Shown here: in pieces, positions 1 through 64,000 of the stretch
How positions within the stretch are numbered: the stretch's first letter is position 1
Layout of the letters: every line of letters starts with the position of its first letter
NCBI RefSeq assembly: GCF_001999965.1
Contig: NZ_CP019646.1
Span: 806,001 to 870,000, forward strand
Source of the DNA: Limihaloglobus sulfuriphilus
Lineage (GTDB): Bacteria > Planctomycetota > Phycisphaerae > Sedimentisphaerales > Sedimentisphaeraceae
Direction of reading: 5' to 3'
DNA: 64,000 nt
Made by a program: the position numbers and the translations under genes
The notes under the pieces: model-generated
Database searches by the model: none
Told to the model about the DNA's origin: nothing
Seen by the model: only the letters and a program-made list of their open reading frames with translations

Positions 1-437
<437 letters not shown>

Positions 438-466
438 CTAAATGCTTGTTAAAAAAATTATATCAT

Positions 467-496
467 AAATGCCCGTTTTACACTTTTCAGGCATTT
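467..496. terminator. Small hairpin between the LptD-like gene and fba
   Basis: The inverted repeat AAATGCC (467-473) and GGCATTT (490-496) has a 16-nt loop. It lies just after the LptD-like gene on the minus strand and is followed there, after a short gap, by a run of T. The stem is short, so a terminator role is only plausible. Confidence 0.35.
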
Positions 497-505
497 TTCA
501 CGCTG

Positions 506-3487
506 TTATTCATACATAGCGGGGTTGGATACGCCGACATAACGCCTTGAGCCTATAACGACATCTTCAACACCTTCAGGCCATATACTAAGAACTATTG
601 AGCTTGTGTCAAGAGAAGCGTCTGTAGCAAAGATAAGTCCGTAATAAATTCTGTGGTACTTGCGTATCAATGCAACCTGGCTGGTTGTATTTCTTCCAAA
701 GTCAAAGTTGTATTCCTGAGCAAAGCTGACTGTATATCTCTCATTTATCCGATATGTTATAGCGAATTCCGCGTTGTTGGAGCCTTTTTCGTAATACTCT
801 CCCAACGCATTTGTAAATATTGTATCATTAAGGTACCTGTTACCGAGATAAATGTTCATGTCCGGCCAGATATAGCGGCTGATTCCAACATTGAGCTGTT
901 CGAGTTTGCCGCTTTCCAGGCCGTAATTGAAATCACTTAAAAAGGCCAGTGTGTCTGTAACATGCCAGTTGTACTTGCCATTTAAAGAGTTGTTTCTGTG
1001 TCCGTAATATGGGCCGTATCTCCTGTCAAAGAGAGTTGAACTGCCGGAGGCAAATGCGTATCTTGCAGGGCCGCCGTTTTCATCATCGTCAGAGAACCAT
1101 GTCAGGTTTAAATCCAGATTCATCCAGTTGACCAGAGTCGGTGATTCCGGATTTCCCCGTTTGGTCTGCCATATCTGCTCGATGCCGATATTGTACATAT
1201 CCCGCATTTCGATTGCATCATCACTTTCCTGATAGCCCGTAAGCTCGGCGTGAGGGCGGATGATATGTCTAATTCCGTTAATGTCCCATCTTTGCGATTT
1301 TACGCCGGGGTCGGTTTTTGAGAACATGGTTGAAGCCCTCAGGCCGTATTCGCCGAGGAGCATGTTGTTTTCAGGGTCAACGGCGTTTCCGCTGATATCG
1401 GTATTGTACTGCATACCGTCATCATACACATAACTGCCTGCGATATATGGCACTATCTTAAATTTATCTATCAGCAGAGGCATGTCGATTTCCTGGCGTG
1501 TGTGGGCGTGAGTGAAGAACGGCTCATCAGCCGCGCCTGAGCTGTTGTCCATAAGGCTTCGCAGGTGTCCGCCGTAAGATTCACTGTACCAGGTAAGACG
1601 GCCGTTCCAGAGGTCCTGGCCGACGAGGTTGTGGCGGAAGCTGGGAAGCTCCTCGGTCTCATTCGTAAAGTCGTTCAGCCGCCACTTGCCAAGTATCGAA
1701 AATGCCTGATTATCCCAGCTCCTTTTCAGGTGTATCAGTGTTTCCTGGTCCTTGTCCTCGTAAAATTCGTTCCTCTCGTAGCTCTCAAGGAAGTTCCTGT
1801 CAGAGAGGTAGCTCAGCTCGGTTGAAAGCTGCCAGTCATAATCTAAATATTTACGGTAGCGGTAGGTAAAGCGGCCGCGGTAATCACTTTCAGGGGCTAA
1901 ATTTCTTCGGCTGTCAATCCGCCCGAGACGGTCCTGGCCCCAGTCCTTGATTATATATGATTTAAGCTCACCGAAACTGTCGCTGTCCTCAAATTCAATG
2001 TCTGTACCGGCACCAAAACCCCGCTTGCTGTAGTAGTCGAGAAGAAGATCGCTTGATACGCCGGGTTTTTGTGCAAATCCCAGCAGCCTCGAGAGATACC
2101 AGCTTGATTCAAGGCCGGTGCCGAAGTGACTGTTATTAGCGACGCTGAGCTTCCTAACCGGGAGCTCGGGCCGTTCAAGGCCGGATGTCAGGCTGGGCCA
2201 CTTGAAGATAGACCAGTTTCCGTGTTTTACTGTAACGTCCTTCAGCTCGGCTACATAACGAGATTCAAGCCGGCGGCTTTTCTCGTCAATCGTCTCATAG
2301 TCAGAAACCACTACGCTCGAAGCGTTGGCTGAGAGCTGGGGCAGGTAAAACTCGTCGCTCGTTAGGGTTACGTTTTTTGCACTGAAGATCCCATCTGTTA
2401 CCTGGGCTATTTCCTCGGCACGCATGTAAATCGGTATGCCAAGCCCCGGATCATATCGCCTCATCTCGGAGTTGATGGCTAAAGCCTCTTTCGAATTGAA
2501 GTTATAATAAAGCTCATCCGCCCGTATTACATAGTCACCCTGCGCCATTGTAACGTTGCCGCCAACGTATATCGCGTTGACATTAGCCGCGGCGAACATG
2601 TCTTCCATTTCGCCTTCCTGTTGGTCGGAGCCACTTTGTCCTTCGTAGAAAACGACGGCGTAATCAGCCTGAAACTCGATCATGTTTCCGCGGTCATCGA
2701 GTTTTTTCCAGAGATAGAACCTGCCGATAATTGTAGCTGCGTTATCGCCGGAAGGGGTTGTTGTCTTTTCAATCTCGAGCTGTTCGTCCCAGAAACTGGA
2801 AATGTTTATAGGGTAGTCAAATTCCTCAGCGACCGGGGTTCCTATGACGCTTGATTTGCTTTTTGGAGTTCTTTTGTCAGTAAGGTCAGGCACAAACCAG
2901 GAAAATATCCCGCTGCGGCCGCCGCCGGTTTCCACTGCTTCATCTACGCCGACATTTTCCGGTACTCTGGCGCTTTCACTGATCCAGCGTGTGAGGTCTT
3001 CGGGTTTGATGTATTGCGATGCACGGCTGTAAATGTCAGTAGAACGCGGGTCGGAACTTGTTTTCTCCTCTGTGTTTATGAACACATTGCCTGACACCCT
3101 GAATCCGCTCATCATTGCCTGGCCGGTCGCGATTGTCTGCTCGGTGAAAGACGTTGCACCTGCGTTGGGGCCTTTGTTTATCTTTACATTGCCTTCGAGG
3201 TAAATTCTAACCTCATATTCTATCTCACTGCGGCCGGCCCAGACCTGTTGTACAGTGTCGATCCACACCAAGCCGGAATCGCTGTAAAACTCGTTTGCAC
3301 CTATGCTTAGATTTAGACCTTCTTCAAAAAGCAGTATGTGCTTACCTTCCCCGGGAGAAACCTGAGAAAGTTTATTTCCGCTAAGGTGCAGATTCTGGCC
3401 GGAGATTATCCCGCCGCCGCCGAATATCCACGATACTGCCGACAATATGACCAGCAGCAGCGCTATGTAAAATCGTTCAGTTCGCAT
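506..3487 (-). CDS. LptD/OstA-like outer membrane assembly protein
   Basis: A 993-residue protein with a hydrophobic N-terminus (about residues 6-25), consistent with an uncleaved anchor or signal peptide. Residues about 60-400 contain beta-rich segments such as GNVTMAQGDYVIRADELYYN, typical of the OstA/LptA-type periplasmic domain. The rest is tyrosine- and tryptophan-rich, with alternating hydrophobic strands (for example YRGRFTYRYRKYLDYDWQLS), typical of a C-terminal LptD-type outer membrane beta-barrel. LptD places lipopolysaccharide in the outer leaflet of the outer membrane. The length fits large LptD proteins. No other lpt gene is adjacent. The family call rests on this architecture and not on a sequence search; a generic large barrel is the main alternative. 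Confidence 0.72.
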   Translation of the reverse strand: MRTERFYIALLLVILSAVSWIFGGGGIISGQNLHLSGNKLSQVSPGEGKHILLFEEGLNLSIGANEFYSDSGLVWIDTVQQVWAGRSEIEYEVRIYLEGNVKINKGPNAGATSFTEQTIATGQAMMSGFRVSGNVFINTEEKTSSDPRSTDIYSRASQYIKPEDLTRWISESARVPENVGVDEAVETGGGRSGIFSWFVPDLTDKRTPKSKSSVIGTPVAEEFDYPINISSFWDEQLEIEKTTTPSGDNAATIIGRFYLWKKLDDRGNMIEFQADYAVVFYEGQSGSDQQEGEMEDMFAAANVNAIYVGGNVTMAQGDYVIRADELYYNFNSKEALAINSEMRRYDPGLGIPIYMRAEEIAQVTDGIFSAKNVTLTSDEFYLPQLSANASSVVVSDYETIDEKSRRLESRYVAELKDVTVKHGNWSIFKWPSLTSGLERPELPVRKLSVANNSHFGTGLESSWYLSRLLGFAQKPGVSSDLLLDYYSKRGFGAGTDIEFEDSDSFGELKSYIIKDWGQDRLGRIDSRRNLAPESDYRGRFTYRYRKYLDYDWQLSTELSYLSDRNFLESYERNEFYEDKDQETLIHLKRSWDNQAFSILGKWRLNDFTNETEELPSFRHNLVGQDLWNGRLTWYSESYGGHLRSLMDNSSGAADEPFFTHAHTRQEIDMPLLIDKFKIVPYIAGSYVYDDGMQYNTDISGNAVDPENNMLLGEYGLRASTMFSKTDPGVKSQRWDINGIRHIIRPHAELTGYQESDDAIEMRDMYNIGIEQIWQTKRGNPESPTLVNWMNLDLNLTWFSDDDENGGPARYAFASGSSTLFDRRYGPYYGHRNNSLNGKYNWHVTDTLAFLSDFNYGLESGKLEQLNVGISRYIWPDMNIYLGNRYLNDTIFTNALGEYYEKGSNNAEFAITYRINERYTVSFAQEYNFDFGRNTTSQVALIRKYHRIYYGLIFATDASLDTSSIVLSIWPEGVEDVVIGSRRYVGVSNPAMYE

Positions 3488-3805
3488 ACAGACCCTTAAG
3501 TCAATGATACTCTATATTAAACAAAAAAGTATTCTACAGCTTTATCCCGTGGAATCCAGCAAAAAAATGACCAGGCAGAGCATTATCATCCCAGTTGAGT
3601 GTTTGTTTTATTGTGATTTTGGATTATTGCGGCGGTTTGCCCTTATCTCGTAACCCCAAAACAGTTCAATTAAGCTGGAATTTGAATTTTTATAATCAAT
3701 TCAGCAAAACATATTTTAAAATATTTGATAAAGTACGTAAAATATTGTAAATTATGAATTACCGTTATAATCTTTATAGAGTGTTTGTTATAAACGGAGA
3801 TAAAA
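3488..3805 (+). promoter_or_regulatory. AT-rich intergenic region with likely TRAP operon promoter
   Basis: This 318-bp region separates the divergent LptD-like and TRAP genes. A TATAAT at 3766-3771 lies 35 bp before dctP and is a reasonable -10 box. The upstream match is poor (TTGTAA at 3745-3750, only 15 bp away). No ORF, RNA gene or clear operator was seen in the rest. Confidence 0.35.
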
Positions 3806-4777
3806 ATGATCAGGTTTGGTAATCTGGCTGTCTTGGCGGCCTTGCTTGCGGTTTATGGCGCAGAAGCGAGAACACTTCGTCTGGCGCATGGTCTAAATAC
3901 CGAGCACCCCGTGCACAAAGGCATGGTGTATATGGCCCGGCGAGTCGAAGAAATATCTGACGGTAAGCTCAAAATTAAGATATATCCGTCTGAACAACTC
4001 GGCAATGAAAAAGAATGCATCGAGGCACTTCAGCTTGGTTATCTGGCAATGACAAAGACTTCTTCGGCGACAATGGAGCTTTTTGTAGAAGATTACTGTG
4101 TGCTCGGGGTGCCGTATCTGTTCAGAGATTCAGAGCATTTCTGGAAGGTTGCCATGGGCCCGATAGGAAAAGAGATACTGGATTCAGGTATTTCAAAGCG
4201 GCTAAAGGGTTTATGTTATTATGACGCCGGCGCACGCAGTTTTTATGCACGCAAGCCTATACTGTCTCCGGCAGATTTATGCCGCGATGGCAAAGTTCTG
4301 AAGGTTCGTGTTCAGAACAGTCCAATGGCGACTGAGATGGTAAATGTGATGGGAGGTGCCGCGACTCCAATACCATGGGGGGAGCTGTATTCAGCGCTCG
4401 ACCAGGGAGTGGTTGACGCCGCGGAAAACAATCCGCCCTCACTGTATGTTTCCCGCCATTATGAGATATGCAAGTATTACTGTCTCGACGAACATGCCCG
4501 GGTTCCTGATATACTGGTTATCAGCAGCAGGGTATGGAACAGTCTAAGCGGTGAAGAACAGAAATGGCTTGAGCAGGCAGCTGACGAGTCCGTGGCTCAT
4601 CAGAAGAAACTCTGGGCTGAATTTGAAGAGTTCTCTCTAAAGGAAGTCGCCAAAAACGGCGTTGAGATTATCGAGGTCGAGAAACAGCCGTTTATTGACA
4701 GTGTAAAACCGATCTGGGAAAAATACAAGGATGGCAGAGTTGGAGAGTTGATTAGGCGAATTGTGGAGGTTGAATGA
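3806..4777 (+). CDS. dctP: TRAP transporter substrate-binding protein (DctP family)
   Basis: A 323-residue periplasmic solute-binding protein of a tripartite ATP-independent (TRAP) transporter, which captures carboxylate-type substrates and delivers them to the DctQM membrane complex. It has a short signal peptide with probable cleavage after AEA near residue 22, followed by the family-typical start LRLAHGLNTEHPVHKGM. It also shows IKIYPSEQLGNEKECIEALQ and a VRVQNSPM segment containing the arginine that commonly salt-bridges the substrate carboxylate. ATG 3806 follows GGAGAT. It is the first gene of a three-gene operon and overlaps dctQ by 4 bp (ATGA). The substrate cannot be told from sequence; organic or sugar acids are typical. 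Confidence 0.92.
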   Translation: MIRFGNLAVLAALLAVYGAEARTLRLAHGLNTEHPVHKGMVYMARRVEEISDGKLKIKIYPSEQLGNEKECIEALQLGYLAMTKTSSATMELFVEDYCVLGVPYLFRDSEHFWKVAMGPIGKEILDSGISKRLKGLCYYDAGARSFYARKPILSPADLCRDGKVLKVRVQNSPMATEMVNVMGGAATPIPWGELYSALDQGVVDAAENNPPSLYVSRHYEICKYYCLDEHARVPDILVISSRVWNSLSGEEQKWLEQAADESVAHQKKLWAEFEEFSLKEVAKNGVEIIEVEKQPFIDSVKPIWEKYKDGRVGELIRRIVEVE

Positions 4778-5310
4778 TGCTTCATTTTATTAAACAGATC
4801 AAGCTGGCACTCGACAGGATTCTCGAGGGAATTGTAATAATAGCTATGTCACTGCTTGTTTTTGACGTGCTCTGGCAGGTATTTGCCCGTAAAGTCCTTG
4901 AAAACCCGAGTAAATGGACAGAAGAAGCAGCAACATTTCTGCTTGTATGGGTTGCCCTTCTTGGAGCCGCGGTTGCTCTGGGCCGCGGGGCACATCTCGG
5001 CATAGATTACTTTACCGGCAAACTGGCCCTGGCTAAACGAATCAAAATAGAGACAGCCGCCTTTACGCTGATTTTTTTGTTCTCCGCTTATGTTATGGTT
5101 TACGGCGGCTGGGATTTTGTCAGCACAACCCTTGAGCTGGGCCAGGTGTCAGCTTCTCTGGGTATAAAGATGGGTTACATATATCTGGCAGTTCCAGTAA
5201 GTGGTGTTTTTATGTGTATATACAGTTTTATGGGAATAGCCGAGAGGCTCAGCGGCAGGGCAGATATACCAGTATCTGATCAGGATAATGACGGGGAGGT
5301 TTCAAAATGA
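4774..5310 (+). CDS. dctQ: TRAP transporter small permease (DctQ family)
   Basis: A 178-residue membrane protein with four predicted hydrophobic helices (about residues 15-40, 50-70, 90-110 and 130-155), the usual DctQ topology. The motif NPSKWTEEAATFLLVWVALL is characteristic of the family. DctQ forms the small membrane subunit that pairs with DctM and docks the binding protein. It overlaps dctP upstream and dctM downstream by 4 bp each, so the three are almost certainly translationally coupled. A charged C-terminal tail (DQDNDGE) follows the last helix. Confidence 0.9.
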   Translation: MMLHFIKQIKLALDRILEGIVIIAMSLLVFDVLWQVFARKVLENPSKWTEEAATFLLVWVALLGAAVALGRGAHLGIDYFTGKLALAKRIKIETAAFTLIFLFSAYVMVYGGWDFVSTTLELGQVSASLGIKMGYIYLAVPVSGVFMCIYSFMGIAERLSGRADIPVSDQDNDGEVSK

Positions 5311-6602
5311 GTTTAGCTGTTGTAGTTCTTGTACTGGCATTTGTTACACTTCTTATTATGAATGTTCCTGTAGCGTTTTGTATGGGTATAGCTACAGTGC
5401 TGGCGTTTCTCTTTATGCAGGCTCCGGCCGCTGTGGCTACCGCGCACAATATCGCATCCGGAATTGACAGTTTCACCTTGCTGGCGATACCCTTTTTTAT
5501 TCTTTCAGGGCTTCTTATGGGCCATGGCGGAATTGCCCGGCGGCTGATTGATTTTGCTAATGTTCTTGTAGGCCGTTTTAAAGGCGGTCTGGCGATGGTT
5601 AATATACTGACATGTATGTTCTTTGGTGCTATAAGCGGTTCAGCCGCCGCGGCGGTATCAAGTGTGGGCGGTTTCATGATACCGATGATGAATAAGCACG
5701 GCTATGACCGTGATTTCAACACATCTGTAACGGTAACCGCCGCTACGACGGGGCTTTTAATACCGCCGAGCAATGTCATGATTGTTTATTCTCTTGCTAC
5801 CGGCGGGGCAGTGTCTATTGCGGGCATGTTCATAGCCGGTATCCTGCCGGGGGTGCTGGTTGGTATTGGTCTGATGGTTGTCAGTCTTTATTTTTCCATT
5901 AAAAACAACTACGGAGAGGGCGAAAGAGCTTCGGCGGGCGAGGCTGTAATGAAGTTTTTCCAGGCGATACCGGCTCTTCTGCTGATCATCATTGTAATGG
6001 GCGGAATACTCGCCGGCTGGTTTACGGCTACCGAAGCCTCGGCAGTTGCGGTCGCGTGGTCATTTCTGCTGGCGGTTGTTTTTTACCGTGAGGTTAAAAT
6101 CACCGAGCTTCCCTCGCTGATGCTTAAATGCGGGGTGATGACATCGGTAGTGTTCCTGCTGATTGGTACAAGCATGGCGATGTCCTGGGTTTTGGCCGCA
6201 GAGAACGTGCCGCAGAACATCAGCGCTGCGCTGGTAAGCCTTACGGACAATAAGTATATACTGCTGCTGCTGATAAATATGATTCTGCTGGCAGTCGGTA
6301 CCTTTATGGATATGACTCCGGCTGTTCTGATTTTTACGCCGATATTTCTGCCGATTGTGCGGAATCTGGGGATACATCCGCTCCATTTTGGGATTATCCT
6401 GATAATGAACCTCTGTATCGGGCTGTGCACACCGCCGGTTGGAACATGTCTGTTTCTCGGCTGCGGCATAGGTGAAACAACAGTGGCTAATGTGATGAGA
6501 AAAATCATACCCTTTTTTATTGCTATGGTAATTACGCTGCTTCTATGCACTTACATCAGCTGGATCACTCTGTTTCTGCCGGGAATTTCGGGCTTTATTT
6601 AA
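5307..6602 (+). CDS. dctM: TRAP transporter large permease (DctM family)
   Basis: A 431-residue, highly hydrophobic protein with about 11-12 predicted helices, the transport subunit of the TRAP system that uses an ion gradient to drive uptake. Family signatures seen: FFILSGLLMGHGGIARRLID, a GAISGSAAAAVSSVGGFMIP segment, TGLLIPPSNVMIVYS, and the near-repeat LCIGLCTPPVGTCLFLGCGIG toward the C-terminus. The start overlaps the dctQ stop (ATGA). It is the last gene of the operon; a bidirectional hairpin follows. Length matches the family. Confidence 0.93.
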   Translation: MSLAVVVLVLAFVTLLIMNVPVAFCMGIATVLAFLFMQAPAAVATAHNIASGIDSFTLLAIPFFILSGLLMGHGGIARRLIDFANVLVGRFKGGLAMVNILTCMFFGAISGSAAAAVSSVGGFMIPMMNKHGYDRDFNTSVTVTAATTGLLIPPSNVMIVYSLATGGAVSIAGMFIAGILPGVLVGIGLMVVSLYFSIKNNYGEGERASAGEAVMKFFQAIPALLLIIIVMGGILAGWFTATEASAVAVAWSFLLAVVFYREVKITELPSLMLKCGVMTSVVFLLIGTSMAMSWVLAAENVPQNISAALVSLTDNKYILLLLINMILLAVGTFMDMTPAVLIFTPIFLPIVRNLGIHPLHFGIILIMNLCIGLCTPPVGTCLFLGCGIGETTVANVMRKIIPFFIAMVITLLLCTYISWITLFLPGISGFI

Positions 6603-6608
6603 TCTATG

Positions 6609-6648
6609 GTTAAAAAGTCTCTTACCTGCAGCAGAGATTGTTTTTAAC
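6609..6648. terminator. Bidirectional terminator between dctM and zwf
   Basis: An inverted repeat pairs GTTAAAAAGTCTCT (6609-6622) with AGAGATTGTTTTTAAC (6633-6648). A-rich and T-rich outer arms give a U tract on either transcript. It lies between two convergent genes and overlaps the zwf stop codon, fitting a shared intrinsic terminator. Confidence 0.65.
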
Positions 6649-8026
6649 TCCATTTAAGGTTATTCCGCTCGTTGAATAATGCCATTTCTTCAGGGCCGTC
6701 AGAACCTTTTTCGTATGGATAGATTTTAATCCTTTCGATCGGGTCAACGACTTTCCAGGCGTTTTGCAGCTCATCGAAACGTGTAAACGTTGTCTGGTCG
6801 CCGTTTATGACATCATTTAGCAGGTTTTCGTAGCCTTCGGGGGTGTTTTCTCCAAACAGGCATGTATAACAGAAATCCAGCTTGACCTGTGTGGCTCTCT
6901 TTTCGCCCGGGGTTTTGGTGTTTACATACAGCGAAATTCCTTCATCGGGGAATATCCTGATTTCGAGAATATTGCCTTCTGTGCTGTAATCATCGTCAAA
7001 TAAACACTTTACCTTCTTGAATTTCACTGTGATTTTCGATTCTTTTTTGCTCAGAAATTTTCCCGTACGCAAAAACACCGGTACACCAGCCCAGCGGCTG
7101 TTAAGGATTTCCAGATTAAGGGCGGCAAATGTGTCGGTTTTCGAGTCTTGAGGAATGTCTTTTTCCTGTTTGTAGCCGCGGTACTGGCCAAGCAGGGCAT
7201 CACGTACCACCATGTCCTTTATGACCTGGGCCTTTCTGTCCCGCAAGCCTTTGCCTGTAATTGAATCCGGTATTTCCATTGTCAGCAGCGCCAGAAGCTG
7301 AATCATGTGATTTTGCACCATGTCCCGCACCGCACCGTAAGTATCGTAGTAGGCTCCTCTTTCAGAAATACCAATGTTCTCATCAAGTTTTATCTGTATG
7401 CTTTCGATGTGGGCATTGTTCCAAATCGGCTCAAAAATCCTGTTTGTAAACCGCAGTACGGATATCGTCCCAACGATTTCTTTGCCCAGATAGTGGTCTA
7501 TCCTGTAGGTCTGTTCTTCTGTGAATGTCTCGCTGATTACATCGTTTAGTTTTTTTGAAGATTTTTCGTCCCTGCCGAAAGGTTTCTCAAAGACCACCTT
7601 TGTTTTGCAGTTTTTCTGCTGGGCGATTTCGGTTTTAATCAGATTGCCGGAGATGACATCGAAATGGTTTGAGCCGGTTGCAAGGTAAAAAATTCTATCA
7701 TAGACAGCCGTTTTGTCCAGCTTGTCGATGGCGTTCTTAAGTTGTGCAAACTCCTGTTCATGGGTAAAATTCGCTGAAAAGTAAGTTGTGTTTTCTTTGA
7801 GCCGTTTTATAAGTCCCGGGTCAGGCTCCGGATCCAGTTTCTCTATAAACTCTAAAGCGGTGTCAACCATCTTTTCGCCGCTGTAAGGGCGTCTGGATAT
7901 GCCGAATACGTGGAATTTTTCAAGTTTGCCGTGTTTGAGCAGGTTGTATATAGCAGGAATAAGTTTGCGTTTTGAGAGGTCGCCGGTTGCGCCGAATATG
8001 ATAAAGATAAAACCTTTTGTGTTCAT
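6644..8026 (-). CDS. zwf: Glucose-6-phosphate 1-dehydrogenase
   Basis: A 460-residue enzyme that oxidises glucose-6-phosphate to 6-phosphogluconolactone while making NAD(P)H, the entry step of the oxidative pentose phosphate pathway. Seen: the N-terminal nucleotide-binding motif GATGDLSKRKLIPAIY (from about residue 12) and the signature RIDHYLGKE with the substrate-binding and catalytic His/Lys region. Length is close to the usual 480-500. No pgl or gnd gene is adjacent. It is convergent with the TRAP operon and shares a terminator with it. Confidence 0.95.
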   Translation of the reverse strand: MNTKGFIFIIFGATGDLSKRKLIPAIYNLLKHGKLEKFHVFGISRRPYSGEKMVDTALEFIEKLDPEPDPGLIKRLKENTTYFSANFTHEQEFAQLKNAIDKLDKTAVYDRIFYLATGSNHFDVISGNLIKTEIAQQKNCKTKVVFEKPFGRDEKSSKKLNDVISETFTEEQTYRIDHYLGKEIVGTISVLRFTNRIFEPIWNNAHIESIQIKLDENIGISERGAYYDTYGAVRDMVQNHMIQLLALLTMEIPDSITGKGLRDRKAQVIKDMVVRDALLGQYRGYKQEKDIPQDSKTDTFAALNLEILNSRWAGVPVFLRTGKFLSKKESKITVKFKKVKCLFDDDYSTEGNILEIRIFPDEGISLYVNTKTPGEKRATQVKLDFCYTCLFGENTPEGYENLLNDVINGDQTTFTRFDELQNAWKVVDPIERIKIYPYEKGSDGPEEMALFNERNNLKWS

Positions 8027-8227
8027 TTTAGAAATCCTATTCTATTTTATGCTTAATAAATGATTTAGAGATTATTGTAACAGTATTCATTGCTCTGTTC
8101 AAGCATTTAGGCTGATATTTTGGCTATAAAAAGAAGCCGAAACAAAGCGATGCAATTTGAAAAGTTGTTTATCATTTTGTTAAATCGAGTATAATCGCTT
8201 TTTTAGTTTTAGATCTGATAGGTAAAA

Positions 8228-9013
8228 ATGTCATTATATTTTCAAAGCATATTAAGCAGCAGTTCAGGTAACTGTCTTGCATTGTGGTCAGAGACAACGC
8301 GGCTTCTAATAGACTGTGGATTCAGTTCCATGAAAAAGACCCGTGAGGCCATAACAGGAGTTTATGGTGACCCTTATAATGCTCACGCGGTACTCGTAAC
8401 TCACATGCACGGCGACCATATTTCCTATTATCCTCTTAGGGCTCTTGAGAATTGCGGCATTCCGGTTCATGTTCACAGCGACTGCATTGAGCAGTTAAAA
8501 ACAAGGCATTTCAGGGAATACGGATTTGCTAATCTTGTGATATCCCCTTTTGAGTTTAAGAGTTTTGAGGTGGGAGATTTCCAAGTAACTCCGTTTGAGG
8601 TAGCTCACAATCCCGCTTTCCGTACCTGCGGTTTTATAATCCGCCATGGCGATAAAAAAATAGTTGTAGCTACGGATTTCAATGAATGGCAGAGTATTTT
8701 CGGGCACTTTATCGATGCGGATTTTATCTTTGTCGAATCCAATCATGATTTAGAGCTCTTGCGTAAATACTATAACCCCAACAGCATATACCATCTGCCT
8801 AACCCCTCTGCCGCGGAATTTCTGTTAAATCTGAGCATACATAACAAGAAGCAGCCCGATAAAATCATGTTCGGCCACCTCAGCTCCCAGCGTAACCGCT
8901 GCGACATTGCTTTGCGGGAGACCTGTATGACTTTTGATTCAGCCGGCAGGAAGATGGATTTCGAATTGGTGGCGGCACCGCTGAGGTTCCCAGGCGATGT
9001 TATCAGCATTTAA
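8228..9013 (+). CDS. MBL-fold metallo-hydrolase (YycJ/WalJ-like)
   Basis: A 261-residue metallo-beta-lactamase-fold protein. The metal-binding motif THMHGDHI (HxHxDH) is at about residues 58-65, and downstream metal ligands are present in EVAHNPAFRTCGF, VATDFNEW and FVESNHD, then FGHLSSQ near the C-terminus. The N-terminus FQSILSSSSGNCL is typical of the WalJ/YycJ group, often described as an exonuclease-like hydrolase linked to cell-wall signalling or DNA metabolism. The exact substrate is not known. A TATAAT at 8191-8196 suggests a separate promoter. An IS starts 38 bp after the stop. Confidence 0.82.
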   Translation: MSLYFQSILSSSSGNCLALWSETTRLLIDCGFSSMKKTREAITGVYGDPYNAHAVLVTHMHGDHISYYPLRALENCGIPVHVHSDCIEQLKTRHFREYGFANLVISPFEFKSFEVGDFQVTPFEVAHNPAFRTCGFIIRHGDKKIVVATDFNEWQSIFGHFIDADFIFVESNHDLELLRKYYNPNSIYHLPNPSAAEFLLNLSIHNKKQPDKIMFGHLSSQRNRCDIALRETCMTFDSAGRKMDFELVAAPLRFPGDVISI

Positions 9014-9072
9014 ACCCGCTCATTAAATATAGAGCTGCACACCCTGCGTGCAGGGCAATCGCATCTAAAATA

Positions 9073-9303
9073 TCATTTTTTAGGCTTTTCGGTTAGTTTT
9101 TTTCTTTCAAGGCGTGTTATCCGTATGATTTCGTCAGCATATTGTTGCACTAAGTCCATGAATTGGTTGTAACTATCTATGTCAGCCTGCAGTGCTTCAA
9201 GCTCATCCTTTGGGACATATCGCACAACATTGGCTCCATTTTTCCACGTTTGGTGGTTGAAATGCTGCCGGTTTTTCATCTGACATATTTTCCCTCGTTC
9301 CAT
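9073..9303 (-). CDS. Small IS passenger protein of unknown function (DUF6788-like)
   Basis: A 76-residue charged protein encoded inside the ISAs1 element, antisense to the transposase and divergent from it. The central part WKNGANVVRYVPKDELEALQ followed by a predicted helix resembles small transposon-associated proteins of the DUF6788 type; this match is from memory. No transmembrane segment is seen. ATG 9303 has a poor ribosome site; an internal ATG after GAGGG (protein starting MKNRQ) is an alternative start. Its position between the left inverted repeat and the transposase promoter suggests a role in the element, but no function is known. Confidence 0.55.
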   Translation of the reverse strand: MERGKICQMKNRQHFNHQTWKNGANVVRYVPKDELEALQADIDSYNQFMDLVQQYADEIIRITRLERKKLTEKPKK

Positions 9304-9413
9304 TCGCTCTATTTTTGCGATTTTTTCTAATAATTTTATAGCTTTTTTGTCTTTTTCATTATAGTATAATATATAGTATTCTATATCTTTGCAACGTTAA
9401 AACGAGGAAAATT

Positions 9414-10565
9414 ATGAAAAAAGAACAAAACCAACGCAGATTAATGGACTATTTTTCGACAATTGAAGACCCCAGAGTCGAGCGTACTCGCAAGCATGAG
9501 CTTAGTGATATTTTATCCATTGCAATTTGTGCAATAATTTGTGGCGCTGATGGATGGACACAGGTTGAAGAGTTCGCTCAGTGCAAAGAAGAGTGGTTTA
9601 AAAGTTTTCTTTCTTTGCCTAATGGCATTCCATCTCACGACACATTTGGACGAGTATTTTCTTCTCTCAAACCCGACTCATTTGAACAATGCTTCCTTGA
9701 ATGGGTCAATGCCTTAGCCCAAAAGAGTGAAGGCAGGCTCATAGCCATTGACGGCAAGACTATGCGTAGAAGCGTTGATTATGCATCTGAAAAAGCGGCT
9801 GTTCACATGGTAAATGCCTGGTGCGACACCAACAAAATGGTCATTGGGCAGATTGCAACAGAAACCAAGAGCAATGAGATAACGGCTATACCTAAGCTCT
9901 TGGAGTTAATTGATTTAGATGGTGCAGTTGTAACAACTGATGCTATGGGCTGCCAAAAGGAAATTGCTAATGCTGTAATTGAAAATGATGGGGACTATAT
10001 CTTGCAGCTAAAGGCAAATCAGACCGGCCTGCATAAAAATGCAGTTACCCTTTTTGATGAATGTATAGACGATAATGTCTATAATATTCAATATACTGTT
10101 GCAAGTGAAACTGATGGAGGCCACGGCAGGGTTGAAGAACGCACATTGCGGGCTGTTTCAAATGTAGGATTCCTTAACTCTGAAAAGAAAAACTGGGTCG
10201 GGCTCAAGAGCCTGATATGTGTGGAGGCAAAGAGGAGCATAGGAGATGAAACAAGCGTAGAGAAACGGTATTACATATCAAGCCTGACTTGCAAAAATCC
10301 GCCAAATTTACTCAAATATATCAGGGGCCACTGGGGGGTAGAGAACTCCTTGCACTGGTGTTTAGATATCAGCTTTGCCGACGATGAAAGGAGAATAAGA
10401 AAAGGTTATGGAGCAGAAAATTTTGCAAGGCTCTCACGAATAGCACTGAATCTGCTAAAACAGCAAACCAAGCACAAGGTCGGCATAAAGACCAGAAGGC
10501 TGTGCTGCGGCTGGAACGAGCAATACCTATATCGCGTGCTGACACAACAAAATAAAGGACTTTAG
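9414..10565 (+). CDS. ISAs1-family transposase
   Basis: A 383-residue DDE transposase. The N-terminal region (residues about 10-95, including DPRVERTRKHELSDILSIAI) matches the DDE_Tnp_1-associated domain. The catalytic core has AIDGKTMRRS with the first Asp, VTTDAMGCQ with the second, and HWGVENSLHWCLDISFADD with the Glu of the YREK-like signature. The start follows AACGAGGAAAATT. The stop codon lies inside the right inverted repeat. Full length and uninterrupted, so probably active. Confidence 0.95.
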   Translation: MKKEQNQRRLMDYFSTIEDPRVERTRKHELSDILSIAICAIICGADGWTQVEEFAQCKEEWFKSFLSLPNGIPSHDTFGRVFSSLKPDSFEQCFLEWVNALAQKSEGRLIAIDGKTMRRSVDYASEKAAVHMVNAWCDTNKMVIGQIATETKSNEITAIPKLLELIDLDGAVVTTDAMGCQKEIANAVIENDGDYILQLKANQTGLHKNAVTLFDECIDDNVYNIQYTVASETDGGHGRVEERTLRAVSNVGFLNSEKKNWVGLKSLICVEAKRSIGDETSVEKRYYISSLTCKNPPNLLKYIRGHWGVENSLHWCLDISFADDERRIRKGYGAENFARLSRIALNLLKQQTKHKVGIKTRRLCCGWNEQYLYRVLTQQNKGL

Positions 10566-10705
10566 ATGCGATTGCCCTGACCCTGCGTGCATAAAGTGTT
10601 CTTTTTGCTTTATTTTTTTGTTGACCGTATTATAATACCTCCCGATCTAAAAGTTGCGGGCCTTGTTCCCGAACGTAAATATTATTTGATAAACAGGATA
10701 TAAAA

Positions 10706-12037
10706 TTGGCTCTTCCATCTGTTGCAATCGTAGGCAGACCTAATGTAGGCAAAAGTTCACTGCTCAACGCACTGGCAGGTTCGATGATCAGCATTGTTGA
10801 ACCAACCGCAGGTGTTACGCGGGACAGGATCAGTGTGCCTGTGCGTCACGGCGAGAGGTATCTGGAGCTTATCGATACCGGCGGATACGGCATTGTAGAT
10901 AGTGACAAGCTCGAAGATCAGATTGAAATCCAGATTAACCAGGCCATTAACCATGCGGATTTGATCCTTTTTATCGTTGATATAAACGACGGGATAACCC
11001 CTCTTGATAAGACCATTGCCGGTTTGCTGAGAAAATCAGACTCGAATGTGATTCTCGTGGCGAACAAGGCAGACTCGGCACGGCTTTTCCCCAGGGCGGG
11101 CGAATTTACAAAGCTCGGCTTCGGTGACGCTTTGTGCATATCAGCTCTTAACCACCTTAATAAAAAAGATTTGATGGATCTGGTTTTCGATCGTCTTGAG
11201 GGACATGATTTTCAGAAACCAGAGGAGCCGGTTATGAAGATAGCACTTGTGGGCAAACGAAATGCCGGCAAGAGCAGCTTCATAAACGCGATTGTAGGCC
11301 AGCAAAGAGTTATTGTAAGTGAAGTAGCAGGAACCACACGAGATGCGGTTGATGTCCGCTTTGAGCGTGACGGTCAGTCGTTTGTGGCAATAGATACCGC
11401 CGGCCTTCGCAAGAAAAAAGTTTTAAGTAAAGACAACATAGACTTTTACAGCTATACCCGTGCCCTGAAGTCCATCAGGAGGGCCGATGTTGTTCTCTTT
11501 ATGATAGATGCGATGCTGCCGGTGAGCCAGGTAGATAAAAAACTCGCTTATAGTATCAGTGAAGAGCATAAGCCGTGCATTCTGGTCGTGAACAAATGGG
11601 ATCTGGCGGCGGATAAGGCTGAGGCAGAAGATTTTTCGGAGTATCTCAGCGAGGAACTCCCCGGTCTTCGGCATTGTCCGATCGCCTTTACAACTGCTAA
11701 GGACGGCAGAAACATACAGAGCACTCTTGACCTGGCGAGAGAACTGCATAAGCAGAGCACCATAAAGATACCTACACCGATGCTTAATAAGGCAATGGAT
11801 GAAATCAAACAGATGCGTGTCGGCGGCAATAAAAAGAAAAAAGGCTTCCCTAAGATTTATTATGCAACACAGATCGCTACGCAGCCGATAACCGTTTTGG
11901 TCTTTGTGAATAATCCTGAGTATTTCGATGGGAATTATCAACGATTTATGCTAAACCGGCTCGGCGAGATGCTGCCATGCAGCGAAGTGCCTATTAAACT
12001 GATGTTTAAATCGCATCGCGCGCAAACCTCAAGGTGA
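10706..12037 (+). CDS. der: Ribosome biogenesis GTPase Der (EngA)
   Basis: A 443-residue protein with two tandem GTPase domains, essential for 50S subunit maturation. Domain 1 starts VAIVGRPNVGKSSLLN (G1), with DTGGYG (G3) and NKAD (G4). Domain 2 has IALVGKRNAGKSSFIN, DTAGLRKK and NKWD. The C-terminal KH-like domain includes YATQIATQPITVLVFVN. The start is TTG 10706, preceded by ACAGGA at suitable spacing; no in-frame ATG lies near the conserved start. TATAAT at 10631-10636 may be its -10 box. The upstream IS has replaced whatever lay farther upstream. Confidence 0.95.
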   Translation: MALPSVAIVGRPNVGKSSLLNALAGSMISIVEPTAGVTRDRISVPVRHGERYLELIDTGGYGIVDSDKLEDQIEIQINQAINHADLILFIVDINDGITPLDKTIAGLLRKSDSNVILVANKADSARLFPRAGEFTKLGFGDALCISALNHLNKKDLMDLVFDRLEGHDFQKPEEPVMKIALVGKRNAGKSSFINAIVGQQRVIVSEVAGTTRDAVDVRFERDGQSFVAIDTAGLRKKKVLSKDNIDFYSYTRALKSIRRADVVLFMIDAMLPVSQVDKKLAYSISEEHKPCILVVNKWDLAADKAEAEDFSEYLSEELPGLRHCPIAFTTAKDGRNIQSTLDLARELHKQSTIKIPTPMLNKAMDEIKQMRVGGNKKKKGFPKIYYATQIATQPITVLVFVNNPEYFDGNYQRFMLNRLGEMLPCSEVPIKLMFKSHRAQTSR

Positions 12038-12081
12038 ACCGCAGTTTGAACATGACTGCCGCAAAGTGAGGGGAGTTTGTA

Positions 12082-12165
12082 ATGCGAATTGCCTTTTTGG
12101 TTGATTTTCATGTGCGTTTTGTTGTGATTGTGTTCGCTTGCTTTTGTTTTGGGTTCAGTGCTTAG
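12082..12165 (+). CDS. Possible 27-residue hydrophobic peptide
   Basis: In the 261-bp gap between der and pta, ATG 12082 is preceded by GAGGGGAG with 7-8 nt spacing and opens a 27-codon frame. The peptide is mostly hydrophobic and aromatic (centre VRFVVIVFACFCFGF), long enough for one membrane span. No homologue is known to me; it may be chance. Confidence 0.22.
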   Translation: MRIAFLVDFHVRFVVIVFACFCFGFSA

Positions 12166-12298
12166 TCATTTTTTAGCCAAATCGCAGTAAAACAAAATAA
12201 ACAGGCTTGAAAGAAACCGCAACATCATTAAAATCACTATATGCATTGTCTGTGCAGATTTGTAAGTTACTATCTCCATAATAAGGTAATCTATTAAA

Positions 12299-13297
12299 AT
12301 GGAAACAAACGAAAAATTTCGTCAAATGATTTTGGCCAGAGCCAAAGACCTCCAAAAGCATATCGTGCTGCCCGAAGGTGATGACCCGCGAACAATTGCC
12401 GCCGCCGCTGAAGTTTCAAAAGCAGGCATGGCAGATTTAACTATCCTGGGATATTCCAAGTCGATTCGGGAGCAGCTCGAGTCAAAGGGCGCTGATATGT
12501 CCCGCATCAATATAGTTTGCCCGTCAGATTCGCCCGGTCTTAAAGATTATGCCGAGGCGTTCTATGAGCTGCGGAAGCACAAGGGTCTGACTCTTGAAAA
12601 GGCTTTTGATATGATCAAGGAGGTAAGTTACTTTGCTACCATGATGGTCAAGATGGATCATGCGGACGGGTTGGTTTCGGGTGCTGTACATTCTTCGGCT
12701 GACACGATTCGGCCTGCTTTGCAGATTATTAAGGCCGCCAAGGGTGTCAAAACTGTTTCGAGCATGTTTTTCATGTGCAGGGGAGAGGAGACTCTGCTGT
12801 TCGCCGACAGCGGGCTGAACCAGGAGCCGGATGCTGATCAGATAGCAGATATTACCCTCTCAACCGCTTACACCGCAAAGCAGTTTGGTATTATCCCCAA
12901 AATCGCAGTCGTCGGCTACTCTACTAAGGGTTCTGGCGTTGGTCCTCTGGCAGATAAGGTTCGTGCCGCGGCTAAGGCAGCCATAGCCAAGATGGAATCT
13001 GATTTTGACGGAGAATACTATATTGACGGCGAGCTTCAGTTTGATGCCGCCTATGTTCCCGAGGTTGCTGCCAAAAAGGCTCCCGAGAGCCCGCTGAAAG
13101 GCCGGGCCAACACATTTATATTTCCGGATTTAAATACTGGAAACACCTGTTATAAAATGGCAGAGCGCCTTGCCGGCATGAGTGCCTACGGGCCGATACT
13201 TCAGGGAATCGCAAAGCCGGTCAATGACCTTTCCCGCGGATGCAGCAGCGATGATATCGTAGCAACTATCGCAATTACGGCGATACAAAGTGTATAA
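12299..13297 (+). CDS. pta: Phosphate acetyltransferase
   Basis: A 332-residue enzyme of the short Pta type that interconverts acetyl-CoA and acetyl phosphate. Seen: VLPEGDDPRTIAAAAEV near the N-terminus, MDHADGLVSGAVHSSADTIRPALQ split across the conserved PTA region, FADSGLNQEPDADQIADI, and the C-terminal VNDLSRGCSSDDIV. The length matches the catalytic-domain-only form. It sits 39 bp before ackA on the same strand, so the pair forms the classical acetate/ATP-producing module of fermentative metabolism. Confidence 0.95.
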   Translation: METNEKFRQMILARAKDLQKHIVLPEGDDPRTIAAAAEVSKAGMADLTILGYSKSIREQLESKGADMSRINIVCPSDSPGLKDYAEAFYELRKHKGLTLEKAFDMIKEVSYFATMMVKMDHADGLVSGAVHSSADTIRPALQIIKAAKGVKTVSSMFFMCRGEETLLFADSGLNQEPDADQIADITLSTAYTAKQFGIIPKIAVVGYSTKGSGVGPLADKVRAAAKAAIAKMESDFDGEYYIDGELQFDAAYVPEVAAKKAPESPLKGRANTFIFPDLNTGNTCYKMAERLAGMSAYGPILQGIAKPVNDLSRGCSSDDIVATIAITAIQSV

Positions 13298-13336
13298 GAT
13301 AGCAATTTCAGTTTAAATAGAGATGGAATAAGATAG

Positions 13337-14533
13337 ATGATAATTCTTGTAATCAATTGCGGATCAAGCAGTATTAAGTATCAGGTTTTTAAGATTGAGG
13401 GTGAAAACTATTCTCTGCTTGCTAAGGGTATTGCCGAGAGAATCGGGGAAGACGGCTCTTTTATAAAGCATACGAAAACCGGTGAAGAAACTCTTAAGAT
13501 CGAAAAGCACCTGGCAGACCACAAAGAGACCATGCAGGCGATACAGCCACTGTTGACCGACCCTGTTCACGGCGTTATTAAGAGCATGAACGATATTAAC
13601 GGTATCGGGCACAGGGTTGTTCAGGGCGGCGAGAAATTTACCGCTTCGACCATCATCAACGATGAGGTTCTTGATACCATCAAAGAAATGTCAAAGTTCG
13701 CACCGCTGCATAACCCGCATAACATCACCGGAATATTATCCTGCCAGCAGGTTCTGCCCGATATTCCAAATGTGGCAGTGTTTGATACCGCGATACATCA
13801 GACAATGCCTCCAAAGGCGTACATGTATGCTATTCCGCTCAAATATTACAAAGAGGGCGGTATCAGGCGTTACGGCTTCCACGGCACAAGCCACGGCTAC
13901 GTTTCAAAGGAAGCCGCCAGGGTTCTGGGCAAGCCGCTTGATGAGTGTAAAATAATTACATGTCACATAGGCAACGGCGGTTCAATAACGGCTTTTGACC
14001 ACGGCAAGGTTGTAGATACATCTATGGGCCTTACTCCGCTTGAAGGTATCGTCATGGGTACCAGGTGCGGCGATATTGATCCAGCGGCTGTTCTTTATCT
14101 GCAAGACCACTATGGCCTTACAGCAAAGCAGACAGATGATATTCTCAACAAGGAATCCGGGCTTAAAGGTCTTGTTGGAACCCCGGATATGCGTGATGTA
14201 CTCAAGATGGCCAAGGCCGGCAATCAGGATGCCGTAAATGCTCTGGCTATTTACCGATACAGAATCCGGAAATATATAGGCGCTTATCTGGCTGCACTTA
14301 ACGGGGCTGATGCCGTCGTCTTTACCGCAGGCGTCGGTGAAAATAACGACACACTTCGGTTTGACATACTCAGCAACATGGAATATTGCGGCATAAAGAT
14401 TGATTCTGATAGAAACATTGCAGGCGAAACTGTTATTTCGTCTGATGATTCGAAAATAAAGATAATGGTTATCCCGACTAATGAGGAGCTCGTAATTGCA
14501 CGGGATACTTACCGGATACTTTCAGAGGTTTAA
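13337..14533 (+). CDS. ackA: Acetate kinase
   Basis: A 398-residue enzyme that makes ATP and acetate from acetyl phosphate and ADP. Motifs: N-terminal INCGSSSIKY, GHRVVQGG with a substrate-contacting Arg, FDTAIHQTMP, the YGFHGTSHGYVS region, HIGNGGSITA, and the C-terminal FTAGVGENN. Full family length. It is preceded by GATGGAATAAG and forms an operon with pta. A strong intrinsic terminator follows at 14555. Confidence 0.96.
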   Translation: MIILVINCGSSSIKYQVFKIEGENYSLLAKGIAERIGEDGSFIKHTKTGEETLKIEKHLADHKETMQAIQPLLTDPVHGVIKSMNDINGIGHRVVQGGEKFTASTIINDEVLDTIKEMSKFAPLHNPHNITGILSCQQVLPDIPNVAVFDTAIHQTMPPKAYMYAIPLKYYKEGGIRRYGFHGTSHGYVSKEAARVLGKPLDECKIITCHIGNGGSITAFDHGKVVDTSMGLTPLEGIVMGTRCGDIDPAAVLYLQDHYGLTAKQTDDILNKESGLKGLVGTPDMRDVLKMAKAGNQDAVNALAIYRYRIRKYIGAYLAALNGADAVVFTAGVGENNDTLRFDILSNMEYCGIKIDSDRNIAGETVISSDDSKIKIMVIPTNEELVIARDTYRILSEV

Positions 14534-14554
14534 AAGATAAACAGTAATCAGACA

Positions 14555-14581
14555 AAAGAGGTTTTATAAGCCTCTTTTTTT
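14555..14581 (+). terminator. Intrinsic terminator after pta-ackA
   Basis: The stem AAAGAGG (14555-14561) pairs with CCTCTTT (14571-14577) across a 9-nt loop and is followed by a continuing T run. It lies about 20 bp after the ackA stop. Confidence 0.75.
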
Positions 14582-14599
14582 AATTTATGCGAGGTTTGT

Positions 14600-16618
14600 A
14601 TGAGATTTCGGCAAATTCACTTGGATTTTCACACGAGCGGCGATATCCCGGGAATTGGTGAGTCATTCGACAAGAAACAATTTCAGCAGACGCTTAAGAA
14701 TGCGCATGTAGATTCAATAACCTGTTTCTCTTCGTGTCACCACGGTTGGAGCTACCACCCTACAAAAGTTGGCAAAATGCATCCAAACCTTGATTTTGAT
14801 CTGCTTGGCGCGCAGATAGAAGCCTGTAAAGAGGTTGATGTCAATGTGCCGGTATATCTGACCGCGGGGGTTAATAATGTTGCCGCGGATGCGCACCCGG
14901 AGTGGCGGGAAATCGGTGCTGACGGAAGTTATCTGGGCTGGACAAAAAGTATTTTTCAGGCGGGTTTTAAAAATATGTGTTTCAACTCGCCCTATCTTGA
15001 GTATCTCTGTGACATGATAGCCGAGGTTGTAGATCGCTATCCTAATTGTGACGGCATATTTCTGGATATAATATTTCAGTCAAAATGCTGCTGTAAATAC
15101 TGCCTTGAAGTTATGGGTGAAAACGGGCTTGATCCGGCAAATGAAAATGATTTAGCCCTTTGTGCAGACATGGCATTGGAGCGGTATTACAGGATGACCA
15201 CCGAAACCGCGAGGAAAAAGAATCCTGATATGCCGATTTTCCACAACAGCGGCCATGTGCATAAAAATAGAAAAGACAGGCTCAAATATTTCAGCCATCT
15301 TGAAATGGAATCCCTGCCGACCGGCGGCTGGGGATATGACCATTTCCCCATTTCCGCCAAGTATGCCATGAATTTAAATATGGACTACCTTGGCATGACG
15401 GGCAAGTTCCATACTACCTGGGGAGAATTCGGCGGCTGCAAGCACCCCAACGCCCTTTTGCATGAGGTTCAGTCAATGCTGGCCTTTGGTGCCCGCTGCA
15501 GCGTTGGCGATCAGGCTCACCCTTGCGTAAAACTTGATGAGTCAACATATAAACTTATCGGTAATGCTTATCAGGACGTTGAAAAGAAAGAGCCCTGGTG
15601 TGTCAATGCTGCAAATGCTGCCGATATTGGTGTGGTATGCAGTGAAGCGGTGAACAAAAAAGGAATAAGCGCCGGCAGGGATGTTGCTTCTGATACAGGT
15701 GTATCGCGGCTTCTGCTTGAGGGGCACTATCTGTTTGACCTGATCGATGAGGATTCTGAATTGAGCAGATATAAAATGCTTATACTTCCTGACGAGATAG
15801 AGCTTAGCGCAGGTTTAAAGTCAAAAATTGAGAGCTTTTTAGACTCCGGCGGCAAGCTGCTTCTTACCGGCTCAAGCGGTTTTGATGAAGCAGGAGAGCC
15901 AATGTTCAATATAGGGGCCGACTGCTTTGGGCGAAGTGAGTATTCGCCTGATTATATTCTGCCCTCTGAAGAGGTCCGGTGTTCGTATGTCAACAGCCCG
16001 CTTGTGATGTATTTGCCCAGCCGGCGAATCAAGGTAACAACGGGTAAATCTCTTGGTGTGGTGTATGATCCGTATTTTAACCGAACTGCCAGGCACTTCT
16101 GCAGCCATCAGCACACGCCGTACAAGCCGCAGCCCTCAGGCTATGACTGCGGTGTGATAAACGGCAGTGTTATGTATCTGGCTCATCCGGTTTTCAGCAT
16201 CTATCGCGGCTACGGAGCTGCTGCCTACAAGGAATATGCGATTAGATGCATTGATATGCTGCTTGGCGATGACAAGTCACTGAAAACAAATATGCCCTCA
16301 ACAGCCAGGGTCTCTTTGATGCACCAGGCCGAACAAAGGCGGTATGTGCTTCATTTGCTGTATGCAAACAAAATCAGCCGCGGAGGTAAGATGAGTATGT
16401 CCGGCGGCAATGTGCAGGCCGCGGGAAGAGAGGTTGAAATAATAGAAGAATTATTGCCGCTTGCAGATGTCAGTGTTACTGTCAGCCTCGCCGAGAGTGT
16501 AAAGAGTGTAAAATTGGAACCCGCCGGCAAAAACATAGATGCCCAAATACAAGGTAAAACCGTAACGTTTAATCTAAACTCATTTACTTCTCATGCAATG
16601 ATAGTGATGGATTACTGA
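14600..16618 (+). CDS. GHL6-type putative glycosyl hydrolase with beta-galactosidase-trimerisation-like domain
   Basis: A 672-residue protein without a clear signal peptide. The N-terminus (RQIHLDFHTSGDIPGIG, then SITCFSSCHHGWSYHPTKVG) matches the 'hypothetical glycosyl hydrolase 6' group, a TIM-barrel family related to alpha-amylase/fucosidase-like folds. A DGIFLDIIF strand near residue 150 is a likely active-site strand. Residues about 330-560 (YKMLILPDEIELSAGLKSKI, then SGGKLLLTGSSG) look like the GH42 beta-galactosidase trimerisation domain. A cysteine cluster KCCCKYCLEV lies near residue 160. The substrate is unknown. It overlaps the next gene by TGATG. Confidence 0.7.
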   Translation: MRFRQIHLDFHTSGDIPGIGESFDKKQFQQTLKNAHVDSITCFSSCHHGWSYHPTKVGKMHPNLDFDLLGAQIEACKEVDVNVPVYLTAGVNNVAADAHPEWREIGADGSYLGWTKSIFQAGFKNMCFNSPYLEYLCDMIAEVVDRYPNCDGIFLDIIFQSKCCCKYCLEVMGENGLDPANENDLALCADMALERYYRMTTETARKKNPDMPIFHNSGHVHKNRKDRLKYFSHLEMESLPTGGWGYDHFPISAKYAMNLNMDYLGMTGKFHTTWGEFGGCKHPNALLHEVQSMLAFGARCSVGDQAHPCVKLDESTYKLIGNAYQDVEKKEPWCVNAANAADIGVVCSEAVNKKGISAGRDVASDTGVSRLLLEGHYLFDLIDEDSELSRYKMLILPDEIELSAGLKSKIESFLDSGGKLLLTGSSGFDEAGEPMFNIGADCFGRSEYSPDYILPSEEVRCSYVNSPLVMYLPSRRIKVTTGKSLGVVYDPYFNRTARHFCSHQHTPYKPQPSGYDCGVINGSVMYLAHPVFSIYRGYGAAAYKEYAIRCIDMLLGDDKSLKTNMPSTARVSLMHQAEQRRYVLHLLYANKISRGGKMSMSGGNVQAAGREVEIIEELLPLADVSVTVSLAESVKSVKLEPAGKNIDAQIQGKTVTFNLNSFTSHAMIVMDY

Positions 16619-17004
16619 TGGATTTGAACCTCAAAGACCGCGGCAGATTTGTAATTGTAAAACATGAACATCGTGACAGGCCTGTTCACTGGGACATCAT
16701 GTTCGAAATGAAAAACAACATGCTTGCCGCCTTCAGGGCGGATTCCGATCCGCTTAGTCTCGCTGAAAATGGCGGCGGGTTAGAAAAAATATTTGACCAT
16801 GATAGAAAATTTTTAGATTACGAAGGGCCTGTAAACAATGGGCTGGGATCAGTTACCTCCTGTGATGCAGGCATTTATGGCGTTTCCCAAGTCCGTTCCA
16901 ATGCCTTAAGGATGATTCTTGAAGGCTCTGTCGTGTCAGGGAGTTTTTCACTGTCTTTCGAACAAGACCGCTGGGCAATTGAAAGAGTTAATCGAAATTC
17001 TTGA
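16618..17004 (+). CDS. Stand-alone LigD 3'-phosphoesterase-like domain protein
   Basis: A 128-residue protein with the pattern RFVIVKHEHRDRPVHWDIMF near its start, which resembles the phosphoesterase domain of bacterial LigD (KHDARRLHYDFRLE). That domain removes 3'-terminal ribonucleotides and phosphates at breaks. The later H-x5-DYEG stretch (HDRKFLDYEG) aligns with the LigD HPLEYxDFEG motif and keeps the His, but the neighbouring Tyr is Phe here. It has no ligase or polymerase domain and no ku gene nearby. Its start overlaps the stop of the GHL6 gene. Confidence 0.6.
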   Translation: MDLNLKDRGRFVIVKHEHRDRPVHWDIMFEMKNNMLAAFRADSDPLSLAENGGGLEKIFDHDRKFLDYEGPVNNGLGSVTSCDAGIYGVSQVRSNALRMILEGSVVSGSFSLSFEQDRWAIERVNRNS

Positions 17005-17070
17005 CTTTTAAGCGGCGATTGATAAACTTTCTGCTTTTAATAAATGCGTTAATCGGGTTAATGGTTCTCA

Positions 17071-18027
17071 ATGGCAATAGTCTGCGGTATAGATGAAGTT
17101 GGTTACGGGCCGCTTTTGGGCCCGCTTGTCATTGCGGCGGCTGCTTTTAATGTTCCGCAGGAGCGTATTCGCGATGATTTCTGGAAGATGCTTGAAAAAA
17201 GCACTTCGCCTGTAAAAAAACATCTTCGCGGCCGCCTTCTGGTTGCGGACAGTAAAAAGGCTTATAACCGCAAGAGCGGGACAGATAACTTAAGAAGAAC
17301 AACACTTGCTGCGTTGAAAGCCCTGGGTGCAAATCCGGCAAGTTTCTCAGAGATGCTCGAGCTGCTTTCTCCGGCGACCGTCGGCAGACTGGGACGGTAC
17401 CCCTGGTACGGCGGGCTGGGCCCAAAACCGATTGAATTTGACGACGAAATCGCCATAGCATCAAAGGTTTTTATTGAAGATATGACATCAAATCGGATGT
17501 CTATGGCATCTTTGAAATGCGAATGTCTCGATGCGGGGCATTATAACGAGCTTGTGGCGAAATTCCGTAATAAGGCGTCTTTGTCATTTAGCTCTGTATG
17601 TTCTTTAATATACGATATATACAGTCGTTTTGATGAAGAAAATGTTTATTTTATGATCGACAGACAGGGCGGCAGAACAAATTATGTGCCGGTTTTGTCC
17701 CGTATGTTTGAAGGTATGCAGATAACCGTTATTCGTCAGAATGACCGCGCCGGCAGTTACAGGCTTCAGTGCGGCAGACGGAATATATTTCTGCATTTCA
17801 GCAAGGGAGCGGACAGCAGGTTTTTTCCTGTTTCTCTTGCTTCGATGGCGGCTAAGTACTTGAGAGAAATAATGATAGAAGAATTAAATAAATATTTTTT
17901 GAACCTTGTTCCAGGTGTGGAGCCTACCGCCGGCTATTATACGGACGGAAGCCGTTTTATTAAGGAAATTGAAAGTGTAAACGCCTCTCTGTTAAGCCCC
18001 AGGGAGCTGCTGGTAAGGTCCCGGTAA
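17071..18027 (+). CDS. RNase HII-like protein, divergent
   Basis: A 318-residue protein starting CGIDEVGYGPLLGPLVIAA, similar to the RNase HII motif GIDEAGRGPLAGPV with its two catalytic acidic residues. It also has VADSKKAY, resembling the DSKKL motif. RNase HII normally cuts RNA-DNA junctions and uses the GRG motif to sense the junction; here the Arg is Tyr (GYG), and the protein is about 100 residues longer than a standard RnhB. MIDRQGGRTNY may hold the third acidic residue. It could be a related nuclease with another role. Confidence 0.55.
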   Translation: MAIVCGIDEVGYGPLLGPLVIAAAAFNVPQERIRDDFWKMLEKSTSPVKKHLRGRLLVADSKKAYNRKSGTDNLRRTTLAALKALGANPASFSEMLELLSPATVGRLGRYPWYGGLGPKPIEFDDEIAIASKVFIEDMTSNRMSMASLKCECLDAGHYNELVAKFRNKASLSFSSVCSLIYDIYSRFDEENVYFMIDRQGGRTNYVPVLSRMFEGMQITVIRQNDRAGSYRLQCGRRNIFLHFSKGADSRFFPVSLASMAAKYLREIMIEELNKYFLNLVPGVEPTAGYYTDGSRFIKEIESVNASLLSPRELLVRSR

Positions 18028-18086
18028 GTCCGGCAGGCGGCAGTTTTAAGATTAAATCAATTAAAAGTTTATAGAACTTTTTTCTT

Positions 18087-18116
18087 TTGGCACACGTAAA
18101 AAAAATATGTTATTAT
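18087..18116 (+). promoter_or_regulatory. Sigma70-type promoter for the Ser/Thr kinase gene
   Basis: TTGGCA (18087-18092) and TATTAT (18111-18116) are spaced by 18 bp and lie 40 bp before the kinase start, in an otherwise gene-free 129-bp gap. Confidence 0.5.
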
Positions 18117-18156
18117 ACTTTTTAATTAGAGATGTGAATTTTTCGGAGTTTGATTA

Positions 18157-19386
18157 ATGGCCGGAAGTACAGATACGATTTTTGGAAGGCTTGCGCTTGA
18201 GCGGAGTTTTTGTTCAGAAGTAGAGCTTAAAGACTGCCGCGCTGCGCTTAAGGAAATTTCCAGTGATAAAAGGCCCGCTTTGGCCAGTGTTATGGTCAAA
18301 AAAGGATATATAACAAAATCTCAGGCCGCACGATTGCTTGATGAGATAAAAAAACAGCAGGAAACTCAAGGGCAGATCCCCGGTTACGACATAATAGAAA
18401 AAATCGGCTCTGGTGCTATGGCTATAGTCTATAAGGCCAAGCAGAAAAGCCTTGACAGAACGGTTGCCATAAAAGTCCTGCCGCACAAATTCGCCGCCAA
18501 GGACAATTATGTTGACCGTTTCTATAAAGAAGGCCAGCTTGCCGCCAAGCTCAACCACAACAATATCGTTCAGGCGATAGATGTAGGCCAGGCCAGTGGT
18601 CTTTATTACTTTGTCATGGAATATGTTGAGGGTAAATCCATCTATGATGACCTTTCAGCCGGCAAGGTGTTCTCTGAACAGGAGGCTCTCGAGATTATCC
18701 TCCAGCTTGCAAGGGCTCTTGAGCACGCCCATGCCCAGGGGCTGATTCACCGTGATATAAAACCCAAAAATATAATGATAACCAAGGACGGCACAGTAAA
18801 ACTGGCAGATCTTGGTCTGGCCAGGACAACTTCAGATGTAGAGGCTGCCGAAAATGAAAAGGGAAAAGCCTTTGGCACACCGTTCTATATTGCCCCTGAG
18901 CAGATACGCGGAGACGTTAATATAGACGGCAGGGCGGACGTATATGGGCTTGGAGCAACTTTTTATCATATGGTTACCGGCCAGGTTCCGTTTAACGCGC
19001 CCAACCCTAAAGAAGTGATGAAAAAACATCTCAAAGAGCCCTTAACCCCTCCTGACCATATAAACGTAACTCTTTCTGCCGGGGTTGCTATCATTATAGA
19101 GACAATGATGGCAAAAGATCCTAATGAAAGGTACCAGAACCCATCTGATTTGGTTAAAGACCTTGAGGCCGTTTCAAAAGGAAATTCGCCTGTATTTGCC
19201 GCAAAGAGGGTTGATATTGATACCCTCTCAGAGCTTGAAAGCGGATCTCCGGTGGTAATTGAGGGCGATACACGGATGTATCCGGAAAACGTTATCACAA
19301 GATACAGGATTATTTGCGCTGTTTTGAGTGCCGTTATTCTGCTTCTTATTCTGCTGATGGTTTTTGGTAAAGGCGGCACGCAGTAA
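18157..19386 (+). CDS. Membrane-anchored serine/threonine protein kinase
   Basis: A 409-residue Hanks-type kinase. Residues 1-75 form a helical N-terminal region. The kinase domain starts at YDIIEKIGSGAMAIVYKA (glycine loop), with the catalytic Lys in TVAIKVLP, catalytic loop HRDIKPKNIMI, metal motif as DLG in LADLGLA, and IAPEQIRG as the APE motif. It ends with one hydrophobic helix (YRIICAVLSAVILLLILLMV) and a short tail, so the kinase is probably cytoplasmic and C-terminally anchored with no extracellular sensor. The substrate is unknown. Such kinases are common in planctomycetes. Confidence 0.9.
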   Translation: MAGSTDTIFGRLALERSFCSEVELKDCRAALKEISSDKRPALASVMVKKGYITKSQAARLLDEIKKQQETQGQIPGYDIIEKIGSGAMAIVYKAKQKSLDRTVAIKVLPHKFAAKDNYVDRFYKEGQLAAKLNHNNIVQAIDVGQASGLYYFVMEYVEGKSIYDDLSAGKVFSEQEALEIILQLARALEHAHAQGLIHRDIKPKNIMITKDGTVKLADLGLARTTSDVEAAENEKGKAFGTPFYIAPEQIRGDVNIDGRADVYGLGATFYHMVTGQVPFNAPNPKEVMKKHLKEPLTPPDHINVTLSAGVAIIIETMMAKDPNERYQNPSDLVKDLEAVSKGNSPVFAAKRVDIDTLSELESGSPVVIEGDTRMYPENVITRYRIICAVLSAVILLLILLMVFGKGGTQ

Positions 19387-19411
19387 GTTTTGTCTCCAGG
19401 CGGTATTTTGA

Positions 19412-20617
19412 GTGCAATGTGATGACAAGAAAGCTCTGAGCAGTTCGGTCGGCTGTATTCTGGTCTTAACAGGTTTCTTTTACCTGAATTTTATCTCACG
19501 CATAATATCTTCGCCGCTGATGCCTAATATTAAGGCCTCGCTTGGAATGGATCACGGAGCTGCCGGCGGCGTATTTCTGTTTATCGCTTCAGGGTATCTG
19601 GCAGGAATAATTCTTTCGGGTATTATTTCCTGCATAATAAAACACCGCAGCGTTATATTTATTTCTGCGGTAAGCTGCGGAACAGCAGTTATCTTCATGT
19701 CCTTTTCACACAGTGCCGCCGTGCTGAATGGTTTCGCGTCTTTGACGGGTTTGGCCGCGGGTTTGTATCTGCCCAGCGGCATCGCTTCCATAACTCACAT
19801 AGTAAAACCCTCAGGCTGGGGCAGGGCATTGTCAATACATGAGCTGGCCCCTAATCTGGCTTTTCTCACAGCACCGCTGATAGCCGAAGTTTGTCTTTCG
19901 TTTATGAACTGGAGAAATACGCTTCAGCTCATAGGCTGCTGTTCGGTCGCTGCGGGGATCATTTATTACTCATGCGGCAAGAGCGGGAATTTCAAAGGCC
20001 GGATGCCGGCTTATTCGCAGGCTGTATCTTTTTTCCGTATGAGGTCTTACTGGATAATGCTGGTTTTGTTTTCGCTTGGGGTGTTGAGTACGCTGGGAAT
20101 CTATACCATGATACCGTTGTATCTGATCGCTGAGTTCAATTACAGCAGACTGGCGGCCAATACTATTTTGAGCATTTCCAGAATTCTAACACTTGTTACC
20201 GTTTTCGTGTCAGGTTGGAGTGTTGATAGATTCGGTCTAAGACGCACTTTAAGTACAGTGTTTATAGTTACTTCTGTGTTAACACTATCTATGGCCGCGG
20301 CATCGGGAAGATTTTTGATACCGGCAGTATTTGCCCAGCCGCTGGCGGCCGTGTGCTTCTTTCCGGCAGGTATCGCGGCGCTTTCAGCAATATTTCCCGA
20401 AAAGAGCCGCAACGTCGGCATATCTCTTAGTGTGCCGCTGGCTTTCTGGATCGGGGCGGGGCTGGCACCGGCCGCACTTGGAGCTTTTGCGGATCGGGGA
20501 ATGTTCAGGGCGGGTTTTGCCGTTGCGGGTGTAGCGTTCCTCGCCGGCGGCGTGTTGAGTTATTTTCTTGATATACCTTCAGTTAAAGAGGATGCAGCTA
20601 CAGATGCAGAGAAATAA
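19412..20617 (+). CDS. Major facilitator superfamily transporter
   Basis: A 401-residue protein with about 12 predicted hydrophobic helices. The loop motif SVDRFGLRRT corresponds to the conserved MFS motif between helices, and the first helix segment LVLTGFFYLNFISRIISSPL is typical. The start is GTG 19412, preceded by AGGCGG; no better upstream start is in frame. The substrate cannot be assigned. It is 25 bp after the kinase gene and slightly overlaps the ABC ATPase gene downstream, suggesting cotranscription. Confidence 0.82.
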   Translation: MQCDDKKALSSSVGCILVLTGFFYLNFISRIISSPLMPNIKASLGMDHGAAGGVFLFIASGYLAGIILSGIISCIIKHRSVIFISAVSCGTAVIFMSFSHSAAVLNGFASLTGLAAGLYLPSGIASITHIVKPSGWGRALSIHELAPNLAFLTAPLIAEVCLSFMNWRNTLQLIGCCSVAAGIIYYSCGKSGNFKGRMPAYSQAVSFFRMRSYWIMLVLFSLGVLSTLGIYTMIPLYLIAEFNYSRLAANTILSISRILTLVTVFVSGWSVDRFGLRRTLSTVFIVTSVLTLSMAAASGRFLIPAVFAQPLAAVCFFPAGIAALSAIFPEKSRNVGISLSVPLAFWIGAGLAPAALGAFADRGMFRAGFAVAGVAFLAGGVLSYFLDIPSVKEDAATDAEK

Positions 20618-21407
20618 ATCTAATATACTTAATGTTGAATCGGCGTGCCTTAATATTAGCGGTAAATCGATTTTACGGGATATAAACTTCGAGTTAAATG
20701 AAGGGCAGCGATGTGTTGTTCTCGGCGCAAACGGCAGCGGCAAATCTACTTTTCTTTCTATGATTGCCGGATATACATGGCCCTCACAGGGTAATATCTG
20801 GGCTTTCGGGCACAGGTTCGGTACCTTTGCACTGCATGAGCTCCGCAAGCGAATCGGCCTTGTCGCTACATCACGTATTCCAAATTTTGATGAATCGACT
20901 AAGGTTGGCGACATTGTCGCTACCGGATTCTGGGGAGGCTTGATGATACCGATGTATGCAGAGCTTAGCCCTGAACAGAAATTACTTGTAGAGCAGGAAT
21001 TGGCGGAATTTGGTCTGGAAGATTTCTACGAGAGGCCTTTCTGGCAGCTCTCAACAGGCGAGCGAAGCAGGGTCTTGATAGCCAGGGCGATGATTTCGCG
21101 GCCCGGGCTTCTCCTTCTCGATGAACCTGCGGCGGGGCTTGATATTCGCAACAGGACAGAACTTTTAAAGCATATAAATTCTCTTATTAACAGAGATCAG
21201 AGTCCCGCAGTGATTTTGGTAACACATCATTTTGATGAAATACCGCCGGATACCGACAGGATTGTAGTATTAAAAGACGGGGAGATTTATGTTGAAGGAG
21301 AACCCGGCGAGATTCTGAACTCGGATACAATCTCCCAGGCTTACGGGTGCAGCCTTGAAGTGATAAAAACGGCACAAAGATATGTAATAGTCCCTTCAAT
21401 CGACTAA
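20604..21407 (+). CDS. Lone ABC transporter ATP-binding protein
   Basis: An ABC ATPase of about 267 residues with Walker A GANGSGKST, the signature as LSTGERSR (a variant of LSGGQ), Walker B LLLLDEPAAGLD and the switch His in VTHHFDEIP. No permease gene is adjacent, so it resembles YlmA/ModF-like stand-alone ATPases. Start choice: AAAGAGG at 20585-20591 abuts ATG 20592 and is 12 nt before ATG 20604; a TTG at 20568 also exists. ATG 20604 is preferred but uncertain. It overlaps the MFS gene end. Confidence 0.85.
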   Translation: MQRNKSNILNVESACLNISGKSILRDINFELNEGQRCVVLGANGSGKSTFLSMIAGYTWPSQGNIWAFGHRFGTFALHELRKRIGLVATSRIPNFDESTKVGDIVATGFWGGLMIPMYAELSPEQKLLVEQELAEFGLEDFYERPFWQLSTGERSRVLIARAMISRPGLLLLDEPAAGLDIRNRTELLKHINSLINRDQSPAVILVTHHFDEIPPDTDRIVVLKDGEIYVEGEPGEILNSDTISQAYGCSLEVIKTAQRYVIVPSID

Positions 21408-21496
21408 AGTGTTTGCCAAATCCTTCATGCAAGTTGATATTATCCTGAAATATAATACAATGAGCAGGTGATTATTATGCTTAAGGACAGTTGCAA

Positions 21497-24400
21497 ATGA
21501 GTGTGCAGTTTATAACAGGCCGTGCCGGCAGCGGAAAAACGCATCTATGCCTCGAACAGATCAGAGAAAGTCTTCTCAGCGGAGAAGATACGGGGAATCT
21601 CATATTTCTGGTGCCGGAGCAATCCACATATATTGTGGAAAAGATGATACTTAATACACCCGGCATCGAAGGTTTCAGCAGACTGCATGTCCTTTCATTT
21701 AACCGTCTTGCGTACTGGCTGACAGAGAAATCAGTAAAAAGGCGAAGCCTGACGCTGCCGCTTCAGCTGCTTATCGTGAGTAAAATTCTTAATACAATGG
21801 CCTCCAGGCTGAAAGTCTTTTCACGGCAGCAGGGCTCGGCAGGTCTTGCCGGGCAGATACTGGGTATAATAGATGAGTTTCAGAGAAATGGCTTAAATCC
21901 ATCCGATATCAGCTCTGATATCCTTTCATCAAAGAAGCTCGGCAGCTCTACAGTGCTGAAACTGCATGATTTGAAGCTGATATACGCTGAATATTTGAAA
22001 ATCGCCGAAAATAAATATGATGCAGCGGTTCACCCGTTTGACAGAGCCTGCTCACACGCTGCCGGTTCAGAGCTTCTTAAAGGTGCACGTTTGTGGGTTG
22101 ACGGATTCTCCGGCTTTAACAGCCCGGAATTGACACTTCTTAGTGCTGTCATCAGAGCAGTCTCTGAGACAAAAATAGCCCTTTGCGCAGATCCTGCACA
22201 GATTAACGCCCAGTCATCAGGTTTATATGATGAGCTAAGTATCTTTGAGCCTACGCTTGAGACTTATTGGCGTTTAAGAGATATCTTCGGCGAGTGCGGT
22301 ATACCGGTCAGGGATGATATAGCATTGAGAGGCGGCAAACGTGTCAAGAAGGGCGGTACTCTTGATTTCATTGAACAGAATATCTTCACTGACGTTTCTA
22401 CCTCGATACTGGATGATTCAGTGAAATTGGTAAAGACCTCTGACTGCCACAATGAAGTCGAATACATAGCCCGTGAGATTATGAAACTGGTCAGAGACGG
22501 GGGGCTGAGATATCGTGATATAGCAGTCATAGTCTCAGATGAAGAGAGGTTCGCAAGTCACTTTAAGACGGTTTTCAGTGATTACCAGATACCATTGTTT
22601 CTTGATATAAAACGAAATGCGGGGAATCACCCGCTTACCTGTTATGTGCTTACGGCTGTGGATTGCGTGATCAGCGCTTTGAGCAGTGAAAGCATCTTTA
22701 CATGTCTTAAAAGCGGCTTTTCCAGACTGGACCATGAACAGATATCACGTCTGGAGAAATACTGCAGAGAGAACGGTATATCTTCGGGCGAGTGGCTGAG
22801 CGAGAGCCGCTGGCAGAATGGCGAGAGCCGGCAGGATATAAATCTTCTGAGGAACGAAGCGATAGAACCGTTAAAGAATTTCTACAGGGAGATGACCGCT
22901 CATTTAGATGAAAACGGGCTGGTAAGCGCAAAAGAATTTTCACTTGAACTTCTGAATTTTATTGACCAGAGCCGGGTCGAAAGCGTACTTGGGCAGTGGT
23001 CAAAGGCAGCTTTGGACAACGGTGATACAGAGATTTCGCTGATGCATAAAAACACCTTTGAATCTTTGCTTGAGATAATTGCACAGGTGACGGATATATT
23101 TGGTGAAGAGAGGCTCGAACCGGATTATTACGCATCAATCGTTGGTGACATGCTCAAGAGCACCTCATTTGCTCTGGTGCCTCCCTGCCAGGATCAGGTA
23201 CTTATCGGTACGGTCGATCGCAGCCGTCAGCCGGAAGTTAAGGCTGTATTTCTGTGCGGTGTCAATCAGGGGCTTTTCCCTTCTCCTGTGAGGGCGGAGG
23301 GGCTTCTGCGTGAGGATGAGAGGGCGGATGTTATTTCACAGGGGCTGGAGATGGATGATCCGCTCTCAGTTGAGATGGTGCGGAGACAGTATCTTGCTTA
23401 TATTGCCTTTACACGGGCAAAAGAAATGCTTTATATAACTTTCTCTGAACAGGACGAGCAGGGAAGGCCGATGCAGATTAGCGGGTTTGGGGACAGGTTG
23501 GTAAATATTTTTGAAGGAAAACTAAAACCGGAAAGTTTTGATCCGTGGGAGAATCAGGACTTCTCGTACACTTCTCCGGTCAGGCTTTCTGAGAGGGTGT
23601 GTGACAGCGTCAGCCCTGATAACAATGATCTGAAAGGGATCAGGCAGACTCTGGAGTTTAATAAAGTATTTGGGAGTAAACTTAAAGATTATGACAGCCT
23701 CGCGGCTGAATACGGCTCTCAATGGGATAATTCTGTCAACACTGAGCAAAGCGGTGAGTTGTGCGGTAAAGAAATAAATGTAGATGCTTCAAAGCTATCG
23801 ACCTATGCCAAATGCCCCTATATGTATTTTGCCAGATATGTTCTTGGCCTTAAATCTGAAAAGAAATTTGCACTGGAACCTGTGGATATAGGAAGTTTCA
23901 GCCATAAAATACTCGAGATGCTCGGCAGGGATATGCTCGCCGGGAGATATGATTTTGATACACGGGACTCTGGCGAAATTCACAAAAAAATGGACGAGTT
24001 TGTCTTGCAGTATCTTGTCGAAAATTCTATTTTGAGCCGTATCCTTGAAAAAAGCCGCCACGCGAATTATATTTTTCAAACCCAGAAGTCGGCCCTTCAT
24101 CAGCTTCTCGATACGCTTATTGAGATGAGACGTGCCGGGAATATGAAGCTGCTTTGTGTCGAACCCTACATTTCGAGAATGGTTTGCTTTGACGGTGTTG
24201 ATGTACGCCTTAGTGGAAAAATAGACAGAATTGACTTTGTGCCTGCCGGCGCAGAGAATTCGCAGATAAGTCTGGTGGTATATGATTACAAAACCTCGGC
24301 CAGAAAAACTGACTGGAAAGACATCTTTAACGGCAGTAATGTTCAGTTGCTGGTGTATCTGCTTCTGCTCAAAGACATGAGAGTTTTAGACCGGTATATT

Positions 24401-24901
24401 TATCCTGCGGCGGCTTTTTATATGCCGGTGAATCAGACTGTCGAAAATGCCGAGAGAGTGTCTAAAACAAAGATTAGTCAATCCCGTTTGAGAGCCTCTG
24501 GTATATTAGCAGAGAGTGTTGTCGCTGATCTGACAGATCCGGAGGTCCAGAATGAAAAGAGTTATTTTGATTTCAGACTGACGAAAAATGGAAGCCTGGG
24601 CTGGTACAGCACTTCGAGAGCTTTTCATGATGATGATTTTGAGAAACTTCTGGCAGCCGGTGAGGTCGTGCTGTCCAGGCTTGTCAAAGGGATAAGTCAG
24701 TCTCGTTTTGATATATCGCCGCTGGATGAATCCTGCAAATATTGCGATTACAGATCATTGTGCAGATTTGAGCCGGTTTTCAACAAACAGCGGTTTTCAG
24801 ATAAAGCGAACAAAAATGACGTTCTTGCGTTATCACGTTCAAAAGTCCGGGTAGAATGGGATCGAGATGCCGAACTTGCTGTGAGAAAGGATCAGCGATG
24901 A
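21497..24901 (+). CDS. addB: AddB, helicase/nuclease subunit of the AddAB recombination complex
   Basis: A protein of about 1134 residues that together with AddA resects double-strand breaks for recombination. Walker A GRAGSGKT is near residue 10, followed by the AddB-typical IFLVPEQSTYIVEKMIL. The C-terminal nuclease domain has DRIDF and VVYDYKTS. Iron-sulfur cysteines are seen in the upstream KCPYMYFARY segment and in CKYCDYRSLC near the end, the usual AddB pattern. ATG 21497 lies 9 nt after AAGGA; the TTG six bases upstream is too close to that site. It overlaps addA by ATGA. Confidence 0.9.
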   Translation: MSVQFITGRAGSGKTHLCLEQIRESLLSGEDTGNLIFLVPEQSTYIVEKMILNTPGIEGFSRLHVLSFNRLAYWLTEKSVKRRSLTLPLQLLIVSKILNTMASRLKVFSRQQGSAGLAGQILGIIDEFQRNGLNPSDISSDILSSKKLGSSTVLKLHDLKLIYAEYLKIAENKYDAAVHPFDRACSHAAGSELLKGARLWVDGFSGFNSPELTLLSAVIRAVSETKIALCADPAQINAQSSGLYDELSIFEPTLETYWRLRDIFGECGIPVRDDIALRGGKRVKKGGTLDFIEQNIFTDVSTSILDDSVKLVKTSDCHNEVEYIAREIMKLVRDGGLRYRDIAVIVSDEERFASHFKTVFSDYQIPLFLDIKRNAGNHPLTCYVLTAVDCVISALSSESIFTCLKSGFSRLDHEQISRLEKYCRENGISSGEWLSESRWQNGESRQDINLLRNEAIEPLKNFYREMTAHLDENGLVSAKEFSLELLNFIDQSRVESVLGQWSKAALDNGDTEISLMHKNTFESLLEIIAQVTDIFGEERLEPDYYASIVGDMLKSTSFALVPPCQDQVLIGTVDRSRQPEVKAVFLCGVNQGLFPSPVRAEGLLREDERADVISQGLEMDDPLSVEMVRRQYLAYIAFTRAKEMLYITFSEQDEQGRPMQISGFGDRLVNIFEGKLKPESFDPWENQDFSYTSPVRLSERVCDSVSPDNNDLKGIRQTLEFNKVFGSKLKDYDSLAAEYGSQWDNSVNTEQSGELCGKEINVDASKLSTYAKCPYMYFARYVLGLKSEKKFALEPVDIGSFSHKILEMLGRDMLAGRYDFDTRDSGEIHKKMDEFVLQYLVENSILSRILEKSRHANYIFQTQKSALHQLLDTLIEMRRAGNMKLLCVEPYISRMVCFDGVDVRLSGKIDRIDFVPAGAENSQISLVVYDYKTSARKTDWKDIFNGSNVQLLVYLLLLKDMRVLDRYIYPAAAFYMPVNQTVENAERVSKTKISQSRLRASGILAESVVADLTDPEVQNEKSYFDFRLTKNGSLGWYSTSRAFHDDDFEKLLAAGEVVLSRLVKGISQSRFDISPLDESCKYCDYRSLCRFEPVFNKQRFSDKANKNDVLALSRSKVRVEWDRDAELAVRKDQR

Positions 24902-27900
24902 AATATACTCAGGATCAGCAGGCTGCAATAGATGCTCGCGGGAATGTCCTGGTAACCGCCTCGGCGGGAACGGGCAAAACCGCCGTCCTTGCGCAGAGGT
25001 GCCTTGAGCTTGTTCTCAACGGAACGGATCTTGACAGGATTCTTGTTGTAACTTTCACTGAGGCCGCCGCGGCTGAAATGAAGATTCGTATTGAACAAAA
25101 ACTCCGGTCAGAGGTGTCAAAAGAAGATACTGGTAAACGTAATTTTCTGCGACGTCAGATTTTAAAGATAGACAACGCCCGCATAAGCACTATACATTCA
25201 TTCTGCAGACGGCTCATTGTCGAACATTACAACGAAATCGGGCTTGATCCCTCGTTTAAGGTGATTGATCAGGATGAATTGATGCTGATCAAAACTGAGG
25301 TCATGGAATCAGTTCTTGAAGATGCCTGGCAGCGCCGCGAAATGGTCGAGTCTATGGGGCAGCTCTTCGCCGAAAGAAAAATCATCGGCAGCAGTGATTT
25401 TACCAATGCCTTTATATCGGTAGCCGATAAGCTCGAGTCAGTTCCATGCAGGGACAGCTGGTATGAGCGAATCTTGAACACAGAGCCGTGCGGTGAGAAT
25501 GATACAACCGCCAAAGCAGAATTGCTGCAAATCGCGACTTTTGTAGAACTGCTCAAAATGTACGATAAGGCATTGGCGAAAAAGAAACAGATTTTTAACT
25601 GTCTGGATTATTCTGATTTGCAGTTGTGGGCCTGGAAACTGCTTTACGGCGGCGACGGCAGGCTCTCAAAGGCGGCAGAGGATATCGCCGGCCGGTTTCA
25701 GTACACGTTTGTAGATGAATATCAGGATGTCAGCGATCTGCAGGATGCGATTATAAGGGCGGTAAGCCCCCGTGAGCTTTTTATCGTCGGCGATGTAAAG
25801 CAGAGTATTTATATGTTTCGTGAGGCCAGGCCGCAGATATTTCTTGATTACATTAAGGATGCCGAGTCTGGTTCCTCAGGTTCTGTCCTGATTCCACTGA
25901 ATATCAATTTCCGTTCCCGCCAGAAGGTTCTGGACTTTGTAAACGTTGTCTTTAAAAGGCTTATGCACGTTGAGACCAGCGGCATGGTGTATGACTCCAA
26001 AGCCGTCCTAACCGGTGGGCTCGATTATAAGCCTTTGGAGCAAGACAAGCCCCCTGTTGAAGTTCATCTGATAACTCAGTCCGCGGCGGAACCTTCTAAA
26101 ACGAAATATTCAAAATACGCCCGCCAGGCCAAACTCATTGCTGAGCGGATAAAACGCATGGTCGCTAAAGACGGCGGCAGGGCAGAGTTCCAGGTTATGG
26201 ATAAAAATACCGGCGATTACAGAGATGTTCGTTATGAAGATATTGCAGTTCTTATGTACTCCGTGAAATCCGCAGTGAACGAGTATCTTGATGTTTTCGC
26301 AGCAGAGGGGATACCGGTTGCAACAGATTTCTCCCGCGAATTTTTCCAGAGGAGTGAGATAAGTACAATGGTTTCGCTGCTCAGGGTGCTTGACAATCAG
26401 TATAATGACATAGATATGGCCGCGGTTTTGAGAAGTCCGCTTGTCAGACTCACCGACATTGATCTTGCAAGAATTGCCGGCTGTGCAAATTACAGCGATT
26501 CTTTCTGCGAGGCGATTAGGCGTTATAGCTGTGAATTCAGCGATGAACTTTCTGCCGGAATCAAGAAGGCGATGGATAATCTTGATACCTGGAGAAAGTC
26601 TGCAATACGCCGCGGCTTATCCGATATGATATGGGATGTTTACAGGGAAACGGGATATCTTTCATTCGTACTTGCCCTGCCGGAGGGTCGGCAGAGACGG
26701 GCAAATCTCGTTAAATTCCATGAAAGGGCGGTTCAGTTTGAGAATTTCCTCAGCAGCAGCAGTCAAATATCGCTTTCCAGGTTTGTTCGCTTCATCGATC
26801 AGCTTTCTCAGAACAAAAACGAGTGGCATGAGGCGTCTCTTGCCGACACCGCTGCGGGGGTCAAGATAACAACCATTCACAAAAGCAAGGGCCTTGAGTA
26901 TCCTGTTGTTTTCGCAGCGTCTCTGGAGCGGCAGATCCCGCTTTCTGAAAATAAGGAGGACTGGATTTTTGATTTGGAACTTGGGCTGGGTTTAAAGATT
27001 ACCCGTGATTATTTACGGGAGCGGGGCCCGCTATATAAGGCTGTCGAGCAGCGGCAGAAATCCGATCAGCTCGCCGAGTCTATCCGGCAGTTGTATGTGA
27101 CCTTTACGCGCGCCAGAGAACGGCTGATACTTGTATCAGATGTTACCGGCGGCACCGTAAAGCCAGAAAAATGGCTCAATCCCGATGATTTGGACAGTGA
27201 AAAACTCTTTTCGCCGGCGGCTATGCTCTCCCAGCCGAGTTATGCCAGATGGCTGATCGGATGTTTCAGTGATCAGCTGTGCGTGGACGATTTGCAGCCT
27301 TCAGAGGAGCCCAGGGTTGTAAATTCCTCTCTGTTCAGCATTTGCTCACATGATCGAATCGCTGTTGAAGAAAGTTTAGAAAGCCTGCTCAATCAGAGAC
27401 CAAAAACAGAAGAGATAGAGTTATCGATAGATACAGAAAATATTGAGGCCAAAGCCTGCCGGATAATTCAGCCTCTGCTTAAGGGGTACGCCTATTCTGA
27501 GTTTACCAGACTGCCGGCAAAACAGTCTGTTTCCGCGCTGACACATGAAAATGATGAATTCAGGCAATTTTTCGAAAAAGAATGGAAGAAACATCCTTCA
27601 GACTTAACCGCCGCGGCAGGGGAAAAAGCCGATCCCCTGGAAGTCGGTTCGGCGGTTCATCTTATTTTTGAAAAGGCGGATGTCAGTCAGGGTATTTCTA
27701 TGAATTACCTGGAAAGTCTTTTGCAAGGCCTTGTCAGTAAGAAACTTATATCAGAAGGCGTCTCGGCTGTTATAGATCTGGAGGGTGTGTTGGAGTTTTT
27801 TCAACATGAGAGTTTTAAACAGCTTATGGCGTGCTCTGAGGCCGTGTACAGGGAGTGGCCGTTTACTTTTTCAGCCTCGCCACGCGAATTTGGTGTGCAT

Positions 27901-28146
27901 TCCGGGGGTGATGGAGACAATGTTATAATTCAGGGTATTGTGGATATGATCATTGACCGCGGCGAAGATATTGTTATAGTTGACTTTAAGACGGACCGCG
28001 TTGATTCGGAGTCAATTTCGCATCGGGCGGAATTGTATAGAAAGCAGCTTGAATTTTATTCTCGCGCCGCCGCGGCGGTGCTGAAAAAGCCGGTTAGCCG
28101 GCTGCTGCTGTATTTTGTTTCCAGCAGAAGTTTTTACGAGCTGTAA
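24898..28146 (+). CDS. addA: AddA, UvrD-like helicase/nuclease subunit of AddAB
   Basis: A protein of about 1082 residues. UvrD-family motifs: TQDQQAAIDARG (Q motif), TASAGTGKTAVLAQR (Walker A), FVDEYQDVSDLQ (motif II), GDVKQSIYMFR (motif III), TIHKSKGLEYPVVF (motif V) and LYVTFTRARERL (motif VI). The C-terminal PD-(D/E)XK nuclease has GIVDMIID and IVDFKTD. ATG 24898 overlaps the addB stop and is preceded by GAAAGGA. No recBCD gene is nearby, so AddAB is the likely end-resection system. Confidence 0.93.
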   Translation: MKYTQDQQAAIDARGNVLVTASAGTGKTAVLAQRCLELVLNGTDLDRILVVTFTEAAAAEMKIRIEQKLRSEVSKEDTGKRNFLRRQILKIDNARISTIHSFCRRLIVEHYNEIGLDPSFKVIDQDELMLIKTEVMESVLEDAWQRREMVESMGQLFAERKIIGSSDFTNAFISVADKLESVPCRDSWYERILNTEPCGENDTTAKAELLQIATFVELLKMYDKALAKKKQIFNCLDYSDLQLWAWKLLYGGDGRLSKAAEDIAGRFQYTFVDEYQDVSDLQDAIIRAVSPRELFIVGDVKQSIYMFREARPQIFLDYIKDAESGSSGSVLIPLNINFRSRQKVLDFVNVVFKRLMHVETSGMVYDSKAVLTGGLDYKPLEQDKPPVEVHLITQSAAEPSKTKYSKYARQAKLIAERIKRMVAKDGGRAEFQVMDKNTGDYRDVRYEDIAVLMYSVKSAVNEYLDVFAAEGIPVATDFSREFFQRSEISTMVSLLRVLDNQYNDIDMAAVLRSPLVRLTDIDLARIAGCANYSDSFCEAIRRYSCEFSDELSAGIKKAMDNLDTWRKSAIRRGLSDMIWDVYRETGYLSFVLALPEGRQRRANLVKFHERAVQFENFLSSSSQISLSRFVRFIDQLSQNKNEWHEASLADTAAGVKITTIHKSKGLEYPVVFAASLERQIPLSENKEDWIFDLELGLGLKITRDYLRERGPLYKAVEQRQKSDQLAESIRQLYVTFTRARERLILVSDVTGGTVKPEKWLNPDDLDSEKLFSPAAMLSQPSYARWLIGCFSDQLCVDDLQPSEEPRVVNSSLFSICSHDRIAVEESLESLLNQRPKTEEIELSIDTENIEAKACRIIQPLLKGYAYSEFTRLPAKQSVSALTHENDEFRQFFEKEWKKHPSDLTAAAGEKADPLEVGSAVHLIFEKADVSQGISMNYLESLLQGLVSKKLISEGVSAVIDLEGVLEFFQHESFKQLMACSEAVYREWPFTFSASPREFGVHSGGDGDNVIIQGIVDMIIDRGEDIVIVDFKTDRVDSESISHRAELYRKQLEFYSRAAAAVLKKPVSRLLLYFVSSRSFYEL

Positions 28147-28183
28147 TTTAGATTTAACCTATAGATAAAGAAAGTGATTTCCG

Positions 28184-30349
28184 ATGAAAAGAATAATAAA
28201 CGCAGCTAATCGACTGCCCGTTACCATCGGCAGAAAAATAACTGCTTCCAGTGGAGGTCTGGTTTCTGCTATGGCCGGACTTGAAGGAACCTTTGAAACG
28301 CTTTGGGTAGGCTGGCCGGGAGCCTCGTGCGGTTCGGGCCAGAGAGCAGAAAAAATAAAAGATATCCTTCGTCAGGATTATAACTCAGTACCTGTGTTTC
28401 TCACGCCAAAAGAGGCCCAGGGCTACTATGAGGGCTTGTCGAACTCGAGTCTCTGGCCGATGCTGCATTATATGACTAATTATTTTGAGTATGAAAAACA
28501 CTGGCTCAAAGATTACGAGCAGGTAAACAGAAAGTTTGCCGATGAAATCTGCTCTATTGTCAAAAAAGGCGACACCGTGTGGGTTCATGACTACCACCTT
28601 ATGCTGCTTCCGGCAATGCTGCGTAAAAGAAAACCAAGGCTTAAGATTGGTTTTTTTCTGCATACGCCCTTTCCTTCCTATGAAGTTTTCAGAGCTCATC
28701 CGGCCCGGCAGCAGCTTATAGAGGGAGTCCTGGGAGCGGACCTTATCGGATTTCATACTTTTGGATACATGCGGCACTTCAGAAGTACTGTGATGAGACT
28801 GCTTGGTCTTGAATGCAGCATGAACACTATCGAAGTCAATAAGCGTATAGTTACCCTGGGTGTTTTTCCGATAGGAGCAAACGCCAGGGCCTTTGAAGAT
28901 GAAATTGCCACAGAAAAATACCGCAAGCGCCTTGAGCATTTCAGAAAAGTTTACAGCGGCCGAAAGATTGTTCTTGGAGTGGAGAGACTGGACTACACAA
29001 AAGGCGTTCCTCAGCGGCTAAAAGCAATAGATAAATTTCTCGACGGATATAAAAACAAGGACAACGTATGTTTTATTTTTATTGCTGTGCCGACAAGAGA
29101 TCAGGTACAGCAGTATAAAGAGCTCAAACAGGAAGTTCAGTCACTTGTCGGCCACATTAACGGCAAACATGCCACAATTGACAACACTCCTATAAATTAC
29201 ATTTATCAGTCAGTGCCCTTTACTGACCTTTGCGCTCTGTATTCTCTGGCAGAGGTATGTTTGGTAACACCGTATGCTGATGGAATGAACCTCGTTGCCA
29301 AGGAATATGTTATCTGCAAGCAGGGCAAGGGTGGAACACTGGTGTTGAGCGAGTTTACAGGCGCTGCCAATGAGCTGTTCAAATCTCTCAAGGTTAATCC
29401 CTATGACATTGAGCAGATCAGCTCGACGATTGAACAGGCTCTGGAGATGCCTGCAAAAGAACAGTTAAAGCGTATGGACGGCATGTATGAAAGGGTTAAA
29501 GAGTATGATGCTATTTACTGGGCAAATTCGTTCCTCAATGAGCTCGAAGCTGTCACAAAGTTCCGCACCGGCGGTGTTAAGAAAAAACATAAGCCAAAAC
29601 TTGCCCAGATGCTTAAGAAGACATTTAAGCCTGAAAACAAAATTGCATTATTTCTGGATTATGACGGCACACTAAGGAAGTTCCATGACAACCCAAACGG
29701 GGCTGTGCCGACAAAATCAATAAAGGAATTATTCAAGATTTTATCGAGATATTCAAATATAGACACCCACGTCATCAGCGGCAGAAAAGGCTCAACGCTT
29801 GAAGAGTGGCTCGGCAAGTTTCCGGTAACTTTGATTGGAGAACACGGATTTTCCTGCCGGCCAAGAGGAGAAAAGGAATGGGTATCATTGTGTGAGGCCT
29901 CTGATTTTACCTGGAAGCTGCGAATAAGGGAAATGCTTGAGTACTTTGTAGGAATTGTTCCGGGCAGTTTCATTGAGGAAAAAATTTCCGCTATGGTATG
30001 GCATTACCGCAGAACTGATCCGGAATTTGGTGAATGGCGTGCAAAGCAGCTTGTTTTGAATCTTAGCGAGATGCTCTCAAATCTGCCTATAGAGGTGCAT
30101 CACGGCAAGAAAATTGTCGAGATCAGCTCCATGCAGGTTAATAAAGGCGTGGCCCTTCAGAACATAGTCGCCGGAAAAAATTACGATTATGTTGTTTGTA
30201 TGGGCGACGATTATACCGATGAGAGTATGTTCAGGCTTGCCATGGATAACATGATAAGCATAAAAGTCGGAAAAGGTGATACTTCCGCCATGTATCGTAT
30301 TACCTCACCGGCTGTAGTTTTAAGTACCTTGAAAAAGGCATTGAAATAG
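28184..30349 (+). CDS. otsAB: Fused trehalose-6-phosphate synthase/trehalose-6-phosphate phosphatase
   Basis: A 721-residue two-domain protein. Residues 1-480 form a GT20 synthase (UDP-glucose plus glucose-6-phosphate to trehalose-6-phosphate), with ANRLPV, VWVHDYHLMLLPAMLR, GVERLDYTKGVPQRL and PYADGMNLVAKEYV. Residues about 480-721 form a HAD-type phosphatase with LDYDGTL as the nucleophile motif, VISGRKG, and GDDYTDESMF for metal binding. One protein therefore makes free trehalose, a compatible solute and storage sugar. The GH15 gene 78 bp downstream suggests a trehalose or alpha-glucan locus. Confidence 0.94.
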   Translation: MKRIINAANRLPVTIGRKITASSGGLVSAMAGLEGTFETLWVGWPGASCGSGQRAEKIKDILRQDYNSVPVFLTPKEAQGYYEGLSNSSLWPMLHYMTNYFEYEKHWLKDYEQVNRKFADEICSIVKKGDTVWVHDYHLMLLPAMLRKRKPRLKIGFFLHTPFPSYEVFRAHPARQQLIEGVLGADLIGFHTFGYMRHFRSTVMRLLGLECSMNTIEVNKRIVTLGVFPIGANARAFEDEIATEKYRKRLEHFRKVYSGRKIVLGVERLDYTKGVPQRLKAIDKFLDGYKNKDNVCFIFIAVPTRDQVQQYKELKQEVQSLVGHINGKHATIDNTPINYIYQSVPFTDLCALYSLAEVCLVTPYADGMNLVAKEYVICKQGKGGTLVLSEFTGAANELFKSLKVNPYDIEQISSTIEQALEMPAKEQLKRMDGMYERVKEYDAIYWANSFLNELEAVTKFRTGGVKKKHKPKLAQMLKKTFKPENKIALFLDYDGTLRKFHDNPNGAVPTKSIKELFKILSRYSNIDTHVISGRKGSTLEEWLGKFPVTLIGEHGFSCRPRGEKEWVSLCEASDFTWKLRIREMLEYFVGIVPGSFIEEKISAMVWHYRRTDPEFGEWRAKQLVLNLSEMLSNLPIEVHHGKKIVEISSMQVNKGVALQNIVAGKNYDYVVCMGDDYTDESMFRLAMDNMISIKVGKGDTSAMYRITSPAVVLSTLKKALK

Positions 30350-30427
30350 ATTTAACCATAAATAATTATAAACCACTGTTAAAATATTGAGAAATACTTA
30401 AATTTGACTTCTCAAGAACCAAAATAT

Positions 30428-32227
30428 ATGAACAACTTAGATTATGGCATTATCGGTAACTGCAAAAGTGCCGCTCTGGTCAGCAAGCAGGGCTCACTTG
30501 ATTTCTGCTGCCTCCCGGAGTTTGATTCAATGGCGTTTTTCGCCAAACTTCTGGACAATAAACGCGGCGGGCATTTTGCGGTTAATACAGTTGGTAAATA
30601 CAGGATAACCCAGAAGTATGTGGAAAAGACAAATATCCTGGCTACCCGGTTTGCGAATGGGCCTGATATCTTTGAAATCAGGGATTTTATGCCCCGTTAT
30701 ATTCGCCGAACGGGTTCGTATAACTGCCCGCCGGATGTTATAAGATTTTTTAAGCATATCTCCGGAAAGCCGCGGATAAAACTGGATTATCAGCCAAGGC
30801 CTGTTTATGGCCATTATGAGCCTTCAATAACAGTAAATAATAATTATATAAAGGCTTCCAGCTCTAACGGTACTTATGAGTCCCTGTATCTCTATTCTGA
30901 TTTGGATTTGGAAAAGATACGCAGCGGCGATGTCATTGAACTTACTCAGGACAGTTTTGTTCTTGTAAGCTACAACCAGAAAATAGTCCTGCCCAGCATT
31001 GACTCTGTTCGTTTGCGTTATTACCGTACATTGTCATACTGGATGTCTTGGGTTGACCGTACACATGAGCTTGCCAGGTACAACAAAGAGGTTGAAAGAA
31101 GCCTGCTTGTACTTAAACTCCTGGCCTGCCAAAACAGCGGCGCAATCCTTGCGGCGGCGACAACGAGCCTGCCCGAAACAATTGGCGAGGTGCGAAACTG
31201 GGATTATCGTTACTGCTGGATAAGAGACGCTTCCATGACGGTAAGTGTTCTGATTCGTATGGGGCATAAGAACGTGGCAAAGAGGTTTCTACATTTTATA
31301 CTTGATATAGTCCCGTTTAAGGACCAGAAGATTCAGATTATGTATGGGCCCAGAGGCGAAAAGCGGCTCACAGAAAAGACGCTTGACTGGCTGGAAGGCT
31401 ACGAAGGCTCCAAGCCCGTGCGCATCGGAAACGCGGCATATCTTCAGAAACAAAATGATATTTACGGGGTTCTGGTTGATGTTATATATCAGAGTCTTGT
31501 GAATTATCAGAGTGATATCGAAAATCTAAATGAGATATGGACTGTCGTCAGGACGCTTGCCCGCTATGTAGAGAAAAACTGGAAGAAAAAAGACAAGGGA
31601 ATCTGGGAATACAGAAGTGAGAAAAAACATTTTACGTTCTCACGGATTCTCTGCTGGGTTGCGATGGACAGGGCCATTAAAATTGCCAGTTTTTTCCGTA
31701 AGGATGAAATCGCCAGACCCTGGATTAAACTGCGGGATGAGATTAAGGCGGAAATAATGAAACGCGGCTGCTGCAAACACGGCATGGTGTTCACCCAGTC
31801 ATACGGAGATAAACATCTTGACGCCTCGAATCTGCTCGCCGAGCACTACGGATTTGTCACTGCCGACGATCCGGTTTATGTAAACACGGTGAGGGAAACA
31901 TATAAGCAGCTTTGCAGGGACGGACTGATGTACAGGTATAAAAACCCCGATGATTTCGGTAAGCCTAAAAGCTCATTTACCGTATGTACATTCTGGATGA
32001 TAAAGAGTCTCTGGCAGATAGGTGAGAAAGAAACCGCACAAAAGATGTTTGATGATGTACTTAAACACAGCAATCATTTAGGCCTGCTCAGTGAGGATAT
32101 GGATTTCGAAACCAAGCGGCTTCTGGGCAATTTCCCTCAGGCCTACAGCCATCTTGCTCTAATCGATACCGCCATCACGCTTTCAGGCGGGGATATGAAT
32201 GTTTCCAGGAAAATTTTTAACCGTTAA
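30428..32227 (+). CDS. Glycoside hydrolase family 15 protein (glucoamylase/trehalase type)
   Basis: A protein of about 599 residues. The N-terminal beta-sandwich starts LDYGIIGNCKSAALVSKQGS, the usual opening of bacterial GH15 proteins. The (alpha/alpha)6 barrel has RNWDYRYCWIRDASM, the substrate-binding signature, and a C-terminal LLSEDMDFETKRLLGNFPQA region with acidic residues typical of the second catalytic Glu. No signal peptide is seen, so it acts in the cytoplasm. Next to otsAB it may hydrolyse trehalose or a related alpha-glucoside; glucoamylase remains possible. A TTG at 30404 is the alternative start; ribosome sites for both are weak. Confidence 0.87.
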   Translation: MNNLDYGIIGNCKSAALVSKQGSLDFCCLPEFDSMAFFAKLLDNKRGGHFAVNTVGKYRITQKYVEKTNILATRFANGPDIFEIRDFMPRYIRRTGSYNCPPDVIRFFKHISGKPRIKLDYQPRPVYGHYEPSITVNNNYIKASSSNGTYESLYLYSDLDLEKIRSGDVIELTQDSFVLVSYNQKIVLPSIDSVRLRYYRTLSYWMSWVDRTHELARYNKEVERSLLVLKLLACQNSGAILAAATTSLPETIGEVRNWDYRYCWIRDASMTVSVLIRMGHKNVAKRFLHFILDIVPFKDQKIQIMYGPRGEKRLTEKTLDWLEGYEGSKPVRIGNAAYLQKQNDIYGVLVDVIYQSLVNYQSDIENLNEIWTVVRTLARYVEKNWKKKDKGIWEYRSEKKHFTFSRILCWVAMDRAIKIASFFRKDEIARPWIKLRDEIKAEIMKRGCCKHGMVFTQSYGDKHLDASNLLAEHYGFVTADDPVYVNTVRETYKQLCRDGLMYRYKNPDDFGKPKSSFTVCTFWMIKSLWQIGEKETAQKMFDDVLKHSNHLGLLSEDMDFETKRLLGNFPQAYSHLALIDTAITLSGGDMNVSRKIFNR

Positions 32228-32291
32228 ACAGCAGCCCGTTTTAGCGGCATAAATGAAAACCGGATTTTTTTGTTACAGGTGATTTTAAAAT

Positions 32292-33062
32292 ATGAAAATA
32301 GCTACATTTAACGCAAATTCTATACGTGCCAGAGCCGATATCGTACGCGGCTGGCTTGAGGCAAATTCTCCGGATGTGCTCTGCGTCCAGGAAACCAAGG
32401 TTCAGGATTCGGAGTTTCCTGTTTCTGCTTTTGAGGGCAGCGGCTACGAAATAGCATATCGCGGCCAGAAAAGTTATAACGGCGTGGCTGTATTCAGCCG
32501 CCACGGATTCGAGAACGTTTCTTTCGGCCTTGACAGTGAGCCGGCGGACGAGCCGAGACTCTCAGATGTGAAAGTAAAGGGCGTAAATGTCGTAAACACA
32601 TATATACCTCAAGGTTATATGGTTGAGTCGGATAAGTTTGAATACAAGATGCAGTGGTTCAAACGGCTAAGGACCTACTTTGACAATAAATACAAACCTG
32701 CTGATAAGCTCATATGGCTTGGTGATTTAAATGTCGCACCAACGGATCTTGACGTACACGATCCAAAAAGACTGCTGGGGCACGTATGTTTCTGCCCTGA
32801 GGTTTGGGATGCCTTTGAAAAAGTCAAAAGCTGGGGTTTTGTTGACCTGCTGCGGAAGCACTATCCCGATGAGAGGATATACACCTTTTGGGATTATCGT
32901 TCAAAAACAGCCTTTACCAATGACAGGGGCTGGAGAATTGATAATATTCTGGCCTGCGAAAAGCTCGCGAAAAAATGCACTGACTGTTACGTTGACCGTG
33001 AACCAAGAGCCATGCAGCGCCCCAGCGACCATACATTTTTGATAGCAGAATTCGATTTGTAA
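32292..33062 (+). CDS. xth: Exodeoxyribonuclease III / AP endonuclease
   Basis: A 256-residue Xth-family enzyme for base-excision repair. It starts MKIATFNANSIRARADIV, with VQETKVQD (metal-binding Glu), VNTYIPQGY (catalytic Tyr region), WLGDLNVAPTDLDVHDP (Asp/Asn pair), FTNDRGWRIDNILA and the final SDHTFLIAEF (catalytic His). Full length; ATG 32292 follows CAGGTGA. Monocistronic; a minus-strand terminator hairpin lies directly after the stop. Confidence 0.95.
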   Translation: MKIATFNANSIRARADIVRGWLEANSPDVLCVQETKVQDSEFPVSAFEGSGYEIAYRGQKSYNGVAVFSRHGFENVSFGLDSEPADEPRLSDVKVKGVNVVNTYIPQGYMVESDKFEYKMQWFKRLRTYFDNKYKPADKLIWLGDLNVAPTDLDVHDPKRLLGHVCFCPEVWDAFEKVKSWGFVDLLRKHYPDERIYTFWDYRSKTAFTNDRGWRIDNILACEKLAKKCTDCYVDREPRAMQRPSDHTFLIAEFDL

Positions 33063-33095
33063 AAAAAAAGGCAGCTGATTTAATTCCAGCTGCCC
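33062..33095 (-). terminator. Intrinsic terminator of the disrupted PEP-CTERM gene
   Basis: The 8-bp stem GGCAGCTG (33071-33078) and CAGCTGCC (33088-33095) is followed on the minus strand by a run of nine T (complement of 33062-33070). It is 19 bp after the PEP-CTERM stop. Confidence 0.78.
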
Positions 33096-33113
33096 TGTAT
33101 TATGTGTTAAATA

Positions 33114-33678
33114 TTATTTTCTTTTTCTTGCTAATAAACCGCCAAGTGCCAGAATTGCCATGGTTGACGGTTCTGGAACAACGTCAAACTGAACATTGTC
33201 GATTAAGAGGCTTCCGCCGCCGCTGCCGTCATCCTGGTTATCAAATACCAGGTCAACGTAGTTAGCGGGGAACGTAGTATCAGTTGGGATTGTGACATTA
33301 GTGGTCACTTTAGTCCAGTCTTGGGTAGTATCTCCAAAGCCGGTTATCTGACCCTGGAAGTTATTTCCGCCAGTTGAGCCGTTTGTGTCAACATTGTCGA
33401 AAAACCTTACTCTATACCTCAGTTGAACTCCGCCTTTATACTCGAATGTTAAGGTGTACTCGAGTCCTGGGGTAACGGCGAGCCCTTTACTTCTCAGGGA
33501 GTGGGTCAATGGTAGTTCTACACATTGGTCGCCGGGTTCAAGATTTCCGTTGTCTGTGTTAATGATTTGGGTTTGAGCAGACTTGAACCAGTCAGGAGTT
33601 GTAGTTCCTGAACCGTTTTCAAAATCATGATTTAGAACCAGATTTGCCTTCAGGAAACAGGTCGCCACAAAGAGAGCT
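33114..33678 (-). pseudogene. PEP-CTERM protein, main part, cut off from its start by an IS
   Basis: The minus-strand frame encodes a secreted beta-sandwich-like domain (starting NLVLNHDFENG, a carbohydrate-binding-like fold) and ends in VPEPSTMAILALGGLLARKR, a PEP-CTERM sorting signal (VPEP, hydrophobic helix, basic tail). Reading upstream, the frame continues as IALFVATCFLKA, the second half of a signal peptide, and then reaches the IS end at 33679-33682. The missing start lies at 35410-35450 beyond the IS. Removing the IS and one ATT copy gives 606 bp, an in-frame 201-residue protein. The GTG at 33668 could permit translation of a leaderless remnant, but export would fail. Confidence 0.85.
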
Positions 33679-33837
33679 ATTCCGTTTGTTTGTAAGTTGT
33701 TGAGCGGGTGGATTTAGCAACGGCAGTGAAACCGATTTTCCCCCTTTTTCTCTGGCTTCAGGCCTGATTCGAGCGAAAAAAACATTAAAAAACCTCAAAT
33801 TGCCCCCATAGAAAAATGGTAAATCATTTTGCATGTG

Positions 33838-33878
33838 ATATAATATAAGACATTAAACCAAAAGAACTTATATTATAT
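33838..33878 (+). promoter_or_regulatory. 12-bp perfect inverted repeat before the transposase
   Basis: ATATAATATAAG (33838-33849) pairs with CTTATATTATAT (33867-33878) across a 17-nt loop, 19 bp before the transposase start and just before its AAGGA site. It contains TATAAT and could be an operator or an mRNA hairpin limiting transposase expression. Confidence 0.45.
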
Positions 33879-33897
33879 TCTACAAAAGGATTTACCA

Positions 33898-35205
33898 ATG
33901 GCTAATATACCACAACCCAGCTTGTTTTGCTACCAAAATGTTGAAAATCTCGGAGATTTAGAGCGGCTCGACCTGTTACTCAAGACGCTCGACGATGAAC
34001 AACTAATGCAAACACTCGAAAAACGCCGCGGCAATGGACGTGATGACTACCCGATACGGGCCAGTTGGAACTCAATGCTTGCCGGCATCGTATTTGGGCA
34101 CAACACCATCGAAGCTCTTCGCCGGGAGCTTTCTCGCAACGGTCAGCTCAGGGATATCTGCGGTTTTGATCCTCTCAAAGAGCACCCGGTACCATCATCA
34201 AACGCCTATACCAACCTGCTCAAGTCGCTTATGGAGTATCCGGCAGAAGTAGCCGGTATTTTCCAGAATCTTCTGGAGTGTCTTGCCCGGGAACTGCCCG
34301 GCTTTGGTCAGCGTATAGCGATTGACAGCAAAGTCATCCAGAGTGCGGCAAACTCCGGTTCAGAAAATAAGCCTGACGGCAGAAGGGATACTGACGGCGG
34401 CTGGGCAACAAAAACTTACACAGATAAAAACGGTAAGATTATCAAAAAAACAACGATATTTGGTTACAAGGTTCATCTGGCAGTGGATGCCAATTATGAA
34501 CTGCCGATAGCACGTATCGTAACGCCGGGTAATGACAATGATATGTTAGAGGCGTACAATCTGGTTGACGCCTGTCCCTCAAAGGCTCTTGAGAAGTGCG
34601 AATATCTCTCGGCAGACAAAGGCTATGATTGCGGCGATTTCAAGCTATGGTTATGGAAGGAGCACGATATACGTGCTGTTGTTGATACTCGCAATATGAC
34701 GCAGTTGGAACATAGCCCGGTTGAAGGCCTTGACAGGATATATTACAACCAGCAGGGTGAGGTGTTCTGCAAGTGCTGCAAGGGGGGAGAACTCAACAAG
34801 ATGTGCAACAGGGGTTTTGAGAAGGATAGAGACAGTATCAAGTTCGGTTGCCCGGCACACCATCAAGGGCTGACATGCCCCGCATCAGGGAGTTGTCCAA
34901 TTGGCAAGAGTATCAGGATCGGGTTGGAAAAAGACCCGCGTATCTTTATGGCTTTGCCGCGGGACAGCTATAAATGGAAAGACGAATACAAAAAACGGAC
35001 TTCTGTCGAGAGGGTCAACAGTCGGCTCGATGTCTCCTTTGGTTTTGAAACTCACTATATTCGAGGCCTTAAAAAAATGCAGATGCGAGTAGACCTGGCA
35101 CTGATCACGATGTTAGGCACGGCATTGGGGTACGTGAAAACCAAGCAGCCGCACTACATACGCTCACTGGTTAAATCAGAGTCGATCAAAATATCAGCCG
35201 CATAA
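33898..35205 (+). CDS. Transposase, DUF772/DDE type (IS1182/IS5-like)
   Basis: A 435-residue transposase. The N-terminal DUF772-like part includes ASWNSMLAGIVFGHNTIEAL. Catalytic-core strands are IAIDSKVIQSA (first Asp), YLSADKGYDCGDF (second Asp) and KKRTSVERVNSRLDVSFG (Glu in the C-terminal signature). A cysteine-rich insert (CKCCKGGELNKMC, CPAHHQGLTC, CPIG) lies between the second and third acidic residues and may bind zinc. The start follows AAAGGATTTACCA. The family name is inferred from the DUF772 and C-terminal pattern. No frameshift is seen. Confidence 0.88.
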   Translation: MANIPQPSLFCYQNVENLGDLERLDLLLKTLDDEQLMQTLEKRRGNGRDDYPIRASWNSMLAGIVFGHNTIEALRRELSRNGQLRDICGFDPLKEHPVPSSNAYTNLLKSLMEYPAEVAGIFQNLLECLARELPGFGQRIAIDSKVIQSAANSGSENKPDGRRDTDGGWATKTYTDKNGKIIKKTTIFGYKVHLAVDANYELPIARIVTPGNDNDMLEAYNLVDACPSKALEKCEYLSADKGYDCGDFKLWLWKEHDIRAVVDTRNMTQLEHSPVEGLDRIYYNQQGEVFCKCCKGGELNKMCNRGFEKDRDSIKFGCPAHHQGLTCPASGSCPIGKSIRIGLEKDPRIFMALPRDSYKWKDEYKKRTSVERVNSRLDVSFGFETHYIRGLKKMQMRVDLALITMLGTALGYVKTKQPHYIRSLVKSESIKISAA

Positions 35206-35409
35206 CAACGCAAATACAAACCAACAAACTACCTGCCACACTATCGGTGCGCCTAAAATCACACGACCAGAAGAAACACACACCAGGCTCGCCCCGACTG
35301 CTCCCCCAAAGCACGCCCGCAAGCCGAGGAAACGCCGATTAATCCGCATTAACCTACTGGGTATCAATAGTATTTTGAGGCAAATTTTCTGAAAAGCCTT
35401 ACAAACGGA

Positions 35410-35450
35410 ATTGCTCCAAAGAACACAATAATCACAAAATTCTTGTACAT
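35410..35450 (-). pseudogene. Detached start of the PEP-CTERM gene signal peptide
   Basis: On the minus strand, ATG 35450 follows GAAAGGAAAG and encodes MYKNFVIIVFFGA before meeting the IS end. It supplies the missing start and first hydrophobic half of the signal peptide of the gene at 33114-33678. Joined at the shared ATT/AAT the two parts are in frame. Confidence 0.8.
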
Positions 35451-35764
35451 ATTTCTTTCCTTTCTAAAAAAACCATCAGGGCGGACCACTCCGCCAATCT
35501 CTTATTTTGATATGTAAACATTTATTATATATCATTATTTTGAATTTGTCAATAGTTATTTTTTGCATTTTTAACTTTTTTAATCGTTTTTGTTAGGACA
35601 GAATGTCTTCGAGATTCTTATTTAAGAGAGCGGCGGCAGGCGTCAGCGTGAGATCTCTTTTAGTTTATACTAATACGCAGTATGCAATGGTACGCGTAAA
35701 GTTACCCTTCTAAATGATTTATTGCGATATTCGCCAAATCCGATCAGAAAAATTTAAAAATTGA
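35451..35764. other. Intergenic region without recognised genes
   Basis: About 310 bp, AT-rich, between the PEP-CTERM start and the promoter of the DUF134-led operon. It should hold the PEP-CTERM gene promoter on the minus strand. No ORF, RNA gene or clear repeat was seen. Confidence 0.4.
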
Positions 35765-35805
35765 TTGACACGTTTTTTTTTGCAGTTATTATGAACATAA
35801 GTTCA
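35765..35805 (+). promoter_or_regulatory. Promoter with overlapping operator for the ORP-like operon
   Basis: TTGACA (35765-35770) and TATTAT (35787-35792) are spaced by 16 bp. The palindrome TGAAC-ATAA-GTTCA (35792-35805) covers the expected start site, which suggests repression at the promoter, perhaps by the DUF134 HTH protein encoded 20 bp downstream. Confidence 0.6.
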
Positions 35806-35825
35806 AAACATAACGTAAGGACACT

Positions 35826-36239
35826 ATGACAAGACCGATAAAAAACAGGCGAATATCAGCCCATCCGGGCTCAGTAGTTTACAAGCCGGCGGGAGTTCCC
35901 GCTAAGACCCTGGAATGGGTGGAGCTGGGCCTTGATGAATTTGAATCCATCCGCCTGCTTGACTATGAGGGCCTTGATCAGCTCAGTGCGGCAGAAAAAA
36001 TGCATGTTTCCAGGCCGACGGTTACACGGATATACTCCAGTGCCCGAAAGAAAATCGCCATGGCATTTACTGAGGGCAAGGCAATAAGAATAGAGGGCGG
36101 GCCTGTAGAATTCAGTATGGCAAAACCGGAAGCTGCCGCGTTAAAACCGGCTCCTATGCCAGGGCGCTTTAGAAGAAGACGCGGCATGGGAAGGGGCCGC
36201 GGAGGCAGGCACGGGCAAAACAGAAATAACGATTTATAA
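35826..36239 (+). CDS. DUF134 family helix-turn-helix protein
   Basis: A 137-residue protein with the DUF134 pattern: YKPAGVPAKTLEWVEL, then LDEFESIRLLDYEGLDQ, then the HTH region SAAEKMHVSRPTVTRIYSSARKKIA and KAIRIEGG. The C-terminal tail is rich in Arg and Gly (FRRRRGMGRGRGGRH) and may bind nucleic acid. DUF134 proteins commonly sit beside NifX/NifB-like and MinD-like ATPase genes in anaerobes, as here, and probably regulate them. It is the first gene of the operon and is preceded by GTAAGGACACT. Confidence 0.88.
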   Translation: MTRPIKNRRISAHPGSVVYKPAGVPAKTLEWVELGLDEFESIRLLDYEGLDQLSAAEKMHVSRPTVTRIYSSARKKIAMAFTEGKAIRIEGGPVEFSMAKPEAAALKPAPMPGRFRRRRGMGRGRGGRHGQNRNNDL

Positions 36240-36250
36240 GGATGTTAATT

Positions 36251-36616
36251 ATGAAAATTGCAGTTTGTTTAAATGAAAAATCAGAGAAATCAGAAGTCAG
36301 CACACGTTTTGGAAGGGCCGAATTTTTCGGGATCTATAATGATGCTGATAAATCCTGGAAGTTTATCGAGAACTCCCAGAATCTTCAGGCCCCGCAAGGT
36401 GCAGGTTTGCAGTCGGCACAGTACATTCTTGATGCCGGTTCTCATGCGCTGATAGCCGCGAATGTCGGGCCAAAGGCCATGAGGGTTATGCAGAACGAGG
36501 GCATAGATGTCTTTCTCGTTTCCGGAGGCATAACTGCCGAGGAAGCGGTTGAGAAATGCCTTAAAAATGAACTTAAAAAGATAACAGAGGCCAATGTCGA
36601 AGGGCATTGGGTTTAA
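36251..36616 (+). CDS. NifX/NifB-family protein, orange-protein (ORP)-like
   Basis: A 121-residue dinitrogenase iron-molybdenum cofactor biosynthesis family protein: MKIAVCLNEKSEKSEVSTRFGRAEFF split over residues 1-26, then LIAANVGPKAMRVMQNEGIDVF and GGITAEEAVEK. In Desulfovibrio the related orange protein binds a Mo-Cu-S cluster and works with MinD-like ATPases. There is no nitrogenase context here. ATG 36251 lies 9 nt after AAGGA; ATG 36242 directly abuts that site and is unlikely. Confidence 0.85.
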   Translation: MKIAVCLNEKSEKSEVSTRFGRAEFFGIYNDADKSWKFIENSQNLQAPQGAGLQSAQYILDAGSHALIAANVGPKAMRVMQNEGIDVFLVSGGITAEEAVEKCLKNELKKITEANVEGHWV

Positions 36617-36617
36617 T

Positions 36618-36638
36618 AGAATTAAGAATTAAGAATTA
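36618..36638 (+). repeat. Triple 7-bp tandem repeat AGAATTA
   Basis: Three perfect AGAATTA copies start just after the ORP-like stop codon, in the spacer before the DUF5320 gene. Such an array could change copy number; no role is evident. Confidence 0.6.
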
Positions 36639-36706
36639 GGAACAGAGTTTCTAAGTCTTATTTAATCTTAAATCAATACTAACATTAATATTCAAGGAGA
36701 TTTATC

Positions 36707-37036
36707 ATGCCTGGATTTGACAGAACAGGACCAATGGGTCAGGGACCCATGACAGGACGGGGCTTAGGTCTCTGCACTGGTGCAGTAAGACCTGGAGCCG
36801 GATACGGTTACGGATTTGGATACGGCCGCGGATACGGTCGTGGCTTCGGCCGCGGTATGGGCCGCGGATTTGGCCGTGGATACGGCCGCGGTGTCGGTTA
36901 CTACGGACCTTATCCTCCGGCTTATGCTCCTGAGGATTACTCACAGCCGGAAGATTTAAAAGCTCACATTGAGGAATTAGAAGCAGAACTCCAAAGACTG
37001 AAGGCTCTTGATGAAAATAGCGATAACCAGCGGTAA
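36707..37036 (+). CDS. DUF5320-like glycine/arginine/tyrosine-rich protein
   Basis: A 109-residue protein starting MPGFDRTGPMGQGPMTGRG, the conserved opening of DUF5320 proteins. It then has a low-complexity stretch of GRGYGRGFGRG-type units (about residues 30-65) and a short coiled-coil C-terminus (LKAHIEELEAELQRLKAL). Its function is unknown; it regularly accompanies NifX and MinD-like ATPase genes. ATG 36707 follows AAGGAG. It overlaps the next gene by 26 bp, so translation is probably coupled. Confidence 0.85.
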   Translation: MPGFDRTGPMGQGPMTGRGLGLCTGAVRPGAGYGYGFGYGRGYGRGFGRGMGRGFGRGYGRGVGYYGPYPPAYAPEDYSQPEDLKAHIEELEAELQRLKALDENSDNQR

Positions 37037-38846
37037 AGGCGGTGTAGGCAAGACTTTTGCCGCGACATGTCTGGCCGATGTGCTCAGTGAAGCTCAACCT
37101 GTATCGCTGATCGACTGCGATGTTGAGGCGCCCAATTCTCATCTTTTCATAGATGTTGAGAATCCTGAGCACCGGCCGGAATACATGCCGTGTGTTGAGT
37201 CTGTAAACGAGGAATTGTGCACACTTTGCGGAAAATGCGCGCGAGCGTGTTATTTCAACGCCTTAGTAGTGGGCCGCAAATCGGTGAGTATCTTTAACGA
37301 TCTCTGCCGCGGCTGCGGAGCTTGTCAGATAGTATGCATCGAGCGTGCGATTGTCCCGGGAATGCGGGTTATAGGAACCTTTAATAAAGGTAAGAGCAAA
37401 AATATAACTTTAAGCTGGGCGACCCTTAAGGCCGGCTCGGGCGGAATGACTACTGCCCTCATCGACAGGCTTAAGCAACAGGATACTGAGGATATGGTGA
37501 TTCTTGATTCCCCGCCCGGCACGAGTTGCCCTGTTGTGCATTCGGTTAGAGATGCCGACAGGGTGGTGCTGGTTACAGATCCGACTCCTTTCAGCATGCA
37601 CGATTTGAAATTATCAGTGGGTATGTGTGCCGAGCTTGGCATAAAGCCGCTTGTACTGATAAACCGCAAAGAAACAGGCGATATTGCCAAACTCCGAAAG
37701 TGGTGTGTTGATAAAGATTTACCGATTGTCGGCGAGATACCGGAAAGCCGCGAAGTTGCGTTTCATTACTCCAAAGGTGAACTTGTAACGCAAAAAATGC
37801 CTCAGATGCGAGAGATGTTTAAAGACATTGCCCGCGAAATAGTCAATATCTCGCTTGACGATAGTAAAGTCCCTGATATTGACGTTAATTATTATCTTTC
37901 AGACGTGACTGAAAGAATAAATCCGGCTGAGAATGAACCCGCCTCAGATAAGCCTTTCGAACTGACAGTGGTCAGCGGCAAGGGCGGCTCCGGCAAGACT
38001 TCGCTTTCAGCCTGTTTTGCAAAGCTCTCAGGCGGTATAGCAGCTGACTGTGATGTTGACGCGGCTGATATGCACTTGCTGTTTAAACCGGAAGTTATCG
38101 AAGCGCATGACTTTGCAGGCGGCAGAATAATGCATATTGACGCGGATGCCTGTTTAGGCTGCGGCCGCTGCTTTGAAGTATGCCGGTTCGAAGCTATCGA
38201 AAAAATGGAAACAGGTACCTATAAAATACGTGAGGAAGATTGTGAAGGCTGCGGAGCTTGTTCGCTTATCTGTCCGGCTGGTGCTGTTGAGTCTGAAATA
38301 ACGACCGATGGAAGATGGTATTTCTCCCGGATTCGCTCAGGGGTTATGAGCCATGCGACTCTTTCGCCAGGACTTGAAAACAGCGGAAAACTTGTTTCGC
38401 GAGTGCGCAATAACGCCTCCGCAAGATACGTGCAATATGGTAATAACAAGCCGGTTGTGATGGATGGGGCACCGGGGACGGGCTGCCCTGTAATTGCCTC
38501 ACTGACAGGTACAGATTATGCTGTTATGGTAACAGAGCCCACGGTATCAGGACTTCACGATTTGGAACGTATCCAGGAGCTGGCAGGGCATTTTGGCCTT
38601 GCATGCGGAATTGTGGTCAATAAACACGATATAAACGAAGAATATACTGCAAAGATTGAAGATTTTGCTGAAAAAGCAGGCATTGAAATTCTTGGCCGGC
38701 TGCCGTACAGCCCTTTATTCAATCAGGCCCAGAAACGTGCCGAGACAGTTATAGAATTTGCCCCGGAATCAGCCGAGGCAAAAGAGATATTTTTAATATG
38801 GAATAAAATATTAATTCATGCTCAGGAAAGGCAAAAAAACGTATGA
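37011..38846 (+). CDS. Tandem fusion of two MinD-superfamily ATPases, each with an inserted ferredoxin domain
   Basis: A protein of about 611 residues made of two similar halves. Half 1 has the deviant Walker A GKGGVGKT (residues 8-15) and two four-cysteine motifs: Cys 70, 73, 76, 80 and Cys 99, 102, 105, 109. Half 2, from about residue 318, repeats this: GKGGSGKT, CLGCGRCFEVC and CEGCGACSLIC. Each half keeps a DSPPGTSCPV/DGAPGTGCPV strand. In most organisms these are two adjacent genes, as in the Desulfovibrio ORP cluster; here they are one polypeptide predicted to bind up to four 4Fe-4S clusters. ATG 37011 is preferred over TTG 37008. Confidence 0.9.
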   Translation: MKIAITSGKGGVGKTFAATCLADVLSEAQPVSLIDCDVEAPNSHLFIDVENPEHRPEYMPCVESVNEELCTLCGKCARACYFNALVVGRKSVSIFNDLCRGCGACQIVCIERAIVPGMRVIGTFNKGKSKNITLSWATLKAGSGGMTTALIDRLKQQDTEDMVILDSPPGTSCPVVHSVRDADRVVLVTDPTPFSMHDLKLSVGMCAELGIKPLVLINRKETGDIAKLRKWCVDKDLPIVGEIPESREVAFHYSKGELVTQKMPQMREMFKDIAREIVNISLDDSKVPDIDVNYYLSDVTERINPAENEPASDKPFELTVVSGKGGSGKTSLSACFAKLSGGIAADCDVDAADMHLLFKPEVIEAHDFAGGRIMHIDADACLGCGRCFEVCRFEAIEKMETGTYKIREEDCEGCGACSLICPAGAVESEITTDGRWYFSRIRSGVMSHATLSPGLENSGKLVSRVRNNASARYVQYGNNKPVVMDGAPGTGCPVIASLTGTDYAVMVTEPTVSGLHDLERIQELAGHFGLACGIVVNKHDINEEYTAKIEDFAEKAGIEILGRLPYSPLFNQAQKRAETVIEFAPESAEAKEIFLIWNKILIHAQERQKNV

Positions 38847-40021
38847 AAACCAGTTGTGACGACAGCAATCAGCTTCCCCCGGGTGATCTGGAATTTAGCA
38901 TGGCGGCTATAGATAAGAAAATTCTGGTGTTGTCCGGTAAGGGCGGCGTCGGCAAGAGCACCGCAGCGGTTAATATCGCTGTCGAGCTTTCCCGCAGAGG
39001 GCTCAATGTGGGTCTGCTTGATATAGACCTGCACGGGCCTAGTGTGCCCCGCATGACCGACACGAGTGATGTTCACTGTTCAACGATCAAAGATAAAATA
39101 GTTCCTATTCAGGCCGGCAATCTTAAGATTATGTCAATCGCTTATCTGCTTCAGGATGAGAAACAAGCGGTTATCTGGCGGGGCCCAATGAAACATACAG
39201 TGATTAAGCAGCTTCTGGGCAATACTGACTGGGGAATTCTTGATTATCTAATTGTGGATTTTCCCCCCGGAACCGGTGATGAACCGCTCGCTGCGGCAGA
39301 GCTCATCGGCGACGGAGCCGAGGCTGTGGTAGTTACTACGCCCCAGCAGGTGGCGGTCGGCGATGTCCGCAGATGCATTACGTTCTGCGAAAAATTATCG
39401 CTGACTGTGAGAGGCATCGTAGAAAACATGTCATCAGCGGTTTGTCCGGCATGTGGTGAAGTTTTCAATATTTACGGCTCAGAGGGCGGCAGAAAACTTG
39501 CAGAAGAAACGGGCATTGAACTGCTTGGAAGCATACCGATTGATCCAAAGATCACCGCCGGCGCAGACGAGGGCCGGCCGATATCGGAAAGCGGCGCCGA
39601 TGAGGCAACTCTAAAGGCTCTCGCCTGTATAATTGACAAATTATTGAAAGATACTAACAAAACAACTAAAGGAAATGATAATATGAGAATTGCTATACCA
39701 TTAGCAGATGGAAAACTTACACTTCATTTTGGACATTGCAGGCAATTTGCTGTAATGGATGTTGATCCGGAAAACAAGTCAATCACAGCCCGCGAGGATA
39801 TGGTTCCCCCCGAGCACGAGCCGGGTGTTCTTCCCAAATGGCTCCACGGAATGGGTGTAACCCATATAATCGCTGCCGGCATGGGTCAGCGTGCTCAACA
39901 GCTGTTTAACCAGAATGGCATAGAGGTTATCGTTGGCGCTGAGGCCGACACACCGGAAAACCTTGTTAAGGCGTTTTTGAGTGAGAGCCTGGTGACGGGT
40001 CAGAATATCTGTGATCACTAA
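38843..40021 (+). CDS. MrpORP-like fusion: Mrp/NBP35 ATPase plus NifX-type domain
   Basis: A 392-residue protein. Residues about 20-270 are an Mrp/NBP35/ApbC Fe-S carrier ATPase: VLSGKGGVGKSTAAVN, DLHGPSVPRM, FPPGTGDEPL, and VENMSSAVCPACGEVF with the CxxC that bridges a 4Fe-4S cluster in the dimer. After a linker (KDTNKTTKGNDN), residues about 275-392 form a NifX/ORP domain (MRIAIPLADGKLTLHFGHC). This architecture matches MrpORP of Desulfovibrio vulgaris, implicated in Fe-S biogenesis. It overlaps the preceding gene by ATGA. Confidence 0.9.
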   Translation: MKTSCDDSNQLPPGDLEFSMAAIDKKILVLSGKGGVGKSTAAVNIAVELSRRGLNVGLLDIDLHGPSVPRMTDTSDVHCSTIKDKIVPIQAGNLKIMSIAYLLQDEKQAVIWRGPMKHTVIKQLLGNTDWGILDYLIVDFPPGTGDEPLAAAELIGDGAEAVVVTTPQQVAVGDVRRCITFCEKLSLTVRGIVENMSSAVCPACGEVFNIYGSEGGRKLAEETGIELLGSIPIDPKITAGADEGRPISESGADEATLKALACIIDKLLKDTNKTTKGNDNMRIAIPLADGKLTLHFGHCRQFAVMDVDPENKSITAREDMVPPEHEPGVLPKWLHGMGVTHIIAAGMGQRAQQLFNQNGIEVIVGAEADTPENLVKAFLSESLVTGQNICDH

Positions 40022-40024
40022 ATA

Positions 40025-40453
40025 ATGCCTCAGGAGACCTTAAAAAGAATTTCTACCGCTACTCACCATGGATGTATAGTTTGCGGCGAAGGAAACGATC
40101 TGGGCCTCAACCTTGAGTATAGGGTTGCGGGCCCGGATATGGTTTGTGCAGACTTCGAATGCGGCAGCGATTTTGAGGGTTATAACGGGATAGTGCATGG
40201 CGGGATAATATCTTCGATACTTGACGGGGCGATGCTGCACTGCCTTTTTTCAAGGGGGCTTACAGCTGTAACGGTAGATATCAATGTCAGATTCCGCCAC
40301 CCGCTTGTTTCTAACAGGCCGGCAAAAGTCTCCGCCCGGATTGACAGCCGGCACGGGGTTTTGTATTTTCTCAGCGCAGATATCACCCAGGGGGGGCGTA
40401 TAGCGGCAAGTGCCAAAGCCAGGTTTTTTTATAAACCCCAGCTCGATCAGTAA
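40025..40453 (+). CDS. PaaI/hotdog-fold thioesterase
   Basis: A 142-residue single-domain hotdog protein: CIVCGEGNDLGLNL, then EGYNGIVHGGIISSILDGAM with the HGG motif that forms the thioesterase active site, and VRFRHPL. Members hydrolyse acyl- or aryl-CoA esters; the substrate here is unknown. It starts 3 bp after the MrpORP stop and is probably the last gene of the operon, though a functional link to the Fe-S proteins is not obvious. Confidence 0.87.
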   Translation: MPQETLKRISTATHHGCIVCGEGNDLGLNLEYRVAGPDMVCADFECGSDFEGYNGIVHGGIISSILDGAMLHCLFSRGLTAVTVDINVRFRHPLVSNRPAKVSARIDSRHGVLYFLSADITQGGRIAASAKARFFYKPQLDQ

Positions 40454-40465
40454 GTGTGTCTTAGC

Positions 40466-40678
40466 TCATCGGGGCAGCATGGCTCCAAGCTGTTCTGTAT
40501 GACAGCTGCAGTAGAGTGTGAACGCAATATATGCCGCAATAAGAACAATCAGGAACAGAGCCAGAAACCATATGATAAGGTTTGATCCCTGTGGGTGGCC
40601 GCAGTTACGGCAAAAAGGGCTGTATTTGCTGATTTCTGTGCCGCACGCCTTACAGCTTTTGAGAAGAGGACTGCTCAT
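40466..40678 (-). CDS. Small zinc-ribbon membrane protein
   Basis: A 70-residue protein with an N-terminal zinc ribbon (CKACGTEISKYSPFCRNCG, four Cys in two CxxC pairs) followed by one hydrophobic helix (about residues 33-56) and a short Cys-containing tail. A good AAGGAG site precedes ATG 40678. It is convergent with the operon ending at 40453. Function unknown; the design is common for small membrane-tethered zinc-ribbon proteins. Confidence 0.75.
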   Translation of the reverse strand: MSSPLLKSCKACGTEISKYSPFCRNCGHPQGSNLIIWFLALFLIVLIAAYIAFTLYCSCHTEQLGAMLPR

Positions 40679-40990
40679 TTTAACTCTCCTTATTCTTTAA
40701 TTTGATGTTTGGTACTCATCTTCTACTTGTGTTTCATTTGAATTTATTTAAACAAAAACTTAGGCATTCCTAAAATTCATACTACAAAACCATCTGTAAT
40801 GTTCGGTTTATGGAAGTTTTAAGGTAAAATAATGTCATTTTGGTAAAACAGATTCCCCAAAGCCGAATCATGAAGATAAACGTGTAAATTTAAAGGTTAA
40901 ACTTTAAACAGACTGCACTTAAAAGTTGAATCTACCATATAGAAAATATTAGATCCTTTTAAAAAACCACGAAATTGATAGAATTCAGCC
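40679..40990. other. AT-rich intergenic region between divergent genes
   Basis: This 312-bp region separates the zinc-ribbon gene (minus) and the HAD gene (plus), so it should contain both promoters. I saw no convincing -35/-10 pair, RNA gene or repeat. Confidence 0.35.
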
Positions 40991-41851
40991 ATGAAGAAAA
41001 TTACGAACGAAAAACTATTCGACTGGTTCCGGGATAATCGCGGCGAGTTTGACGCGGTTGTGTTTGATATTGACGGCGTACTGCTTCTTAATCACAGGGT
41101 TACGCCGGGCAGCAAAGAATTTCTTAACTATCTGCGTGGAAACGATATACCGTATTCACTCTTGACCAATGACGGCTGCAACTCACCCGAAGAGAAAATT
41201 TCTCACCTGCTCGCTGACGGCCTTAGATTTGAGACTGAGGAAATAATATCCTGCGGGCACGGGCTTGAAGCATTAGCCCTGGAGCCGGGAGCTAAAGATA
41301 AACCTTACTATGTAATGGGCAGTTTGGGGGAGCCGTGTTATGCAGAGACTGCCGGTTTAAAGGTTATCCGTGATGTGGAAAAAATACATGAGTGCGGCGG
41401 TGTTATCATCGGTGAGAGACGTTTTGACTGGCAGCTGACAATAAACGCGGCGGTTAACTTCTTTCGTGTAAACCCCTCCGCTGGGCTTATAGTGCCCAAT
41501 CCAGATTTTTACTTCCCCGTCGGTCATGGAAATATCGAACTTGCTCCGGGGGCGATAGCTTTGATGATCAGGGATATACTTGCCACACAGAAGATAAACA
41601 TACAGCCGCGATACCTGGGCAAGCCGTATCAGGTTATATACGAAATAAACCACAGGCACCTTGAGACCCGATCCCGCCGAAGCATCCCCAAAAACCGCGT
41701 GCTGATGGTTGGCGATTCGATGCTTTCAGACATACCCGGAGCGGTTGATTTTGGTTACCGCTCGGCGCTGATGCTCAGCGGCATCACAAAGCTCGAGAAT
41801 CTCGATCTCTTTGAACGTCAGCCGGATTATATCTTTAATGCTATCGGTTGA
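40991..41851 (+). CDS. HAD-IIA family hydrolase (NagD-like)
   Basis: A 286-residue haloacid dehalogenase superfamily phosphatase. The nucleophile motif FDIDGVLLLNH is near residue 24, motif II is LLTNDG, a Lys is present in LGKPYQV, and the metal-binding motif is VGDSMLSDIPGAVDFG, followed by ALMLSGIT. The layout with a C2 cap between motifs II and III fits the NagD/PGP group, which dephosphorylates sugar phosphates and nucleotides. The substrate cannot be assigned. It is convergent with pheT, 18 bp away. Confidence 0.87.
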   Translation: MKKITNEKLFDWFRDNRGEFDAVVFDIDGVLLLNHRVTPGSKEFLNYLRGNDIPYSLLTNDGCNSPEEKISHLLADGLRFETEEIISCGHGLEALALEPGAKDKPYYVMGSLGEPCYAETAGLKVIRDVEKIHECGGVIIGERRFDWQLTINAAVNFFRVNPSAGLIVPNPDFYFPVGHGNIELAPGAIALMIRDILATQKINIQPRYLGKPYQVIYEINHRHLETRSRRSIPKNRVLMVGDSMLSDIPGAVDFGYRSALMLSGITKLENLDLFERQPDYIFNAIG

Positions 41852-41869
41852 GCTCCTGTAGCGGCAGCA

Positions 41870-43900
41870 CTACTGCTCACGAATGACAGCGTTTGTTTTT
41901 TCTTTGAGTCCGGCAAAAATAGTTTCTATATAGCCGTCCACGGCTTCATTTTTCAGGGTTCCGTCCTCATCTCTAAAACGCATCGAGAGGGTAACGCTTT
42001 TTTTGCCTTTTTCTATGGGTTTGCCGCGGTAAATGTCGATAAATTCAATCTTCTCAAGCTCTTGCGGGGCTTTTTTTATAATTGTAGATTCAATCTCAGA
42101 CCATTTGACATCTTCATTTACGATTAACGAGAGGTCCCTGTCAACAGCAGGGAATTTCGGCAGGCGCGTTATCTGGTTCAGCGACGAAGCCAGAGGTAAA
42201 AGCGGTTCCAGGTCTATTTCTATAGCCCCGGGATGTGAGTCTTTGAGGCTCATAACCTTTGCGGTCTTTTCAGATATAATGCCGGCAAATCCTATTGGGC
42301 TGCCGTTAAGCAGTATTTCCGCACCCGCCTGCGCCCATCGCAGATCAGCCTCTTTGAATTCGAGCTTTGCTGTTCTGTCCAGACTCTGTATAAGAGTTTC
42401 AAGAGCTCCTTTGACAATTCTGAAATCTCCGTCAGCTACCATTGCCAGTCGCGTCTTTTCCTCGAGAACGGGGTTCTTGCTGCCCTTGTGGTTGCGAAGC
42501 TCAAAGGTGTCTGAAATCTCAAAGAACCGGCAGTCACGGTTGCCTACATTGTGGTTATATTGTACTGTACTAAGCAGAGTGCCAAGAAGCGTCTGGCGTA
42601 AAAGGCCGTTTGTTTTGCGTGTTGCGTCCTTTACCGCCAGGTGCATCTCTGCGGAGTTTCCGGTTAGATGCATTGAAGTCTTTTCATCGGTAAAGGTGAT
42701 TCCGAGTGCTTCATAAAATCCGCATGAGTTGAGGTAGTCAGCGATTTTGACTGTAGCCGCCTGGCGAGGATCCGGCTTTGCCACATCAATACAAATTCTT
42801 TTTTCCAGAGGTATTCGGTCATAGCCGGCCACCCGGGCCGCTTCTTCGATTAAGTCTATCTCACGAGAAAGGTCATGCCGCCAGGTGGGGCAGGTACAGA
42901 TGAAAACATTAGTTTTGGCGTTATATTCAGGCCGGAAGTCCAATCGCGTGAAGATGTCCGTTACCTCTTCGGGTGAAAAATCAAACCCTATCAGCGAATT
43001 AAGTCTTGCCAGACGCATTGATACTTTTTTCTGCTCATGTTTGACAGGGTATCGGTCAACACTGTTTTTTGCCGCCTTTCCGCCGCCGGTCAGGGTCATC
43101 AGATGCACAATTCGGCGTGATGCCCAGTCTATGGCTTCTGTGTCAACATGCCGTTCGAAGCGGAAAGATGATTCTGAACTGATACCCAGGCCGCGGCCGG
43201 TTGAGCGGACGGTAACCGGTGCAAATTGGGCTGTTTCGAGCAGTATTTTTGTTGTGCCCTCAGATACTTCTGTTTCAAGTCCGCCCATAACTCCAGCAAT
43301 GGCAACAGGTTTAGACGCATCAGCAATAACCAGCATGTCTGGCTTGAGCTCGCATTTGGTCTCGTCAATACTTATGAGCTCTTCTCCCGGAACCGCATTT
43401 CTGACAACGATGCGTCCTTCTTCGAGTTTGGCGTAGTCAAAAGCGTGCGAGGGCTGGCCGGTTTCGAGCATGGCGTAGTTTGTCGAGTCAACTATATTGT
43501 TGATGCTCCTAACGCCGGAAGCCTCAAGACGGCGGCTCATCCACTCAGGAGATGGGCCAATCTTTACTCCTTCGATGTAGCGGGCAGCGTATCTGTTGCA
43601 AAGCTCTGAAACAGCTATATTTACATCTGTAAAGCGGCTTGTCTCGGCATCAAGCGTCTCGAAGGTTACTGCCGGCATTTTCAGGTTTTTACCGGTCGCA
43701 GCGGCAAGTTCCCGTGCAATTCCGATATAGCTGAGGCAGTCTCCGCGGTTGCTTGTTACTTCTACATCGAGTACTGTGTCATCGCCGAATGCTTCCGTAT
43801 CTTCGATAGGAAACCCCAGATTGGTGAGGATTTCTTCTATTTCGGAAACGCTCATGTCAAGGTCAATATACTCGTTAAGCCACTCAAGTGAAATCTTCAT
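41870..43900 (-). CDS. pheT: Phenylalanine--tRNA ligase beta subunit, short form
   Basis: A 676-residue PheT. It has the B1 start MKISLEWLNEYIDLDMSVSE, VTSNRGDCLSYIGIARELAA, NNIVDSTNYAMLETGQPSHAFD (B3/4 editing region, read in two parts), and the C-terminal anticodon-binding FDX-ACB domain (LPKFPAVDRDLSLIV). The EMAP-II-like tRNA-binding domain normally inserted after about residue 40 is missing, which explains the short length. pheS is not adjacent. No good upstream ribosome site is obvious. Confidence 0.93.
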   Translation of the reverse strand: MKISLEWLNEYIDLDMSVSEIEEILTNLGFPIEDTEAFGDDTVLDVEVTSNRGDCLSYIGIARELAAATGKNLKMPAVTFETLDAETSRFTDVNIAVSELCNRYAARYIEGVKIGPSPEWMSRRLEASGVRSINNIVDSTNYAMLETGQPSHAFDYAKLEEGRIVVRNAVPGEELISIDETKCELKPDMLVIADASKPVAIAGVMGGLETEVSEGTTKILLETAQFAPVTVRSTGRGLGISSESSFRFERHVDTEAIDWASRRIVHLMTLTGGGKAAKNSVDRYPVKHEQKKVSMRLARLNSLIGFDFSPEEVTDIFTRLDFRPEYNAKTNVFICTCPTWRHDLSREIDLIEEAARVAGYDRIPLEKRICIDVAKPDPRQAATVKIADYLNSCGFYEALGITFTDEKTSMHLTGNSAEMHLAVKDATRKTNGLLRQTLLGTLLSTVQYNHNVGNRDCRFFEISDTFELRNHKGSKNPVLEEKTRLAMVADGDFRIVKGALETLIQSLDRTAKLEFKEADLRWAQAGAEILLNGSPIGFAGIISEKTAKVMSLKDSHPGAIEIDLEPLLPLASSLNQITRLPKFPAVDRDLSLIVNEDVKWSEIESTIIKKAPQELEKIEFIDIYRGKPIEKGKKSVTLSMRFRDEDGTLKNEAVDGYIETIFAGLKEKTNAVIREQ

Positions 43901-44130
43901 ATTATTCTATACCATTTGTTCTAAAATCATCAAAAAACGTTTATATGACAAGATGCGAGGTATTATAACTACTAATTTTAATATGTCCAATAGGGATTTG
44001 AACAGTTTGAAAATGCAAAACTGATTGCCGGATACACCAATTTTTCAAAACTTTGTAACCTTTTCTTTTTTTTGTCTCACTAAATTATTGAAAACAGAAA
44101 CTGAAACAAATCATTCAGAAAGGAACAAAA

Positions 44131-44964
44131 ATGATAACTTTAAAGAAAATGATGTTTTCCGCTTTAATTATGTCAGCCTCAATAACTCTTTTGGCCTCGC
44201 CTCAGGGCAGACGCGGGTTTTCCGGCGATGGTAACGGCGGCAGAGAGTTTAGACCTCCGATGCAGCAGGGCAGGGCGCCGATGATGGAAATGATGACCAG
44301 AAGGCTGGATTTGACACCAGAGCAGCAGAAAAAACTCGAATCTATCAGGGAAAATTCAGCTAAGTCTCTAAGGGAAAACATGTCCTCACAGAAGCAGCTG
44401 CACCAAAAACTGGAAAAAGCTATCAGACAGGACGACACGACTCTTGCAAAGGGTATCGCCGCAGAGATCGCAGACGGTCTTATCAACCAGACTCGGACCA
44501 GGCTTCGCATCGAATCCGCTGTAAAGGATATCCTTACACCTGAGCAGAATGCACGCTTGCAGGAGATGAAAAAGAATTTCAGGCAGCGAGCCGACAAGCC
44601 GGATATAGACAGACCACAGCGTATGCCTCGAAACAGGCAGGATTTAAGAGGGTCAGACCGCCCAGGTTACAGAGGTAATGATTCAGTACAGAAAATGAAG
44701 GACCGAAGTGACTTCCAGAAGCAGGATAGAGCGATGAGGCCTCAAAGAAACAGAGATGATTCCTGCACCGACAAGGCCGCAAGACCCACACAGCCGCCGC
44801 GGGCTAAGGCTCAGCCGCAAATGGGCAATAAAGCTCCAAATGCTGAACGTCTGAATTATATGTTCGACAAGGCTGACGGCGACGGCGACGGTCTGGTAAG
44901 TAAAGATGAGCTGCGAAAGTTTTTCCGCAGCAGGCAAGCCCAAAGTAAAGAACGCGGACAATAA
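44131..44964 (+). CDS. Spy/CpxP-like periplasmic protein with C-terminal EF-hand
   Basis: A 277-residue protein with a signal peptide (hydrophobic about residues 8-22, cleavage near ASP). A helical LTxxQ-type region contains LDLTPEQQKKLESIRE and a second copy ILTPEQNARLQEMKK, the hallmark of Spy/CpxP/Zra proteins. A long Arg/Gln/Pro-rich linker follows, then one EF-hand (DKADGDGDGLVSKDEL). Such proteins sense or buffer envelope or metal stress, or act as chaperones. ATG 44131 follows AAAGGAAC. It lies just upstream of the sigma-factor set, which encodes another protein of this class. Confidence 0.72.
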   Translation: MITLKKMMFSALIMSASITLLASPQGRRGFSGDGNGGREFRPPMQQGRAPMMEMMTRRLDLTPEQQKKLESIRENSAKSLRENMSSQKQLHQKLEKAIRQDDTTLAKGIAAEIADGLINQTRTRLRIESAVKDILTPEQNARLQEMKKNFRQRADKPDIDRPQRMPRNRQDLRGSDRPGYRGNDSVQKMKDRSDFQKQDRAMRPQRNRDDSCTDKAARPTQPPRAKAQPQMGNKAPNAERLNYMFDKADGDGDGLVSKDELRKFFRSRQAQSKERGQ

Positions 44965-44995
44965 AACATATTTGGTTGTAAAGTGTTTTTAAAAC

Positions 44996-45039
44996 TTCAG
45001 CTTCCCGGTTTCATAGAGACCGGGAGGCTTTTAGCTGAA
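44996..45039 (+). terminator. Two-level hairpin after the Spy-like gene
   Basis: The inner stem CTTCCCGGT/ACCGGGAGG (45001-45028) is followed by TTTT. The outer arms TTCAGCT (44996-45002) and AGCTGAA (45033-45039) overlap it, so two structures can form. It lies 30 bp after the stop and is probably an intrinsic terminator. Confidence 0.6.
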
Positions 45040-45119
45040 ACGACTAAAAAGTTGAAACGCTTTGGATTACGCACGCAGTAAAGATCCGCAGCGGTTTATG
45101 CTCATAAGTTATTTTATAA

Positions 45120-45148
45120 TTGAATCTTGCCGGAAAATATTGTAATAT
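45120..45148 (+). promoter_or_regulatory. Possible promoter of the sigma-factor operon
   Basis: TTGAAT (45120-45125) and TAATAT (45143-45148) are spaced by 17 bp; an overlapping TATAAT occurs at 45146-45151. The start site would fall very near ATG 45160, giving an almost leaderless mRNA or implying that a later ATG is used. Confidence 0.35.
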
Positions 45149-45159
45149 AATTGGATACG

Positions 45160-45876
45160 ATGATAAAAACCGGAACATCTCAGTTAGTGTCCTTTTCTGT
45201 GCCAGGCGGCGCAGATGGGGGATTTGCGAAATTCCCCGCTGAGATGTTAAGTGATTTTTGCGATTCAATTATGGTGAATATCCGCGAAAAAGAAGACCCT
45301 GATTTTCAGATTGTCAGGGACAAGGCTGATGTTGATGCCGTACTTGCCGGTGAAGGCGGAAGATATGAAAAGATAATTAAACGTTATCAAAACTATATAA
45401 GTAAGATACTTTGGCGTTTCAGCCGTGACAGACAGGTTCACGAAGAGCTCGTTCATGACACATTTGTAGAGGCTTACATGAGTCTGGGCGGATACAAGGC
45501 TCAAAGCCCGCTCTCAAACTGGCTGGCAACTATCGCTACCAGACAGGGATATAAACATTGGCGAGAGCAATCTTCACAAATGGCAAAGCCGCTGCCTGTT
45601 GAAGAATGGGACTTGCTGGCGGATACGTCTGCCGCTGAAAGTCTTGAGCCGGAGACTGTCTCGGAAGTCCTTTTCCGGCTGCTTGAACAATTGCCGCCAC
45701 GTGACAGGCTTGTTCTGACATTGAGATATATAGAAGGCTGTTCAGTAGAAGAAGCGGCACTCCGCAGCGGTTGGAGCAGAGCTATGGTCAAGGTGCAGAC
45801 CTGGCGGGCAAAAAATAAATTATTACAGCTTTACAACGAATCGATCGGAGGTAAAGACTATGAAGATAGAAAATAA
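45160..45876 (+). CDS. ECF-type RNA polymerase sigma factor
   Basis: A protein of up to 238 residues. Region 2 includes IIKRYQNYISKILWRFSRDRQVHEELVHDTFVEAY (read in parts), then PLSNWLATIATRQGYKHWR. Region 4 has LPPRDRLVLTLRYIEGCSVEEAA followed by GWSRAMVKVQTWRAKNKL. Alternative in-frame starts are TTG 45151, ATG 45244 and ATG 45271; none has a strong ribosome site, and conserved sequence starts only after 45271. It is followed by a small membrane protein and a CpxP-like protein, the usual order for metal-responsive ECF systems. Confidence 0.86.
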   Translation: MIKTGTSQLVSFSVPGGADGGFAKFPAEMLSDFCDSIMVNIREKEDPDFQIVRDKADVDAVLAGEGGRYEKIIKRYQNYISKILWRFSRDRQVHEELVHDTFVEAYMSLGGYKAQSPLSNWLATIATRQGYKHWREQSSQMAKPLPVEEWDLLADTSAAESLEPETVSEVLFRLLEQLPPRDRLVLTLRYIEGCSVEEAALRSGWSRAMVKVQTWRAKNKLLQLYNESIGGKDYEDRK

Positions 45877-46114
45877 AATTTTTGAACTGGCGCAAATAGC
45901 ATCGCGGGAGTCAATGCCAACTCTGGATGTTTCAGAATCTGTAATGAATACGCTGGCTGGAGAAACAGCCGGCAGCGGCAACCTGTATTCGCTGAGATTC
46001 TGGTTCACAGCCGCAAGCATTGCAGCCTCATTTATAACGGTTTTGCTTGCATATAAGATGCATTCTGCCGGTGCGTTAACTGAAATTGTAGATTTGGTGG
46101 CCTGGGCGGTTTAG
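45860..46114 (+). CDS. Small membrane protein, candidate anti-sigma factor
   Basis: An 84-residue protein with a charged cytoplasmic N-terminal half (residues 1-45), one membrane helix (FWFTAASIAASFITVLLAY) and a short periplasmic tail. It overlaps the sigma gene by 17 bp and has a strong GGAGG site inside that gene. Size, topology and position fit a CnrY-like anti-sigma factor; no conserved zinc motif (HxxxCxxC) is present. The assignment rests on context. Confidence 0.62.
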   Translation: MKIENKIFELAQIASRESMPTLDVSESVMNTLAGETAGSGNLYSLRFWFTAASIAASFITVLLAYKMHSAGALTEIVDLVAWAV

Positions 46115-46118
46115 TGAC

Positions 46119-46640
46119 ATGGATACTCAGAAAAATAAATTTACTGTCAGATTGATCAGGGCGCTGCCTCTGCTGCTGATTTTCGCGGCGGGAATAGTGA
46201 CCGGTTACTCTTTATCAACGATAATAAAAGAGTCCAGGGTGCAGCTGCCCCCCAGGCCTGATATGCACGACCGCGGCGAACGGACGATGAAAAAACTTTC
46301 AGAAGAGCTTGGGCTCACTCAGGACCAGGCTCAGCAGCTTCGGGAAATAATGAAAGATACATTTAAAAACCTTGCTCAAATACGCGAAGATGCCCGGCCG
46401 CTCATCAAGGCCGAAATTGACTCTATGGACGCAAAGATAAAAGCCATGCTTAATCCCGACCAGCAGACTCAATGGGAAAGGCTCTTGGGACGGTTCAAAA
46501 ATGCCGTTATGAGGCCTGAGCACGGCAGGATGTGGAATAGAAGGCCAAGGCCCGGAGATGATTATCCGCATAAAAAGGGCTCCTTTGAAGAAAGAAAGCC
46601 GCCGCAGCCCGATGCAGAAGAACCTCTCGAGCAGCCATAA
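46119..46640 (+). CDS. Membrane-anchored CpxP/CnrX-like periplasmic protein
   Basis: A 173-residue protein with one N-terminal membrane helix (ALPLLLIFAAGIVTGYSL). The helical periplasmic domain has LSEELGLTQDQAQQLREIM and MLNPDQQTQWERLLG, the Spy/CpxP/heavy-metal-resistance pattern. The tail is Pro/Arg/His-rich. In CnrYXH-type systems the equivalent protein (CnrX) binds metal and releases the anti-sigma factor; a similar sensor role is inferred. It starts 5 bp after the small membrane protein gene. Confidence 0.74.
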   Translation: MDTQKNKFTVRLIRALPLLLIFAAGIVTGYSLSTIIKESRVQLPPRPDMHDRGERTMKKLSEELGLTQDQAQQLREIMKDTFKNLAQIREDARPLIKAEIDSMDAKIKAMLNPDQQTQWERLLGRFKNAVMRPEHGRMWNRRPRPGDDYPHKKGSFEERKPPQPDAEEPLEQP

Positions 46641-46688
46641 TAAGGTCTGCTGTATCAACATAGCTTTAAAGGTTTTCCCCTGAAATTC

Positions 46689-46780
<92 letters not shown>

Positions 46781-46789
46781 ATGCTGTCT

Positions 46790-46817
46790 ATTTTATAGAA
46801 TACGAGAGTGAAATCAA
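46790..46817 (-). promoter_or_regulatory. Likely tRNA-Ser promoter
   Basis: On the minus strand TTGATT (complement of 46812-46817) and TAAAAT (46790-46795) are spaced by 16 bp, directly upstream of the tRNA. The nearby IS inserted beyond this element, so the promoter appears intact. Confidence 0.4.
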
Positions 46818-46844
46818 CTGTGTTTATGTTTCGTATTTACTTTT

Positions 46845-48181
46845 GGCTCCTCACATAAATTTGTGCGGAAAAATTTGATATAGCATATGTTAACACTTGT
46901 TATAATGATGATTTAGAACAATGTTATAGCAAGGGAAAACATATGCTGCTTAAAAGAATACTAAAAAAGACATTAAAAGTCAAGAGACATAAAGTGGTAA
47001 AAGTCGATTATAGTGACAATCAGCTCAACTTTTATTTAGACGTTCTCAAACGTCGTCGGCTGCCTTGCGGCACCTGTCAGACGCTCGCTCCGCAACGTGA
47101 CCGGCTTCCGCAACGGCAGATTAAGCATGTTCCGTTATGGGGCATACCAGTGATGCTGCATTACCGTCCGGTTCGTGTCAGCTGCCCCAAATGCGGTGGG
47201 CCGAGGGTTGAGGACATACCCTTTACCTCAGGTAAATCACGTATGACAAACGGATTGGTCTGGACCTTGAGCAGTATGGCGAAATTGCTGCCCTGGCAAA
47301 CGGTTTCTCAGATGTTTAATGTCAGCTGGAATACGGTTCAGTCTGCGGTAAAGCAGGCAGTTGACTACGGCATGAAACACAGGGATACAGGAAAGGTCAT
47401 TTATATTGGCATTGACGAAGTATCCCGCCGCAAGGGTCATACGTATATGACGGTGGTGTACGACCTGGAAGAAAAACGCATTTTATGGAGCGGCCAGGGC
47501 CGGAAAAAAGAGACGCTGGAGGCGTTTTTCAAAGAACATGGAAATTCGTTAAAAGGCAGTTTAAAGGCGGTTTGCTGTGATATGTGGCAATCGTACATTG
47601 ATGTTGTAAAAGAGCATGTTGACGAGGATGTTGTTCTGGTTTTCGATAAATTTCATATCGTACAACATTTGAATCAGGCTGTCGATGAGGTACGCAAACA
47701 GGAAGCTATCACGCTCAAAAAAGACAACCCCGAACTGCTTAAAAAAACGCGATATATCTGGCTGAAGAATCCTGAAAACCTTACAGACAAACAGCGTGCA
47801 CGTCTGGGGTATCTGGAGAAGCTGAATCTTAAAGTCAACAGGGCTTATTTATTGAAAGAATCCTTTCGTGATTTTTGGGATTACCGCTACCCTGCAGCTG
47901 CCAAAAAATATCTTGCAAAGTGGTTCTGGTGGGCCACCCACAGCAGGCTCGAACCATTACGTGATTTTGCCTGGATGCTCAGAAAACATCAGCAAGGTAT
48001 CATAAATTATTTCAAATGCCGAGTCACCAATGGAGTCACCGAAGGTATGAACAATAAAGTTAAAACAATAGTCAAAAGAGGTTATGGATTCAGGACAATC
48101 CCGACGCTGCAGTTAGCCTTATATCACTGCCTTGGAAAGCTGCCTGAACCTGAAAATATGCACAAATTTGTGTGAGGAGCC
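46845..48181 (+). mobile_element. Complete ISL3-family insertion sequence
   Basis: Terminal inverted repeats of 22 bp with one mismatch: left GGCTCCTCACATAAATTTGT (46845-46864) continuing GC, right the complement ending at 48181. They are flanked by an exact 8-bp duplication TTACTTTT (46837-46844 and 48182-48189), the target size expected for ISL3. The element is 1337 bp with one intact transposase gene whose stop lies in the right repeat. Confidence 0.95.
46943..48175 (+). CDS. ISL3-family transposase
   Basis: A 410-residue transposase. An N-terminal zinc-finger region has CGTCQTL and CPKCGGP. The DDE core (DDE_Tnp_ISL3) has YIGIDEVSRRKGHTYMTV with the first Asp, AVCCDMWQSYIDV with the second, and the C-terminal SRLEPLRDFAWML and VTNGVTEGMNNKVKTI with the Glu. 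The start follows AGCAAGGGAAAAC. No frameshift was seen; likely active. Confidence 0.95.
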   Translation: MLLKRILKKTLKVKRHKVVKVDYSDNQLNFYLDVLKRRRLPCGTCQTLAPQRDRLPQRQIKHVPLWGIPVMLHYRPVRVSCPKCGGPRVEDIPFTSGKSRMTNGLVWTLSSMAKLLPWQTVSQMFNVSWNTVQSAVKQAVDYGMKHRDTGKVIYIGIDEVSRRKGHTYMTVVYDLEEKRILWSGQGRKKETLEAFFKEHGNSLKGSLKAVCCDMWQSYIDVVKEHVDEDVVLVFDKFHIVQHLNQAVDEVRKQEAITLKKDNPELLKKTRYIWLKNPENLTDKQRARLGYLEKLNLKVNRAYLLKESFRDFWDYRYPAAAKKYLAKWFWWATHSRLEPLRDFAWMLRKHQQGIINYFKCRVTNGVTEGMNNKVKTIVKRGYGFRTIPTLQLALYHCLGKLPEPENMHKFV

Positions 48182-48228
48182 TTACTTTTATTGTTTTAAG
48201 CTATTCCGTTTGTAAGGTTTTATGAATT

Positions 48229-48369
48229 ATGCGGGTTAATCATATTAAAAGAGGTGGAAGAGTTTATATCCAGATTGTCCAAAACTGCTCTTTAGCCTCT
48301 CTGCAGCTCATTATAACGGGAAAAGTCGATACCGAGTCCACTGTCTATACCGATTTTAAGAGCTATTGA
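48229..48369 (+). pseudogene. Relic of an IS1595-family (ISXO2-like) transposase
   Basis: A 46-codon frame encodes NHIKRGGRVYIQIVQNCS and then GKVDTESTVYTDFKSY before a stop. These match the middle of ISXO2-type DDE transposases (GxVYTxIVxNCS and STVYTDxWKSY with the second Asp). Flanking start and end parts are missing. It lies directly beyond the ISL3 target duplication and is an older, decayed element. Confidence 0.65.
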
Positions 48370-48444
48370 CCTGCCCCGCAAACTTTGCCAAACCGCAATA
48401 TGATACGCGTCTGTGAAAGGACAGATTTGACAAAATCTGGAATT

Positions 48445-49467
48445 TTAAACGGTCTTATGGTCGCTTGACAAGGACAGGCTGACCGGATTACACAAGGCTT
48501 TCAGATTCTGTTCTGGAGTTCCGGAGGGAATTTCACAACCGGCATTTACAAAATAAGGATTTCCAGCTTCTTTATAACACTGCAAAACCTTTTGATAAAT
48601 GGCATCCGGTGTCCCATACAAAACTCCCGCTGCCGGATCAATATTGCCTGTGAGAACAACACCCGAACCCATGGCAGTTCGCACTTTCCTTAAGTCGTTC
48701 ATGTGGTCAACATCGAGAATATCAACTCCCAAATCAGAAATACCAGGAAGTAAATGATTTATATCGCCGCAAATATGTAACTTAACAAATGCGCCTGCAT
48801 TTTTAATGGCTTTCACCAATTTTTTTTCACAAGGCTGAATCAATTCTTCGTAAATCTGTGGAGAGACCTGACTTGCAATGGCATCGCCAATCCCGATAGT
48901 GTCTGCTCCTGAGTCTATTTGAGCTAAAGCAAATTCAATTCCCGTTTTCAGGCAATGCTCCATCAGTTCAACAGTAAAAGCAGGGTCATCTATCAAATCA
49001 AAAAGAAAATTACTTGTATCTCGCAGATCTGCCGCTTCGGCTGCCGGCCCCTCAACCCAACCAAGAATAGAATAATTGTCTTTTGTTAGTTCTTTATATC
49101 TGCTAATAGCTTTTATACGGTCAAACATCCTTTCAGATTTATATGGATCTGGTTTTTTCAAAAGTGATAAATCTTTTTGGCTTGCCAGCGGGTGTGTGCT
49201 TCGAGGTGTACCGTTTTTGACATAAGTAATCTCCGAACCAAAGCCATGTGTCTCCCGGTAAGGATCGGATATGCTGCTCACCTGGTCAATACCAAATGTT
49301 TCTGCACAACGAATATTAGCTTCTACCAGCACCTTGTAGTCAGAGGCAAATGCTGCATAGTCTGAACCAATAAACTCAGCAGCATACTGCATTAATATAG
49401 GTGTTCTTGGTACAATATCTACCGGCTGCTTCTTGATCATCCGTATATACCGTTCATATCCTGTCAT
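48445..49467 (-). CDS. Uroporphyrinogen decarboxylase (URO-D) family protein, MtaA-like
   Basis: A 340-residue TIM-barrel protein of the URO-D superfamily. Motifs: LHICGD with the HxC zinc-binding pair and VNAGCEIP near the end with the third ligand, which points to the methyltransferase branch (MtaA/CmuA-like), not haem synthesis. Such proteins move methyl groups between corrinoid protein and coenzyme, or act in demethylation. No corrinoid protein gene is adjacent. ATG 49467 follows GGAG. It lies in a minus-strand group with a sulfatase and a sugar symporter, so it may act on a methylated glycan product; that is conjecture. Confidence 0.83.
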   Translation of the reverse strand: MTGYERYIRMIKKQPVDIVPRTPILMQYAAEFIGSDYAAFASDYKVLVEANIRCAETFGIDQVSSISDPYRETHGFGSEITYVKNGTPRSTHPLASQKDLSLLKKPDPYKSERMFDRIKAISRYKELTKDNYSILGWVEGPAAEAADLRDTSNFLFDLIDDPAFTVELMEHCLKTGIEFALAQIDSGADTIGIGDAIASQVSPQIYEELIQPCEKKLVKAIKNAGAFVKLHICGDINHLLPGISDLGVDILDVDHMNDLRKVRTAMGSGVVLTGNIDPAAGVLYGTPDAIYQKVLQCYKEAGNPYFVNAGCEIPSGTPEQNLKALCNPVSLSLSSDHKTV

Positions 49468-49590
49468 GATAATTCTCCATCTGTGAAATTATATATTTCA
49501 TGATTTTCTGATTTACTCTTATTCCTCACGACTGAATTGCTCAATTCTTTTATAGGTATAAATCTAACTGTATTCAACTCAATCAATTTA

Positions 49591-51135
49591 TTAACTGCTT
49601 TGTGGATTGAAATTTATGCAGTCAATACCAGCGGGATCTGAACAATCCTGCCAGCGGGAAGACATTTCAGAAAAATCTAACAGATTCACCTGCCCGTCCT
49701 TGTTGATATCTGCCTCTGAAAATTTTTGTGATGTTCCTTCAATAAACTCTCTCAAGCTGCTTGAAAGTTGGTCTGCGGTGTCATTGTAATCCGGTTCAGA
49801 GACAACATTTCTATTTTCTGAGGGGTCTTTTTTCAGGTCGTAAAGCATTTTGTCACCAGATTTGTATTCGGTGTAAATGTAATCGTCTGTTACGATCGTA
49901 TCACCGGTTAAAAATCTTGAGAAAGCCTCTTTTTTGTGTTCGGATTCTGGATTTTCCAGCAGGTTATCCATACTTTCCCCCTGCACGTGATCAGGAATAT
50001 CAATTCCCGCAAGATCGCAGAGGGTAGGATAAATATCAATCAATTCAACAATAGAGTCAGTTTTACTGTTCTTATTCAGCCACGGGACACTTATGATCAG
50101 TGTTGTCCTGATCGCATCGTGAAGCAGGTAATGCTTGCTCCAGAGATTGTGTTCACCCAGCAGCCAGCCGTGGTCGCCCCATAAAACAACTATAGTATTG
50201 TCCCGAAGCTCAAGCTCATCAAGTGTCGCAAGTATTCTGCCGACAAGATTATCGACATAACTGACGCAGGCGTAATAGCCATGCCGGGCTGTCCTGTGGA
50301 ATTCTTCTGAATTATATTCTGTATCTCTGAAGTGGTATTGGTGCACTTCCAGCGAAGCGGTCAAAGAATCCGGCGCATCAGCGGGGCGAAAACGGTTGGC
50401 GGCAAGGTCAATCTTATCCCGTTCATACATGTCCCAGTATTTCTTTGGAGCGTAGAATGGCAGGTGCGGCCTTACAAACCCACAGGCAAGGAAAAACGGC
50501 TTATCCGATTCCTTGAGCCGGCGCAAATCCTGTATGGTTTTCTCGCATACCTCACCGTCAATATAGGCATTGTCCGGTACGTCAGCTATCTCGTAGAATG
50601 GGCCTAAACCGGTTGAAGGATTGATGTATTGTTTGGATTCCGGGTCGTTCATTCTTGAATGTCCCGGGTTGGTTAAATCAAACGGGGTTTCTGACCAGCT
50701 TCGATTGGCGGTATCAGATGGATGGTGGAATATCTTGCCGTTAGTTATTGTGGTATAGCCGTTTTCTTTAAAAGCCTGCGGCAGTGTAACAGCGGAGGGT
50801 ATTGATCCTGCCAGTGCGTCATTATTGTCGTAAAACCTTTCAAATGAGGGTCTTATCCCGGAAAGAAGGCTTGCTCTTGAAGGCCCGCAAAGCGGAACCT
50901 GACAATATGCCCTGTTAAACCTGATTCCCTGACTGGCTAAATTGTCTATGTTTGGAGATTTTATCCAAGAGTTTCCATATGTGCCCAGCTCGGGCCTGAG
51001 GTCGTCAATAGCAAGAAACAGCACATTTGGAGCAGTTTTGCTTTTTGAAGACATGCTGCTCATAGCGCCGCAGTAACCGCTCAAAAGAGTAATTCCAATG
51101 CCTGCGGATTTTAAAAAATTTCTGCGTGTTATCAT
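49591..51135 (-). CDS. Tat-exported sulfatase (S1 family) with half-dockerin tail
   Basis: A 514-residue sulfatase, probably hydrolysing sulfate esters of a polysaccharide. It has a twin-arginine signal (TRRNFLKSAG), metal-binding LFLAIDDLRPELG, and the modification motif LCGPSRASLLSG, where Cys becomes formylglycine (CxPSR type). GKIFHH, WGDHGWLLGEH and KHYLLHDAIRT are iduronate-2-sulfatase-like. Residues about 470-514 form one calcium loop (ADINKDGQVNLLDFSEMS) followed by a W-x2-C pattern, a half-dockerin. The twin-arginine export is notable because sulfatase substrates here are extracellular. Start ATG follows AAAGGAAAG. Confidence 0.92.
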   Translation of the reverse strand: MITRRNFLKSAGIGITLLSGYCGAMSSMSSKSKTAPNVLFLAIDDLRPELGTYGNSWIKSPNIDNLASQGIRFNRAYCQVPLCGPSRASLLSGIRPSFERFYDNNDALAGSIPSAVTLPQAFKENGYTTITNGKIFHHPSDTANRSWSETPFDLTNPGHSRMNDPESKQYINPSTGLGPFYEIADVPDNAYIDGEVCEKTIQDLRRLKESDKPFFLACGFVRPHLPFYAPKKYWDMYERDKIDLAANRFRPADAPDSLTASLEVHQYHFRDTEYNSEEFHRTARHGYYACVSYVDNLVGRILATLDELELRDNTIVVLWGDHGWLLGEHNLWSKHYLLHDAIRTTLIISVPWLNKNSKTDSIVELIDIYPTLCDLAGIDIPDHVQGESMDNLLENPESEHKKEAFSRFLTGDTIVTDDYIYTEYKSGDKMLYDLKKDPSENRNVVSEPDYNDTADQLSSSLREFIEGTSQKFSEADINKDGQVNLLDFSEMSSRWQDCSDPAGIDCINFNPQSS

Positions 51136-51170
51136 TTTATCTTTCCTTTATTTATGTTCTCGCAACTTTT

Positions 51171-52628
51171 TCAGTCAGCTTGTATTTGAATGGTCTGATT
51201 TTCCATCCTTAAATTTTCAAGGAATAATTTATTTACAGGGTAAAACTTGATCACAATAAGTGAACACAGCGATATAACCGGAGCGACAATAAGCCCGACA
51301 AAGCATATCCTCCATACTATCTCATCGCTTAGTTTTTCCTGGCCTAATGCGCTGTATCCGATCAGGGTTAATATGTATCCGGCAAGGAAAGAACTGACGG
51401 ACATGGACATCTTGAGCGCAAAGCTGTAAACAGCCGAGTAGCCGCCGTCTTTGTTTATGCCGGTTTTTATTTCATTTATTTCAGAAACATCCGCCATCAT
51501 CGACACGGTAATGGGAAATAGAATTCCGTTGCCGAACCAGTATCCTGAATGAAACAGCACAAACAGAATTACCGCCAAAGGAATGTTGAGTCCCAGCAAT
51601 GAAAATTTAAAGTCGGGCCCCATCCAGCCGGTCAGGAACAGAAGTGCAAGTATGAGGTTGGAGCTTACGCTGAGTATGCCGCCGAAGAAAACCGCTCCCT
51701 TTTTCTCAAAAAGCCTTACACAAAAGGAGGATATGAGAGCACCTATGCACATGCCTATCATTCCGCCGCCGTGGGCGAAGGTCTTTTCTGTGCCGCCGAA
51801 ATCCATGAAATGTTCATAAAGGTATATCTGCAAAGCGGCCTGTATGCCGATACCCAGCTGCACAAAGAATATAAAAAAGAATACATATCTGGGATATTTG
51901 TCTTTGATGATTTCGGTTATATCCCTGCAGAAGGCCTTGACAGAGTTGCCTTTTAGCTCTAACTGTCTTGAATCCTTGATGTGTTTTTTTGTGGAGAATG
52001 TCACTAAAAGCACAAAAAACAGGATAAAAGCACTGAAAACAGCCGCCATGTGCATGAAATTTGATATCTGTGAGGTTGCTTTTACGCCGCCCTGATCCTG
52101 AAAGAAAATACTCCAGGCCAAAGCCGGACCAAGCAGGTTTGCCAGCATATTCATTGCCATCCTGATCCCCTGCAGTTTGGATCTGCCGTTGTAGTCAGTA
52201 CATATCTCAAAGCCCAGCGCGGTATAGGGTACCACAAAAACCGTCAGGGCGGTTCGCAAGATGAGGTTTACGATGACCATATACCAGAAAATCGAAGTTG
52301 TGTTTTCGCGAATGAATCCAGGTACCGCCCACAATGAATAGAAGGTTAGCGAAAGCAGGATTCCGCCAATGAGTACGTATGGGTGCCGCCTGCCGAAACG
52401 CGAGCGGGTGTTGTCGCTGATATGCCCCATCAAGGGATCTGATACGGCGTCCCAGAATATCGCCAGCGACAGTGCCAGTCCGGCGTTTACCGGGCTTAGG
52501 CCCAGTGCGTCGGTGTAGCATATCATGGCGAAGCCGAATACGGTATTCATTACAAGTGATGTTGTACATTCTCCGGTGCCGTAGAGTACCATCTCTCCGG
52601 TGGAGCAGGAAGTTTTTGAATTACTCAT
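51171..52628 (-). CDS. GPH-family sugar:cation symporter
   Basis: A 485-residue membrane protein with about 12 helices. Glycoside-pentoside-hexuronide family signatures: ISDNTRSRFGRRHPYVLIG after DAVSDPLMGH, and MADVSEINEIKTG in the second half. It imports oligosaccharides or sugar acids with Na+ or H+. Placed between the regulator and the sulfatase genes (30 and 35 bp gaps), it probably imports the desulfated glycan product. Confidence 0.92.
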   Translation of the reverse strand: MSNSKTSCSTGEMVLYGTGECTTSLVMNTVFGFAMICYTDALGLSPVNAGLALSLAIFWDAVSDPLMGHISDNTRSRFGRRHPYVLIGGILLSLTFYSLWAVPGFIRENTTSIFWYMVIVNLILRTALTVFVVPYTALGFEICTDYNGRSKLQGIRMAMNMLANLLGPALAWSIFFQDQGGVKATSQISNFMHMAAVFSAFILFFVLLVTFSTKKHIKDSRQLELKGNSVKAFCRDITEIIKDKYPRYVFFFIFFVQLGIGIQAALQIYLYEHFMDFGGTEKTFAHGGGMIGMCIGALISSFCVRLFEKKGAVFFGGILSVSSNLILALLFLTGWMGPDFKFSLLGLNIPLAVILFVLFHSGYWFGNGILFPITVSMMADVSEINEIKTGINKDGGYSAVYSFALKMSMSVSSFLAGYILTLIGYSALGQEKLSDEIVWRICFVGLIVAPVISLCSLIVIKFYPVNKLFLENLRMENQTIQIQAD

Positions 52629-52658
52629 TAGAACGACCTTAACTTATTTAGACTTTTA

Positions 52659-53798
52659 TTAACTGACCTTTATCGAATGACTGTTTGAGATGTGAGCTGC
52701 GTGCTCTTTCTCAAACGATATAACCGGGCAGGGGAGTATCATTTCTGTAAGAGGGCAGTTCTTGTTGTTCAGCAGTATATCAACCAGCAGCTCTGCCGCT
52801 CTTTCTCCCATGGTAACGAAATTCGGGTTTGTTGTCTTCCATGTCTTAACATTGCCGTTGGATGCCAGCATGGCGATCCTTGTGGCGAAATGGTCATTGT
52901 CGAAGCCGGCAACCTCTACAGAATCAGCTCGATTGTGGAAATTGCGTTTGAGGATATTTACCACATTAAGAGCTGTGAAGTCATGCGGTGCTATGATGGC
53001 ATCCGGCGGCGTCGTCTGCGACATCAGATAGTTTACCGCATCTCTGAGGGAGTCGGTGTCTAGTTTGTTAGCAGAGAACCCCAGATCAAAGCTCGGGCAC
53101 AGATTTGGTTCGAAAGACATTTCTTTGTCAGAAAGTCCTCTTATGTAGCCCCTGAACCGTTCATTAACTGAGGAATACTGATCTATATGCTCTGGTTTGA
53201 GAAACGCGATGTGTCTTTTTCCCAGCTCGGCGAAATAATAAACCATTTCTTTGGCAGCCTGGTAATTATCGAATATAACATGCGGCCGGTTCATCTCAGG
53301 TTTGTACATATCTACAACTACAATCGGCAGGTTGCGGAATTCTCTGCTCAGATAACATGGGTTAACCGGAAAATCCACATTCGGATACAGTACAATCCCC
53401 GCAACACCGCTTTCGTACATTGTTTTGATAATCTGATATTCCTTTTCAATATCAAAGTTGCTGTCGCCTATTTCGAGTGTAAAGTTGCTGTGATGTGTGA
53501 CATATTGAACCCCTTTGAGCACTTTTTGGCCTATCGACTCGAGCAGGCAGTTCACTACGAAACCGATTTTGGGCTTTTCCTCCGCGGTCTGGTTTTCGGA
53601 TGCGTAATACCCGCTGCCGGCTTTCTTGACTAGTTTTTTTTCAGCCGCGAGGATTTCAAAGACCTTGGAGATGGTGGCGCCGCTTGTATTATACTGCTGC
53701 GCCATGTTTCGTATCGAGGGCATTTTCTCGCCCGGCTCAAGCTGGCCGCTGAGGTAATCTTTTGTAATAACTGTTTTTAGTACTGTTTTCTTTGCCAT
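52659..53798 (-). CDS. GntR/LacI-type transcriptional regulator
   Basis: A 379-residue regulator. Residues 1-75 form a GntR winged helix (LSGQLEPGEKMPSIRNMAQQ, then TISKVFEILAAEKKLVKKAG). Residues about 80-370 form a LacI-type periplasmic-binding-protein sensor (GIVLYPNVDFP, HIAFLKPE, DAIIAPHDFTALNVV). Sugar binding probably controls DNA binding. It is the first gene of the minus-strand group, and a palindrome lies in its own promoter, so autorepression is likely; a related site at 54264 suggests control of the divergent gene cluster too. Confidence 0.9.
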   Translation of the reverse strand: MAKKTVLKTVITKDYLSGQLEPGEKMPSIRNMAQQYNTSGATISKVFEILAAEKKLVKKAGSGYYASENQTAEEKPKIGFVVNCLLESIGQKVLKGVQYVTHHSNFTLEIGDSNFDIEKEYQIIKTMYESGVAGIVLYPNVDFPVNPCYLSREFRNLPIVVVDMYKPEMNRPHVIFDNYQAAKEMVYYFAELGKRHIAFLKPEHIDQYSSVNERFRGYIRGLSDKEMSFEPNLCPSFDLGFSANKLDTDSLRDAVNYLMSQTTPPDAIIAPHDFTALNVVNILKRNFHNRADSVEVAGFDNDHFATRIAMLASNGNVKTWKTTNPNFVTMGERAAELLVDILLNNKNCPLTEMILPCPVISFEKEHAAHISNSHSIKVS

Positions 53799-53851
53799 TA
53801 TGCAAACCGGTCTATATATTGTTTGGTCATTAGAATTTGATTCCTATATTT

Positions 53852-53879
53852 ATAATACATCACTATGTATAACACACAA
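53852..53879 (-). promoter_or_regulatory. Promoter of the GntR/LacI regulator with operator in its spacer
   Basis: On the minus strand TTGTGT (complement of 53874-53879) and TATTAT (complement of 53852-53857) are spaced by 16 bp. The palindrome TAATACATCACTATGTATAA (53853-53872) covers the spacer and -10. Its arms TAATACAT/ATGTATAA mismatch at one base pair. Position fits a repressor site. Confidence 0.65.
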
Positions 53880-54239
53880 GTTTTTTTTGTCAATTCTGTA
53901 ATATAATTTGTTTGATCTTTGAATTTCCGGTTCCTATAGTTATTACAGTAAAACATTTATATTGTAATAAGTGTGTAATACATTTTCTGCTATTTTTGTT
54001 TTCGATGTGGTTAAACCTTAGTCTGAGACGTTTATAATCGTTTTTTCCAAGAAAATATTTAAAAATATAAAAATTGTTTGATATAAATATAAGCCCTTTT
54101 TTTATTTGGTTTTATATTCAGATGTCCTGTTTATGTTTCTCTGCTTTCAGTTTATTCTAAATTCAATATTTACAAAGTTTTAACTTTAAGTTTAATTTGA
54201 GATCGAAAACAAGGCTGCCCAGAATAATGATAAATTTTC
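53880..54239. other. Long AT-rich intergenic region
   Basis: This is the main part of a 635-bp gene-free region between the divergent regulator and FG-GAP genes. The only notable sequence is GTGTGTAATACAT (53971-53983), which is close to the complement of ATGTATAACACAC at 53865-53877 (one mismatch) and may be a half operator. No ORF or RNA gene was recognised. Confidence 0.4.
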
Positions 54240-54283
54240 TTGACTTCATTTTGAGGTTTCGTATAATACACTAAGTTGTGTAA
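54240..54283 (+). promoter_or_regulatory. Promoter and operator of the FG-GAP/glycosidase cluster
   Basis: TTGACT (54240-54245) and TATAAT (54262-54267) are spaced by 16 bp. The palindrome-like TAATACACTAAGTTGTGTAA (54264-54283) overlaps the -10 and the expected start site, and shares the form TAATACAY-N4-WTGTRTAA with the site in the regulator promoter. It implies a 5' leader of about 160 nt. Confidence 0.65.
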
Positions 54284-54433
54284 CTTAAAAATTAAACCAG
54301 CAACTGAAAAAGAAAGATAAATTTGTGGGATTTCTTTATAAATTAGAAACACTTTGTAAATAACATGCCTTGATTTTCAAGACGTTCTTTATTCTATTCA
54401 AAATTTAATTATTAATTGTGAAAGGTTAGAAAA

Positions 54434-55399
54434 ATGGAAGCGAGAAAAGAAATGTTAGTGGTAAGTATTATGTTGATTTTAGCAGTTATAACAAATGCAG
54501 CTCAGCTTGGGAGTGACGGCTATGCCGACAGGGTAATTGTCCGTGATGACGGAAACGGCAATGCCCTCTGGTATGTTGACCAGTCCGGCCCGGACGGTTT
54601 CGGCGATGGTCAGGCCGATCTGGTCGGGGGCTTTGGGCTCATGACAGATCGTCATATGGTCGGCGATGTCAACGGTGACGGCTATGCAGACCGTGTGCTT
54701 GGACGATATAACACAGCTGGTTATTGGGTTTACTGGGCTAGCTTCTCTTCATCTACCGGATTCGGCGATGGGGCTGACACAAACGGCAGCTTTGGAGGTA
54801 CTGGTTTAGTTCCGTATGCTGTTGCTGACCTGGATGGAGATGGGTTGGCAGACAGGATTGGTACCTCAATTGACGGTTCGAATAATCGTAATTATGTGGC
54901 AAATAAGACCGGCGTTGGCGGAACATTCACCACTGGAGGAGGTGATTGGCAGAAATATTGGGGCGGCACGAATACGAGTCTGGCAGGTATGTTCGATGTA
55001 AACAATGACGGTTACACGGATAGAGTTGATGCTTTCAACAACAACTGGCGTGTTGATTTCGGTCCATCATCAGGGGGGTTCGGTGACAGTGCGACAGACT
55101 GGACAGGCTATTTCGGCGGTACAGGTGATAATATCACCCGTCACATAGGTGATGTCAATAACGATGGTTACGGCGACCGTATCCTGGCTACCCTTAATGG
55201 AGAGGGCAATTATGACTGGATCGCTTCATTTACCACACCTGCCGGCTTTGGTACCGCCGGCGTGGAATACAACCAGCTGGCACCTTTTGGACAGACAGGC
55301 GATGTAGTCATTCTGCATGATGTCCTGGTTCCAGAACCGGCAACTATCGCTCTGCTTGCTTTTGGCGGTCTGGGCGCTGTAATAAAAAGAAAGAAATAA
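54434..55399 (+). CDS. FG-GAP repeat protein with PEP-CTERM anchor
   Basis: A 321-residue secreted protein. The signal peptide ends near TNAA. Five to six FG-GAP/VCBS-like blades each carry calcium-binding loops: GDVNGDGYADRV, VADLDGDGLADRI, FDVNNDGYTDRV, GDVNNDGYGDRI. It ends VPEPATIALLAFGGLGAVIKR, a PEP-CTERM signal for sorting by an exosortase. FG-GAP arrays form beta-propellers that bind glycans or proteins. The start ATG follows GAAAGG. The repeat part is closely related to the start of the protein at 56429, so the two arose by duplication. Confidence 0.88.
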   Translation: MEARKEMLVVSIMLILAVITNAAQLGSDGYADRVIVRDDGNGNALWYVDQSGPDGFGDGQADLVGGFGLMTDRHMVGDVNGDGYADRVLGRYNTAGYWVYWASFSSSTGFGDGADTNGSFGGTGLVPYAVADLDGDGLADRIGTSIDGSNNRNYVANKTGVGGTFTTGGGDWQKYWGGTNTSLAGMFDVNNDGYTDRVDAFNNNWRVDFGPSSGGFGDSATDWTGYFGGTGDNITRHIGDVNNDGYGDRILATLNGEGNYDWIASFTTPAGFGTAGVEYNQLAPFGQTGDVVILHDVLVPEPATIALLAFGGLGAVIKRKK

Positions 55400-55407
55400 G
55401 TATAATC

Positions 55408-55450
55408 TGCCGCCGGAGATAGAGTTTAACTTTCGGCGGCAGTTTCGTTT
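55408..55450 (+). terminator. Intrinsic terminator after the FG-GAP/PEP-CTERM gene
   Basis: The 9-bp perfect stem CTGCCGCCG (55408-55416) and CGGCGGCAG (55434-55442) is followed by TTTCGTTT. It lies 9 bp after the stop and may partly separate this gene from the downstream cluster. Confidence 0.75.
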
Positions 55451-55482
55451 AAACTGAAAATGCCAGAAAAAAAGGAATCTTT

Positions 55483-56343
55483 ATGAATGGAAGAGCATCC
55501 ATCAGCCGCGGATTTACGTTGATAGAGCTTCTTGTTGTAATCTCAATAATTGCACTCCTGATGAGTATCTTGATGCCTGCTTTGACCAGGGCACGGGATC
55601 AGGCCAAGACTGTTATCTGCAAAGCCCGGCAAAAAGATATAGGCCTTGCTATAAATTTCTATGTGAACGATCATAACGGTTTGCTCATGGCATCCTGGCC
55701 TGTTGGCAATGAGCCCAAACCCGGTCAATTGGCTCATGATTCATATTATCACTGGTTCGCAAGGCTTGCGCCGTATTATAACAGAAAAGAAGGGCGTACG
55801 GACACAGGTTACTACGATTACGAGCTGCTCAGGTGCCCAACACAGGATAAACTCACTAAGATAGCCAAGACTCAGACAAATATCGAAAACCCCGGACCAG
55901 ATGTCGAGATTATCGGCTATCGGGGTATCTACGGCTACAATCTGTATTTTTGCCAGAGAAAAAACTTCCCGGATTATCAGTGGAAGAGGCTGGGTGACAT
56001 TCAGCAGCCTTCAACTCTGCCTTTAATCGGTGATATAAGCGGATATGGTTATTCTGAAATACCCTCCCTGAGAAACTCCTGGGGCGGCATGCACATGAAT
56101 CCCATGTTTCCGCATCCCTCCGCATTGAAGTACGGCTGGAACAGTGGTAAACCGTTTCCCGTCAGGTATAACAGTGCCGGGCCTGCCCCCAATCACAACG
56201 GCAAAATCAATTATCTGATGGCAGATTCGCATGTGGAATCTGTAGGACTCTTTGACTGGGCAGACCCGAGTGACCCCTACTTCGCTCCGGATTTCTGGAA
56301 GCCGTTTTTTCACCCCAAAAGAAATCCCGATATACGCCCTTAA
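55483..56343 (+). CDS. Type II secretion pseudopilin-like protein (prepilin with H-X9-D motif)
   Basis: A 286-residue protein with the prepilin signal RGFTLIELLVVISIIALLMS; the peptidase cuts after Gly and methylates Phe. The globular part is followed near the C-terminus by HNGKINYLMADSHVE, a variant (H-X9-DS) of the H-X9-DG processing-associated motif found in many planctomycete and lentisphaera pseudopilins. Such proteins are numerous in these bacteria and often sit beside secreted glycosidase genes. The exact role is unknown. Confidence 0.9.
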   Translation: MNGRASISRGFTLIELLVVISIIALLMSILMPALTRARDQAKTVICKARQKDIGLAINFYVNDHNGLLMASWPVGNEPKPGQLAHDSYYHWFARLAPYYNRKEGRTDTGYYDYELLRCPTQDKLTKIAKTQTNIENPGPDVEIIGYRGIYGYNLYFCQRKNFPDYQWKRLGDIQQPSTLPLIGDISGYGYSEIPSLRNSWGGMHMNPMFPHPSALKYGWNSGKPFPVRYNSAGPAPNHNGKINYLMADSHVESVGLFDWADPSDPYFAPDFWKPFFHPKRNPDIRP

Positions 56344-56428
56344 GAATACAGGGCCTTTGCTGAAAGGTAATTTAATATATGATTAAATCGCCTTAGAATA
56401 GTATTAATTTTTATTGGAGACTATTAAA

Positions 56429-58240
56429 ATGAGAGCTAAATGGTGTTTTTTTCCAATTTTTGTAGTTAGTTTTGCGGGGGTTTGTTTCTCGGCCGACTAT
56501 TACTGCGGTTCAGACGGATTCGCAGATCGAGTTATTGTCAGGGATGACGGCTCGGGTAATGCCCTCTGGATTGTTGACGCAACGACGGATGCCGCTTTCG
56601 GAGACGGACAGGGTGATTTATCCGGAACATTTGGTCTTATTACAGATTATCATATGCTTGGAGACGTAAATGGTGACGGTTACATTGATAGAGTGGTTGC
56701 CCGGATACACAGTTCAGGCAATTATTTATGGTGGGAGGTGAGCTACTCCGGCCCCCATGGGTTTGGTACTACAGGTATCAACGCCTCTACCAGTTTCGGC
56801 GGACCGAATATGATTCCTTATGCCGTAGCAGATGTGGACGGCGACGGCACCGACGACTGCATTGCTGTTGTGTACTCCGATGATGAGGACCCTGATACAC
56901 CTGATCCCCGCAGCTACTATGTTAAATATTCTGCGGGCGGGTTTCTTGCCGGAACGGTTGAAAGCAGCTTTTACGGCGGCACAAACACCGACCTTGTTGG
57001 TGTCTGTGACGTAAATAATGACGGTGTAGCAGACCGCGTGGACTTTTTCAGCGGTGCCGGCTGGAGGGCTGATTTCGGCGCTGCCGAAGGGGGGTTTGGA
57101 GACAGCCAGACTGACTGGACGGGGTTTTATGGTGGAACTAATGAAAACATAACACGTCACATTGGTGATGTAAATAACGATGGCTACGGCGACCGTGTAT
57201 TGGCAACCTTGAATCAGCAGGGATATTATGACTGGATTGCGTCTTTTTCCACCGCGTCGGGTTTTGGCACAACAGGCACAGAATACAATCAGATTGCCCC
57301 GTTTGGAGAAACTGGAGACCAGGTCATCCTTGCGGATGTGCTTACAGAGGAGCTGCCGTTTGAGCTTGCATATATAGCTCCTTATACAGATTCATTCGGA
57401 ACGAACGGCCTTTGGCACTGTGATGAAATAATCGACGCAGGAGAGGACAAGTTGATTACTCCAGATGATAACAGTGAAAATCCTGGAAGAAACCACGATA
57501 TGGTTCTCCGCAGCGGAGTTGATCTGGGTACATATGCAACCGGCCCGCAGCTTGTAACGGATAAAATCGGCGATCCTGAAAGCGGTGATGCAGATTTCGG
57601 CAATTGTTTCCAGTTTGACGGTTTCAGCCAGAGCCTCTGGGCGGATACTTTACTCAACGATAACCTGGGCGTTGACGACGGTAACTTGAGAGTAGAGGCC
57701 TGGGTGAAGTTTGAAGGAGAAACATACGGTGCCGGTGATTCGTATATGTTTATTTGTCATCATCAGCGATTCAGGCTGAGATTTGTGGATCATCCAACTC
57801 TGGGCTTCTTTTTGTCCGGCTATGTTTTTGACACTAATGTAACAGCTCATCACCTCGTTTATACTCTTCCGACAGAAGATATAAATGAGTGGAACCATGT
57901 GGCACTGACATTTTACAACGGCACCGCCAGCCTCTATTTCAACGGGAGCGTAGTTGCATCTAAAGGCGGCCTTACACCGACCATAAACCCCTCTACCACA
58001 CCGCGGGTCAGCATAGGGGCGGCAATGCATGGCGGTCCGCCTTCGTATTATTTCTATGGCAAAATTGATGAAGTACGCATCGGGCAGGCTGTCCCGACAC
58101 CGCCGCAATGCGGATACTGGGGATACAGCCCTGCAGACCTGAACAAAGACTGTTATGTGGATATCAATGATCTGAACGTTTTTGTGTCGCAGTGGCTTGG
58201 CTGCACCATTCCCGGCGATGTGTCATGCATCCCCTGGTAG
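56429..58240 (+). CDS. Secreted FG-GAP/LamG protein with half-dockerin tail
   Basis: A protein of about 603 residues. The signal peptide ends FAGVCFSA. Residues about 20-310 form FG-GAP blades (GDVNGDGYIDRV, VADVDGDGTDDCI, CDVNNDGVADRV, GDVNNDGYGDRV) closely similar to the protein at 54434. Residues about 340-560 form a LamG/concanavalin-type domain (VEAWVKFEGETYG, WNHVALTFYNGTASLYFNGS, YGKIDEVRIG). The end is a half-dockerin, ADLNKDCYVDINDLNVFVSQ, then W-x2-C. It lacks a PEP-CTERM signal. ATG 56429 lies 8 nt after GGAGA; the TTG at 56414 overlaps that region and is rejected. Confidence 0.88.
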   Translation: MRAKWCFFPIFVVSFAGVCFSADYYCGSDGFADRVIVRDDGSGNALWIVDATTDAAFGDGQGDLSGTFGLITDYHMLGDVNGDGYIDRVVARIHSSGNYLWWEVSYSGPHGFGTTGINASTSFGGPNMIPYAVADVDGDGTDDCIAVVYSDDEDPDTPDPRSYYVKYSAGGFLAGTVESSFYGGTNTDLVGVCDVNNDGVADRVDFFSGAGWRADFGAAEGGFGDSQTDWTGFYGGTNENITRHIGDVNNDGYGDRVLATLNQQGYYDWIASFSTASGFGTTGTEYNQIAPFGETGDQVILADVLTEELPFELAYIAPYTDSFGTNGLWHCDEIIDAGEDKLITPDDNSENPGRNHDMVLRSGVDLGTYATGPQLVTDKIGDPESGDADFGNCFQFDGFSQSLWADTLLNDNLGVDDGNLRVEAWVKFEGETYGAGDSYMFICHHQRFRLRFVDHPTLGFFLSGYVFDTNVTAHHLVYTLPTEDINEWNHVALTFYNGTASLYFNGSVVASKGGLTPTINPSTTPRVSIGAAMHGGPPSYYFYGKIDEVRIGQAVPTPPQCGYWGYSPADLNKDCYVDINDLNVFVSQWLGCTIPGDVSCIPW

Positions 58241-58301
58241 AGATAATTGATGTTTGTCTTAGAAAAATATGAAATCCATAGATAATACAGGAGAATTTAC
58301 G

Positions 58302-60860
58302 ATGGCTCGTTTAACATATATTATGCTTATAGTTTTATTTGTGCTTCAGGCCGCCTACGGGTATCACTACAATGTGCCCAGAGCTGAAGTTACACCGGTA
58401 ATAGACGGGGTACTTGACCAGGGTGAGTGGACTGACAGCCGTTACATATCAATGGTATATCCTGACCTGGTAACAGCGCCTAAAGAAGGTTCTATTTTTG
58501 ATACAGAACCGCCCGCCGATGCGTCCGACTACAGCCTTGACTGGTTTGTCAAGTGGGATGATGATTATCTATATCTTGCCGCACGCGTTTACGATAATGT
58601 GTTCGTTGCAGACGACGGCAATGATGAGCCGCAGGTGTGCTTTAACTTTCGCGATGATCCAGTCGCCGAATTCCTTACAGAGGCTATTATATGGAATGTG
58701 ACGGTAAACCGCGGTTTTTACACTAATACCGATGACCCCTCAGCGCTTACGCCTGACAATTCAGATGTTGTTGGTAACGTTCTTGGCGACGGCTATGTAA
58801 TAGAGATCAGGCTCGCTTTCGCAGATATATCCACTGAAACCGGATATCAGCCCAAAGCAAGCGATATACACGGTTTCGGTCTGGCGTGCCAGGACCATGA
58901 CGCAGCAGGTTCCCGGACGACATTTATGCTTGATTACGGCAGCGGAGCACCGGTGATTCAGGATCCATCGACATGGAATACTATTATTCTTACTGACCGG
59001 CAGACATGCGGTGACTGGGAATACGCGTTAAATGATTTGAATAAGGACTGTGTTGTTGATTTGCTGGATTTTTCCCTGATCGCAGGTTACTGGCTAAGCT
59101 GCACAGACCCCACAAATGAAAACTGCCTTCCTGCCGCGGAGATTATGTCAACGCAGCAGCAGCTTGAATCTTTGCAAAGCAAACAGATGATAGTTCCCAG
59201 CTGGGGTTATGATGCTTCAGTGATGGCGGCCGGTGCAAAAGAAGCCGGCTACCAGGTAGGCAATACTCAAAGCTTTGATGCCTGGAAAGGCCAGGGAGTT
59301 GAAGTGCTGGCCCGTCCTGAAATTGAAACTGACGATCCGTTCGATCCGGCAGATGTTCAGGCGGGAATTGATACGCTTGCAGAGTTTGTTGAATCGGTAG
59401 ATTCAGACCAGAATGTAGTTGGTTATGTTATCAGATGGGGACATTTAGGAGAAGGAGGTTTCCCATACGATTATGAATTCAGCGAAACTGCACGGCAGGC
59501 CTTTAACGACTATATGGGCACTCCCGGCGAGCCTCTGCCGACCCGTCCCTCGCCGGGCAATCCCGGAGATATGCGGTGGATCAAGTGGATCGAGTTCCGC
59601 AGCAAAACCCTTAGAGATTTCCGTGAAACTTATATATCAGCAATAAAACAGGTTACAAATAAGCTGGTGAGCACCTGGAGCGAGTTTTACGCAACAAGGC
59701 ATTACGATTTGAACATGGGTGAGGCCCCCGGAGCTGATTTCCTGTTTCATGATCTCTCTTTCGGAGATGTAACCACAGATCAGCAGATAGCTTTTGGTGA
59801 GTGTCATGGTATTCTTCAGAATTACTCAACCTTTGAGTCCTGGCGAGATGTAATACTGCCTTATATGGCCAAAGCCGCCGGCGACGGTGTGGTTCCTGTA
59901 GCGTTTCACTATCCATACAGCCATAGTTTCGACGATATACAGCAGGAGTTCTCTCTTCGGATAGGCTCGAGTATTCGCGGCCTTATAGACACGGTAGGCA
60001 GGCCCCAGAGAAACTATGAAGTCGCTTTGGTCTATAACTCCTTCTCCGCGGCAGCCCTGCCGCAGGGATCAAACCCTGATAGCCTGGTTATGGATATTTA
60101 CTCCGAAAAATGCGCCAAGCAGGTTGAGGGGATTCTCCAGCAGCTGGGTGTGGATTTCAAAGTTATTGCATACGAAGGACTTGAATATAAAGACCTTTCC
60201 CAGTATAAGCTGGTGATAGTGCCTGATCCAATGTATCTGACTGATCAGATGCGGACAAATCTTGCCGGCGCATCAAAAGTCATGTACGCCGGAGAATATC
60301 TGATGGCCCACCGTTCTACCCAGAGCGGCGACTACAATACCGAGTTTACCGCACAAACGCTGCTGCCGGGTGTAACCCTTGATTATTTCAAGGCTCCTGC
60401 CGGTCAGCTTGCCGCGGAAACGCCTTCTCACAGATGGCTGGCCGGCATAGACCTCTCGTCTAACCCTGATTATCCAGCCGACCAGATGTTTGCCTTCTCT
60501 CCAATGGCTGCCTCTTATGAGGTTGTGTTGAAAGTTGGTTCTAATCCGGTACTTATCGAAAATACCTCGGGCAATGAGATATTCATAACCAACAGATTTT
60601 TCCATAACGGCTGGAACCTCCCATCAAACTGGCTGGAAACGATTCAGTACCAGTTTTTGAAAAATGTGCTAAGCGATCTCGGTGTGGAAATACCGGTTGA
60701 AAGCGGCCAGCAGGTCAGGGTTCAAAGCGGCAACTCTTTTGGAAGCTACGGGATAAACGGCAATGTTGCCTGGAACGCTACCGGAAGCGATGTTACCATA
60801 ACTCTCGTTGGCGGTAAGACTTTGACCATACCCGGGTACGGCTGGACACTTGCCGATTAG
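58302..60860 (+). CDS. Secreted CBM9-like, half-dockerin and glycosidase-like multidomain protein
   Basis: A protein of about 852 residues with signal peptide MARLTYIMLIVLFVLQAAYG. Residues about 25-235 look like a family 9 carbohydrate-binding module (VTPVIDGVLDQGEW, LDWFVKWDDDYLYLAARVYD). An internal half-dockerin follows (LNDLNKDCVVDLLDFSLIAG, W-x2-C). The rest resembles a GH42/GH-A-type TIM barrel with a trimerisation-like domain: VVGYVIRWGHLGEGG, STWSEFYATRHYD and YKLVIVPDPMYLTDQM. A catalytic pair cannot be assigned with certainty. ATG 58302 follows CAGGAGAA; the upstream ATG 58269 would add residues that spoil the signal peptide. Confidence 0.75.
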   Translation: MARLTYIMLIVLFVLQAAYGYHYNVPRAEVTPVIDGVLDQGEWTDSRYISMVYPDLVTAPKEGSIFDTEPPADASDYSLDWFVKWDDDYLYLAARVYDNVFVADDGNDEPQVCFNFRDDPVAEFLTEAIIWNVTVNRGFYTNTDDPSALTPDNSDVVGNVLGDGYVIEIRLAFADISTETGYQPKASDIHGFGLACQDHDAAGSRTTFMLDYGSGAPVIQDPSTWNTIILTDRQTCGDWEYALNDLNKDCVVDLLDFSLIAGYWLSCTDPTNENCLPAAEIMSTQQQLESLQSKQMIVPSWGYDASVMAAGAKEAGYQVGNTQSFDAWKGQGVEVLARPEIETDDPFDPADVQAGIDTLAEFVESVDSDQNVVGYVIRWGHLGEGGFPYDYEFSETARQAFNDYMGTPGEPLPTRPSPGNPGDMRWIKWIEFRSKTLRDFRETYISAIKQVTNKLVSTWSEFYATRHYDLNMGEAPGADFLFHDLSFGDVTTDQQIAFGECHGILQNYSTFESWRDVILPYMAKAAGDGVVPVAFHYPYSHSFDDIQQEFSLRIGSSIRGLIDTVGRPQRNYEVALVYNSFSAAALPQGSNPDSLVMDIYSEKCAKQVEGILQQLGVDFKVIAYEGLEYKDLSQYKLVIVPDPMYLTDQMRTNLAGASKVMYAGEYLMAHRSTQSGDYNTEFTAQTLLPGVTLDYFKAPAGQLAAETPSHRWLAGIDLSSNPDYPADQMFAFSPMAASYEVVLKVGSNPVLIENTSGNEIFITNRFFHNGWNLPSNWLETIQYQFLKNVLSDLGVEIPVESGQQVRVQSGNSFGSYGINGNVAWNATGSDVTITLVGGKTLTIPGYGWTLAD

Positions 60861-60899
60861 TCGTTGAAAATCCCAAAACTTTTTTACCTTGTAGATAGC

Positions 60900-60940
60900 T
60901 GATGGCATTACATGCTTATTGCCTGTAATGCCATCACTTT
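60900..60940 (+). terminator. Strong hairpin, likely intrinsic terminator
   Basis: A perfect 13-bp inverted repeat TGATGGCATTACA (60900-60912) / TGTAATGCCATCA (60924-60936) with an 11-nt loop, followed by CTTTAAT. It lies 40 bp after the stop and 38 bp before the first GH13 gene. Confidence 0.62.
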
Positions 60941-60973
60941 AATAAAACTACAGAATCTAACGGAATCTATAAT

Positions 60974-63265
60974 ATGGCATATAGGATTATTCTGGTATTA
61001 TTGGCCACAAGTGCATTTGCTTTTGCAGACGAATATTTTTACGGTTATACCGGGGACGGTTCAGTGCCGCCTTCGCCGGATTGGATGCATGATGCGGTAT
61101 TTTACAGCCTGAATGTTCAGCACTTTGGCAAAACCCAGACAAAAGGCTCTTATTTTGATAAGGCCGCGGCAGAGCTGGAATATGTAAAGGAGCTTGGAGC
61201 AAATACCGTTGTGATCAATCCCGTTCAGGAATTTGTTGCCAATATGCCCAAGGCGTATTGGAACGGATATTACCTCAAAGATCCCACAGCCATATCGGAT
61301 GTGTACGGCGGCGGCAGAGATTTCAAAAAATTCGTGGACAAGGCTCATTCTCTCGGCTTGAAGGTGATTGTCGATGTTGTTGTAAGGCATGTATATGCCG
61401 ACGGCCCCGAAGCCAAAAAACTGCTGGCTCAGGGCAAACACGACTGGTTTGTGCCCGGTCTTACTAAAGAGCAGTTAGAAGTCCCTTTCCGCGGCGATAC
61501 AGTGGGAGCCTACAACGCAGAAAAAGGTGAATTCGTATTTCTCTCGTTCGATTCATCCGCTGTGAGTGAAGTCAACAACCAGAAAAAATACCACTTCATA
61601 AAAAGCGATGCCGCCGCAAAAACCGTAACCGGTGACTGGGACGGCGACGGCAGAGACAGTGTCGGCGTAAGACAGCCTGACGGCACATTCTTACTGGGGG
61701 GCATTGCCCGGGCATCCCAGGTCTCTCAGGTAGAGCATATATTCAAATTTGGCCCGGCCGGCGAACATATAATTCCCATTGCCGGAGACTGGGATGGCGA
61801 CGGTAAAGATACCCTCGGCATATACGACCCGCAAACAGGCACCTTTTTTATTAAAAATTCCCTGGCGCCCGGAAAAGCGGATGCTACATTTAACGGCCTC
61901 AGGGCAGGAATGGTGCCCCTTGCCGGCGACTGGGACGGCGACGGCAGGGACACACTTGGTGAATATGACCCGAATTCGGGTAAGTTTTATCATTATGACT
62001 CTAAGGGTGAACTGGTTACGCAGGCCTACAGGTTCGGCTCCGTCGGTGAATATACCGCGGTCAGCGGTGACTGGAATGACGACGGGAAAAATGGGATAGC
62101 CCTGGTTAAAGACGCGCATCCGCAGTACGGGTATGGACACCGGTTTATTTATATCTACAAAAATAAAATATCAGGAGGTGCCGCGGACGGGACCTTTGAG
62201 CTGAATCTGCCCGCCGGTTACAATGACTGCGCGATTGCGGGTAATTTTGATTATAACGCCCAGAGGACACCGTCAATATTATTCGGCGGCACCTGCTATC
62301 ATTATAAGTGGGATAATGAAGATTTACAGGAGTATATGATTGATTTATGGGTCGATCTGGTTAGAAAATTCGATTTTGACGGTTACAGGCTCGATCTCGA
62401 GGCCTATCAGACGGTACTTGTGCCTTTTGGTAACCAGAATATATGGAAGAGGGTCATAGAAAAATGCTACAATGATTTTGATAAAAAGATACTGATCATC
62501 TCGGAAATGGACGGTATGGGCAACAACAATATTCATGCCGAACAGGATACTTTCGGAGTCCTGACCAATCTGCACTGGGACCCTGCCGGGAAAAAACGCA
62601 ACTTTATGGTAAATGCAAATATTGTAGATACCGCTAAGACTTTAGAAAATACCTATTACACAATGACACTGAGCTGTCACGACCACGCAGAATTTCAGGC
62701 CCAGGGCAGGCGGTCAACGTTCGGTTATATGGTTTTTTCACCGTTTATGCCGTGGTGGAGGATGGGCGAAGAGATAAACGCCCTTAATCTGGCTCCAACG
62801 GCGGGCACAACCGATTACGGCTATGTACTTTATTTTTCCGACATGGATTGGGATTCGCTCAAAGAGCCCGAGAAGAAGGCATTTTATGAAGACGTTCGCA
62901 GAATGCTGCAACTCAGAGAAGAATATAAAGATATCATTTCGCCGTTTTGCTCGAAATTTAAGGATAGAAATTTCACTGCCATACCGGCAGAAGGCTGTAA
63001 GCTCCAGGTTTACGCCAACTACGGCAGCGGTATTGCAATTATTGTCGCGGCAAAACTCGATGAATCAGACGGCGACGTTACCCTGAATATAGATTCGCAG
63101 AAACTGGCAGAAATGGGTCTGGGCGATTTTGAAAAATTCAGGGTTACCGAAAAACTCTACAGGCCCAATGAGAGCAGGGTTTTGAGTAAATCGCAGCTCA
63201 GTGAGCTCTGCCAGTATGTTGAAAATAATAATGTTGTATTTATGGTTATTGAAGGTTTAAAATAG
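60974..63265 (+). CDS. Secreted GH13 alpha-amylase-family enzyme with FG-GAP array in the domain B position
   Basis: A 763-residue protein. The signal peptide ends FAFA. The GH13 barrel starts WMHDAVFYSLNVQHFG. Region I is VIVDVVVRHV (D134, H139); region II is DGYRLDLEAY (nucleophile D474); region III is ISEMDG (acid/base E511); region IV is LSCHDHAEF (H569, D570). Between regions I and II, residues about 215-430 hold five FG-GAP-like units, with GDWDGDG at 220, 271 and 318, GDWNDDG at 365 and a weaker unit at 423. The usual domain B is much smaller, so the array replaces or extends it. The catalytic triad is intact, so an active alpha-glucan enzyme is expected. Confidence 0.88.
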   Translation: MAYRIILVLLATSAFAFADEYFYGYTGDGSVPPSPDWMHDAVFYSLNVQHFGKTQTKGSYFDKAAAELEYVKELGANTVVINPVQEFVANMPKAYWNGYYLKDPTAISDVYGGGRDFKKFVDKAHSLGLKVIVDVVVRHVYADGPEAKKLLAQGKHDWFVPGLTKEQLEVPFRGDTVGAYNAEKGEFVFLSFDSSAVSEVNNQKKYHFIKSDAAAKTVTGDWDGDGRDSVGVRQPDGTFLLGGIARASQVSQVEHIFKFGPAGEHIIPIAGDWDGDGKDTLGIYDPQTGTFFIKNSLAPGKADATFNGLRAGMVPLAGDWDGDGRDTLGEYDPNSGKFYHYDSKGELVTQAYRFGSVGEYTAVSGDWNDDGKNGIALVKDAHPQYGYGHRFIYIYKNKISGGAADGTFELNLPAGYNDCAIAGNFDYNAQRTPSILFGGTCYHYKWDNEDLQEYMIDLWVDLVRKFDFDGYRLDLEAYQTVLVPFGNQNIWKRVIEKCYNDFDKKILIISEMDGMGNNNIHAEQDTFGVLTNLHWDPAGKKRNFMVNANIVDTAKTLENTYYTMTLSCHDHAEFQAQGRRSTFGYMVFSPFMPWWRMGEEINALNLAPTAGTTDYGYVLYFSDMDWDSLKEPEKKAFYEDVRRMLQLREEYKDIISPFCSKFKDRNFTAIPAEGCKLQVYANYGSGIAIIVAAKLDESDGDVTLNIDSQKLAEMGLGDFEKFRVTEKLYRPNESRVLSKSQLSELCQYVENNNVVFMVIEGLK

Positions 63266-63273
63266 GTTAGAAA

Positions 63274-64000
63274 ATGAAAAATTATCTGTTCGTCTGTATT
63301 TTAGTTTGTTCTTTATCATTTTGCATTGCAGAAGATTACTTTTACGGCTACACCGGTGACGGCACAGTTCCTCCGTCTCCCGAGTGGGCGCATGATGCGG
63401 TATTTTACAGTATAAACGTACAGCATTTCGGGAAAGCCCAGACGCCCGGCAGCTACTTTGAGAAAGCCGCGGCAGAGCTGGACTATATTAAAGACCTCGG
63501 TGCCAATACGGTAGTTGTTAATCCCGTTACCGAATTTCTTGACGAGATGGACCCTAAATTCTGGAATGCATATTACATGAAAGATCCTGCAGCGATCTCC
63601 GGGGCGTACGGCGGCGCGGAGGATTTCAAAGATTTTGTCAGCAAAGCTCATTCCTTAGGTTTGAAAGTTATTGTTGACACTCTTGTAAGGCCGCTCTATG
63701 CAGACGGCGAAGCTGCGAAAAAAATACTGGCTGAGGGAAATCACGACTGGTTCGCGCCGGGGCTTACTAAAGAGCAGCTCGAAAAGCCTTTTAAAGGTGA
63801 TTCTGTTGGCATGTATAATCCGGTTGAAGCTAAATTTACCTTTGTCTCTCAGGATATAGAGTCTCAAAACCACCGTAAAGATTATATACTTTTAAACCAG
63901 GGGGGAGCTGAAACCAAACCTGTAATTGGAGACTGGAATGGAGACCAGAGAGACAGTATCGGAATCAGAAAAAATGATGGCACATTCGTTCTTACTGATG
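63274..64000 (+). CDS. Second GH13/FG-GAP protein, N-terminal part (runs off the window)
   Basis: ATG 63274 opens a frame to the window end (242 codons) not followed by a stop. It is a close paralogue of the preceding gene: signal peptide ending FCIA, then YFYGYTGDGTVPPSPEWAHD and FYSINVQHFGKAQTPGSYFE (both strongly similar to the first). Region I reads VIVDTLVRPL, so the conserved His of GH13 region I is Pro here. The first inserted FG-GAP unit has begun as GDWNGDQRDSIGIRK before the edge. It starts 8 bp after its neighbour and is probably in the same operon. Confidence 0.88.
   Translation, partial: MKNYLFVCILVCSLSFCIAEDYFYGYTGDGTVPPSPEWAHDAVFYSINVQHFGKAQTPGSYFEKAAAELDYIKDLGANTVVVNPVTEFLDEMDPKFWNAYYMKDPAAISGAYGGAEDFKDFVSKAHSLGLKVIVDTLVRPLYADGEAAKKILAEGNHDWFAPGLTKEQLEKPFKGDSVGMYNPVEAKFTFVSQDIESQNHRKDYILLNQGGAETKPVIGDWNGDQRDSIGIRKNDGTFVLTD

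Follow-up and report, generated by a model that had tools for sequence, protein, structure and literature searches.

The intergenic region 53799-54433 of the window (the whole 64,000-nucleotide stretch of DNA that was analysed) carries two similar dyads, site 1 and site 2, which, judged from their sequence and position, are probably (at a rough probability of 0.55) operators of the adjacent GntR/LacI-type repressor in an autoregulated divergon in which each promoter has its own operator. The top-scoring pair of sites in this region, namely sites 1 and 2, covers the -10 element of the top predicted promoter on both strands, and this placement is a stronger argument than the likeness of the two sites. 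The features concerned are listed in Table 1.

Table 1. Candidate sites, predicted promoters and flanking genes (positions are those of the window).
Feature	Position	Strand	Description
URO-D / MtaA-CmuA-like methyltransferase	48445-49467	-	Possibly last gene of the minus-strand operon
Sulfatase	49591-51135	-	C-terminal dockerin-like repeat; probably same operon as regulator
GPH-type sugar:cation symporter (MFS_2)	51171-52628	-	30 bp behind regulator; probably same operon
Regulator (379 aa)	52659-53798	-	GntR winged helix-turn-helix and LacI-type periplasmic-binding-like sensor
Site 1, ATAATACATCACTATGTATAAC	53852-53873		Candidate operator on -10/start of regulator promoter; dyad centre 53862.5
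Best minus-strand promoter (predicted)	53866-53893	-	TTGACA (53893-53888), 16-nt spacer, TATACA (53871-53866)
Single half-site, GTGTGTAATACAT	53971-53983	+	12/13 identical to site 1 minus strand (53877-53865)
Best plus-strand promoter contained entirely in the intergenic region (predicted)	54240-54267	+	TTGACT, 16-nt spacer, TATAAT (-10, 54262-54267)
Site 2, ATAATACACTAAGTTGTGTAAC	54263-54284		Candidate operator on -10/start of FG-GAP promoter; dyad centre 54273.5
FG-GAP-repeat protein	54434-55399	+	PEP-CTERM sorting signal; first gene of divergent group
Prepilin-like protein	55483-56343	+	N-terminal methylation motif, H-X9-DG
FG-GAP and LamG-like (Laminin_G_3) secreted protein	56414-58240	+	Dockerin-like C-terminus
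CBM9-like protein	58269-60860	+	Dockerin-like repeat and putative glycosidase region (no Pfam match)
GH13 alpha-amylase-like protein	60974-63265	+	FG-GAP-like insert

In their 20-bp forms, TAATACATCACTATGTATAA (53853-53872) and TAATACACTAAGTTGTGTAA (54264-54283), both sites were recovered with the same letters and at the same coordinates as in an earlier note on this DNA; they are better described 1 base wider, as ATAATACA-N6-TGTRTAAC (53852-53873 and 54263-54284). The earlier description of both as palindromes suits site 1, which is fair (7 of 8 arm pairs matching), and poorly suits site 2 (5 of 8). Of 200 shuffles of the intergenic region, 195 held a palindrome equal to or better than site 1, and palindromy alone is unremarkable for these sites.

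Promoters were scored without reference to sites 1 and 2, and are predictions. The predicted -10 of the minus-strand promoter falls inside site 1, which overturns the placement of this site between -35 and -10 in the earlier note, and the placement of site 2 over the -10 and start of the FG-GAP promoter holds for the best predicted plus-strand promoter (an equal-scoring plus-strand candidate begins at 53792, within the first codons of the regulator). Relative to the predicted start, the dyad centre lies about 3 bases before it in site 1 and at it in site 2. Among 561 random sequences matched in composition, the top pair lay on both top -10 hexamers in 6, and in none of these did it score as high as the real pair; a further random set of 130 likewise held no top pair on both top promoters at that score. 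Because the null for joint placement carries the same -10 confounding as the real region but the statistic was devised post hoc, the placement evidence was read as roughly 1 in 100. Similar dyads on both divergent promoters, as expected of an autoregulated divergon, are present and jointly unusual, albeit on predicted promoters and with weak symmetry at site 2.

The genome (3,868,357 bases, of which the window is 806001-870000) was scanned for the motif in several forms. The pattern of the earlier note, TAATACAY-N4-WTGTRTAA, which was derived from sites 1 and 2 themselves, matched exactly at these two sites only, and with up to 2 mismatches was rarer than its reversed control (18 matches vs 31). 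The wider form, ATAATACA-N6-TGTRTAAC, was likewise exact only at sites 1 and 2 in 3.87 Mb, the next best match having 2 mismatches. The symmetrised form RTWAYACA-N6-TGTRTWAY had no exact match elsewhere in the genome, and its near matches showed a slight excess over the control (102 vs 76, palindromic places being counted on both strands). No wider regulon was thus found by the genome-wide scan, the near matches being few and not clearly more frequent than in the control; those inspected (L003, L004, L055 and L056) adjoin or fall within unrelated genes. The search for the pattern near other glycan genes, proposed as a check on the earlier claims, yielded no site beyond these two.

It is possible, though somewhat doubtful, that sites 1 and 2 resemble each other by chance, as AT-rich promoter DNA with a shared -10-like TATAAT/TATACA and AT-rich flanks, and that the regulator binds another place or sequence. 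The -10 hexamer TATAAT itself makes up part of the likeness, and look-alike sites arise easily in this intergenic region because its G+C content is only 25%. By identity count, a pair as good was obtained in 115 of 400 shuffles (29%), and genome-wide enrichment over reversed controls at 2-3 mismatches was not clear, both of which favour chance. When the pair was scored by base-weighted similarity plus symmetry, with position, orientation and gap (0-12) left free, its score of 22.87 was reached by random sequences in 6 of 163, 15 of 561 and 4 of 130 cases, and similarity without the symmetry reward was reached in 36 of 163 and 17 of 130; given this freedom of placement, the likeness is no more than slightly out of the ordinary, at about 3% of random sequences. 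As a real-DNA control, 43 other intergenic regions from a 400-kb sample of stretches of the same genome were scored, each against its own null, and an equal or higher z than that of the site pair (about 2.5) was found in 11, several of which are evident hairpins, tRNA-like or duplicated sequence. The intergenic region is not an outlier among real ones, and the site pair alone is weak evidence. The half-site TWATACAY, a pattern picked post hoc, has 4 copies in the 635 bp vs 0.29 in shuffles, and the pair and position statistics were likewise devised after the sites were known. Chance is opposed by the absence of the joint event from all 561 random sequences, and by the outer arm TGTRTAAC of site 2, which matches yet sits outside the -10.

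The true element might instead be the shorter GTATWAYACAC, present in three copies (53867-53877 on the plus strand, 53971-53981 on the minus strand and 54261-54271 on the plus strand), with the 20-bp dyad as a by-product of placement; this is quite unlikely. Only 7 exact copies of this core exist in the genome, the other 4 all lying inside ORFs, and it forms the best 11-mer triple of the region, such a triple being found in 28 of 703 random sequences. It also has the form GT-Nx-AC, the usual core of the GntR family (PMC4494728), but the regulator lacks the arginines that recognise the G of that core; moreover, GTATWAYACAC was chosen post hoc and lies on opposite halves of the dyad in site 1 and site 2. 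As a motif of a wider regulon, GTATWAYACAC was rejected, its copies outside this region occurring only within ORFs. At the possible half-site of the earlier note (53976-53983), TAATACAT is present as part of the 13-mer listed in Table 1; this 13-mer, which lies about 106 bp (ten helical turns) from site 1, may be an auxiliary site or a sign of another register of the true motif. Very unlikely is a single true operator, serving either autoregulation at site 1 or control of the structural genes at site 2, with the other site as a chance match: the poor symmetry of site 2 and the existence of single-site GntR divergons (PMC4494728) would fit it, and the way in which the two sites sit alike on the top promoters speaks against it.

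The N-terminus of the regulator (residues 12-65) matched the GntR winged helix-turn-helix family PF00392 at 34.6 bits (cut-off, 27), and its C-terminus matched PF13407 and PF13377 above the cut-off, as a LacI/periplasmic-binding-like sensor. In the structural model (mean pLDDT, 83), helices 29-35 and 40-52 were present together with a wing, and the top fold matches included chains of CcpA, PurR and AraR. In GntR structures, the main base-specific contact is made by an arginine to G (PMC4494728), and the base-contacting arginine in AraR is R41 (PMC4218819). On alignment with PdhR, I29 replaces E, and G40 and S44 each replace R, so that the regulator is without the recognition-helix arginine of the family that contacts G, and the preceding helix is without the usual glutamate. 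Since these base-contacting arginines are missing, an unusual operator is plausible, but family membership gives no means of predicting it. A YtrA-like recognition helix (resembling 3tqn/4ham) was also considered and is disfavoured, YtrA regulons being rarely divergent and having longer motifs.

Regulator homologues of more than 38% identity were absent from 161 genomes of the order and from a 392-genome sample of the phylum, and no close orthologue was found in a GTDB contig scan, which makes phylogenetic footprinting impossible. Three genomes of the order contain four homologues (L094, L095, L096 and L097) of 32-35% overall identity (BLAST, 32-34%; matched part alone, up to 38%). All four adjoin PEP-CTERM, prepilin-like, dockerin-like or glycosidase genes, and that of L097 diverges from a symporter 53.6% identical to the symporter of the window; the recurrence of the flanking groups near the homologues gives independent support for one regulator serving both sides. 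Upstream of these homologues, no copy of the site 1/2 motif and no shared motif was found, and their recognition helices differ from that of the window regulator. In the same order, GntR/LacI-type regulator genes repeatedly lie near prepilin-like, PEP-CTERM or dockerin-like genes (L094, L095, L096, L097 and L098). An inverted 28-bp pair (8-12-8 arms) was also seen at L097:11187-11484 on both predicted divergent promoters, of the regulator homologue and of the symporter; the score of this best pair was reached in 226 of 500 random sequences, and jointly with both promoters in 10 of 500.

Several observations concern the gene groups themselves. The N-termini of the two FG-GAP proteins (54434-55399 and 56414-58240) look closely related by eye, which suggests a duplication with differing C-termini (PEP-CTERM vs LamG and dockerin-like). 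Horizontal gain of the glycan cluster is possible, since the regulator had no match at E <= 1e-40 in four genomes of the same family. At the cluster's edge, immediately past the URO-D gene, lies an ISL3-family transposase gene (46943-48175). Elsewhere in the window, ATAATATATAGTATTCTATATC (9366-9387) precedes a DDE_Tnp_1-type transposase ORF (9414-10565) by 26 bases and has at least 8 further identical copies in the genome (e.g. at 1244135, 1920786 and 2608814); it probably forms one end of a multi-copy insertion sequence.

For the autoregulated divergon, regulator binding, repression, an effector and the extent of the operons are what we infer, on promoters and start sites that are predicted. 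A dimer of the effector-free regulator would sit over the -10 and start at each of the two divergent promoters and block RNA polymerase. Through site 1 the regulator would repress its own operon (regulator, GPH symporter and sulfatase), and through site 2 the FG-GAP/prepilin/LamG/CBM9/amylase-like operon, the half-site at 53971-53983 possibly contributing as an auxiliary site. An oligosaccharide from the target glycan would bind the LacI-type domain, and the regulator would be released. The earlier claim that one regulator links both groups is retained as the best reading, in view of the pair on both top promoters and the homologues near the same gene groups, and is weakened by the low symmetry of site 2 and by the failure of the genome scan to find further sites. 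Should the regulator bind them, sites 1 and 2 would offer a first operator open to testing in a regulator subfamily found repeatedly near glycan-degradation clusters in the order, and would place the symporter/sulfatase group and the secreted amylase-like group under one signal. A broader proposal, which we regard as unlikely, is a subfamily of GntR/LacI-type repressors in planctomycetes (Phycisphaerae-like) in which the canonical reading of G by arginine is lost, and which has atypical, species-specific operators (here ATAATACA-N6-TGTRTAAC) and controls glycan clusters with PEP-CTERM, prepilin-like and dockerin-like proteins.

The autoregulated divergon is a well-known principle and an ordinary arrangement in bacteria; the present one is ordinary in kind, and only the particular candidate operator sequence is new. 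As in the window regulator, a GntR DNA-binding domain is fused to a LacI-type effector domain in AraR of Bacillus subtilis, whose sensor domain was among the sequence and fold matches of the regulator (the fold match at a low identity of 17%). AraR represses sugar genes and its own gene via promoter-proximal palindromes, with only one box at its own gene, and its operator is At(T/A)tGTaCGTAcaa(A/T)T (PMC4218819). By inspection, the core GTaCGTAc of this operator is in neither site 1 nor site 2, and the window regulator differs from AraR in having no recognition-helix arginines. From the divergons of the FadR and HutC subfamilies it differs in its LacI-type sensor and in a candidate motif without an evident TKGT/ACMA or GTMTAKAC consensus. 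In those divergons that include the regulator gene, paired sites, each for its own operon, are the commoner form (99 of 160; PMC4494728), and the arrangement proposed here is of this two-site type, a regulator gene and a structural operon diverging with a candidate site at each promoter.

Follow-up and report, generated by a model that had tools for sequence, protein, structure and literature searches.

Domain B of GH13 enzymes protrudes between strands β3 and β4 (PMC11239784). In GH13_48 it comprises about 30–40 residues, similar to the propeller-free relatives discussed below, and a propeller is absent as far as these enzymes are described there (PMC11239784). Binding modules have been found at this place before: the cell-surface GH13 amylase SusG of Bacteroides thetaiotaomicron carries CBM58 inserted in its domain B, and Xyn10C-type xylanases have CBMs in the β3–α3 loop, the same place of the TIM barrel (PMC7848910). 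The xylanases differ in that they belong to GH10, act on xylan and have CBMs of other folds; the substrate of SusG is starch, whereas the cluster described here holds sulfatases. CBM58 is a different, non-propeller module, and SusG sets a precedent for the principle but none for a propeller. Among propellers, the closest described system is the lectin of UmbA4, which headed the matches of the insert studied here in both sequence profile and fold. Its six-bladed propeller binds a teichuronic-acid-like wall polymer and is located C-terminally in an antibacterial toxin particle, not inside an enzyme; UmbA5 has a five-bladed lectin, and 12 five-bladed propeller families are found among UmbA proteins (PMC13274773).

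Here we analyse a gene of Limihaloglobus sulfuriphilus that lies in a stretch of 64,000 nucleotides, referred to as the window, and consists of a single unbroken reading frame (paralog 1, P0001; Table 1). An initial annotation had described it as a GH13 enzyme with an FG-GAP array between regions I and II and knew of no GH13 subfamily with such an insertion. For a propeller this agrees with our searches of open-access papers, which revealed neither a GH13 enzyme with a propeller nor a five-bladed module inside a catalytic domain, whereas for the principle of an inserted binding module SusG and CBM58, which the annotation left unmentioned, are a precedent (PMC7848910).

The GH13-like barrel and its catalytic residues

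The Pfam family PF00128 (Alpha-amylase) matched residues 67–195 with 61.5 bits against a cut-off of 22 (E 1.1e-16). Profile comparisons by hhalign were made against a set comprising seven plain GH13-like proteins: P0006, which is a plain GH13 encoded by an Anaerolineaceae genome, and six of the eight viral-contig ORFs that match plain GH13. The N-terminal part (residues 22–160, three paralogs) aligned with this set through region I (98.5%, E 2.5e-15), and the whole-protein profile aligned at residues 447–704, which comprise regions II–IV (98.9%, E 1.8e-17). The C half alone matched as well (96.5%, E 7.9e-10), whereas the profile of the insert (residues 203–442) found no match in the GH13 set (probability 0.07%). 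Both flanks thus place the protein in the GH13 superfamily, and the foreign module lies between β3 and β4, as had been annotated; strands are named here according to the usual GH13 regions.

Regions I–IV occur in order, and D134, R472, D474, E511, H569 and D570 are identical in all three paralogs of the locus. The annotated sequence of parts, with region I (D134) followed by the module and by regions II–IV carrying D474, E511 and D570, was thus confirmed. No named NCBIfam GH13 equivalog could be assigned: the best model for paralog 1, TIGR02402, scored 66 bits against a cut-off of 538.8, and none of the best 25 of 32 models reached its cut-off, nor did any of the 15 and 12 models for paralogs 2 and 3, respectively. 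Two paralogs gave matches to GH66 (PF13199) with E 0.018 and 0.02.

Regions I and IV of GH13 enzymes typically, although not universally, contain an Asn-His pair, which we did not find in the three paralogs. In region I, position 138 is Arg throughout, while position 139 is His, Pro and Trp in paralogs 1, 2 and 3, respectively. The sequence of region IV is SCHD in each paralog, with Cys568 preceding the His, and likewise in the propeller-free relative P0007, whereas P0006 has Asn in place of the Cys. The changes of His139 to Pro or Trp and the Cys of region IV suggest that subsite −1 is unlike that of classic GH13 enzymes, and activity is thus not assured. The three proteins could then have little or no catalytic activity and function in glycan binding at the surface, a reading for which the loss of the region I His in two of three paralogs and the Cys in all three would speak. 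As R472, D474, E511, H569 and D570 were nevertheless kept in every copy, we consider it very improbable.

Table 1 Features of the paralog 1 gene and the start of paralog 2 (positions refer to the window)
Feature	Position	Strand	Evidence
GH13-like gene, 763 aa (paralog 1)	60974..63265	+	ORF; PF00128 E 1.1e-16; hhalign of C part vs GH13 E 1.8e-17
Likely Sec signal peptide, residues 1–18	60974..61027	+	hydrophobic stretch ending AFA, read by eye from the sequence
Barrel strands β1–β3, ending in region I DVVVRH (D134, H139), residues 40–139	61091..61390	+	hhalign vs GH13, 98.5%, E 2.5e-15
Inserted predicted five-bladed propeller, residues ~174–426	61493..62251	+	AlphaFold of residues 161–450; blades counted from strand order
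N-terminal half-unit DTVGAYNAEKGEF, residues 174–213, would share blade 5 with the last strand	61493..61612	+	likeness to units 2 and 3 (second half); strands 176–181, 186–190 and 203–207, lower confidence
Unit 1 calcium-type loop GDWDGDGRD, residues 220–228	61631..61657	+	sequence
Unit 2 calcium-type loop GDWDGDGKD, residues 271–279	61784..61810	+	sequence
Unit 3 calcium-type loop GDWDGDGRD, residues 318–326	61925..61951	+	sequence
Unit 4 loop GDWNDDGKN, less canonical, residues 365–373	62066..62092	+	sequence
Closing strand with degenerate loop CAIAGNFDYN, residues 419–428	62228..62257	+	model strand 419–423; sequence
Region II, β4, DGYRLDLE (R472, D474), residues 469–476	62378..62401	+	hhalign columns match GH13 DGFRAD
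Region III, β5, IISEMD (E511), residues 508–513	62495..62512	+	hhalign
Region IV, β7, LSCHDH (H569, D570), residues 566–571	62669..62686	+	hhalign
C-terminal part, residues 637–763, near-identical in paralog 2 (96% nt)	62882..63262	+	paralog comparison
Start of paralog 2, 762 aa, running past the window end; then paralog 3, 798 aa	63274..64000	+	ORFs

A predicted five-bladed propeller between β3 and β4

The insert contains four GDW(D/N)xDG calcium-type loops starting at residues 220, 271, 318 and 365. The corresponding units 1–4 resembled one another, with five of six pairs scoring above all 500 shuffles and the pair of units 3 and 4 being reached by 8 of 500; chance repeats were thereby ruled out for these units. 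The fifth of the five calcium-loop units annotated initially fared differently, as its loop (GNFDYN, residue 423) is degenerate and its scores were reached by 13 to 228 of 500 shuffles. Furthermore, a half-unit, GDTVGAYNAEKGEF, precedes unit 1 from about residue 174. Units 2 and 3 resembled it in their second halves (1 of 500 shuffles each), and it was indistinct from shuffles when compared with units 1, 4 and 5 (171, 499 and 64 of 500). With this half-unit the insert extends over about 250 residues (~174–426) and not the 215 given originally.

AlphaFold modelling of residues 161–450 with five sequences yielded a pLDDT of 77.2 and a pTM of 0.78. The modelled strands (19 of at least three residues and one of two residues) were arranged as three strands, then four groups of four, then one closing strand. 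From this strand order, residues ~174–426 are predicted to form a closed five-bladed propeller. A half-blade at the start together with a last strand is what a closed propeller requires, and the fifth blade would be closed in this way, although the first half-blade was modelled with less confidence (pLDDT blocks of 48–77). The full-length model (residues 1–763, three sequences) was poor (pLDDT 44.4), the insert being its best part. The annotated FG-GAP identity is in line with the repeats of about 45–55 residues, the Dx(D/N)xDG loops and the blade fold, the last by prediction, whereas Pfam FG-GAP_3 stayed below its gathering score of 26.9 bits in the three paralogs (20.2, 26.2 and 25.8 bits). 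On either side of the module the β3–β4 connection seems to be partly kept (residues ~140–173 and 427–446), suggesting that the module is embedded within this connection.

Relatives of the inserted module

The best PDB sequence-profile match of the insert was 9oee (E 3.7e-4 for the chain, 0.006 for the best stretch alone), whose chain has repeated GDF(N/D)GDGR-type loops. From its title, 'S. griseus TUA bound UmbA4 complexes', we infer that this entry is the UmbA4-polymer structure of the published work (PMC13274773). It also headed the Foldseek matches (E 3.2e-9, the next being 1.5e-5) with a TM-score of 0.48 on the query, and the VIA matches (Z 12.1, rmsd 4.6, 235 aligned residues), where rows 2 to 6, at Z 11.7 to 11.2, lie within 1 of it and are treated as ties. 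These rows comprise a nucleotidase twice, a fungal GlcNAc lectin, BBS9 and glutaminyl cyclase; fungal GlcNAc lectins occurred among the Foldseek matches as well, integrins held Foldseek ranks 2, 3, 5 and 6, and a viral fold library gave weak matches only. The nucleotidase of rows 2 and 3 is the human calcium-activated nucleotidase (2h2u and 1s18; Z 11.7 and 11.5; 231 and 239 aligned residues), which is 8–9% identical to the insert and an enzyme in its own right. Its propeller has five blades.

Since the closest solved relative is a polysaccharide-binding propeller lectin, the insert may well serve as a substrate-binding platform, as the initial annotation had supposed. This lectin reading is weakened by the high Foldseek ranks of integrins, because propellers also bind proteins, and by the figures for 9oee itself, namely the E-value of its best stretch, its TM-score and the six blades of UmbA4. 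The module could accordingly be one for protein docking or surface anchoring that ties the enzyme to the other secreted proteins of the cluster, with sugars bound by others. Integrin alpha and other protein-binding propellers in the fold lists are consistent with such a role, as are FG-GAP-like repeats in two neighbouring genes and a dockerin-like stretch at the C-terminus of paralog 3, which scored below threshold (14.8 bits, cut-off 22.9). However, the top match in both sequence and fold is a lectin that binds polysaccharide, and the insert shows no close relationship to the one FG-GAP neighbour that we compared; we thus regard docking or anchoring as unlikely.

We also considered that the insert had been copied from the neighbouring FG-GAP genes, for which no support was obtained: the best match to the 608-aa gene at 56414, the sole one compared, had E 0.39. 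A search of the whole genome with the insert profile (E 1e-6) returned no match beyond the three copies. Related units were found in a contig of a viral collection (IMG/VR), where an ORF (L021:2425-3651) ends in five insert-like units (35% identity over 177 residues, E 4e-28). By reading of its sequence, this ORF appears amidase-like with a C-terminal GDWNGDG propeller, and it is possibly an endolysin with a propeller as wall-binding domain. The likeness to UmbA4 and other lectins, together with the related units at the end of this amidase-like ORF, suggests that the insert is a mobile lectin-type module.

Length of the β3–β4 connection in propeller-free relatives

A PF00128 search of 40 genomes, own genome included, gave matches in 22. 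Among the matches listed, the gap between barrel matches flanking β3–β4 was 11–43 residues with a median of 37 (all 21 pairs, from 16 genomes). The distance from the start of β3 to the DGxRxD motif of β4 was 341, 338 and 331 residues in the three paralogs versus 114 in P0006 and 63 in P0007. In P0007 (L011:1411-3156), 169 residues separate the region III Glu from the region IV Asp, compared with 59 in P0001 and 81 in P0006, so that this protein has an extra stretch at another loop.

Judged from these sequences, a very short domain B appears to be common for barrels of this kind in the order. The β3–β4 loop that received the propeller was probably short already. As the connection is very short in relatives that have no propeller, the loss of a normal domain B does not have to be assumed here, and the replacement of domain B by the propeller that had been annotated is not established. 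This bears on the idea that the propeller took over the role of domain B, lining the cleft and contacting the substrate so that its face sets specificity. The insertion site, where domain B protrudes in other GH13 enzymes (PMC11239784), is what one would expect in that case, but the short gaps in all 21 pairs listed, the likewise short connection of P0007 and the poor full-length model (pLDDT 44) argue against it and make such a takeover quite unlikely.

Three tandem copies

The two following genes, spaced 8 and 7 bases apart along the series, code for full-length paralogs that have 762 and 798 aa (paralog 2 at L005:3274-5562) and share 68% and 61% identity with paralog 1. The layout that the initial annotation had seen to begin in the next gene is complete in both. 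An assembly error, which had been discounted there, was ruled out by the one-contig genome and the three diverged copies. As the propeller occupies the same site in all copies, its insertion most simply preceded the triplication of the gene.

The copies do not diverge evenly. Paralogs 1 and 2 share 96% DNA identity over residues 637–763, where 94% of third positions are kept at identical residues; this share falls to 58% for the propeller and to 72% for either barrel part. Between paralogs 2 and 3, DNA windows over residues 21–80 show 89–97% identity. This high identity at the ends, C-terminal in the pair 1/2 and N-terminal in the pair 2/3, looks like a gene-conversion pattern. In all three pairs the propeller was the most divergent of the four parts, with 50–52% protein identity versus 69–74% for the two barrel parts. 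Its faster change may reflect relaxed constraint; a propeller more diverged than the barrel would also be expected if each copy recognised another portion or form of a sulfated polysaccharide.

Occurrence in other genomes

Full-length matches were confined to the own genome in three overlapping sets, that is, none of the other 58 relatives (E 1e-20), none of the other 160 genomes of the order (E 1e-15) and, with at most two candidates scored per genome, so that only two of the own three copies appear and matches may be missed, none of the other 391 genomes of the phylum (E 1e-30). Under the same limit of two candidates, 28 of the other 396 genomes of the class, a set that overlaps with the former, matched at E 1e-10, with whole-length matches again confined to the own genome; among the matches listed, 24 comprised the N part of the barrel alone and four the propeller part alone. 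Inspection of seven class loci (~3.3–3.6 kb each) revealed the N part of the barrel without propeller in four and a propeller without barrel in three, and the profile of the C half matched none of the seven. The C half alone matched the own genome and one of 293 others. Outside the phylum, an exact-peptide scan led to two loci, one with a plain GH13 and one with an FG-GAP protein, neither of which has both parts. The combination was not found in viral, plasmid and phage collections either, where few or close relatives were reached, and we do not claim uniqueness.

Barrel and propeller together were thus not seen in the other sampled genomes of the phylum at the limits used, while each occurs separately. 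Homologues with the same insertion site are at these limits represented by the own three copies alone.

Gene cluster and possible substrate

Upstream of the paralogs, on the opposite strand, lie a URO-D gene, a sulfatase, an MFS_2 sugar transporter and a GntR-type regulator with a periplasmic-binding-type domain. Next come an FG-GAP/PEP-CTERM gene, an FG-GAP/LamG gene and a CBM9 gene. The two FG-GAP-like repeat proteins (54434-55399 and 56414-58240), one with PEP-CTERM and one with LamG, are possible surface proteins of the cluster. An ISL3-type transposase gene (46943-48175) is located some kilobases upstream of the cluster. Downstream follow a rhamnosidase-like gene, two sulfatases and an esterase–GH13 fusion. 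The latter is a 1305-aa ORF (L005:12021-15938) in which an esterase-like alpha/beta hydrolase is fused to a GH13-like barrel, whose region I Asp, as read from the sequence, appears to be Glu.

The whole 3.87-Mb genome gave four PF00128 matches (E 0.001), namely the three paralogs and the fusion gene, all in this one cluster. The bacterium may therefore be without ordinary GH13 enzymes for glycogen or starch. With all PF00128 genes confined to the cluster, starch or glycogen is unlikely as the main substrate, and an alpha-linked sulfated polysaccharide would be the better guess.

Conclusions

Taken together, we consider it moderately likely that the gene product is a secreted GH13-superfamily glycoside hydrolase and that a five-bladed lectin-type propeller in its short β3–β4 loop acts as an internal carbohydrate-binding module. 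Besides the barrel homology, the conserved catalytic residues and the matches of the predicted propeller, this reading is favoured by the greater divergence of the propeller, by the CBM58 precedent and by the sulfatases, the rhamnosidase-like gene, the MFS_2 sugar transporter and the GntR-type regulator of the cluster. A calcium-loop propeller of the lectin type would have been inserted into this loop, and its first and last strands would complete one blade; a module closed in itself could be tolerated there without disturbing the barrel. The propeller would then hold a polysaccharide near Asp474, Glu511 and Asp570, where retaining GH13 chemistry would cut it. Its nearness to the cleft is made less certain by the poor full-length model. 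More far-reaching, and in our view doubtful, is the assumption that the three genes founded a GH13 group whose propeller, a new type of internal carbohydrate-binding module, has a face that is continuous with the cleft and makes up with it one surface for an anionic, sulfated polysaccharide, the copies having diversified as gene conversion acted on their flanks while their propellers diverged.

If the carbohydrate-binding reading is true, a whole lectin-type propeller would join those modules for binding that GH13 barrels are known to carry in place of, or within, domain B. The three natural variants, with their better conserved barrels and divergent propellers, would allow a direct test of what an inserted module contributes to the targeting of polysaccharides. 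In a genome whose PF00128 matches all lie in this cluster, the finding points to GH13-type activity on sulfated polysaccharides.
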